32,711 nt of DNA from Oligoflexia bacterium (GTDB lineage: Bacteria > Bdellovibrionota > UBA1018), in the NCBI GenBank assembly GCA_023700925.1, contig JAMPXZ010000010.1, positions 1-32,711 on the forward strand. The letters run 5' to 3'. Both the position numbers and the translations under genes were made by a program. Position 1 is the first letter of the stretch; each line of letters opens with the position of its first letter. Positions 1-32,711 of the stretch are shown here, piece after piece. Under the pieces are notes generated by a model. The model saw only the letters and a list, made by a program, of their open reading frames with translations. It was not told where the DNA came from and did not search any database.

Positions 1-72
1 AGCCACCTTCACGTTTGCCGCCGAAGCCACCTTCACGTTTGCCGCCGAAGCCACCTTCACGTTTGCCGCCGA
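1..72 (-). repeat. three tandem 24-bp repeats coding the RluB tail
   Basis: Three identical, directly adjacent 24-bp units begin at 1, 25 and 49; a fourth begins at 73 but diverges after about 8 bases. On the minus strand each encodes the octapeptide GFGGKREG in frame with rluB. Identity at the DNA level suggests recent expansion by slippage. The array continues off the left edge, so the copy number is unknown. Confidence 0.9.
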
Positions 73-991
73 AGCCACCGCCGCGCTCGCCTGGGCCGCG
101 TTTCTGATAGGGCCGTTTCTCAAAACCGCGAGCCTCTGGCCGCGCTTCACGATCCGCTTCGGAGACCGGGACGATCCTCGTCGCTTCGCGCTCGGCCTGA
201 CGCGCCTCCCTTTCGGTTTCGCGTTCGCGCCGGCCTTCTTCTTCCTTGGCGGAAGCGTCGGCGAGCTTCATGCCGAGCTCCGGCTGATCCAGGAGGGACT
301 GCACCTGCGATTTGGTCAGGAAACGGTATTCGCCGGCTTCCATCCCGTGCACCGTGATGTGCCCGATCGCCGTGCGAGTGATCCGCTCGACGAGGAAGCC
401 CTTGAGCTCCATGAAGCTCTTAACGTCGACCGCGCCGGAGCCCACGAGCACCATGCGGACGCGGGACTTGGCCGCGTAGCTCTCGGGCAGGCTCACCGAG
501 TGCGGCTTCACCAGGCGATTACCGATGCGGGAGCCGCGCTCCAGGCGCGCGAGCATGCCTTGGTTCGGGTGGCCTTTGATCTTGATCTCATAGGTGCGGG
601 CGATCTCGTCGCGGCGGTTGAGCTTTTCGGCCATGTCGCCGTCGTTGGTCAGCAGCAGCAGGCCTTCGCTGTTGAAATCCAGGCGTCCTACCGGGAAGAG
701 CCGCGCATTGACCTTGCTCAGATAGTCCGCAAGGGTCGGGCGCCCTTCGGGATCGGCAAACATTGAGATCACCGCGCGCGGTTTGTAAAATGCAACATAA
801 ACATGGGGTTCAGCCGTCTGCAGGAGTTTGCCCTGGACCTTGATCGCGTCCTGGGTCAGATCAGCCTTTTCGCCGAGCTTGGCGACCTTGCCGTTCACGG
901 TCACCTCTCCGAGCTGAATGAGCTCCTCGGCTTTGCGGCGCGAGGCAATACCGGCTTTCGCCAAAATCTTCTGAATTCTTTCTTGAGTCAT
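1..991 (-). CDS. rluB: 23S rRNA pseudouridine synthase, RluB/RsuA family (3' end cut by window edge)
   Basis: Predicted to isomerise a uridine in 23S rRNA helix 89 to pseudouridine during ribosome assembly. The 330 codons visible show an N-terminal S4 RNA-binding domain (about residues 5-50, with KILAKAGIASRRKAEELI) and a catalytic domain holding the family signature GRLDFNSEGLLLLTND at 103-118, with Asp105 as the expected nucleophile. After about residue 240 the protein becomes a charged E/R-rich linker and then at least three GFGGKREG repeats, which continue off the left edge. Basic, disordered tails occur on other RluB/RluE proteins and probably add RNA affinity. The start is the ATG at 991; I see no strong ribosome binding site. 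It lies 87 bp downstream of moeA on the same strand, whereas in related bacteria it commonly follows scpB. The stop codon is outside the window. Confidence 0.93.
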   Translation of the reverse strand, partial: MTQERIQKILAKAGIASRRKAEELIQLGEVTVNGKVAKLGEKADLTQDAIKVQGKLLQTAEPHVYVAFYKPRAVISMFADPEGRPTLADYLSKVNARLFPVGRLDFNSEGLLLLTNDGDMAEKLNRRDEIARTYEIKIKGHPNQGMLARLERGSRIGNRLVKPHSVSLPESYAAKSRVRMVLVGSGAVDVKSFMELKGFLVERITRTAIGHITVHGMEAGEYRFLTKSQVQSLLDQPELGMKLADASAKEEEGRRERETEREARQAEREATRIVPVSEADREARPEARGFEKRPYQKRGPGERGGGFGGKREGGFGGKREGGFGGKREGG

Positions 992-1078
992 AGGGTCGGA
1001 TCTCTAACACCGCACCGTCCCAAAAGCCAGGAATGCGTGGCAGGCCGTGGCGGTTATGCGAGCGAGCGGCAGAGTCCG

Positions 1079-2311
1079 TCAAGCGAGGGGCAGGTAACCC
1101 AGTTCTTCTCGAAGAAGGTGGACCTCGAGCTCCTGGCCGCGGCCGACCTTATCGCACTCGGCGGGGATCACGGCGATTCCATCGGCGTCGACCAGGGTGC
1201 GGAGGATTCCGGTCTCCTGGCTTCCGGCCGGCTCGGCGAGCCAGCTCTCGCCCTGGCGGGTGAGGCGTACCCGGAGGAAGAAAACCCGCCCCGGCTTCTT
1301 TTTGAAATCGGCTCCGCTGAAGCTTGCCCGGATCGTGCGGCGCAGACAGCGCTGCTGGCCTCCCATCTTGAGCAGCGCTGGACGGACGAGCTGATCGAAG
1401 GCGATCAGGGTTGAAACGGGGTTGCCGGGGAGGGCGAAAACCGGGGTTTCTCCGCGCATACCGAAGGCGGTGGGATGGCCGGGCTTCATTTCCACCTTCC
1501 AAAAAAGCTGGCGAACTCCGAGCGCCTCGAGCACGTCCCGCACGAAATCGCGATCCCCGGCCGAAACGCCGGCCGAGGTGATGAGTGCGTCGACCTTTTT
1601 CGCAAAGCCATGCTCCAGGCGTTCGCGCAGGGACTCGGGGTTGTCGCGCGCAATCCCCAGCAGCAGGGGCTCGGCGCCGGCCTCTTGCACGGCAGCGGCA
1701 AGGGCCACGCTGTTGCTGTTGTGCAGCTTGCCGGGCGAAAGTGGCTCCCCCGGCTCGACGAGCTCATCCCCCGTCGCGAGGATCGCCACGCGCGGGCGGC
1801 GTGCGACGGAGACGGAGAGCTGCGAAAAGGAGGCGAGCGCGGCGATTTCGGGCGCGCCAAGCCGGCGCCCGGCCGGAAGCAGGCGCTGGCCGGTGGTGAC
1901 GTCTTCGCCTTTTCGCCGAACGTGGGCGCCGCGGGCGACGGCGTGCTGCAGGCGGACCTCCTCTCCACCGCCGAGCAGCTCCGTGTCCTCAATCGGGATC
2001 ACGGCATCGGCCCCGGGCGGAATTGGCGCGCCGGTCAGAATCTTGGCCGCGGTCTGGGGCTGAAGGGGCGTGGTCGCAGCTTCTCCGGCAGGGTGATAGC
2101 CCGAAAGCCGAAGCGTTCTTGGAGCGGTGCAGTCCTCCGAGCGGACGGCATAGCCATCCATCGCGGAGTTGTCCCAATGGGGGAGGTCCCAGGTCGCTGA
2201 AAAGTCCTCGGCCAGGATTCGGCCCGCAGCCTCGGCGAGGGGCACTCGCTCGGCTTCCAGAACCCTGACCTGATCCAGAATCATCCTGCGGGCGTCCTCG
2301 AACTTCGGCAT
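1079..2311 (-). CDS. moeA: molybdopterin molybdenumtransferase
   Basis: Inserts molybdate into adenylylated molybdopterin in the last step of molybdenum cofactor synthesis, in the cytoplasm. At 410 residues it is full length for MoeA. The N-terminal region has LPHWDNSAMDGYAVR (about 42-56), the hallmark MoeA active-site segment. The central MoCF-like domain has ILATGDELVEPG, ITSAGVSAGD and the FALPGNPVST motif; the C-terminal beta-barrel domain ends near 405. The start is the ATG at 2311, which lies only 8 nt beyond a good -10 box, so the mRNA may be leaderless. It diverges from the MoeB-like gene across a 52-bp gap and forms one cluster with moaC-mogA, moaD and moaE. Confidence 0.96.
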   Translation of the reverse strand: MPKFEDARRMILDQVRVLEAERVPLAEAAGRILAEDFSATWDLPHWDNSAMDGYAVRSEDCTAPRTLRLSGYHPAGEAATTPLQPQTAAKILTGAPIPPGADAVIPIEDTELLGGGEEVRLQHAVARGAHVRRKGEDVTTGQRLLPAGRRLGAPEIAALASFSQLSVSVARRPRVAILATGDELVEPGEPLSPGKLHNSNSVALAAAVQEAGAEPLLLGIARDNPESLRERLEHGFAKKVDALITSAGVSAGDRDFVRDVLEALGVRQLFWKVEMKPGHPTAFGMRGETPVFALPGNPVSTLIAFDQLVRPALLKMGGQQRCLRRTIRASFSGADFKKKPGRVFFLRVRLTRQGESWLAEPAGSQETGILRTLVDADGIAVIPAECDKVGRGQELEVHLLREELGYLPLA

Positions 2312-2319
2312 AGGCGGGC

Positions 2320-2347
2320 ATTATACCCAAGGCGATTGCAGGATCAA
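2320..2347 (-). promoter_or_regulatory. sigma70-type promoter for moeA
   Basis: Read on the minus strand, TTGATC (2347-2342) is followed after 16 bp by a perfect TATAAT (2325-2320). Only 8 nt separate the -10 box from the moeA ATG, so transcription should begin at or within a base or two of the start codon. The inverted repeat GCAGG-ATCAA-CCTGC (2338-2352) covers the -35 region and could be an operator or a chance hairpin. Confidence 0.6.
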
Positions 2348-2363
2348 CCTGCCAGGGGTTAGT

Positions 2364-3248
2364 ATGGCGCCGATGGCTGAAAAGGAGATCATTCAGACAC
2401 TCCGCGACGGAGCCGTGGTGAGCCCGGCCCCGGGCGTGGGCGCGGCGCCGGGCGCGGCCTCGGGGCTCGCGCCGCTGGTGCCCTGGAAGCTTCAGTGCGA
2501 CGTCAGCGCCCGCTTCGGAGTCACTCTTGCCGAAACCGAGCGCCTCGCCTTGGAGGCGGGGTTGCTGCCGGCGCGTTACCAGCGCAATCGGGAGACGCTT
2601 TCGCTCGAGGATCAGCTTCGGCTTTTCAGGAGCCGCGTCGCGGTGATCGGCTGCGGGGGGCTGGGTGGCTATGTGATCGAGGAGCTGGCCCGGGTGGGCG
2701 TCGGCACGCTCACGCTCGTGGATCCCGATGTCTTCGAAGAGCATAACCTCAATCGCCAGCTCCTTTCGTCGCCGCGCGCGCTCGGACGGAGCAAGGTCGC
2801 GTGCGCCGCGGAGCGCGTGGCGGAGATCAATCCCGCCGTGACGTGCCGGGTACACCCGCTCGCGCTCGGAGAGGAGAACGCTGAGGAGCTGCTGGAGGAC
2901 TGCGACGCGGTCGTTGATGCGCTCGACAACGTCTTGGTGAGGCGTGTACTCGCGGCGGCGTGCCGCCGGCTCCGGATTCCGCTCGTGCATGGCGCGATCG
3001 CCGGCTGGTTCGGTCAGGTCGCCACGCAGCTTCCGGGCGAGGATCTTTCGCCGCTTTTGCGCGGGTCCGCCCAGGGCAAAGGCGCCGAAACCCGGCTCGG
3101 CAACCCGTCGTTCACCCCGGCCGTCGTGGCGAGCCTCGAGGCCGCCGAAACCTGCAAGGTGCTGCTGGGGCGGGGGACCGCGCTTTCGAAACGCTTTCTC
3201 TCCGTGAACCTTCTCGATATGGAAATGGACCAGATCCGCTATGAGTGA
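2364..3248 (+). CDS. MoeB/ThiF/HesA-type E1 adenylyltransferase
   Basis: Probably adenylates the C-terminal Gly-Gly of MoaD with ATP so that it can receive sulfur. The Rossmann core runs from about residue 90: VAVIGCGGLGGYVIEELARVG (nucleotide loop at 96-102), TLVDPDVFEEHNLNRQ (Asp120, Arg131) and the ALDN motif at 186-189. The first 70 residues are a less conserved Ala/Gly/Pro-rich extension. I see none of the CxxC zinc pairs found in many MoeB and ThiF proteins, and no cysteine at 201-263 where ThiF carries its catalytic one; MoeB does not need it. AGGGG at 2354-2358 suits the ATG at 2364; an ATG nine bases later is possible. The moaC-mogA ATG lies inside its last codons. The substrate is inferred from the moaD neighbour; a ThiS-like partner cannot be excluded. 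Confidence 0.85.
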   Translation: MAPMAEKEIIQTLRDGAVVSPAPGVGAAPGAASGLAPLVPWKLQCDVSARFGVTLAETERLALEAGLLPARYQRNRETLSLEDQLRLFRSRVAVIGCGGLGGYVIEELARVGVGTLTLVDPDVFEEHNLNRQLLSSPRALGRSKVACAAERVAEINPAVTCRVHPLALGEENAEELLEDCDAVVDALDNVLVRRVLAAACRRLRIPLVHGAIAGWFGQVATQLPGEDLSPLLRGSAQGKGAETRLGNPSFTPAVVASLEAAETCKVLLGRGTALSKRFLSVNLLDMEMDQIRYE

Positions 3249-4257
3249 GCAGAAATTCAAGATGATCGATGTGGGCGAAAAGCCCGCGACCCGCCGGCGC
3301 GCGATCGCACGCGGCCGGATCACGATGGGGCGCGAGGCTTTCGTGGCGCTGCGCGACCGCACTAATCCCAAGGGCGATGTGCTGGCGCAGGCCGAGGTCG
3401 CCGGAATCCTGGGCGCCAAGCGGGCGTCGGACATGATTCCGCTCTGCCATCCGCTGCCGCTCGATCAGGTGCTGGTGCGCTTCGAGCTTGATGAGGCGTC
3501 CCTTTCGGCCTGGGCGATCTGCGAGGCTTCGGCCACGGCGAAGACCGGTGTCGAGATGGAAGCCTTGGCCGGGGTAACGAGCGCGCTGCTCGCGGTGTAT
3601 GACCTGAGCAAGGCGGTGGATCCGGCGCTTCTCGTTTCGGACATTCACCTGAGCGTAAAAGAAGGCGGAAAAAGCGGTCACTGGACGCATCCGCTGCAAG
3701 CCGCCGCGGGTGTCGCTGGCAGTGGCGCGAAGAGCGCTGGGGCAGCAACACGCGAATCGCTTCGCGGAGTGCCCGTCGCGGTGCTCACGATCAGCGATCG
3801 CGTTTCGCGCGGCGAAGCGAGCGATGGCTCGGGGCCGCTGATCGAGGCGTTTTTTCGCGAGCGGGGGGCCCAGCTCGTTCGGCAGGCCGTGGTCGCCGAT
3901 GAGCGCGCCGAGATCGGAGCATTTCTGAAAGAGTGCGCCTCGGCCAAGGTCGCGCTCGTGATTTCGACCGGGGGCACGGGGCTTTCTCCGCGCGATGTGA
4001 CCCCCGAGGCGGTCCTCGCGGTTCAAGATCGCGCGGTGCCGGGCTTGGGTGAGCTGCTGAGGTCCAAGGGGCTGGGTTTCACCTCGCGGGCGGTATTGAG
4101 CCGCTCCGTCGCGGCCATGGTGGGCGGCACGCTCGTTGTGACGCTACCGGGAAGCAGCAAGGCCGTGCGCGAGGGGCTTTCGATTCTCGACCAGGATAAT
4201 CTCATCGGCCACGCGCTCGAGATGGCCCGGGGCGGGGATCACCCGCGCAAGGAGTGA
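3241..4257 (+). CDS. moaC-mogA: MoaC-MogA fusion (cPMP synthase accessory protein + molybdopterin adenylyltransferase)
   Basis: One 338-residue protein covers two Moco steps. Residues 1-150 are MoaC, which forms cyclic pyranopterin monophosphate from the MoaA product: KGDVLAQAEVAGILGAKRASDMIPLCHPL at 44-72, TGVEMEAL at 102-109, YDLSKAVD at 120-127 and GGKSG at 142-146. After an Ala/Gly-rich linker (about 153-174), residues 177-330 are MogA/MoaB, which adenylates molybdopterin ready for MoeA: STGGTGLSPRDVTPEA at 242-257, PGLGELLR and LPGSSKAVREG. Its ATG overlaps the preceding gene by 8 bp, and moaD follows after 3 bp. Such fusions are known in several bacteria. The two steps it joins are not consecutive. 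Confidence 0.94.
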   Translation: MSEQKFKMIDVGEKPATRRRAIARGRITMGREAFVALRDRTNPKGDVLAQAEVAGILGAKRASDMIPLCHPLPLDQVLVRFELDEASLSAWAICEASATAKTGVEMEALAGVTSALLAVYDLSKAVDPALLVSDIHLSVKEGGKSGHWTHPLQAAAGVAGSGAKSAGAATRESLRGVPVAVLTISDRVSRGEASDGSGPLIEAFFRERGAQLVRQAVVADERAEIGAFLKECASAKVALVISTGGTGLSPRDVTPEAVLAVQDRAVPGLGELLRSKGLGFTSRAVLSRSVAAMVGGTLVVTLPGSSKAVREGLSILDQDNLIGHALEMARGGDHPRKE

Positions 4258-4260
4258 CTG

Positions 4261-4533
4261 ATGATTAGAATACGCGTGAAGTTGTTTGGCGCTTTTCGTC
4301 AGCTCGGGACGGGACCCGAAGTGAGCCTGGAAGCTCCGCGCGGCACAACCGTGTCGGAGCTGCGGGCGCTCCTTGCTCAGCGTCTCACCGCGCGGCCGGG
4401 CGTGGATCTTGCGGCCTTGCTGCAGGACTCGGTCATCGCGGACAACGCGCGGATTCTCGCGGAAACCCACGCGCTCGAGCCCTCCTCGGGCGAGGCGGAG
4501 CTCGCGATCCTGCCGCCGGTGTGCGGAGGTTGA
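4261..4533 (+). CDS. moaD: molybdopterin synthase small (sulfur carrier) subunit
   Basis: Ubiquitin-fold sulfur carrier whose C-terminal Gly-Gly is adenylated and thiocarboxylated, then donates sulfur to cPMP within the MoaD-MoaE complex. The 90-residue length, the beta-grasp pattern starting IRVKLFGAFRQLG, and the AILPPVCGG ending, which leaves a free Gly-Gly at the C terminus, are diagnostic. It starts at ATG 4261, 3 bp after moaC-mogA. The last codons (TGC GGA GGT TGA) also form the ribosome binding site of moaE, so the carrier's functional tail and the next gene's translation signal use the same bases. Confidence 0.95.
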   Translation: MIRIRVKLFGAFRQLGTGPEVSLEAPRGTTVSELRALLAQRLTARPGVDLAALLQDSVIADNARILAETHALEPSSGEAELAILPPVCGG

Positions 4534-4534
4534 C

Positions 4535-4978
4535 ATGGCGTCGCGTATCGTCGGCAAGGTCGTCTCAGGGCCGCTCACTCACGAGCAGGTGATCGAACTG
4601 CTCGATGATCCCACGCACGGCGCGCAGCTTTTATTCTGGGGAATCGTGCGCAACCTCAACGATGGCCGCAGCGTCGAGGCCGTGACCTACGATGCGCACG
4701 CGCCGCTTTGCGAGCGCGTCTTCGAGGAGCTGGGCACCGAGGTGCTCGCCAAGTGGGGAGAGGGGCTTAGGATCGTGATCCTTCATCGCGTGGGCCGGCT
4801 CAAGGTGGGTGAGGCGAGCCTCGTCATCGGCGTGGGCTCAGCGCATCGGGACGAGTCCTACCAGGCGTCGCGTTACCTCATCGAGGAGATCAAGAAGCGC
4901 GCTCCGGTTTGGAAGCAGGAGCACTACGTTGACGGCGACAGCGAGTGGATTCGCGGGCATTCGCTCGCGAAGAGGTGA
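4535..4978 (+). CDS. moaE: molybdopterin synthase catalytic subunit
   Basis: Catalyses sulfur transfer from MoaD thiocarboxylate to cPMP, giving molybdopterin. The 147 residues match the family. Motifs seen: GAQLLFWGIVRN at 29-40, HRVGRLKVGE at 84-93, SAHRDESYQASRYLIEEIKK, and PVWKQE at 124-129. Lys120 and Lys127 correspond to the catalytic lysines 119 and 126 of the E. coli enzyme. The reading frame is open upstream to 4373, but the ATG at 4535, with GGAGG at 4525-4529 and 1 bp after the moaD stop, is clearly the start. It is the last gene of the Moco run. Confidence 0.95.
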   Translation: MASRIVGKVVSGPLTHEQVIELLDDPTHGAQLLFWGIVRNLNDGRSVEAVTYDAHAPLCERVFEELGTEVLAKWGEGLRIVILHRVGRLKVGEASLVIGVGSAHRDESYQASRYLIEEIKKRAPVWKQEHYVDGDSEWIRGHSLAKR

Positions 4979-5100
4979 GGGGCGCGGGCTGACAGAATTC
5001 ATGGTTGGCTCGCCGTGATAGATTGAGCGATTCTGACCTCTTCATGGTCATGAACTATTTCTTAGTTGACCGGCAGGATAACAGCGAAGAAATTTACCTT

Positions 5101-5475
5101 ATGAAGAAATGGATTCTAGTTCTGACGTTGACACTGCTCTTCTTAACGAACTTAGCGGCGGCGGCTCAGGGTGATCATCTTTTGAGCTATCAGGAGAATT
5201 ACCCTAAGTCAGGTCACTGGTATGAATTTTCGATCGACTCCCAGTGTAAGGGCTATGCTGATGCGATTTCCTTGCATGATTTTGTTTCTGAGAAAAAATA
5301 CGAGGGAAAGAGTGTTCGGGTGATCCACATCTACGCTTCAGCCAATAACAAGAACTGCAAAGAGAAGGTGACTGAGTCGCGCTCCAGGAGATTCAAAATC
5401 CCGATCGACCCCAAAAGAATGACGCATGTCTATGTCACATATGATGCAGACATTTCTCTAAAGAGTGGCCATTAA
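5101..5475 (+). CDS. small secreted protein of unknown function
   Basis: Not recognised. A 124-residue product starting at ATG 5101 has a textbook signal peptide (MKKWILVLTLTLLFLTN, then AAAAQG). The mature part is hydrophilic, Lys/Ser/Tyr-rich, with two cysteines (QCKGY and NNKNCKE) that could form a disulfide. The frame is open to 5005, but that would bury the signal sequence. The only ribosome-site candidate is a weak GAAGAA near 5086. Base composition is visibly poorer in G+C than the flanking genes (about 45% by eye against over 60%), suggesting acquisition or weak selection. It follows moaE by 122 bp and need not share its transcript. Confidence 0.6.
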   Translation: MKKWILVLTLTLLFLTNLAAAAQGDHLLSYQENYPKSGHWYEFSIDSQCKGYADAISLHDFVSEKKYEGKSVRVIHIYASANNKNCKEKVTESRSRRFKIPIDPKRMTHVYVTYDADISLKSGH

Positions 5476-5544
5476 TCCCTCCTTTTCTGAAGTCTGAATG
5501 CTCGGAATTGCGCTGACTCATGAACCAAGGGTCTCGTTCCTTGA

Positions 5545-5612
5545 CCGAGGCAGCTAGTCCAGAAACTCCACGCCGATCACTGAGACGCCCTGCTCGAGCG
5601 AGCGGGTCCAAT
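5545..5612 (-). pseudogene. partial copy of the 3' end of the PilZ-like gene
   Basis: This stretch matches 6497-6565 at about 90% (roughly six mismatches and one 1-bp gap over 70 bases). It includes the stop codon and codons for HWTRSLEQGVSVIGVEFLD, against RWTRSLEQGVAVIGVEFLD in the intact gene. Upstream of the match similarity to the gene is lost; an open frame continues to 5799 but overlaps the start of the next plus-strand gene and has no PilZ features. I read it as a broken duplicate. The rest of 5476-5770 shows no other gene. Confidence 0.65.
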
Positions 5613-5770
5613 GGATCTCAGCGAAGCCCGCAATAAAACGCTGACGGTGGAGACGAGCCAGGTCCAGGCGGCTGGGCTTGGGGCGGAAGTTCGGGCTAAG
5701 GCGGCGTAACCAAGTAGTGTTTGGCTTTACATTCATTTTCGAAGAGCTAATCTTCTGATAAGTTAGGGTT

Positions 5771-6454
5771 ATGCGGAGGCCTATTTTCCTGCTTTCCATT
5801 GTTGCCGTGGCGACTGCGATAATCGTTTTCTACTGGAAGGACGGTCGACAGCTTCGAGAAGACATTACGTCGATCCAAAGCCGTTCGGCGGATTCATCGA
5901 CAAGTCAAAAGGAATCGCACCTTCCTGGTGAAAGTCCTGGCGCTCAAAAGCAGCAAAACCCCGGAATCGTGAAGGCCGAAATAGATCCGTCGAGCGGACA
6001 AGAGGAAAAGCTTTTTCAGCTTACTGGCCAGATTAAGGACTCGCTAGCATCCGAAAAGCTGGACACAGCCGCTTCGTTTGCGGAGGACGTACTCAAGCAC
6101 GCGGAATGCTGTAAAACAAATTGGGATTACGGGAACGCTATCCATCTGGGGCATATCGCGCTTGGACGATTCGCATTTTTCTCTGGCGACCTGGCCTCTG
6201 CTAAGAACCAGCTACTGGAGGCGGGCAAAACACCAGGATCTCCCCAATTAAATTCATTCGGCCCCGACTGGAAGCTGGCGAATGACCTTCTTCATCATGG
6301 TGAGCGTGAAACGGTTCTACGTTATATCGATCTCTGTTCCAAGTTTTGGAAAGATGATTCTGGCGATCCGAGGCGGGAGCTAGCTTTCTGGACGAATCAG
6401 ATCAAGAACGGTAAGTCGCCGAATCTGACGGAGTTCGTCTATTTCCCTGATTAA
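5771..6454 (+). CDS. membrane-anchored TPR-like protein of unknown function
   Basis: A 227-residue protein. Residues 4-22 are a hydrophobic signal anchor (FLLSIVAVATAIIVFYW), followed by a Ser/Gln-rich linker to about 75. The rest looks all-helical: residues 80-160 (LDTAASFAEDVLKHAECC, GNAIHLGHIALGRFAFFSGDLASAKNQLLEAG) read like two TPR-type helix pairs, and GSPQLNSFGPDWKLANDLL resembles, from memory, a block recurring in TPR-like proteins of environmental bacteria. It probably faces the periplasm. The start is ATG 5771 with no convincing ribosome site. It is AT-richer than its surroundings and sits between the two copies of the direct repeat, which suggests insertion. Function unknown. Confidence 0.6.
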   Translation: MRRPIFLLSIVAVATAIIVFYWKDGRQLREDITSIQSRSADSSTSQKESHLPGESPGAQKQQNPGIVKAEIDPSSGQEEKLFQLTGQIKDSLASEKLDTAASFAEDVLKHAECCKTNWDYGNAIHLGHIALGRFAFFSGDLASAKNQLLEAGKTPGSPQLNSFGPDWKLANDLLHHGERETVLRYIDLCSKFWKDDSGDPRRELAFWTNQIKNGKSPNLTEFVYFPD

Positions 6455-6506
6455 ACCACCGCAATAATTGCCTTGCGGAAACTGATTTGCAGAAACCCGA
6501 GGCAGC

Positions 6507-6791
6507 TCAGTCCAGAAACTCCACGCCGATCACGGCGACGCCCTGCTCGAGTGAGCGTGTCCAGCGGATCGCGACGAGGCGCGGCTCCATCTTGCCGACC
6601 TGCGCGCGGCAGTTGTGTCCGGTTTGCAGATGTGGAGCGTCCAGAACGACGAAGCCGGCGCCCTTGGACGCCTCCTCCCGCACGAGCGCGGGAATCTCGT
6701 GATGAAACTCGCCACTGGTGGTGGAGTCGAGCCAGGCGATGGTTCCAGGATCAGGCTTGAAGCGGATGGCTTTTCTTTTCTCTTTTATCAT
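6507..6791 (-). CDS. small PilZ-like domain protein
   Basis: The 94-residue product has the outline of a PilZ domain, the fold that binds cyclic di-GMP: an N-terminal RKAIR (RxxxR form, residues 6-10), alternating beta-strand segments, and a closing strand pattern AIRWTRSLEQGVAVIGVEFLD typical of PilZ ends. The second canonical motif (D/NxSxxG) is not intact; ASKGAGFVVLD lies where it would be expected, so ligand binding is uncertain. It begins 3 bp after the scpB stop, so it is probably translated from the scpA-scpB message. A broken copy of its 3' end lies about 950 bp away. It may be a degenerate c-di-GMP receptor. Confidence 0.6.
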   Translation of the reverse strand: MIKEKRKAIRFKPDPGTIAWLDSTTSGEFHHEIPALVREEASKGAGFVVLDAPHLQTGHNCRAQVGKMEPRLVAIRWTRSLEQGVAVIGVEFLD

Positions 6792-6794
6792 TGA

Positions 6795-8132
6795 TCAGGC
6801 CTCGGGGCGAAGCTCGGGCTGCACCTGCGCCGCCTGGGCGGCCAGCGCGGCTTGGAGAGCGGCTTCCTTGGCGGCTTTTTCCTGCGCCTTTTGCTCTTCG
6901 AGCGAGGGTGTGGAGGTTGGGATCGAGTTCACGCGCTCGCGGATCTCCTGCAGGATCTGCTCGTCCTGGCGGTGGTCGTAGATGAGCGACGTGCTGGTGT
7001 CGGCCTTCATCTGCGATACGAGGCGGCGCATTTCTTTCACGCGCGGATCCTCGTCTTCGGGGTTCGCCGATTGCGATGAGGGGATCATCTGCTCGATCTC
7101 GCGGAGCGAAGGCATCGCCGAGAGGTCCTTGAGGCCGAAAACCTCGAGGAACTCCTTGCCGGTCGAATAGAGCATCGGGCGTCCCGGAAGCTCGGAGCGT
7201 CCCGAGATCTCGATCAGCTTGCGATCCATGAGGAGCCGAATGAAGTAGGACGAGTCGACGCCGCGGATCTTGTCGATCTCTTCTTTCATGATGGGCTGGC
7301 GATACGCGATGATCGCGAGCGACTCCATGGCGCCGCCGGAGAGGCGCTGGACCTGGACCTTGGCGAGCTTGCGCGCGAGCGCGGCGCGGCCAGGTTTGGT
7401 GCGGAACTGCAGTCCCCCGGCCACCTCGGCGATCTCGATGCCGTGATGAGAGGAGGCGTAGCGGTCGCGAAGGCTCGTGACGGCTTCCTGATACAGCGGC
7501 AGCGGGAAGTCTTCGCCGATCATGGTGCGAAGGCGCTCCACCGAGACCGGCTTGTCCGAAAGGAAGAGCAGCGTCTCGATGCACGATTCCATCTCGGCCT
7601 GATCCAGGGAGCTCGGCAGCGCCGCGAGGAGCTCCGGATCGCTCTCCTGGGCCTCGTCAAGCGCGGCCTGTTCGGCGGCGAGTTGCTCCTGCAGGAGCTT
7701 GTCCTCGGCGATCTCCCGGGCGAGCTGCTCGGCCGAGTCCGTCGTGAGCAGGGACTCGCGGGCGTTTTTCTCGACCTCCTCGGCGCGGCGGGCTTCTTCC
7801 TCCCGCATCACGTCGGCGAGCTTCTCGAGCTGCTCATTGGAGGCCGTCATCGATTCCTTGAGCGTCTCATCGATGTCGAAATCCTCGGCCAGCTCCTCGG
7901 CGGCGTCATTGAGGTCGATCTCGCCTTCCTGGAGCTGATCGCGCGAAACCTCGATCGTGTTCAGGCCGTACGGATCGTTCACGAGCGTGACGTAGGCGAT
8001 CCCTTCAGCGTCGGCGGAGGGGGGCGTCGTCTCGGCGCTCGCGGCGAGCTGATCGGCCAGCCACTCCTGCGCGGCGGTCTCCAGGGACGGGGACTCGGGG
8101 TTCTTCGGGATTTCGTTCTCTTCGGACGTCAT
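6795..8132 (-). CDS. scpB: segregation and condensation protein B with a long acidic N-terminal extension
   Basis: ScpB dimerises through winged-helix domains and binds ScpA to form the kleisin complex that regulates SMC during chromosome segregation. The conserved core starts near residue 178 (MESCIETLLFLSDKPVSVERL) and includes SLAIIAYRQPIMKEEIDKIRG, the most conserved ScpB segment, and GRPMLYSTGKEFLEVFGL. ScpB is usually about 180-250 residues; here 445. The added N-terminal 177 residues are strongly acidic (Glu/Asp-rich) and probably helical or coiled-coil; a charged, Ala/Gln-rich tail follows the core. The ATG overlaps the scpA stop by 4 bp (ATGA), which fixes the start and shows the extension belongs to the gene. 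Confidence 0.92.
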   Translation of the reverse strand: MTSEENEIPKNPESPSLETAAQEWLADQLAASAETTPPSADAEGIAYVTLVNDPYGLNTIEVSRDQLQEGEIDLNDAAEELAEDFDIDETLKESMTASNEQLEKLADVMREEEARRAEEVEKNARESLLTTDSAEQLAREIAEDKLLQEQLAAEQAALDEAQESDPELLAALPSSLDQAEMESCIETLLFLSDKPVSVERLRTMIGEDFPLPLYQEAVTSLRDRYASSHHGIEIAEVAGGLQFRTKPGRAALARKLAKVQVQRLSGGAMESLAIIAYRQPIMKEEIDKIRGVDSSYFIRLLMDRKLIEISGRSELPGRPMLYSTGKEFLEVFGLKDLSAMPSLREIEQMIPSSQSANPEDEDPRVKEMRRLVSQMKADTSTSLIYDHRQDEQILQEIRERVNSIPTSTPSLEEQKAQEKAAKEAALQAALAAQAAQVQPELRPEA

Positions 8133-8926
8133 AAATTCTCCGCCGGAGCAGGGGCCGGCGGCGTCGGATTCTCAAAGCCGGAGGCCAGCTGCGTGTTGAA
8201 GTTTTCGAGAGTTTCGAGGAGCTCCAGGTAGATCGGCTGGTAGGTGCCTTCCTGGTGCAGGCGCATCTTCTTCAGGCGCGAGAGCTCGAGGCTCGCCAGG
8301 AACGCCACGACGGTTTCCGGCCGCGACCCCAGGATCGCGATCACGTTGCGAAGCTCGACGAGCTTGCCCACCTTGAGCTTGTGGCCGAACTCCATGATCT
8401 TGTCGGTCAGGGAGACGGTCTCCTTGCGAAGGACCGTGGTGCGCTTGCGGGCCCGGACGAGCATGTCCTGGTAGGTGAGCGTCAGATCGGTGAGGCTCAT
8501 CTCCTTCCAGATTTTCTCGATGGGGGGGCGGCGGTTGTTGCGGACGAAGACGTCATCGCCCAGGCGCGGGAGCTGCGCCAGGTCCTGCCCGGCGGCGAGG
8601 AAGCGCTGGTGCTCGAGGAGCTGGCGGATGAGGTCTTCCTGGGTGAACTCCTCTTCCTTCGCGGCATTGGGATCGAGCTTCTCCTCCTGCGGCAGGAGCG
8701 ACTTGCTCTTCCAGTGCAGGAGGGTTGCGGCCATGACGAGGAACTCGCTCGCGGTGTCGAAGTTGAGCTCCTGCATCAGCCGGACGTACGCGAGGTACTG
8801 ATCGGTGATCCGGGAAATGGATACCTTGGAAATGTCGAGTTCGTGGCTCTGGATGAGATAGAGCAGAAGGTCCAGGGGACCTTCAAAGCTTTCCAGGCGA
8901 ACTGTGATCGGGACTCGCTGAGCCAA
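8129..8926 (-). CDS. scpA: segregation and condensation protein A (kleisin), TTG start
   Basis: Bridges SMC heads and recruits ScpB. The N-terminal SMC-binding part is obvious: FEGPLDLLLYLIQSHELDISKVSI then ITDQYLAYV, followed by SEFLVMAATLLHWKSKSLLP. The C-terminal winged-helix region (about 180-250) contains VVAFLASLELSRLKKMRLHQEG. Length 265 is normal. Translation most likely starts at TTG 8926: an AGGGGGAG ribosome site lies 5 nt before it and no better start is in frame. A promoter lies about 30 bp upstream, so scpA, scpB and the PilZ-like gene can be transcribed independently of trpS. Confidence 0.95.
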   Translation of the reverse strand: MAQRVPITVRLESFEGPLDLLLYLIQSHELDISKVSISRITDQYLAYVRLMQELNFDTASEFLVMAATLLHWKSKSLLPQEEKLDPNAAKEEEFTQEDLIRQLLEHQRFLAAGQDLAQLPRLGDDVFVRNNRRPPIEKIWKEMSLTDLTLTYQDMLVRARKRTTVLRKETVSLTDKIMEFGHKLKVGKLVELRNVIAILGSRPETVVAFLASLELSRLKKMRLHQEGTYQPIYLELLETLENFNTQLASGFENPTPPAPAPAENL

Positions 8927-8957
8927 AACTACTCCCCCTAGTCACGGAAATGCGATC

Positions 8958-8985
8958 ATCATAGCGAAGAGATCGGATTAGGCAA
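8958..8985 (-). promoter_or_regulatory. sigma70-type promoter for scpA-scpB
   Basis: On the minus strand TTGCCT (8985-8980) is followed after 16 bp by TATGAT (8963-8958). This would start transcription near 8951, giving a leader of about 25 nt that contains the AGGGGGAG site before the scpA TTG. It lies in the 75-bp gap between trpS and scpA. Confidence 0.55.
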
Positions 8986-9001
8986 GGGTTCGAAAATTTT
9001 T

Positions 9002-10018
9002 TCAGCGGAAGCGGCCGGGGATGAAGCCGATGCGGTCATAAACCCGCTCGAGCGTCTTTCGGGCTCGCTCCCGTGCGCGCTCGGCGCCTGCTTGAAGTAT
9101 CTTTTCCAAGTGGGCACGATCTTTTAGGATTTCTTCGGCCCGCGTGCGCACCGGACTGAGCTCCTGGACGACGATTTCGGCGGTGTCGACTTTGAGGTGA
9201 CCGTACATCTTTCCGGCGTACGAGGCGACGATTTCGGGGATCGGTTTGCCGGTGATCGCGGCTTGGATCGCGAGCAGATTTTTCACTCCCGGCTTACTGT
9301 CTTCGTAGGTCACTTCGGAGCCCGAATCGGTCACCGCCCGCTTGAGCTTTTTGCGGATTTGATCATCCGTGTCATTGAGGTAGACGGCGCTGTTGGGGTC
9401 GGGGTCGGATTTGGACATTTTCGCGCCCGGGTCCTGCAAGCTCATGATCCGCGCGCCGACGGGCGGAATGTAGGGCTCCGGCACGACAAAAAGATCGCCA
9501 CCGTACAGGTTATTCATCCGGATCGCCACATCGCGCGTGAGCTCGAGGTGCTGCTTCTGGTCCTCGCCGACGGGCACCCGCTGCGTGCCATAGAGGAGGA
9601 TGTCGGCGGCCATGAGCGTCGGGTAGATGAAAAGACCGGCCGGGATGTTGGTGCCCTGCTTGGCGCTCTTGTCCTTGAACTGGGTCATCCGGTTCAGCTC
9701 GCCCATGTAGCTGAAGCAGGTGAGCACCCACGCGAGCTCCGCGTGCTCGGGTACGTGGGACTGAACGAAAAGGGTGGCATTGGCGGGGTCGACGCCCGCG
9801 GCGATATAGGTCGCGATCGCGCGATAGGTCTGCTCGCGAAGCTCCTTGGGATCCTGCCGCACGGTGATGGTGTGCAGGTCCACGGCGAAAAACAGGCAAT
9901 CATGGTCCTCCTGGAGCCTGACCCAATTTTTGAGCGCGCCCAGATAATTGCCGATCGTCAGCCGGTTCGAGGGCTGCACGGCCGAGAGGAGGATGGGTTT
10001 GGCGGGGGCGGGACTCAT
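9002..10018 (-). CDS. trpS: tryptophanyl-tRNA synthetase
   Basis: Class I aminoacyl-tRNA synthetase charging tRNA-Trp. The HIGH-equivalent is TIGN at 21-24 within QPSNRLTIGNYLGA and the KMSKS loop is intact at 200-204. Other TrpRS hallmarks include ELNRMTQFKDKS, GLFIYPTLMAADILLY and VGEDQKQHLELTRDVA. The 338 residues are typical of bacterial enzymes. The ATG overlaps the stop of the M50 gene by 4 bp (ATGA), fixing the start and indicating coupled translation. Confidence 0.98.
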   Translation of the reverse strand: MSPAPAKPILLSAVQPSNRLTIGNYLGALKNWVRLQEDHDCLFFAVDLHTITVRQDPKELREQTYRAIATYIAAGVDPANATLFVQSHVPEHAELAWVLTCFSYMGELNRMTQFKDKSAKQGTNIPAGLFIYPTLMAADILLYGTQRVPVGEDQKQHLELTRDVAIRMNNLYGGDLFVVPEPYIPPVGARIMSLQDPGAKMSKSDPDPNSAVYLNDTDDQIRKKLKRAVTDSGSEVTYEDSKPGVKNLLAIQAAITGKPIPEIVASYAGKMYGHLKVDTAEIVVQELSPVRTRAEEILKDRAHLEKILQAGAERARERARKTLERVYDRIGFIPGRFR

Positions 10019-10701
10019 TGCAGGTAGACCTCCGGCAGGCCGAACGCACGGCCCATGACGTAGAGCGTGAGCCCGGTCGCCATCCGGATCGGAAACTCGA
10101 GGAAGCGGAACGCCCCGGTCATCAGCAGCGCGATGAGGATGAAAAAGCTGTACTGCGCGAGCGACTCGTATTTGCGCGCGAGCTCGTACGGCAGGAATGC
10201 CTCGATCAGCTTGCTGCCATCGAGCGGCGGGAGCGGGATCAGGTTGAAGAACGCGAGGGCGAAGTTCAGCGAGATCGAGACCTGCGCCATGATGGCCAGG
10301 GGCTCAAAGAGGTAGAACGAGCGCGGCACCCAGGCCAGAATCCCGCAAAAGAGCGCGGCCGAGAGCGTGGCGAGGAGGAAGTTCATGCCGGGGCCGGCGA
10401 AGGAGACCCAGAACAGCCCGGACCGGTACTTCGTGAAACGGCTCGGATTGATCGGCACGGGACGAGCCCAGCCGAACAGCAGGTTGATCCCGGTCAGCAT
10501 GTTGATCATCGGGAAGAGCACGGTGCCGATCGGGTCCATGTGGGGGATCGGGTTCAGGGTCAACCGGCCGGCGGCTTTGGCGGTGTTATCGCCCCAGCGG
10601 TTGGCCACGAAGCCGTGCGCGTACTCGTGAAATACCACGGCCATGATGAAGGGGACGAGTTGAACCGAAAGCATCTGAAGACGATCTGCAAAAGAGTCCA
10701 T
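10015..10701 (-). CDS. M50 family site-2-type membrane metalloprotease
   Basis: Integral-membrane zinc protease of the YwhC/site-2 protease-like group, substrate unknown. The zinc motif HExxH is at 25-29 (VVFHEYAHG) in the first membrane helix, and the third ligand is probably Asp161 in NLIPLPPLDGSK. Several further hydrophobic segments are evident (about 95-125, 140-157 and 175-195). The 228-residue length is normal. It sits between xerD (18 bp upstream) and trpS (4-bp overlap), a gene order I recall from several deltaproteobacterial lineages. No PDZ domain is present, unlike RseP. Confidence 0.92.
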   Translation of the reverse strand: MDSFADRLQMLSVQLVPFIMAVVFHEYAHGFVANRWGDNTAKAAGRLTLNPIPHMDPIGTVLFPMINMLTGINLLFGWARPVPINPSRFTKYRSGLFWVSFAGPGMNFLLATLSAALFCGILAWVPRSFYLFEPLAIMAQVSISLNFALAFFNLIPLPPLDGSKLIEAFLPYELARKYESLAQYSFFILIALLMTGAFRFLEFPIRMATGLTLYVMGRAFGLPEVYLQ

Positions 10702-10719
10702 GCGTGAGGAAACCTTACA

Positions 10720-11625
10720 CTATTCCCCTCGCGGATGGAATTTCTTATGGGCGCTTTTGAGGTGCTCGGGGGTCACGTGGGCGTAGATCTGCGTGGTCGA
10801 AAGATCGGCGTGTCCGAGCAGGGTCTGAAGCGAGCGGAGGTTCATCCCGGCCTGCAGCAGGTGCGTCGCGAAAGAATGCCGGAGCGTGTGCGGTGACAGC
10901 GTCGTTGGGACTCCCGCCGCGAGCGCGAAGTCTTTCAGAATCTTCCAGAAGGCCTGACGCGTCAGCGCCATTCCGCGGTGGTTGAGAAAAAGATGGTCGG
11001 TCGCCGGTCGAAGGAGGGCGCGGTACTCGTGCAGGTAACGGTAGAGCCGCTCGCCGGCCACAGGCGCGAACGGTGCGATCCGCTCCTTGTCGCCTTTGCC
11101 GGTCACGCGTGCATAGCCCATCTGAAGATCGAGCTGGAAGGTCGTCAGGCCCACGAGCTCGGACACTCGCATCCCCGTCGCGTAAAGCAGATAGACCATG
11201 GCGGAGTCGCGCGCCTGGAGCGCGGCCTTGAGCTTCTCTTCGCGGTAGTCGAGTCCAGCGTCGGCCGCGGCGAGAAGGAGGGTGACCTGCTCGAGGCTCA
11301 GGTTCTTCGGGAGGCGGCGCGGGAGCGACGGGGTCGGGAGCTGTTCGGCGGGGTTGAGCCGAAGACCGCGTTCGAGGCAACAGAATTTGAAGAACTGGCG
11401 AAGGACGCTTACCTTGCGGGCGAGGGAGGTGGCTTTCTGTCCTTGCTTCTGAAGCGAGGCGATGAAGGCTTCGAGCTCCTGGCGATCGAGGGACTCCAGG
11501 GGGCGTCCCTCGCCGAGGTGGGCGGCGAACTGCCGGAGGTCGCGCGCGTAGGCCTCGACGGTCTTGTCAGCCGCGCCGCGATCGATCCGCTGGGCTTGGA
11601 GAAAAGCTTCGATGTGGGAGCGCAC
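10720..11625 (-). CDS. xerD: tyrosine site-specific recombinase, XerC/XerD type
   Basis: Resolves chromosome dimers at dif, or integrates DNA. The N-terminal SAM-like DNA-binding domain (about 5-90) is followed by a catalytic domain with all expected residues: Arg153 (ATGMRVSEL), Lys177 (VTGKGDKER), His246 and Arg249 (SPHTLRHSF), His272 (LLGHADL) and Tyr281 (QIYAHV). The 301 residues and the HPRGE ending fit chromosomal Xer proteins rather than phage integrases. The start is GTG 11625: an in-frame TGA lies a few codons before it and there is no distinct ribosome site. XerC and XerD cannot be separated confidently here; the M50-trpS-scpAB neighbourhood favours XerD. Confidence 0.9.
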   Translation of the reverse strand: MRSHIEAFLQAQRIDRGAADKTVEAYARDLRQFAAHLGEGRPLESLDRQELEAFIASLQKQGQKATSLARKVSVLRQFFKFCCLERGLRLNPAEQLPTPSLPRRLPKNLSLEQVTLLLAAADAGLDYREEKLKAALQARDSAMVYLLYATGMRVSELVGLTTFQLDLQMGYARVTGKGDKERIAPFAPVAGERLYRYLHEYRALLRPATDHLFLNHRGMALTRQAFWKILKDFALAAGVPTTLSPHTLRHSFATHLLQAGMNLRSLQTLLGHADLSTTQIYAHVTPEHLKSAHKKFHPRGE

Positions 11626-11650
11626 CTGATTTCAGCTTAGCAGCGCAAAG

Positions 11651-11690
11651 AAGAAGAGCCCAGTCCCCTTTCGGGGACTGGGCTCTTCTT
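11651..11690 (-). terminator. strong intrinsic terminator of the lipoprotein gene
   Basis: A perfect 18-bp inverted repeat (11651-11668 with 11673-11690) closes on a 4-nt loop. In the minus-strand direction it reads into TTCTTCTTT, a broken T-tract. It lies between the lipoprotein gene (ends 11895) and xerD, so it should end lipoprotein transcription and insulate xerD. The T-tract is imperfect but the stem is very stable. Confidence 0.75.
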
Positions 11691-11894
11691 GTGAACCTAC
11701 GGTCTTTGCCCGTTCCGTAAGTCCGTTGCGGGTTTTTGTTTCAGCTAGGGCTATGGACTGCTTTCACTTTCGCTCTTTTTGATGTGGGCGCATCTTCACT
11801 TCACTCAGCTGGCCCGCGCATTCGCTTCAGGTTCCACTTCCGCTACTGCTTCTGCTTCCGCTACCCGCCGTGGAGGTCGATCCAGAGAGGGTGT
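11691..11894. other. gene-free stretch, possible untranslated RNA region
   Basis: About 200 bp between the lipoprotein stop and the terminator. On the plus strand it is pyrimidine-rich with short recurring CTTCCGCTA/CTTCTGCTT units near 11838-11865; on the minus strand these read as GAAGC-type purine units. I see no convincing reading frame. Because it precedes a strong terminator it is a long 3' untranslated region or could harbour a small RNA; I cannot match it to a known RNA family. Confidence 0.35.
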
Positions 11895-12581
11895 TTAGAA
11901 GTACAGGGCGTATCCGTGCTGGGTGTTGTTCAGGTACAGGAACACCCGCATGTCGTAGATCTGCGTGCCGTTGTGGCCGCCGTCGATGGCGATGCCGCTC
12001 ACGCAGGGGGCTGCGGTCGCGACTCCCGGTTGTGGATAAGGAGTCGCGGTGGGATAGCCGTAGCCGCCCCAGGTGTTTCCGCCGCCGTAGCCGAACTGGT
12101 ACTGGATGTCCTGCTGGACCGCCGGGCTCAGGCTCACCGTGCCGTTGACCGTCGCCGAGGTCGGCGTGGCCGGGCTATAGGGATCGGTCGGATAGGACGG
12201 ATAGCTCGGGTACGTCGTCGGATACGTTGTCGGGTACGTCGTCGGATAGGCGGCTTGGCCCGTCGGAACGACGTTCATGCTGATCGTTCCATCCGAGGTG
12301 GTTTTTTGGAAGGGGCCGCTGCCGCCGCCTCCGCCCACGCCCATCTGGCCGAAGGTCTGGCCATAGGGAATGCTTCCGCCGCGGATGTTAACCCTACTGA
12401 AGTAGATGTTCGTTCCGCCGAACGGGATGGCTTGGGTGATCGGGATACAGCCGCCGGTGACGTAGCCACCAGGAATGTTGCCGACCGAGCTTGACTGGTT
12501 ACTGGACCCGCAGCCCATCAGGAAGGGCACGGTAGCAAGCGCCAGGGCAATGGCTAACTTGCGTGATCTTGGGTTTCTCAT
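11895..12581 (-). CDS. secreted lipoprotein with Gly- and Pro/Tyr-rich low-complexity regions
   Basis: Not recognised. The 228-residue product starts at ATG 12581, chosen because GGAGG lies 4 nt before it (12586-12590); the frame is open to 12635. A lipoprotein signal is clear: basic MRNPRSRK, hydrophobic LAIALALATVPF, lipobox LMGC with Cys24 as the lipidated residue. The mature protein has a Gly5 run near 100, then a YPTTYPTTYPTTYPSYPSYP stretch at about 131-150, then a Gly/Tyr-rich region and a last segment (about 190-228) that may fold as beta strands. Two cysteines (GGCIP and APCVSG) could form a disulfide. Probably a surface or outer-membrane-associated orphan. It ends before the strong terminator. 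Confidence 0.75.
   Translation of the reverse strand: MRNPRSRKLAIALALATVPFLMGCGSSNQSSSVGNIPGGYVTGGCIPITQAIPFGGTNIYFSRVNIRGGSIPYGQTFGQMGVGGGGGSGPFQKTTSDGTISMNVVPTGQAAYPTTYPTTYPTTYPSYPSYPTDPYSPATPTSATVNGTVSLSPAVQQDIQYQFGYGGGNTWGGYGYPTATPYPQPGVATAAPCVSGIAIDGGHNGTQIYDMRVFLYLNNTQHGYALYF
12208..12243 (-). repeat. 12-bp tandem repeat coding PTTY units
   Basis: Three 12-bp units (12208-12219, 12220-12231, 12232-12243); the first and third are identical and the middle differs at two positions. They encode the repeated Pro-Thr-Thr-Tyr in the lipoprotein and continue into degenerate PSYP units. The in-frame unit size allows length changes by slippage without frameshift. Confidence 0.75.
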
Positions 12582-12775
12582 ACTACCTCCACTTATTTCG
12601 ATTCGTGGCCCCAGGACTCTGCTTGGATTTGCCACGTCACTCTCTCAGGAAGGAGTTAGAGCAAGCGGGATGCCAGGTGCGTCGGAGGCGACTCAGGGGA
12701 AGGCGAAACGGGTAACTTGGTGATTTGTCGGGAAATGCGCCAAAGCGGTCTGTCAAGGTTCGCGGGACAAGGCTG

Positions 12776-13630
12776 TCAATGCACTTTACACCTGGCAAGC
12801 GCCCGCTGGGCTTCACGGGTGCCTTTGGCCCGGCGGAACTCCTCGATGGCGCTGGCGATGGCGCGGGCGATGGTCCTGCGGCCCTGCGGAGAGAGGACGA
12901 GCGCGCGGTCGCGTGGATGGCTCAGAAAGCCCGCCTCGAGGAGAATGCTCGGCATCTCGGCGCCCAGGAGGACATAAAATAGCGCCTGTTTAACGCCGCG
13001 ATCCTTGATCGAGCGGGCGGGCATGAAGGCGGTCTTCTTGCCGAGCTGGGTGATCGAGGCGAGGAGCGAGTCCTGGATCACGCAGGCGAGGCGTTTGCTT
13101 TCGGCGAGATTGGCGTCGAGCCGCAGGTCGCGGAGGATCAGGGCGACGTCAGCTTGCTCGGGTGCGCCTTCGGCGGCGCCGCCGAGGACCATGTTTTCGA
13201 GCGCGGCGAGGCGCTTGGAGGTCATGTCGGTCGTGTTGTTGAGGATGAACGTCTCGATGCCCTGGGCGTCGGAGAGCTGAGGTATCGGCGTCGAGTTCAT
13301 GTGGATCGAGATGAAAACATCCGCCTTCAGGCGGTTGGCGAGCGCGGTGCGGGGGCCGAGCGGAAGATCCTGGTCCTTGTCGCGGGTCAAGGTCACCGGA
13401 ACCTTGCGCGCGCGCAGCTCCCGGGCCGCTTCGAGCGCGAGCGCGAGGGTGACGTCCTTTTCGGCGATGCGGACGCGCCCGTCGTCGTGGACGGTGCCGA
13501 GGTCCACGCCGCCGTGACCCGGATCGATGACCACGCGAAAGCCGTTGGCTTTGGCGTCGTGAGGATAAACGACCGCCGCGGAGAGAAGAGCGCTGGCGCA
13601 GGCGATGGAGAGGGCGCGGGTGAGATCCAT
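12776..13630 (-). CDS. N-acetylmuramoyl-L-alanine amidase (Amidase_3, AmiC-like)
   Basis: Zinc hydrolase cleaving the bond between MurNAc and the stem peptide of peptidoglycan, in the periplasm. An N-terminal signal peptide (about 1-28, ending near AKANG) precedes the catalytic domain. Zinc and catalytic residues are all present: His39 (DPGHGG), Glu57 (AEKD), His110 (SIHMNS) and Glu232 (SILLEAGFLSH). No AMIN, LysM or SPOR domain is present, so it is a bare catalytic domain of 284 residues. The region at about 130-205 may be an inhibitory helical insert as in EnvC/NlpD-activated AmiA/B/C, but that is inference. It diverges from mutY over 60 bp. Confidence 0.93.
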   Translation of the reverse strand: MDLTRALSIACASALLSAAVVYPHDAKANGFRVVIDPGHGGVDLGTVHDDGRVRIAEKDVTLALALEAARELRARKVPVTLTRDKDQDLPLGPRTALANRLKADVFISIHMNSTPIPQLSDAQGIETFILNNTTDMTSKRLAALENMVLGGAAEGAPEQADVALILRDLRLDANLAESKRLACVIQDSLLASITQLGKKTAFMPARSIKDRGVKQALFYVLLGAEMPSILLEAGFLSHPRDRALVLSPQGRRTIARAIASAIEEFRRAKGTREAQRALARCKVH

Positions 13631-13690
13631 GGAATTTGCTCTTGCCGGGTCTTTCCAGCTTATGGGAGAACGGCCGCAAAGAGCAAGCTG

Positions 13691-14698
13691 ATGAGCGTTT
13701 CGGAGTCCCTTCAGTCACTGGCGTGGTGGTTTGACCGTCAAAAACGTGTCTTGCCGTGGCGCGACCGGCCGACAGTCTACCGCGTGTGGATTTCCGAGAT
13801 CATGCTGCAGCAGACGCAGGTGGCGACGGTGGTGCCGTATTTCGAGCGGTTTCTCGGGCGCTTTCCGTCTGTCGAGGCGTTGGCCGAGGCGCCCGAGTCC
13901 GAGGTCCTGCGGCTGTGGGCCGGCCTGGGCTACTATTCGCGCGCGCGGAATCTCAAGCGGGCGGCGGAGGCCATCGTGGCCGAGGGAAGATTCCCCCATG
14001 ACCGTGCCGGCTGGCTCGAGCTGCCAGGCATTGGGGAGTACACCGCTGGGGCGATCCTCTCGATCGCGCTCGATCAGCCCGAGGCGATCCTCGACGGCAA
14101 CGTCGAGCGGGTGCTCTCGCGGGTGTTTCGCGTGGAGCGGGATGCATTATTTAAGGCCACTTTATGGAAGCGCTCGCGGTCGTGGGTGCGGGCGGGAGCG
14201 CGCGCCGGGATTCGGCCGGGCGTATTGAACCAGGCGTTGATGGAGCTCGGGGCGACGTTGTGTGCTCGCGGGCGCCCGCGTTGCGAAGCGTGTCCGCTCG
14301 CGCGCGTGTGCCGCGCGCGGAAGGCGGGCAGGCAGGCCGAGTACCCGTCGCCGAAGAAGCCGAAGGCGTGGATTCTCGTGCGAGAGGAGTTGCACTGCGT
14401 ACTGGATCGGCGTGGAAGGGTACTGCTTCGCGAGCGCCGTCCGGGCGAGTGGCGCGCGGGGCTCTGGGACTTTCTGGAAGCGCGGCCGCCGCGGGGAGCG
14501 GTCTCGCTGGGACTGCTCGAGAGCCGGCATGTGGTGACAAGGCATAAGGTTTCGCGGCTGACGCATGTCTGGCGCGTGGATCGGGCGCTGAAGGCGCGCA
14601 GCGGGACGCGGTGGATTTCGCTGGAGGAGCCGGAAGTCGCTCTTGGGTCGGCGGCGCGGAAAGTGCTCAGACGGGTGAGGGACATGTTCCGGCCTTGA
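13691..14698 (+). CDS. mutY: A/G-specific adenine DNA glycosylase
   Basis: Removes adenine mispaired with 8-oxoguanine or G. The HhH-GPD fold is complete: Glu36 (SEIMLQQTQV) and Asp135 (ILDGNVERV) are the catalytic pair, and LPGIGEYTAGAI at 111-122 is the helix-hairpin-helix. The [4Fe-4S] ligands are Cys191, Cys198, Cys201 and Cys207 (spacing 6, 2, 5). Residues 220-335 form the NUDIX-like C-terminal domain that reads 8-oxoG. The open frame extends to 13154, but the ATG at 13691 gives the natural N terminus; the longer frame is only the reverse of the amidase gene. Total 335 residues, normal for MutY. Confidence 0.96.
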   Translation: MSVSESLQSLAWWFDRQKRVLPWRDRPTVYRVWISEIMLQQTQVATVVPYFERFLGRFPSVEALAEAPESEVLRLWAGLGYYSRARNLKRAAEAIVAEGRFPHDRAGWLELPGIGEYTAGAILSIALDQPEAILDGNVERVLSRVFRVERDALFKATLWKRSRSWVRAGARAGIRPGVLNQALMELGATLCARGRPRCEACPLARVCRARKAGRQAEYPSPKKPKAWILVREELHCVLDRRGRVLLRERRPGEWRAGLWDFLEARPPRGAVSLGLLESRHVVTRHKVSRLTHVWRVDRALKARSGTRWISLEEPEVALGSAARKVLRRVRDMFRP

Positions 14699-14810
14699 CT
14701 GGTAGAGTGCTCGTGGGCGAGGTCGGTTTTGTGGGCGAACCGTCGGGACTTCGCGCTCGAAGTGTCTCTTTTTGAGGGTCAGCGGCGCGAAACTGGCACT
14801 GGGAGAGGGT

Positions 14811-15917
14811 ATGAAAACTCTATCCCGAGATCTACATGAAAAAGCGCTCCGGCTGGCCAAGACTTATCTCACGGCGGAAGCGGAGCTGGTCGACATCCTT
14901 CAACGGATTGATTGCGCGCGGGCGTATCGCGAGCTCGGCTACCGGAGCGCGTTCGAGTATGCGACGCGGGCGCTGGGGCTCGGCGAGAGCACGGCCTACA
15001 ATTTCATTACGGTAGCGCGGAAGGCTGCCGAGGTGCCTCTTCTGAAGGAGAAGATCGCCTTGCAGGAGATTTCCGTGTCCAAGGCCCGGACGATCGCTCC
15101 GGTGATTACTCCAGAAAACCAGGCAGAGTGGCTCCTCGCGGCGCGAACGCTTTCGCGAAGGCAGTTGGAACGAGAGGTGGCCCGGGTGCGGCCGGAGGTT
15201 CTTGCTCCGGAGCGGACCCGCTACGTTCATGTCGATCGAATTAAGCTGGAAATGGGACTATCGGAGGACCTTCATCAGGCGTTGCGGCGGGCGCAGGACC
15301 TAGTGTCCTCCCAAATGAAGAAGGCGGTCTCGCTCGAGGAAACCCTGGCGGTGCTCGTAGGATCGTACCTGGAGCGGGAGGATCCGTTGGTTAGGGCGGA
15401 GAAGGCGGAGGAGAGAAGGGCGCGGCGGGCGGCTCATGCTTTGGGCAAGCCCAGCGTTGGGGATGGGCAGGGAGGCGGGCAGGTGCTGCGAGGCGAGGCG
15501 TGCAGCGTTGAGGAGAGCCTTATCGGCCGGGAGGTCCCAGGTGGTGGAGGGCGAAGCAGCGGGGCTGAACCATCGGGCGGCGAAGCATCGGTTGTTACGG
15601 GTTCATCTAGTGGAGTGGAGTCGTCTGCGCCTCGCGAATTACTCGCCCCGGGGCGAGTAAATAAGAAAAACGCAAAGAAACCGCAGGGACGAAGGTTCCC
15701 GTTGCCGGCTTATATCCATCGAGCGGTGACTTTGAGGGATCGGAATCGTTGTACGTACCGCGGTCCTGATGGCAAACAGTGCGACCAACGCCGTTGGCTG
15801 GATTTTCATCATATTAAGCCGGTGAGCGTCGGCGGAACGGACTCGGTCGAGAATCTCGTGACGCTGTGCCGGGGGCATCACAGTATGATCCATCGCCGAG
15901 AAGGGTTGGACTCTTAG
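14811..15917 (+). CDS. HNH endonuclease with DUF222-like N-terminal domain
   Basis: A 368-residue protein. Residues 1-190 are helical and resemble the region preceding HNH domains in large myxobacterial and bdellovibrio-type families (ELGYRSAFEYATRALGLGESTAY, then TPENQAEWLLAARTLSRRQLE). A Gly/Ser-rich low-complexity linker (about 205-295) follows. The C-terminal HNH domain has the HH pair (WLDFHHIKPVSVGG), VENLVTLCRGHHSMIH, and cysteines in CTYRGPDGKQC that may bind zinc. Such proteins are often multicopy and of unclear role; a restriction, competence or mobile-element origin are all possible. The ATG at 14811 with GGGAGAGGG just before it is preferred to a TTG at 14772. It converges with mutS, leaving 8 bp between stops. 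Confidence 0.85.
   Translation: MKTLSRDLHEKALRLAKTYLTAEAELVDILQRIDCARAYRELGYRSAFEYATRALGLGESTAYNFITVARKAAEVPLLKEKIALQEISVSKARTIAPVITPENQAEWLLAARTLSRRQLEREVARVRPEVLAPERTRYVHVDRIKLEMGLSEDLHQALRRAQDLVSSQMKKAVSLEETLAVLVGSYLEREDPLVRAEKAEERRARRAAHALGKPSVGDGQGGGQVLRGEACSVEESLIGREVPGGGGRSSGAEPSGGEASVVTGSSSGVESSAPRELLAPGRVNKKNAKKPQGRRFPLPAYIHRAVTLRDRNRCTYRGPDGKQCDQRRWLDFHHIKPVSVGGTDSVENLVTLCRGHHSMIHRREGLDS
15639..15660. repeat. 22-bp perfect palindrome within the HNH gene linker
   Basis: A perfect self-complementary 22-mer with no unpaired centre, whose middle is CGCCCCGGGGCG. It codes for part of the linker just before the HNH domain and could extrude a cruciform or act as a binding or cleavage site. 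It abuts the junction between the Gly/Ser-rich linker and a Lys-rich stretch (VNKKNAKKPQ), where base composition drops. Confidence 0.7.
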
Positions 15918-15925
15918 CGCCCTTT

Positions 15926-18619
15926 TTAGTCGGCGCGGGCCATCTCTTGCAGTTTTGAAAGCAGATTCAGGGCCTGCACGGGCGTCAGCTGGTTCACATC
16001 CACGCTGCCCAGCTCGATGAGGGCGGGGTGAGGCTCGGGTGGCGTCGCCATGAGGGCCGGAGGAGCTTCCCCAGGCTCTTTGGGAACACGGCTGCTTCCG
16101 TCCGCGAAGAGCGAGAGCTGGGGCGAGGCCTCGGCGGCCGCGAGCGCCGCTCCGCCGTGCGCGGCATGGCGCTCGAGTTCGTCGAGGACTTCCCATGCGC
16201 GATCGATGACGAGCTTCGGAAGGCCCGCGCTCTTGGCGACATGGATACCGAAGCTTTCGTTGGCCGGCCCTTCGCGCAGCTTGTACAAAAAGCGCAATGC
16301 CCCTTTTGCACCCTCGACTGCCATATGGGCATTCGCCAGGAGCGGCAGCGTGCCGGTGAGCCGGGTGAGTTCGTGATAATGAGTCGCAAAGAGCGTCCGC
16401 GCGCGCACCAGCGCGCAGAGCCACTCAAGCGTGGCCCAGGCGACAGAGATGCCGTCGTAGGTGCTCGTGCCGCGGCCGATCTCATCGAGGATGATCAGCG
16501 AGCGCTCATCGGCATGATGCAGGATGTGCGCAAGCTCGGACATCTCGACCATGAACGTGCTCTGCCCGCGCGCGATGGCGTCGTGCGCGCCAATGCGGGT
16601 ATGGATCGCCGAGACGGCGCCCCAGCGCGCCTCTGCGGCGGGAACGGGCGCGCCGATCTGTCCGAGGAGCACGATCAGCGCGGTCTGCCGCATCGCGGTC
16701 GATTTACCGCCCATATTGGGGCCCGTGATCATCAACGTCAGGCGTGAGGAGGGCGAGAGCCTGAGGTCATTGGGGACGAACGAGCCGGTGCGGCCTCCCG
16801 CGGCCTGATCGACAAGCGGGTGCCGCCCCGCTTTGATGTCAAGCTCGAGCGAGTCGTCGATGACCGGGAAGATCCAGCCGGGCTCCCCGGCAAGACGCGA
16901 AAGCGAAAGAAGCGCATCCAGCTCCGCGAGACAGCGGGCAGCTATTGATATCTCGGCGGTCCGCTGCTGGATGGCCGAGACCAGCTCCTCAAACAGCTGC
17001 TGCTCAAGCGCCTTCTGGCGCGCGCTCGCGTTGACGAAGTCATCCTCGAACTTCTTGAGCTCTTCGGTGAAAAAGCGCTCCGCACCGACCGTGGTCTGCT
17101 TGCGCTGGTAATGCGCGGGCACGCTCTTCAGATGCGCCTGCGTGATCTCGATGTAGTAGCCGAAAACCCGGTTATACCGCACCTTGAGGGACGCGATTCC
17201 CGTGGCTTCCCGTTCACGCGCCTCGAGGTCGATGAGCCAGCGCTGGCCGTTCTCGCTGAGCGAGAGCAGATGATCGAGCTCCGGCGAGGTGCCCGGATTG
17301 AAAATCCCGCCGTCGCGCGAGACGAGGGGCGCCTCCTCGCGCTGGGTCCCCAGAATCCGCTGATAGAGCGGCGCCACGGTCCGCGCGAGTCCGGCGATCT
17401 CGCTGTGAAGCTGCCGCAGCGGCGCCGTTTTGCTCAGCTCAAGGAGCGAGGCGATCGGGGCCAAGGTTGCCAGCGAGTGCCCGAGCGCCAGCGTGTCGCG
17501 CGGGTTCGCGAGGCGGGCGTTGATCCTTCCGGAGAGGCGCTCAAGATCGTAGACCTTGGCGAGCTCCTCGCCGAGGCGTGCGGTCAAATGGGATCCAGAC
17601 GAAATTTCGCGCACGGCCTCCTGGCGCTCGGCGATTTCCTCCGGAGCTTTGAGCGGCGAGAGGAGCCACTGCTTGAGCTGGCGCGCGCCCAGGGCGCAGC
17701 GGGTGCGGTTGATGAGCTGGTAGAGGTTCGGGCCGCCTTCGGGCGACGGGATGAGGTCCAGGTGCTGCGGCGAGCGCGGCCCAAGGACCATCGCGCGTGG
17801 CCGGTGAAGCGGCAGCGGGAGCCGGAGGTGCGCCAGGCGCTCCTGCTTTTGCGTCCGAAGCGTGTAGTGGAGCACAAGGCCCAGCGCGTGCGCCGCGGCG
17901 TCGCAGGGCAAGAAGGCATCCAGGCTCTCGAGCTGGTAGTGCCGCTTGAGGGCTTCCACGGCTTGGGTGGGCGCAAGCGTATTGGAAGGCAGCTCCTCGA
18001 CGAGAGCCGCTCCTGAACTTTGCAGCGCCTCCAGCGAGCCTCGCAGGACCTCCGAAGTTCCCGAATCGGGGAAACGCAGGAGGTGCCGCACGGGAAGGCG
18101 CCCGAGCTCGTTGACGAGGGTCTCGGCGTCCACCGCATCGCTCACCAGGGTCTCGCCGGTCGAAGCATCCAGGCAGGCCAGGGCCCATTTCGCAGGCCCG
18201 TTTGCCGAGGGCGCTGCCGCAACGGCCGCCAGGTAATTGGCCTCGAATCCTTCGTTGTCGAACTGCACGGCGGGAGTGAAAACGCGGGTGATCTCGCGGC
18301 GGACGATGGCCTTGCCGGTGACTTTCGAAGGGTCTTCCATCTGCTCGCCGATGGCGACCTTCTTGTTCGCGCGCAGCAGGCGCGGCAGGTAGCCCGGGAG
18401 CGCATGGTGGGGAACGCCCGCCATCGGGATGGGGTTGGCCTTGTTCTTGTCCCGCGAGGTCAGCGTGATCTCAAGGATGCGCGAGGCTTCGACGGCGTCA
18501 TCGCCAAAGAGCTCGTAGAAATCCCCCATGCGAAACAGCAGCAGGGCATCGCCCGCCTGGGCCTTGAGGTCCCAGTACTGCTTCATGAGTGGAGTGGTGG
18601 CTTCTTCCCCCGTGGCCAT
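15926..18619 (-). CDS. mutS: DNA mismatch repair protein MutS
   Basis: Recognises mismatches and small loops and starts repair. At 897 residues it is slightly longer than E. coli MutS (853). The mismatch-binding Phe-X-Glu is FYE at 34-36 (MGDFYELFGDDA). The connector, lever and clamp domains fill the middle (QLKQWLLSPL, RVFGYYIEITQAHL). The ATPase has Walker A GPNMGGKST, Walker B LIILDEIGRGTST and FATHYHEL. After the ATPase come an acidic/Pro linker and a C-terminal helix (QLTPVQALNLLSKLQEMA) of the kind that mediates tetramerisation. I chose ATG 18619, with AAGGA a few bases upstream, over TTG 18658. No mutL is in the window. Confidence 0.97.
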   Translation of the reverse strand: MATGEEATTPLMKQYWDLKAQAGDALLLFRMGDFYELFGDDAVEASRILEITLTSRDKNKANPIPMAGVPHHALPGYLPRLLRANKKVAIGEQMEDPSKVTGKAIVRREITRVFTPAVQFDNEGFEANYLAAVAAAPSANGPAKWALACLDASTGETLVSDAVDAETLVNELGRLPVRHLLRFPDSGTSEVLRGSLEALQSSGAALVEELPSNTLAPTQAVEALKRHYQLESLDAFLPCDAAAHALGLVLHYTLRTQKQERLAHLRLPLPLHRPRAMVLGPRSPQHLDLIPSPEGGPNLYQLINRTRCALGARQLKQWLLSPLKAPEEIAERQEAVREISSGSHLTARLGEELAKVYDLERLSGRINARLANPRDTLALGHSLATLAPIASLLELSKTAPLRQLHSEIAGLARTVAPLYQRILGTQREEAPLVSRDGGIFNPGTSPELDHLLSLSENGQRWLIDLEAREREATGIASLKVRYNRVFGYYIEITQAHLKSVPAHYQRKQTTVGAERFFTEELKKFEDDFVNASARQKALEQQLFEELVSAIQQRTAEISIAARCLAELDALLSLSRLAGEPGWIFPVIDDSLELDIKAGRHPLVDQAAGGRTGSFVPNDLRLSPSSRLTLMITGPNMGGKSTAMRQTALIVLLGQIGAPVPAAEARWGAVSAIHTRIGAHDAIARGQSTFMVEMSELAHILHHADERSLIILDEIGRGTSTYDGISVAWATLEWLCALVRARTLFATHYHELTRLTGTLPLLANAHMAVEGAKGALRFLYKLREGPANESFGIHVAKSAGLPKLVIDRAWEVLDELERHAAHGGAALAAAEASPQLSLFADGSSRVPKEPGEAPPALMATPPEPHPALIELGSVDVNQLTPVQALNLLSKLQEMARAD

Positions 18620-18714
18620 AGGAATTCCTTGGGTAGCAGGAGGTCGGGTCTGGCGCAAGGCGTTAGTTCACGGCGCGACCCAAGCTTCTTGCGCAACGGG
18701 TCATTTCAGCCGAC

Positions 18715-20187
18715 TCAGCTCCGTCCGAGGTGGGGCCCTATGCGATGCACCTTGGCCATATTGGTCGTTCCCCGGCGAAGCGTAGGGATCCCCGCGGTGA
18801 TGACCACGAGGTCTTCGGGCTCGGCCCAGCCTTGGGCCAGCAGCGAAGTTTCCACCATGGTGAAAAGGTCGTCCGTGGAACCGATCTTGGGAACGAGCAC
18901 GCCTCTGACGCCCCAGCTGAGCGAAAGACGGCGAAGGACCGCCTCGTTGTCCATGATGGCGACGATCGGGGTCTCGGGCCGATAACGGGAAAGCGTCCGC
19001 ACCGCCGAGCCCGTATGGGTGATGCAGGCGATCGCGACCGCGCCGACATGGCGTGCGATCATCGCGGCGCTATGCTCGATGGCGTCCACCGTGGAGCCGG
19101 GCAGGGGCTGGATATCGGCCCGGGTGGAATTCATTTCGCGCGCGGTCTCCGCCTCGATGGCGATCCGGGACATCGTTCGCACCGCCTCGGCCGGGTAGCT
19201 GCCCGAGGCGGTTTCGCCTGACAGCATGATCGCATCCGTCCCGTCGAAAACGGCGTTGGCGACGTCACTGGCCTCCGCGCGCGTGGGCGTGGGCGAGTGG
19301 ATCATCGACTCGAGCATCTGCGTGGCGGTGATGACCGGGACCCCGAGCTCATGGCAGGTCCGGATCAGCTGCTTCTGGACGATGGGAACGCGCTCCGCGC
19401 CGATCTCCACCGCCATATCGCCGCGGGCGACGAGCAGGCCGTCGGTGACCTCGATGATGGAGTCGCGCGCGTCCACCGCCTCCTCGCGTTCGATCTTCGC
19501 CACGACGAGCGGCGGATTGGGCGAAAGCTTCCGCAGCATCTCCTTGAGGGTCACGACGTCGTTCGCGCTTCGCACGAATGAGAGCGCGATGGCATCCACG
19601 CCGTGGTCCATGCCGAACTTGAGATCGACGAGGTCTTTTTCGGTGAGACAGGGAATGGAAAGAGGCGTGCCCGGGAAATTCATCCCTTTATGGTCCGTCA
19701 GTCGCCCTCCGATGAGGACGTCGGCGACGATCTCCGGCCCGGAAACCTGGGTGGCCTCCGTCGCGATCTTTCCGTCGTCAAAAAGGATCCGAGCGCCCCG
19801 CTGCGTATCCGCCGCCACCGACTGCGCGATCTCGGCGGAGATCGGTACGAGGATCTTGCCGTGCGTGGAGGTTTTCGGGGTCGAGCCTTCCGGATAAAGC
19901 AGCAGCGTGTCGCCGGCCTTCAGCTCCAGGCCGCCCTTGGGCAGCGCGCCGACCCGGATCTTCGGGCCCTGCAGGTCCTGCATGATTGCGATCGGCCGAT
20001 GCGCTTTTCTGGCCGCCTCGCGTACCGAGCCGATGAGTCGGGCATGAAACTCGTGCGTTCCGTGGCTGAAGTTGAGCCGTGCGACGTCCATGCCCTCCGC
20101 GAGGAGGGTGCCGATCTGGAACTCCGTCGACGACGACGGGCCCAGCGTGCAGACGATCTTAACCTTTCTTCTGGATGAGGAGGGCAT
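18715..20187 (-). CDS. pyk: pyruvate kinase
   Basis: Converts phosphoenolpyruvate and ADP to pyruvate and ATP. Motifs: VKIVCTLGPSS at the N terminus, MDVARLNFSHG, MQDLQGPKIRVG, the K+/Mg2+-binding LVARGDMAVEIG, and the signature TATQMLESMIHSPTPTRAEASDVANAVFDGTDAIMLSGETA; the C-terminal domain includes RYRPETPIVAIM. The 490 residues are typical. Its ATG at 20187 lies inside the last codons of the upstream coiled-coil gene (29-bp overlap) with no clear ribosome site, which implies translational coupling. Confidence 0.97.
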   Translation of the reverse strand: MPSSSRRKVKIVCTLGPSSSTEFQIGTLLAEGMDVARLNFSHGTHEFHARLIGSVREAARKAHRPIAIMQDLQGPKIRVGALPKGGLELKAGDTLLLYPEGSTPKTSTHGKILVPISAEIAQSVAADTQRGARILFDDGKIATEATQVSGPEIVADVLIGGRLTDHKGMNFPGTPLSIPCLTEKDLVDLKFGMDHGVDAIALSFVRSANDVVTLKEMLRKLSPNPPLVVAKIEREEAVDARDSIIEVTDGLLVARGDMAVEIGAERVPIVQKQLIRTCHELGVPVITATQMLESMIHSPTPTRAEASDVANAVFDGTDAIMLSGETASGSYPAEAVRTMSRIAIEAETAREMNSTRADIQPLPGSTVDAIEHSAAMIARHVGAVAIACITHTGSAVRTLSRYRPETPIVAIMDNEAVLRRLSLSWGVRGVLVPKIGSTDDLFTMVETSLLAQGWAEPEDLVVITAGIPTLRRGTTNMAKVHRIGPHLGRS

Positions 20188-22207
20188 TGGAGCGTTTCAC
20201 CTTTTCGAGCTGCTCTTCGAAGTTTTCCGTCAAGTAACGCTCCCGCTCTTTGTGCTGTTGCTCGGCCTGTGCCAACTTCTGGTCGGCAGTCCGCTTTTCC
20301 TCCTCCACAGCCAGCTTGGTGCGTCTTTCGGCGTCGCGGAGCTGCAGCTCGTTCTTGGATTTGAGCTCCTCGAGCAGCAGCTCGTACTCCTGTTTCTGAT
20401 CCGCGAGCTTGCGGTTGCTGTCGCGGATCGTCTCGTTGTGCCTGGCGGTGTACTCGCGCTGCGCCAGCTTGGCGTTGAACTCCGCCTCCTGGCGCGTGGC
20501 GATGAGCTTGTGGCTCGAGTCCGCCTTCTGCGCCTCGAAGATCTCCTCGTATTCGCGGCGCATCTTCTCCAGGAGGGAGGCGTAGTTGCGGTTCAGGTTC
20601 TCGGTCTGCCGGTTCGCCTCCGAGTCCTTGTTCCGCAGCGCCTCGGCCTTCAGGAACTCGGTGTCCTGGATATGCGAGACGAAGCGGTTCTGCTCGGTGG
20701 TCTTCTCGGACATGAAACGGCGCTGGAGATCGGTGGTCGTGCTCTCCTTGTCGCGGACCGCCTCGTTGAGGCGGTCGGTATAGCTGCGTTTCAGGCTGTC
20801 CGTGCCGGCCTGGTTGCGATCGCGCTCGGCGGTCATGAGCTTTTCGTATTCGCGCGTGACGGACCGGCGGACGGCGGCTTCGGCCGCGGGGGAGATGTCG
20901 GTCGTGTCCTCGGAGGTCGCCCGGGTGTTCAGGCTCTTCTGCAGGGCGCGGATCTTGTCCTCATCGGAGGTGCGTTGCCGCTCGAGGGTGTCCTGGAACG
21001 CCTTGGCCTGCTCCTTGAGCGCCGTATCGCGTTGCTGGTTGGCCTCGTCGAGCCGGCTTTCCGCCGTCTTGCGCGTGGTCTCGCGCTCGCGTTTCTGCTG
21101 CAGCTCCATCTGCTTGCGATCCCGCACGAGCCCCTCTTCGAGCTCCTTGCGCTGCTCGTGGTTCTCCTGATTCGCCTTGGCGATCACGTCGGTGAAGTAG
21201 GCGTCCTTCTCGCGCAGCGATTCCTTGTTCAGGGAGGCGAGGTGACTCTCCTCCTGCTTGGCCCCATGCTTGGTATGCTCGAGCTGCCGGTTGAAATCCT
21301 CGCTGGCCGAGCGCAGCTTCGCGCGCCAGTCGGCATCGTGCTCGCGCACGGCCTCCTCGGCGCCTTCGCCCTTCTCGCGGTGGTAGCTCCGGCGCGCCTC
21401 GTTCAGCTCATCGAGCTGCTCACGCAGGCGGCGGGTTTCGCCCTGGGTGCTCTCGGCGAAGGTGCGGGCGCCCTTCTGCATCTTGGCGGAGTAGATGTTC
21501 TCGAGCTGCTTGACGCGCTCGTCGTTGCTCTCCTGGGCGGTCTCCAGGCGGTTATTGAAGTTGCGGCGCTCCTGTTCGAGCGCCCGCTGCATGAACTTGC
21601 GTTCCTTCTGGAGCTCTTCCTGGTAGCCGCGGATGACCTCGTTGAGCTTCTTTTCGGCTTCAGCGCGGAAGGCAGTGTGCTCCTCGGCCTGGGTCTGGTA
21701 AGCGGCGGACTGCCTTCCGGCCACGGAGTCGCGGGTCGCGCGCGCGTTGCGCTCGAGCTCGCGGTTATTCTCCTCCTGCAGCTCGTTCATCCGCTGGGAA
21801 TGGTGTTCGTCGGAGGCGGCGAGGTCACCGCGGTCCTTCTGGTGCTGTTCCGCGCTCGCGCGCTGGAGCTCCTCGAGCTGGCTCTGGAGCGCGTCGGCCT
21901 CCAGGCCGTTGAACCGGCCGAACTTGTCGTAGGTCTGCGCCTTGATGCGGTCGATCTCCGCCTTGGAGGTCCGGCGATCCTGCTCGATCGTGTCGTTCGC
22001 GTTGCGCCGGATGTGATTGACGGTTTCGTCGGTTTCCTTGCGGTACTTGTCGAGCGTCTGCTGATGCGCCTCTTCGAGCTTCCGGGTCTGCTCGGACTGT
22101 CGCTCGCGGGAGCGCCGCGCCTCGGTCCGGAGCTCTTCCTCGAGATCGTTCAGCGCTTTCTGGTAATAGTTGTAGCCGCCATCGGACGAAGGGGTGACGC
22201 CAGGCAT
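20159..22207 (-). CDS. large cytoplasmic coiled-coil protein of unknown function
   Basis: Not recognised. The 682 residues have no signal peptide or membrane segment and are almost entirely predicted long alpha-helix with heptad-like spacing, very rich in Glu, Arg, Lys, Gln and Asn. I see no cysteine and a single tryptophan (DADWRAKL). A break with helix breakers occurs near 460-475 (TSEDTTDISPAAEAAV), perhaps a hinge between two rods. Such composition fits a filament or scaffold, for example a cell-shape or cytoskeletal coiled-coil like crescentin or the Bdellovibrio Ccp, but sequence does not prove it. The start is ATG 22207 with GGAGG 7 nt upstream. It is coupled to pyk. A 729-residue frame on the other strand is a composition shadow. 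Confidence 0.75.
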   Translation of the reverse strand: MPGVTPSSDGGYNYYQKALNDLEEELRTEARRSRERQSEQTRKLEEAHQQTLDKYRKETDETVNHIRRNANDTIEQDRRTSKAEIDRIKAQTYDKFGRFNGLEADALQSQLEELQRASAEQHQKDRGDLAASDEHHSQRMNELQEENNRELERNARATRDSVAGRQSAAYQTQAEEHTAFRAEAEKKLNEVIRGYQEELQKERKFMQRALEQERRNFNNRLETAQESNDERVKQLENIYSAKMQKGARTFAESTQGETRRLREQLDELNEARRSYHREKGEGAEEAVREHDADWRAKLRSASEDFNRQLEHTKHGAKQEESHLASLNKESLREKDAYFTDVIAKANQENHEQRKELEEGLVRDRKQMELQQKRERETTRKTAESRLDEANQQRDTALKEQAKAFQDTLERQRTSDEDKIRALQKSLNTRATSEDTTDISPAAEAAVRRSVTREYEKLMTAERDRNQAGTDSLKRSYTDRLNEAVRDKESTTTDLQRRFMSEKTTEQNRFVSHIQDTEFLKAEALRNKDSEANRQTENLNRNYASLLEKMRREYEEIFEAQKADSSHKLIATRQEAEFNAKLAQREYTARHNETIRDSNRKLADQKQEYELLLEELKSKNELQLRDAERRTKLAVEEEKRTADQKLAQAEQQHKERERYLTENFEEQLEKVKRSNALLIQKKG

Positions 22208-22228
22208 TCCATTGCCTCCGGATTTCGC

Positions 22229-22246
22229 GCGGCAATCCTTTGCCGC
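22229..22246. promoter_or_regulatory. hairpin in the leader of the coiled-coil gene
   Basis: A perfect 7-bp stem (GCGGCAA / TTGCCGC) with a TCCT loop lies between a possible -10 box (TAGAAT on the minus strand, about 22258-22253) and the GGAGG ribosome site. It could affect mRNA stability or translation. No T-tract follows, so it is not a terminator. Confidence 0.35.
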
Positions 22247-22345
22247 ACTCCTTTATTCTAACAGGACGGAACGATCCCGGGAAATACCCCTGGAATGATT
22301 TTCGGAAAGGGAATCAGGCAAGTTTTGCCGGGCTGGGCGCCCGGT

Positions 22346-22882
22346 TCAGAACTTCGTTTCCTCGAGCGACTTGCGGACCTTCTCTTCCTCGATTTTCGCG
22401 ATCTTCATCCGCATGTAGATAATGCGGCCGATGCGATAGAGCAGGGTGTTCTCCTCGATGGAATCCGTCTCGATGGACCGCCAGCCCTCGAGCACGTCCC
22501 GCTGGACGAGCTGGTCCTTCTGCACGGTGACCTTGATCGCGGGCTTGCCGTTGTAAAAGGCGCTGTGCGAGACGGTGACCTTGAGGCGGAACTTGGAGGC
22601 GAGAAAGGCGTTCGCGTTCCCGAACGACTCGGCGAAATTTTTCTGCTCGGTGTTCTCGGTCCAGCGGGTCTGGATGAAGCCGCCGTCGCGGTTCGAAACG
22701 TCGAGAGCCGAGGACTTCAGCGACTCGAGGACCGCTTGCCAGGCGGTGTTGAAGTCGGTGATGAAGATCCGGGTGAAAACCTGGGACGTGTCCTGGCCGA
22801 TGCTGCGTCGATAGGTGGTCGAGCAGCCGCCTGCCGGAACGGCGAGGGTAAGCGCCAGGAGGAGCAGAAAGGGGTTTCGCAT
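22346..22882 (-). CDS. outer-membrane-type lipoprotein, possibly BamC-like
   Basis: A 178-residue protein with a lipoprotein signal: MRNPFLLLLALTLAVPAGGC, lipidated Cys20. The mature domain alternates strands and helices (FNTAWQAVLESLKSSALDVSNRDGGFIQTRW and FRLKVTVSHSAFYNGKPAIKVTV), an arrangement resembling the helix-grip domains of BamC/NlpB; FxxAWxxVxxxL followed by a Asp-x-Gly-xI-xT strand is suggestive. It ends with a long charged helix (about 145-178). I propose an envelope role, perhaps outer-membrane protein assembly, at low confidence. Start ATG 22882. It is divergent from kpsF, and 138 bp upstream of the coiled-coil gene on the same strand. Confidence 0.7.
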   Translation of the reverse strand: MRNPFLLLLALTLAVPAGGCSTTYRRSIGQDTSQVFTRIFITDFNTAWQAVLESLKSSALDVSNRDGGFIQTRWTENTEQKNFAESFGNANAFLASKFRLKVTVSHSAFYNGKPAIKVTVQKDQLVQRDVLEGWRSIETDSIEENTLLYRIGRIIYMRMKIAKIEEEKVRKSLEETKF

Positions 22883-23005
22883 CTTCCTTGATTGTCACCC
22901 GAGGCGCTGCCCCAGGCAAGTGAGAGAGCCCCTGCGCCGCGGTCAATTATTTGGCGATCCGGCGGCCGGCGCTGAGAGAAACCCGTTGCGAATTGTCAAC
23001 GGTCC

Positions 23006-24016
23006 ATGCACAAAGGAACCATGCGGGATACGGTCGAACAATTCGTCCGCGTGTTGGATCTGGAAGGGCAGGCGGTGCTGCGCTGTGGGGAGCGTATCCG
23101 TCAGGATCCAAAGAGAGCGGAGGCGATCGCGAAAGCGATCGACCTTTTGCAGGGATGTCTCGACCGCGGCGGAAAGATCATCGTCACGGGCGTCGGCAAG
23201 TCGGGCAAGGTCGGGCAGAAGATCGCCGCGACCCTCTCGAGCACGGGAAGTTTCGCCGTTTTTCTCCATCCGACCGAGGGAATTCACGGCGATCTCGGCG
23301 TGGTTCAGCCCAATGATGCGGTGCTGGCGCTGAGCTACACCGGCAATACCGAGGAACTCGCCCGGCTCCTGCCTTCGCTCAAGAGTCTGCGCGTGCCCGT
23401 TATCGGCCTCGGCGGAAACTCGCAGTCCAAGCTTGGGCAGCAATGCGACGTCTGGATGGACGGCCACGTCGAGCAGGAGGCCTGTCCCCACAATCTCGTT
23501 CCCACCTCCAGCACGACGCTCGCCCTGGCCTTGGGCGACGCGATCGCGATTACGCTCATGGAGCGCCGCGGGTTCGATGCCAAGTCCTTCGCGCAGAATC
23601 ACCCGGGAGGCTCGCTCGGCAATCGCCTCAAGATGAAGCTCGCCGACCTGATGCACACCGATCTTCCCGTCCTCGGGCCCGAGGCCTCGATGGGCGAGGT
23701 CGTGGTGGTGATGACTCGTTTCATGCTCGGGGCCGTGATCATCACCGAAGGCGCCGCGGCCCAGGGACGCATGCTCGGCATCATTACGGATGGCGATTTG
23801 CGCCGGGCCCTGCGGCATCAGGAGAAGTTCTTCTCGCTCAAGTCGAGTGACGTCATGACGCGGCAGCCGGTTTCGGCTTCGCCGGGCATGCTGGCTGCGG
23901 CCGCGCTCGAGCTGATGGAAAATCGCCCGAGCCAGATCAGTGAGCTTCCGGTGGTCGACGACGAAGGCAACATCAAAGGGCTGGTGCGCTTGCATGACCT
24001 CGTCCGAGCCTTCTGA
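23006..24016 (+). CDS. kpsF: arabinose-5-phosphate isomerase (KdsD/KpsF/GutQ family)
   Basis: Interconverts ribulose-5-phosphate and arabinose-5-phosphate, the first step to Kdo for lipopolysaccharide. The SIS sugar isomerase domain spans about 35-190 (GKIIVTGVGKSGKVGQKIAATLSSTGSFAVFLHPTEG with its phosphate-binding serines, ALSYTGNTEE, and LVPTSSTTLALALGDAIAI). NHPGGSLG leads to two CBS domains (about 205-265 and 270-336, the first with IITDGDLRR). Full length at 336 residues. Two starts are plausible: ATG 23006, or ATG 23021, which has AAAGGA 3 nt before it. It overlaps the next small gene by 23 bp. Confidence 0.95.
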   Translation: MHKGTMRDTVEQFVRVLDLEGQAVLRCGERIRQDPKRAEAIAKAIDLLQGCLDRGGKIIVTGVGKSGKVGQKIAATLSSTGSFAVFLHPTEGIHGDLGVVQPNDAVLALSYTGNTEELARLLPSLKSLRVPVIGLGGNSQSKLGQQCDVWMDGHVEQEACPHNLVPTSSTTLALALGDAIAITLMERRGFDAKSFAQNHPGGSLGNRLKMKLADLMHTDLPVLGPEASMGEVVVVMTRFMLGAVIITEGAAAQGRMLGIITDGDLRRALRHQEKFFSLKSSDVMTRQPVSASPGMLAAAALELMENRPSQISELPVVDDEGNIKGLVRLHDLVRAF

Positions 24017-24263
24017 ATGCCCTCAGTGCGGCGGTCCTCTCGCGCGCAGGCAGGCGCGGCCTTACCCCGCCTTGACGCAGCTCCTCTTCGGCGTCAGTTT
24101 TGTCGCCTTTTTGCTGCTTTTTGAGACAGTTCGTTCGCGAGCCGCGCTCGTCTGGGCCTGGTCCGTGGTTCAGATCATTCTCGGCGGATTTCTGATCCGT
24201 GGCAGGCTTCAGGCGAAAAAAACAGTTTTACGTTGCATCCGGTGCGGGCAAGCCGTACGATAA
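23994..24263 (+). CDS. small zinc-ribbon membrane protein
   Basis: An 89-residue protein of unknown function beginning at ATG 23994, inside the end of kpsF. It opens with a CPQC half-knuckle (residues 9-12), crosses the membrane twice (about LLFGVSFVAFLLLF and ALVWAWSVVQIILGGFLI), and closes with CIRC near the C terminus. The two CxxC pairs would lie on the same side of the membrane and could make one zinc ribbon. The frame is open to 23940 but the ATG at 23994 gives the sensible protein. Overlap with kpsF suggests co-translation. The partner is unknown. Confidence 0.65.
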   Translation: MTSSEPSECPQCGGPLARRQARPYPALTQLLFGVSFVAFLLLFETVRSRAALVWAWSVVQIILGGFLIRGRLQAKKTVLRCIRCGQAVR

Positions 24264-24310
24264 ATTGTTTTTTGAAACGTAGTACTTAGAGAGAAATCGA
24301 AGCGATCCGG

Positions 24311-24338
24311 GAGTCAAGCGAGGCGCAGCCGAGCGGAG
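24311..24338. repeat. short repeat, left copy, in the leader of the thiol oxidoreductase gene
   Basis: This 28-bp segment is the inverse of the element at 25529-25558: outer blocks of 13 bp (GAGTCAAGCGAGG) and 11 bp (GCCGAGCGGAG) match exactly and only the centre differs (28 against 30 bp overall). A 7-bp stem GATCCGG/CCGGATC (24304-24310 with 24341-24347) encloses it and a TTTT run follows, just before the ribosome site, so it may fold in the mRNA leader. Confidence 0.6.
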
Positions 24339-24363
24339 CTCCGGATCTTTTAAGGAGATGACT

Positions 24364-25443
24364 GTGCAGAAAATTCGTAAGAGTTATTTCTCATTCACTT
24401 TGGCCACCCTGTCGGCCGTGGCGGTAGCGTTTGCAGTGATCTCCGCCTGTTCCGGCCAGCAGGCGAAAGCCAAGCCGAACTTTGTCTTCAAGGACGCCCC
24501 GAAAGCCGGCGTCGTCGCCAAGATCAACGGCGAGGAGATCACCGAGGAACAGCTGATCGGCGACGAGAAGCTCGAGTTCCTGGACCTTCGCAAGCGTGAG
24601 TATGAGCTGAAGATGAATCAGCTGAACAAGCTCCTCACGGAGAGACTGATCGGCGCTGAAGCCAAGAAGGCCAACCTGCCGCTCGAAGAGTTCATCAACA
24701 AGAAGGTCGTGGGCGGCGAAGTCAAGATCAGCGATCAGGACTACAAGAACTTCGTCAAGGAAAAGCACATTCCCGAGAGCCAGCTCAATCCGCAGGTGAA
24801 AGAGCGCATCATGGCCTATCTCCAGGGCATGAAGAAGCAGGACCTGGTCCAGGCCTATATCGGCAAGCTGACGAAGTCCTCGCCGGTGGAAGTCTATTTC
24901 ACCAAGCCCAAGCTTCAGGTCAACGTCGAGGCGGGCAACGGCCCGTTCTTCGGCGGCAAGGACGCGGCGGTCACGATCGTCGAGTTCTCCGACTTCCAAT
25001 GCCCGTTCTGCTCGCGCGCGGCGGAGACGGTCACTCAGCTCAAGAAGAAGTACGGCAACAAGATCAAGCTGGCTTTCCGTCACTTCCCGCTCCCGATGCA
25101 TCGTGAAGCCCGTCCGGCCTCCGAAGCGTCGATGTGCGTGAACGAGCAGGGCACCGACAAGTTCTGGCGCTATCATGACATCCTGTTCAAGAACATGGAC
25201 AAGCTCGACGCCGCCAATCTCGAGAAGTACGCCAAGGAAGTCGGCGCCGACGTCAAGAAGTTCCAGGAGTGCGTTACGGCCAAGAAATATGCCGCGCACG
25301 TCCAGGCTGACATGGAATACGGCGAGAAGATCGGCGTTCGTTCCACTCCGACGTTCTTCATCAATGGGCAGCTGATCAGCGGCGCGGTGCCGCTGGAGCA
25401 GTTCTCCGAGGTGATCGACGAGGAGCTGGCCGCGAAGAAGTAA
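24364..25443 (+). CDS. lipoprotein DsbA-like thiol oxidoreductase with SurA-like N-terminal region
   Basis: A 359-residue envelope protein. AAGGAG ends at 24357, so the GTG at 24364 (6-nt spacing) is a better start than the abutting ATG 24358. The signal ends in lipobox ISAC, lipidating Cys29. Residues 45-175 resemble the helical chaperone module of SurA/PrsA proteins (AKINGEEITEEQL, then long Lys-rich helices). Residues 195-355 are a DsbA/thioredoxin-4 fold with the active site CPFC (213-216) in FSDFQCPFCSRAAE and a cis-Pro loop RSTPTFFING. It should form or shuffle disulfides in exported proteins. Fused chaperone-DsbA lipoproteins are common in Bdellovibrio-like bacteria as I recall. It ends at a strong terminator. 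Confidence 0.9.
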   Translation: MQKIRKSYFSFTLATLSAVAVAFAVISACSGQQAKAKPNFVFKDAPKAGVVAKINGEEITEEQLIGDEKLEFLDLRKREYELKMNQLNKLLTERLIGAEAKKANLPLEEFINKKVVGGEVKISDQDYKNFVKEKHIPESQLNPQVKERIMAYLQGMKKQDLVQAYIGKLTKSSPVEVYFTKPKLQVNVEAGNGPFFGGKDAAVTIVEFSDFQCPFCSRAAETVTQLKKKYGNKIKLAFRHFPLPMHREARPASEASMCVNEQGTDKFWRYHDILFKNMDKLDAANLEKYAKEVGADVKKFQECVTAKKYAAHVQADMEYGEKIGVRSTPTFFINGQLISGAVPLEQFSEVIDEELAAKK

Positions 25444-25485
25444 GGTTATCCGGCGGGCGCTGCCCGCTGCGAGGGATCTCATCAA

Positions 25486-25519
25486 GGGGCGCGTGGCTTC
25501 GGCTGCGCGTCCCTTTTTT
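25486..25519 (+). terminator. intrinsic terminator of the thiol oxidoreductase gene
   Basis: A 12-bp stem (25486-25497 with 25502-25513, including three G-U pairs) is capped by a TTCG tetraloop and followed by six T residues (25514-25519). It lies 43 bp after the stop. A smaller hairpin (GCGGGC-GCT-GCCCGC, 25453-25467) precedes it. Confidence 0.88.
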
Positions 25520-25610
25520 ATGCTCGCTCTCCGCTCGGCCTTCGGCCTCGCTTGACTCGCTCGCACCCCAGAGGGGCCCCGGAATACCCAATGCTCGCTC
25601 TCCGCTCGGC
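25520..25610. repeat. short repeats downstream of the thiol oxidoreductase gene
   Basis: The 20-mer ATGCTCGCTCTCCGCTCGGC occurs at 25520-25539 and again at 25591-25610. Within the first copy's surroundings, 25529-25558 is the inverted partner of the element at 24311-24338. Together they form a gene flanked by an inverted pair plus a nearby direct partial copy, resembling a REP/BIME-type or MITE-derived dispersed element. No transposase accompanies it. Confidence 0.65.
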
Positions 25611-25628
25611 TTGTCGGCTACCGCGAAT

Positions 25629-26177
25629 TCATCGAGAAAGACGGCGCTTGCGGACGTTGGCGATCGCCCGGCCCTTGATCGCCTCTTCCCAGCTTCCGCT
25701 CCCATCGGGGGGAGGAACGGGAGAGAGCGCCTGATACAGCTGGGCGAGCTGCTCCTCGTGGATGAGACGCTGGTGCTCGGCGCGCAGGGCGCTTTGAACC
25801 GCCGCGATCAGGATCTTCGAGTCGATGGGCTTGACCAGGTAGTCGGAGACGTCGAGGTGCATGGCTTCGGCGATGTCGGTCATCTCCGTGAAGCCGGTCA
25901 TCAGGATGAACGGCTTGCGATAGCCGCCCTTGCGAAGCTCGGCAAGGAGCTGGTCCCCGCGCATCAGCGGCATGGCGAGATCGCTCACGATGACGTCGGC
26001 CTCGAACTCCTGGAGCGCGACCAGCGCGGCGTTGGCGTCCTGGGCGGTGCGAACCTCGATCCCGCCCTTGCGCAGGATATCGGCCGCGGCCATGGCGAAG
26101 TCCTGGTCGTCATCCACGAGCAGGATGCGGGCATTGAGAAGAAAGAGCGAAGCCCAGCCGGTCGTGCTGTTGGTCAT
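25629..26177 (-). CDS. single-domain response regulator
   Basis: A receiver domain with all functional residues: acidic triad DDD 22-24, phosphoacceptor Asp66 (VSDLAMP), Thr94 (LMTGF) and Lys116 (LVKPID). A tail (about 130-182) includes a charged helix (RAEHQRLIHEEQLAQLYQAL), a Pro-rich turn and a basic end (NVRKRRLSR) but no recognised output domain, so it probably signals by protein interaction, CheY/DivK style. I chose ATG 26177, which overlaps the HEAT gene stop by 4 bp (ATGA), over GTG 26198. No histidine kinase is in the window. It is the last gene of the run from the aminotransferase. Confidence 0.92.
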   Translation of the reverse strand: MTNSTTGWASLFLLNARILLVDDDQDFAMAAADILRKGGIEVRTAQDANAALVALQEFEADVIVSDLAMPLMRGDQLLAELRKGGYRKPFILMTGFTEMTDIAEAMHLDVSDYLVKPIDSKILIAAVQSALRAEHQRLIHEEQLAQLYQALSPVPPPDGSGSWEEAIKGRAIANVRKRRLSR

Positions 26178-26944
26178 CGGCGAAGAGCGACCTTCCACTC
26201 GCGAATCCGCGCAGGCAGGGGAAGGCCCTGGCCCCGGATGGTGCCGGTAAGGCTTTCGAGCGTGGCGAGCGCCTGGAGCTGCAGCTCCGGGTCGCTGGAA
26301 TGGTCCAGCAGCGGCAGGAGCCGTGGAGCGGCCTGGGATGCTTTCAGCTGCCGAAGCGCCACGAGGATCCGCTGCGGAACCCAGAGTGCGCGGCCGCCGT
26401 GATAGTTCTCCTTGCGCTCGAGCGCGCTGAGGAGCGCCTCGACGGAGCCTTGGGGCTTGAGGCGGGCCACGGCCTCCACGGCTTCCTTGCGAACGACGAG
26501 CGCGGGGTCTTTCAGCAGGGGAAGGATCGACTCACGGGAAAACCTCGCGCTTTGGGGCGCGCCAAGCGAAGCCAGGGCGCGCAGAGCGCCGCTTCGGAGC
26601 ATCCAGGAGGGGTCCTTCAGGAACTTTTCGAGCACCGGAGCGCTCGCGGGACCTCCGAGCTTGGCGATTCCCATCAAGGCGACATAGCGCTGGTGGTCCT
26701 CGAGCTTGCGGTTGGCGGCGACAGCTGCGAGCGGTTTGACCGCCTGGGAACCATAGAGCGAGTCCCAGTGTTTCAGAAGCGGGCCGAAGGTGCGTGCACG
26801 GTTGGCGGAGATCTCGCTCTCGATCAGCTTCGCCGTAGGCGTGGGAGCGCCCAGGGCGGCGGGCGTGAGGAGAACCACGCTCAGGACGGCGAGCGCTGTT
26901 TTAGCTGTTAAGCATTTTTTCGAATTCCGCGACCAGGTCTTCAT
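26174..26944 (-). CDS. periplasmic HEAT-repeat protein
   Basis: A 256-residue protein with a signal peptide (MKTWSRNSKKCLTAKTALAVL, cleavage near ALGA-PT) and then helical HEAT/PBS-lyase-type repeats: HQRYVALMGIAKLGGPASAPVLEKFLKDPSW, LRSGALRALASLG, LVVRKEAVEAVARLKPQGSVEALLSAL, PQRILVALRQLKASQAAPRLLPLLD, ELQLQALATLESL. These scaffolds usually bind partner proteins. The frame is open to 27343, but ATG 26944 gives a proper signal peptide; it overlaps the upstream gene by 44 bp. It is coupled on both sides, to the membrane coiled-coil gene and to the response regulator. Function unknown. Confidence 0.8.
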   Translation of the reverse strand: MKTWSRNSKKCLTAKTALAVLSVVLLTPAALGAPTPTAKLIESEISANRARTFGPLLKHWDSLYGSQAVKPLAAVAANRKLEDHQRYVALMGIAKLGGPASAPVLEKFLKDPSWMLRSGALRALASLGAPQSARFSRESILPLLKDPALVVRKEAVEAVARLKPQGSVEALLSALERKENYHGGRALWVPQRILVALRQLKASQAAPRLLPLLDHSSDPELQLQALATLESLTGTIRGQGLPLPARIREWKVALRR

Positions 26945-27803
26945 CCGATTTAGCCAGTGTACCGGCCGCCGGTGCGGAAGTCGAGGGGGCTTGAGGCGCG
27001 GGCGCCGCAGCCGCGGGCGCCTCAACTGCGGGAGCGGGCGGCTGAAAGCTCTGCTCGACCTGGTCGACCAGTTTTTCGAAGTTGGCTTCGGGGTTACCGA
27101 GCGCGTCCAGAGGACTTGCCGGCGCGGGAGCCGGCGCCACTGCCGCTCTGGGAGCGGGAGTCGGAGCCGCCGCGGCGACGGCGCCCGAGGGCGCGTTCTG
27201 ACCGAGCGAGGCGCGGAGCTGGGCGTTTTCCTGCTGCAGGCGTTTGAGATTCGCCAGGTCGTCCTCGATGACGCTGTACTCGGCGAGCCGGCCTTCGAGC
27301 TGATGGATCTTCTCCTGCAGCTTTCCGATCTCGGTGTTGCCACCGGCCGAGGGCGCGCCGGTGCCCTTGGCGCGGGCGAGCGCGAGCTCCTGCTCGACCT
27401 TCGCCTTGTCCGTCATCACGGCTTCCATGGCCTTGGCCTGTTCGATCATCTTCAGCTCGAGAATGGCCATTTTCTTGAGCGCTTCGGGATCGTTCGTCAG
27501 TCCCGGTGCGACGTTGATGGAGACGCCTTGCAGAGGCTGCTGGGGCATCGCGATCTGGATTCCGGAAGCGGCGAGCAGCCCGAAGAGCTGGGCGCGGAGC
27601 TGTTCGGCGTCGTGAATCAGCTCGTTGAGATAACCCTTCACGACTCCGGCGGGAACTTCGTTCGCGGCTTCCAGCGCGCCGAGCCTGCGTTTGCGCAGCA
27701 CCCAAAAGGCCGCGTACCCGCCGCAAAGCAGGAAGATGAGAAGTGCCTCAAAGAGAAGCGCTTCGGCCGTGAAACGGGAAAAGACATAGACCCATGACGT
27801 CAT
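26901..27803 (-). CDS. membrane-anchored coiled-coil protein with Pro/Ala-rich tail
   Basis: A 300-residue orphan. A membrane helix at about 13-36 (TAEALLFEALLIFLLCGGYAAFWVL) is followed by RKRR, so the rest should be cytoplasmic by the positive-inside rule. Residues 105-205 contain helical, coiled-coil-like segments (ALKKMAILELKMIEQAKAMEAVM, IGKLQEKIHQLEGRL, LANLKRLQQENAQLRASL). A Pro/Ala-rich flexible tail (about 208-285) ends in the acidic amphipathic peptide SDEDLVAEFEKMLNS, which looks like a docking motif. The start is ATG 27803, 64 bp after the inositol monophosphatase stop; ribosome site not evident. Possibly a polar or envelope scaffold linked to the following response regulator; unproven. 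Confidence 0.7.
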   Translation of the reverse strand: MTSWVYVFSRFTAEALLFEALLIFLLCGGYAAFWVLRKRRLGALEAANEVPAGVVKGYLNELIHDAEQLRAQLFGLLAASGIQIAMPQQPLQGVSINVAPGLTNDPEALKKMAILELKMIEQAKAMEAVMTDKAKVEQELALARAKGTGAPSAGGNTEIGKLQEKIHQLEGRLAEYSVIEDDLANLKRLQQENAQLRASLGQNAPSGAVAAAAPTPAPRAAVAPAPAPASPLDALGNPEANFEKLVDQVEQSFQPPAPAVEAPAAAAPAPQAPSTSAPAAGTLAKSDEDLVAEFEKMLNS

Positions 27804-27867
27804 GTTGGGTGCCCTTTCGGGGAAACCGCTTTGTTACGACCTCGTGTCGCAGAAGGCGGTCTTTCTC

Positions 27868-28695
27868 TTATTTAAGTGTAAATACGGCGGAAACGCCTGT
27901 CAAATCCGGTCTCAGGGCCTTCTGAAGCGCGCCATGGAGCCGCCGGTTCGTCGCGAGGATCTCCTGGCCAGCGATATGGAACGCTTTTCCGTGAAAGTCC
28001 GTGACCTTGCCTCCGGCCTCCTCGACCAGCAGGGCGCCGGCGGCGACGTCCCAGGGGGAAAGGCGCCGCTCCCAGAAGCCGTCAAAAACTCCCCGGGCCG
28101 TGTACGCCAGGTCCAAAGCGGCGCTTCCGGGGCGACGCACCGCGCGAGATGTGGCGCTGAGTCGCTCGAACGCCTGCATCTCGGCCCGGAGCCAATCGCC
28201 CTTGCGATAGGTGAAACCGGTGGTGAGAAGGGCCCGTTCGACCGAGCGGGTCTCCGAAACGTGGATGCGTTTTCCGTTGAGTCGGGCGCCTCTTCCCCGA
28301 ATGGCGACGTAGGTGTCCTTGAGGATGGGGTGATAGATCACTCCGACCACGGTTCGCTTGTCCCACTCGGCCGCGATGGAAACGCAGAACATCGGAAAGC
28401 CGTGGACGTAATTGGTCGTCCCGTCCAGCGGGTCGATGACCCAGCGTCCGGCGCCCGGTTTCTGCTCGCTCCCGGTTTCCTCGGTGAGAATCCCGAAGTC
28501 GGGAAAGGCGCGTTTCAGTATCCGGATCGCCGCGGCTTCCGATTCGAGGTCCGCGTTGGTGACAAGGCCGGCATCCCGCTTTTCGCCGACCTTGAGGTGA
28601 GTGCCGAAATGCTTCAGGAGCACCCGGCCCGAGGCGTGGGCTGCCGCGATCGCGGTTCTTGCGAGGGATTCGAGGGAAGGGCTTCGGTTTTTCAG
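27868..28695 (-). CDS. suhB: inositol monophosphatase family protein, probable CTG start
   Basis: Mg2+-dependent phosphatase of inositol or similar sugar phosphates, 275 residues from the proposed start. Motifs: LVTNADLESE, ILTEETG, WVIDPLDGTTNYVHGFP and SPWDVAAGALLVEEAGG supply the metal ligands. The only ordinary start is GTG 28623, which would remove the N-terminal helix; in-frame codons upstream encode LARTAIAAAHASGRVLLKHFG, which matches the family's first helix. The frame is stopped by a TGA 12 codons before CTG 28695, and that CTG overlaps the aminotransferase stop as CTGA, like the ATGA couplings elsewhere in this window. The gene symbol is by family only; substrate untested. Confidence 0.88.
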   Translation of the reverse strand: MKNRSPSLESLARTAIAAAHASGRVLLKHFGTHLKVGEKRDAGLVTNADLESEAAAIRILKRAFPDFGILTEETGSEQKPGAGRWVIDPLDGTTNYVHGFPMFCVSIAAEWDKRTVVGVIYHPILKDTYVAIRGRGARLNGKRIHVSETRSVERALLTTGFTYRKGDWLRAEMQAFERLSATSRAVRRPGSAALDLAYTARGVFDGFWERRLSPWDVAAGALLVEEAGGKVTDFHGKAFHIAGQEILATNRRLHGALQKALRPDLTGVSAVFTLK

Positions 28696-29588
28696 GTGAG
28701 TGTCTCCAGGATGTGGGCTCGGAGATCCTCACGCAGTTTCAGCGTCAGGGGCCCGGGTTTGCCTGCATGGGCGGGGCAGCCGACGGGTTTGCCGTCGATG
28801 CGGGTCACGGGGTAGACCTCTTTCATCGAGCTTGTGGCAAAGACCTCGTCCGCCTCGAAAAGCCGGGAGGCGGGAAAGCGGACCTCCCGAACGCGCAGGC
28901 CCTGCCTTCGCGCGAGCTGCACGAGCAGGTCCCGGGTGATTCCGGCCAGGATGCCGATGTCGGTGCTCGGGGTGATCAGCATGCCGTTCTTGACGTAGAA
29001 GATGTTGAAGCTGGTGCCCTCGGCGACCGCCCCTTCGAAGTCGCATAGCAGCGCATCATCGTAACCGTCCGCGGTGGCCTCGAGGTAGGTGAGGAGGCTG
29101 TTCAGGGAGTTTCCGCTCTTCATCGCGGCGGGAAGGGCCTTCGGCGGGTTGCGCCAGCGGGGGGAGAGCTGAAGACTGAGACCCTTTTGAATTTTGTCAG
29201 CCGTGGGCTCTTCGAGCGGGAGCAGATAGATCGTGTAGAGGGTCGGTGAAGTCAGGCTCGAGAGGCCGAGACCGATCCTGCCTTCGCCGCGGCTCACGAT
29301 GATCCGGCAGTAGAGCTCGACGCCGGGGCTCTTTTCCCAAAACGCCTTCGCGGTGCGGAGAATCTCCCGCTTGTAGTCCGCCGTGGACTGGCTCAGGACC
29401 ATCCGGCAGAGTTGAGCCGACTTTTCGAGCCGCGCCAGATGTTCGTCGAGCCGGAAGAACGCGCCGTTGTACGTGCGGGCCACCTCGTAGAGGCTGTCGC
29501 CGTAAAGATACCCGCGGTCAAAGACTGAAACCTTCGCCTCCTCCGGTTTCAGAATCTGGCCATTGACGTTTATGAGCGCGTTTTGCAT
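28692..29588 (-). CDS. PLP-dependent class IV aminotransferase (D-alanine or branched-chain type)
   Basis: A fold-type IV transaminase of 298 residues. The PLP Lys is Lys157 (AAMKSGNSLNSLLTYLEA), with Glu190 (VAEGTSFNIFYVKNG), the phosphate-binding GILAGITRDLL, and FATSSMKEVYPVTRIDGKPVG near the end. The N terminus, NVNGQILKPEEAKVSVFDRGYLYGDSLYEVARTYNG, is typical of D-amino acid transaminase, BCAT and aminodeoxychorismate lyase; sequence alone does not settle the substrate. Start ATG 29588 with no clear ribosome site. First gene of the minus-strand run that continues through the inositol monophosphatase, and divergent from the lipoprotein gene by only 17 bp. Confidence 0.93.
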   Translation of the reverse strand: MQNALINVNGQILKPEEAKVSVFDRGYLYGDSLYEVARTYNGAFFRLDEHLARLEKSAQLCRMVLSQSTADYKREILRTAKAFWEKSPGVELYCRIIVSRGEGRIGLGLSSLTSPTLYTIYLLPLEEPTADKIQKGLSLQLSPRWRNPPKALPAAMKSGNSLNSLLTYLEATADGYDDALLCDFEGAVAEGTSFNIFYVKNGMLITPSTDIGILAGITRDLLVQLARRQGLRVREVRFPASRLFEADEVFATSSMKEVYPVTRIDGKPVGCPAHAGKPGPLTLKLREDLRAHILETLT

Positions 29589-29605
29589 AGCTAGAGGTGA
29601 GTATA

Positions 29606-30499
29606 ATGGAAATGGAAATGATCGGCCATCCCAGATCCCCTTCCTCTTTCACGCTGGTCGCGATGGTTTTGCTGGCGCTCTTGATGGCGTGCGCCACCTC
29701 GCCGCGTTTTGTCCCCTCCCGCGATATCGAGAGCGTTCCGAGTCTCGAGGAAGGGCTGCTGCTGTGCAACGAGTACCGGGCCCCGGCTCCCGCTGAGAGG
29801 CCCAATGCGTTGGAACCTTACGTCGAGTGCGTCGAGCACCTGGCCCAGCGCTTCCCCGAGCCGGCGCTCGGGGCGTTTCCCGTTTTTCATCGTGAGCTCA
29901 AGCTGCAGTATGGTCTCCTGCGCGACGCCTATTGGAATGCCGCCCTCGGCGCGGAGCTCGAGCTCGCGATTCATGCGTTGCTGCGGGCGTTGTGGAGCGG
30001 CAAGGCGCCGCCGGCGGATCGAGCCGCGCCGTCAGGGTTCACCGGCCAGGAGAAGACGGCGACGTTGAGGCACTTTCCGCAGACTGCCCGGGCCCTTCGG
30101 GCCGAAGACTGGCCGCTCGCGCGCGATCCGCTGCTGGATCCGCGGCTCGAGTCGGTGAAAGCGGCGCTTGCGAGCCTTTCCGAGGAAAGCGGGGCGGACG
30201 AGGATCGTACCGCGCAGGCGGGACCGGCGGGGCTTGAGGAGCGAAGCCGGCTCTGCGCCCGGCTGCAGGACCTGCGACGGGAACTCGCTTACCTGGATCG
30301 GCTCTGGCGGGATCAAACGGAGCTTGTCAAGGCGGAGCAGGGGAGCGAGCGCGAGCGCACGCTTCCGGTGGTGAAGGATCGTTACGCGCGAAAGCTGGAC
30401 GCGCTCAGCCGTGAGCTCGAGAATTTCCGCTCCGAGATCCACGCCGCGCGGGCGCGCGAAGGTTTTCGCCTGAAAAACTGCCTGAAAGGGGCTTCCTGA
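29606..30499 (+). CDS. lipoprotein of unknown function
   Basis: A 297-residue protein not recognised by family. The signal runs through FTLVAMVLLALLMAC (lipobox LMAC), preceded by a short MEMEMIGHPRSPSS. The mature protein is charged and mostly helical: about 55-110 with three cysteines (LLLCNEYRAP, YVECVEHLAQR, and others), a middle region with basic and Ala-rich helices, and a C-terminal coiled-coil-like stretch (LRRELAYLDRLWRDQTELVKAEQ, then KLDALSRELENFRSEIHAA). Of four possible starts (GTG 29597, ATG 29606, 29612, 29618) I prefer 29606, with AGAGGTGAG a few bases upstream. It precedes hflX by 3 bp, so they are probably co-transcribed. Confidence 0.7.
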   Translation: MEMEMIGHPRSPSSFTLVAMVLLALLMACATSPRFVPSRDIESVPSLEEGLLLCNEYRAPAPAERPNALEPYVECVEHLAQRFPEPALGAFPVFHRELKLQYGLLRDAYWNAALGAELELAIHALLRALWSGKAPPADRAAPSGFTGQEKTATLRHFPQTARALRAEDWPLARDPLLDPRLESVKAALASLSEESGADEDRTAQAGPAGLEERSRLCARLQDLRRELAYLDRLWRDQTELVKAEQGSERERTLPVVKDRYARKLDALSRELENFRSEIHAARAREGFRLKNCLKGAS

Positions 30500-30502
30500 G
30501 AC

Positions 30503-31768
30503 ATGCTCGAGAACACCGAATCCCTGTTACCCCTTGCTCAGGCCGGCGCTCCTCCGCGAGTGATCACGATCGGGTTTGAGAAAAACTCGCTCGACGAGCT
30601 CGACATGCTGCTCGCGACCTTGGGCGCCACGCCGGTGGCGAGGGTGCTCTCGCCGCTTCGCCGGGTGAACCCGGCGACCTACATCGGCAAGGGCAAGCTC
30701 GAAGAGGCACGACAGCTCCTGGAGCAGAACGGGGCGGACGCTGTCATCATCGACGTGGAGCTTTCGCCGAACCAGCTTCGCAACCTCGAGAAGGCGCTGG
30801 GCAAGCCGACGGTCGATCGTCCCGGAGTCATCATCGAGATCTTTTCGCGGCACGCGCGCACCAAGGAGTCCAAGACCCAGGTGGCGCTCGCGAGGCTTCA
30901 GTACCTGCTTCCGCGCCTGGCGCACTTCTGGACTCACTTCGAGCGGCAGCGGGGCGGGGGTACCGCGAGCCGCGGAATGGGCGAGAAGCAGATCGAGGTG
31001 GACCGCCGACTCGTCAAGACGCGGATCAGCCTCCTCAGGGAGCGTCTCGAGAGCATCGAAAAGGAGCGCCAGGTCCAGCGCGCCGGACGCAAGGATGTCC
31101 TGAAGGTCGCGCTCGTCGGCTATACCAACGCGGGCAAGTCGACGCTTCTGAATGCGCTCACCCAGAGCGAGGTGCGGGCCGAAAACAAGCTCTTCGCGAC
31201 GCTCGACGCGAGTGTTCGCACGCTGGATCCGCACAGTCATCCCCCGATCGTGGCGATCGATACGGTCGGTTTCATCAGTAATCTCCCGCCCTCGCTGGTC
31301 GCGTCGTTCCGCTCCACCTTGGAGGAGCTCGAGGAGGCGGACCTTCTGCTTCACGTGGTCGACGCGAGTCACCCCCAGGCGCGCGAGCAGTTCGAGGTGA
31401 CCGAGCGCGTGCTCGAGGAGCTGAAGGTGGACGGCAAGCCCCGGATCACGGTGCTCAACAAGAGCGATCTGCTCAAAAATCCGGGGGACAAGCTTCGCGC
31501 CAAGGCGATCGCCCCGGGAGCGCTGCTCGTGTCGGCATTGGTGGAGGAAGAGGTGATCCGGCTCCGCGATCAGGTGCTCGAGTTCTTCAAGAAACACCTG
31601 GAGGTCTGGGAAGTGCTTATTCCGTACGCCGAGAGCAAGCTCGATGCCTTGGTGCACGAGCACGGCAGCATCGAAGTCTCGCGGCATATGGAAAAGGGAA
31701 CGTTCTACCGGCTCCGGATCAACGAAGGCTGGGCCCGTAAGCTCGCGCTCGCGAGGTATCGCACATGA
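30503..31768 (+). CDS. hflX: ribosome-associated GTPase HflX
   Basis: GTPase that splits stalled 70S ribosomes, notably in stress. The N-terminal HflX domain (about 20-190) contains YIGKGKLEEARQLLEQNGADAVIID, LSPNQLRNLEKALG and RPGVIIEIFSRHARTKESKTQVALARLQYLLPRL, then the Gly-rich GGGTASRGMGEKQIEVDRR. The G domain has G1 GYTNAGKS (206-213), G3 DTVGF (253-257), G4 NKSD (319-322) and a SAL at the G5 position. The C-terminal domain extends to 421. Full length. Start ATG 30503. The TGA overlaps the next gene's ATG by 4 bp (ATGA). Confidence 0.97.
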   Translation: MLENTESLLPLAQAGAPPRVITIGFEKNSLDELDMLLATLGATPVARVLSPLRRVNPATYIGKGKLEEARQLLEQNGADAVIIDVELSPNQLRNLEKALGKPTVDRPGVIIEIFSRHARTKESKTQVALARLQYLLPRLAHFWTHFERQRGGGTASRGMGEKQIEVDRRLVKTRISLLRERLESIEKERQVQRAGRKDVLKVALVGYTNAGKSTLLNALTQSEVRAENKLFATLDASVRTLDPHSHPPIVAIDTVGFISNLPPSLVASFRSTLEELEEADLLLHVVDASHPQAREQFEVTERVLEELKVDGKPRITVLNKSDLLKNPGDKLRAKAIAPGALLVSALVEEEVIRLRDQVLEFFKKHLEVWEVLIPYAESKLDALVHEHGSIEVSRHMEKGTFYRLRINEGWARKLALARYRT

Positions 31769-32711
31769 TCGGGACGCTCGGACTTCTGCTCTGGACCGTG
31801 GCCGCGCAGGCAAAAGGGCTCGAGCTGGCGAGCCAGTACGAGTCCGTGCTCGAGCCGTTGACCACCGAAAAAGTCTGGACGCTCGATCCGGAGGAGCTGA
31901 ATCCGCACCGGCAACGCTGGGTCCTGCATCGCCAGGTGAGGCTCAAGGGTCTTGAAGCGCGCAAGCTCGGCGCGGAACGCTTTGGCGTGCGGGCCAAGGT
32001 GCTCGAATCCGTCACGCGGGGCTATGTGCGCGGGGACGGGCCGTGGTATCGGCCGTTTTCCGAGTTCCCTTGCGGCGAGGAGCAGGCGTGGTTCGCGACG
32101 AAGGAGGGGGCCCGCGAGGCGCTCGAGGCGGGAGCCGCCGCCTGGAGCGAGCTGCTCAAGCGCGAGCTGGTGACGCTCGACCTGCGGCTGGAAAGGATCG
32201 CCGAGAAGTCGGGTCCGAACGCGGTTCGGTTCGCGCTCGTGGCCTATGAGGACTGGCTTCGGCGTCTCGAAGGGGAATGGCGCGGCGAGCTCAAAGCCCG
32301 GATCCGGCAGTCCGAATGGACCCGTTATCGCGAGGTCGGCACTGACGCCGGCATCTGCGCCAAGGGCGGTGCCGCGCGCGCCGCTGCGCAGCCCCCGGTC
32401 GTCGTGCCCTCTTGGGAAAACTTGATGGAACCACCGGGCGCGCCCGCGCAGGCACAGGCGCGGAGCGGCCCGGCCAAGCCGCTTGCACGCACGCCCGCGC
32501 GCCGCTGGAACGGTCTGTACTCGGTACGTCTGAGCGTGCAGGTAGGGACCAGGTCGCTGACGGGCCAGTTTCTTCTCGATTCGACGACCTACCGGAGCAT
32601 CCTCAATCCGGCGTGGCTCGCCATGCAAGGCATGCTTCCGGTTTGGATCGAGATCCCAGGCGCACGGCCGGAGCGCGTCACGATGAGCGGTACCACCGCA
32701 CTCGGGCCGCG
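31765..32711 (+). CDS. secreted protein with retropepsin-like segment (3' end cut by window edge)
   Basis: Open through the right edge with 315 whole codons visible. It starts at ATG 31765, overlapping the hflX stop by 4 bp. A short signal peptide is likely (MIGTLGLLLWTVAAQAKG). Residues 20-205 are charged and helical without a recognised domain. A Pro/Ala-rich linker (about 207-250) precedes RRWNGLYSVRLSVQVGTRSLTGQFLLDSTTYRSILNPAWLAMQG, which follows the pattern of retropepsin-like aspartate protease strands (xxLDTGAxxSxL), but with DST in place of DTG, so protease activity is doubtful. The remaining C terminus is outside the window. Confidence 0.65.
   Translation, partial: MIGTLGLLLWTVAAQAKGLELASQYESVLEPLTTEKVWTLDPEELNPHRQRWVLHRQVRLKGLEARKLGAERFGVRAKVLESVTRGYVRGDGPWYRPFSEFPCGEEQAWFATKEGAREALEAGAAAWSELLKRELVTLDLRLERIAEKSGPNAVRFALVAYEDWLRRLEGEWRGELKARIRQSEWTRYREVGTDAGICAKGGAARAAAQPPVVVPSWENLMEPPGAPAQAQARSGPAKPLARTPARRWNGLYSVRLSVQVGTRSLTGQFLLDSTTYRSILNPAWLAMQGMLPVWIEIPGARPERVTMSGTTALGP

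Follow-up and report, generated by a model that had tools for sequence, protein, structure and literature searches.

The three overlapping genes studied here lie in a stretch of 32,711 nucleotides from an Oligoflexia bacterium (the window, meaning the whole of the DNA analysed). With roughly even confidence, and judging from sequence, we take the functional unit among them to be a pair of proteins, a membrane coiled-coil protein (the coil) and a HEAT-repeat protein (HEAT), which would form an envelope tether. The single-domain response regulator encoded behind them (the receiver) would have joined the pair only in this genus. By sequence comparison, the coil and HEAT are a conserved, old pair common to many Bdellovibrio relatives. 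The genes and their relevant neighbours in the window are as follows.

26901..27803, minus strand: coil gene, starting with ATG, 300 aa
26174..26944, minus strand: HEAT gene, ATG at 26944, end at 26174, 256 aa
25629..26177, minus strand: receiver (single-domain response regulator), ATG at 26177, end at 25629, 182 aa
26901..26944, minus strand: dual-coding overlap, read as the coil tail (EFEKML) in one frame and as the HEAT signal-peptide N-region (NSKKC) in the other
27868..28623, minus strand: inositol monophosphatase family (PF00459), upstream neighbour, the same neighbour in most near-relative loci
28692..29588, minus strand: class IV aminotransferase (PF01063), upstream neighbour, assigned by Pfam
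22346..22882, minus strand: lip223, conserved lipoprotein-like neighbour

A sequence-only reading of this DNA had linked the three genes by overlaps of 44 bp and 4 bp, and both overlaps were confirmed when the ORFs and junctions were recomputed. The HEAT gene starts within the coil gene, and HEAT and the receiver meet at an ATGA junction. The 44 bp at 26901-26944 are read twice, with SKKC in HEAT mirroring EFEKM in the coil. The genes of the trio are more than chance ORFs, because the coil and HEAT have relatives throughout the phylum and the receiver has a 63% identical counterpart in a genome of the same genus (G001), in the same place and with the same ATGA junction (L047). Of the neighbours, lip223 gave weak Pfam matches only (DUF3576 and NlpB). 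In many other loci it comes immediately after HEAT, oriented the opposite way; it is the commonest gene behind HEAT and occurs near the pair in many families. A 682-aa charged coiled-coil ORF at 20159-22207 of the window showed no Pfam or NCBIfam match; its relatives are 62% identical in G001 and, in part, 30% identical in G013, and it was not found in four more distant genomes tested. PADLOC returned generic HEAT and receiver matches and nothing else, and the search of the plasmid collection gave no match.

The coil family was searched with the single protein against 97 relatives and with a 29-sequence profile against 368 genomes of the phylum. The single-protein search found the family in 70 of the 97 relatives. 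With the profile it was found in 299/368 Bdellovibrionota genomes and in 206/234 near-complete ones, both counts being lower bounds since divergent members were missed. Gene order was compared in 126 loci, comprising all 69 other genomes from the single-protein search and 57 of 58 genomes chosen as a second set, which was picked for spread and completeness and not at random (G323 was dropped, its coil match being split over two contigs). A locus was evaluable if it had at least 500 bp of sequence downstream of the coil, as 121 of the 126 did. In 94 of these 121, HEAT is the next gene downstream of the coil and has the same orientation, and the two genes are adjacent in 53 of the 57 second-set loci. 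The HEAT start falls inside the coil gene or a few codons from the coil stop in many loci. In one locus (L051, G005) the coil and HEAT are parted only by a run of N; a natural coil-HEAT fusion there was considered and rejected, as the reading frame merely crosses this run. When six short peptide patterns were compared with named genomes, 16 loci were recovered, mostly from Bdellovibrio relatives and with two unspecific titles. The named relatives are Oligoflexia, Bdellovibrionales, Bacteriovoracaceae and the like. The window itself is one contig of an incomplete genome of 3.35 Mb.

HEAT is not adjacent to the coil in 27 of the 121 evaluable loci (including the N-run case), which suggests that the coil can work without HEAT. 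A whole-genome HEAT search at 1e-6 in 21 genomes lacking an adjacent HEAT found none in 20 of them, and the other, G055, has two distant HEAT matches elsewhere in the genome. Among 18 tested genomes without a coil match, four have clear HEAT relatives and three have weak matches to repeats in larger proteins. In three of these four a divergent membrane coiled-coil ORF occupies the slot before HEAT, and in the fourth, G155, HEAT is kept with no coil seen in the slot. The divergent ORFs in the coil slot (L181-L183, 4030-5063) end in a tail of the form DE..DVFKK and had escaped the profile search.

In loci of near relatives the pair still stands among HflX, the aminotransferase, the phosphatase, lip223, KpsF and a DsbA-like gene, and in more distant families mainly lip223 of these neighbours is still detected beside it. 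The neighbours of the pair are metabolic genes and give no hint of its function. Between the two species of the genus, dN/dS is 0.14 for the coil, 0.20 for HEAT and about 0.31 for the receiver, and synonymous change is nearly saturated. In the open literature searched, we found no published function for the homologues, no assigned role for the coil or HEAT and no paper describing the two as a pair.

In the coil protein a single hydrophobic span precedes RKRR, and the N-terminus is predicted to be outside. By a heuristic count, a hydrophobic span is present in 122 of the 126 coil ORFs and is followed by at least two K/R in 111. The remainder is predicted to consist of a cytoplasmic coiled coil with the core LAEYSVIEDDLANLKRLQQEN, an Ala/Pro-rich linker and a C-terminal helix, DLVAEFEKML. 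Helices are predicted at 106-147, 155-203 and, at the C-terminus, 286-299, in a model of low confidence (mean pLDDT 66). The conserved hydrophobic positions recur with a period of 3.5 over 106-147 and 3.4 over 155-203, which is coiled-coil-like. In the 29-sequence phylum alignment Y176, N193 and F294 are invariant, and the core LAEY..IEDD.ANL...QEN is more constant than the tail motif. No known family accounts for the coil in sequence comparisons. It had no Pfam match above the cut-off (ABC_tran_CTD, 18.7 vs 32) and no NCBIfam match at 0.01, while 16 members of the family gave scattered weak coiled-coil matches only against Pfam. The homologue in B. bacteriovorus HD100 reached 18.8 with SurA_N_3, below the cut-off of 27.2, and the best match of the coil profile among PDB sequences was prefoldin (E 0.0011), followed by cytochrome b562. 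As a marker of HEAT presence the N-terminal Trp of the coil is a weak candidate, with exceptions among genomes of both kinds.

The acidic tail of the coil had been proposed as a docking peptide for the receiver, and the distribution of the tail does not support this, although some receiver encoded at another place in the genome may bind it. The motif [DE]F[ED][KNR][ML]L is the C-terminal end in 51/51 intact coil proteins of the window's class (three of the 54 class loci were left out of the count, L051 for its run of N and L078 and L087 for being cut at contig ends). One of these 51 has this receiver adjoining, 28 have HEAT without the receiver, and in 22 no HEAT was seen, with the contig ending within 500 bp in two of the 22. 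Because the motif is kept in all 51 and only one has the receiver adjoining, EFEKML was not made for this receiver, and its class-wide presence without the receiver shows that it predates the receiver's arrival. We also rejected the idea that the motif is a product of the overlap with HEAT, since class members lacking HEAT keep it too. Among proteins from outside the class, the loose form of the motif occurs in 39 of the 66 that have HEAT and in none of the 6 that do not; the strict form occurs in 8 of the 66. In a group of families outside the class, represented by L127, L131, L140, L144-L147, L154, L169 and other loci, a tail of the type ALEE..D.DKMA.EA replaces EFEKML.

The HEAT protein belongs to the HEAT_2 family (PF13646), which it matches at 59.8 bits against a cut-off of 27.7, and its N-terminus carries the signal-peptide-like stretch LSVVLLTPAALGA, in agreement with the sequence-only reading. 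By a hydrophobicity heuristic, 93 of the 94 coil-adjacent HEAT proteins have such a stretch, and L060 is slightly under the limit; HEAT is thus predicted to be exported. The structure model is a confident solenoid (pLDDT 88.8). Its Foldseek matches are HEAT/armadillo solenoids, the best being 7p0h (E 4.3e-5, TMq 0.56), and the best match among PDB sequences is an alphaRep fusion (1.3e-30).

The receiver matches Response_reg (PF00072) at 85.6 bits against 30.2, with residues 18-128 aligned to positions 1-111 of the 111 in the profile. D23/D24, D66, T94 and K116 are present and there is no second domain, so the earlier description of a complete receiver without output was correct. The expectation that the trio is conserved together failed when gene order was checked. 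For 112 loci the downstream sequence reached 1.5 kb or more, and in one of these, that of G001, the window's own receiver type stands beside the pair. A receiver of any kind within 2 kb behind the coil was found in two (L047 in G001 and L074 in G030), and the remaining 110 have none within that distance. A search of 58 genomes at E 1e-18 matched the receiver in four of them. Besides its own genome and G001 these are two in which the match is a 38% identical stretch of an ORF of about 470 aa located elsewhere. In the genome itself 41 receiver matches were counted; apart from the receiver itself, the closest is 32% identical. In L074 the slot behind HEAT (1938-2962) is filled by a different, unrelated single receiver, whose own start lies about 95 bp past the HEAT gene, and by another ORF after it, which presumably resembles a heme oxygenase. 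The slot behind HEAT takes up different genes. Since two of the 112 loci have any receiver and this one occurs only in G001, the receiver is a genus-level addition. Its dN/dS indicates purifying selection at the sequence level and, together with the place shared only with G001, points to a working gene that is young in the operon.

To place the pair in a model predator, we used G223, which we identified from its locus as B. bacteriovorus HD100. The locus encodes a 513-aa S8 protease of 52.985 kDa with a DTG motif at 132. PMC6510308 gives 52.98 kDa and Asp132 for BspE/Bd2692, and because mass and motif position match, we take the protease to be BspE/Bd2692. A Flp pilin-like ORF follows BspE in G223 after 27 gene calls (three of them doubtful), which is where PMC5430801 puts bd4000, between bd2719 and bd2720; Bd numbers therefore appear to run at about one per gene here. 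In HD100 the coil has 325 aa and HEAT 241 aa, and both were confirmed as relatives of the window genes. They are encoded at 2609722-2610699 and 2608991-2609716, respectively, on the minus strand of the G223 contig, 6 and 5 genes from BspE/Bd2692. A transposon mutant of the hypothetical gene Bd2684 showed no attachment to and no killing of prey, and was complemented, according to PMC6561027. Bd2684 is eight numbers below Bd2692 and so within a few genes of the pair (L126, 2098-4724), as far as the numbering goes. Counting back eight genes from Bd2692 leads to lip223, and skipped or unannotated genes would lead to a 154-aa gene, a 516-aa lipoprotein or HEAT. The proteome list of PMC12546842 gives Bd2683 as uncharacterised with no secretion mark, and this entry would fit the 516-aa lipoprotein as Bd2684 better than lip223. 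Bd2684 may be lip223 or a neighbouring gene. No papers naming Bd2685-Bd2690 or Bd2697 were found in the literature searched, and a term search of two transcriptome papers (PMC2797640, PMC3627812) gave no match.

Several explanations for this arrangement can be weighed. The sequence-only reading proposed that the receiver binds the acidic coil tail and that the three proteins together form a trans-envelope signalling or polarity module. The gene order and the ATGA overlap shared by both species of the genus are in line with this proposal, as is the purifying selection on the receiver. However, this receiver adjoins the pair in a single one of the loci compared, the tail is unchanged in class members without it, an unrelated receiver was taken up in the same slot in G030, and a Pfam scan of 20 window ORFs found no histidine kinase. 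We therefore consider such a three-part signalling module highly improbable. What stands of the proposed trans-envelope coupling is the conserved coil-HEAT pair, with partners predicted on opposite sides of the inner membrane; the trio does not stand. The coil and HEAT could also be merely co-transcribed, held in one chromosomal block without joint function. The entire block from the aminotransferase and phosphatase through the coil, HEAT and lip223 to KpsF and the DsbA-like gene is kept in near relatives, unrelated functions included, and the coil is kept in those evaluable loci that lack an adjacent HEAT. Against this, most metabolic neighbours are not detected in the distant families, yet the coil and HEAT stay adjacent in nearly all second-set loci, and the coil stop and HEAT start overlap or nearly touch in most of the loci compared for this. 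This makes mere co-transcription a somewhat doubtful explanation.

A role in prey attachment would follow if the coil, HEAT and lip223 formed an envelope machine of which the neighbouring Bd2684 were a part. The short distance of the HD100 pair from BspE/Bd2692, the loss of attachment and killing in the Bd2684 mutant, which was complemented (PMC6561027), and the frequent position of lip223 behind HEAT are consistent with this, but the numbering allows four genes as Bd2684, and numerous genomes of uncultured bacteria with no recorded way of life carry the family too. We regard this role as unlikely. Our preferred reading is still the coil-HEAT envelope tether pair with a receiver added in this genus, for which linkage, order, the membrane span, the signal-peptide-like start and the strong conservation of two coil segments are in evidence at the sequence level. 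The coil would act as an inner-membrane tether with its N-terminus out and its C-terminus in. It may pair through its cytoplasmic coiled coil, where a buried Asn in the invariant core would fit a parallel dimer, and the amphipathic helix that ends its flexible tail may hold a conserved cytoplasmic partner. The HEAT solenoid would serve as a periplasmic adaptor for the coil's short outer N-terminus or for an envelope partner. Where the receiver is present, its translation would be coupled to that of the pair, and it may modulate the pair or just share the pair's transcript.

In this phylum, known for its predators, most near-complete genomes carry the pair, HD100 as identified here among them. 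A core envelope pair near a gene with a published attachment defect is widespread and directly testable in HD100. In its boldest form, which is speculative and quite unlikely, the coil, HEAT and lip223 would be an undescribed trans-envelope machine of Bdellovibrionota, with the tail clamping a cytoplasmic partner and HEAT linking to the outer envelope, used by Bdellovibrio in prey attachment and lately given a phospho-switch in one genus. The locus also illustrates that three closely overlapping genes in a single genome may be a misleading sign, as the third gene is a late arrival.

Among known Bdellovibrio proteins, Ccrp is a coiled-coil protein that prevents cellular indentation, according to a title cited in PMC8938487. 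The coil and Ccrp are alike in both being coiled-coil proteins of Bdellovibrio, and they differ in place. We take Ccrp to be Bd2697, which is beyond Bd2692, whereas the coil lies below Bd2692, and the coil as Ccrp was rejected on this ground. A 407-aa coiled-coil protein with a signal-peptide-like start is encoded about 8 kb from the coil gene (L188, 13742-14965; 2618741-2619964 of G223), and it is possibly Ccrp.

The receiver resembles CheY-type single-domain response regulators in its complete receiver domain, its D23/D24, D66, T94 and K116 residues and its lack of an output domain. It is unlike them in having a 48-residue C-terminal extension without a Pfam match, in being translationally coupled to an envelope gene and in that no kinase was seen nearby. 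HEAT shares the solenoid of HEAT repeats with HEAT_2 proteins, the bilin lyase/NblB type and designed alphaRep proteins, and differs from them in its predicted export, its conserved NY..GKA.WVPQ loop and its position mostly behind the coil gene. ZipA and YhcB/ZapG are membrane-tethered bacterial scaffolds with an N-terminal span, a cytoplasmic coiled coil or flexible linker and a short conserved C-terminal element. The coil has the same order of parts, one N-terminal span, a cytoplasmic coiled coil and linker and a conserved short C-terminal element, although it has no Pfam match to such families, and to our knowledge neither the coil core motif nor a HEAT partner belongs to them. The coil would be a membrane-tethered coiled-coil scaffold.
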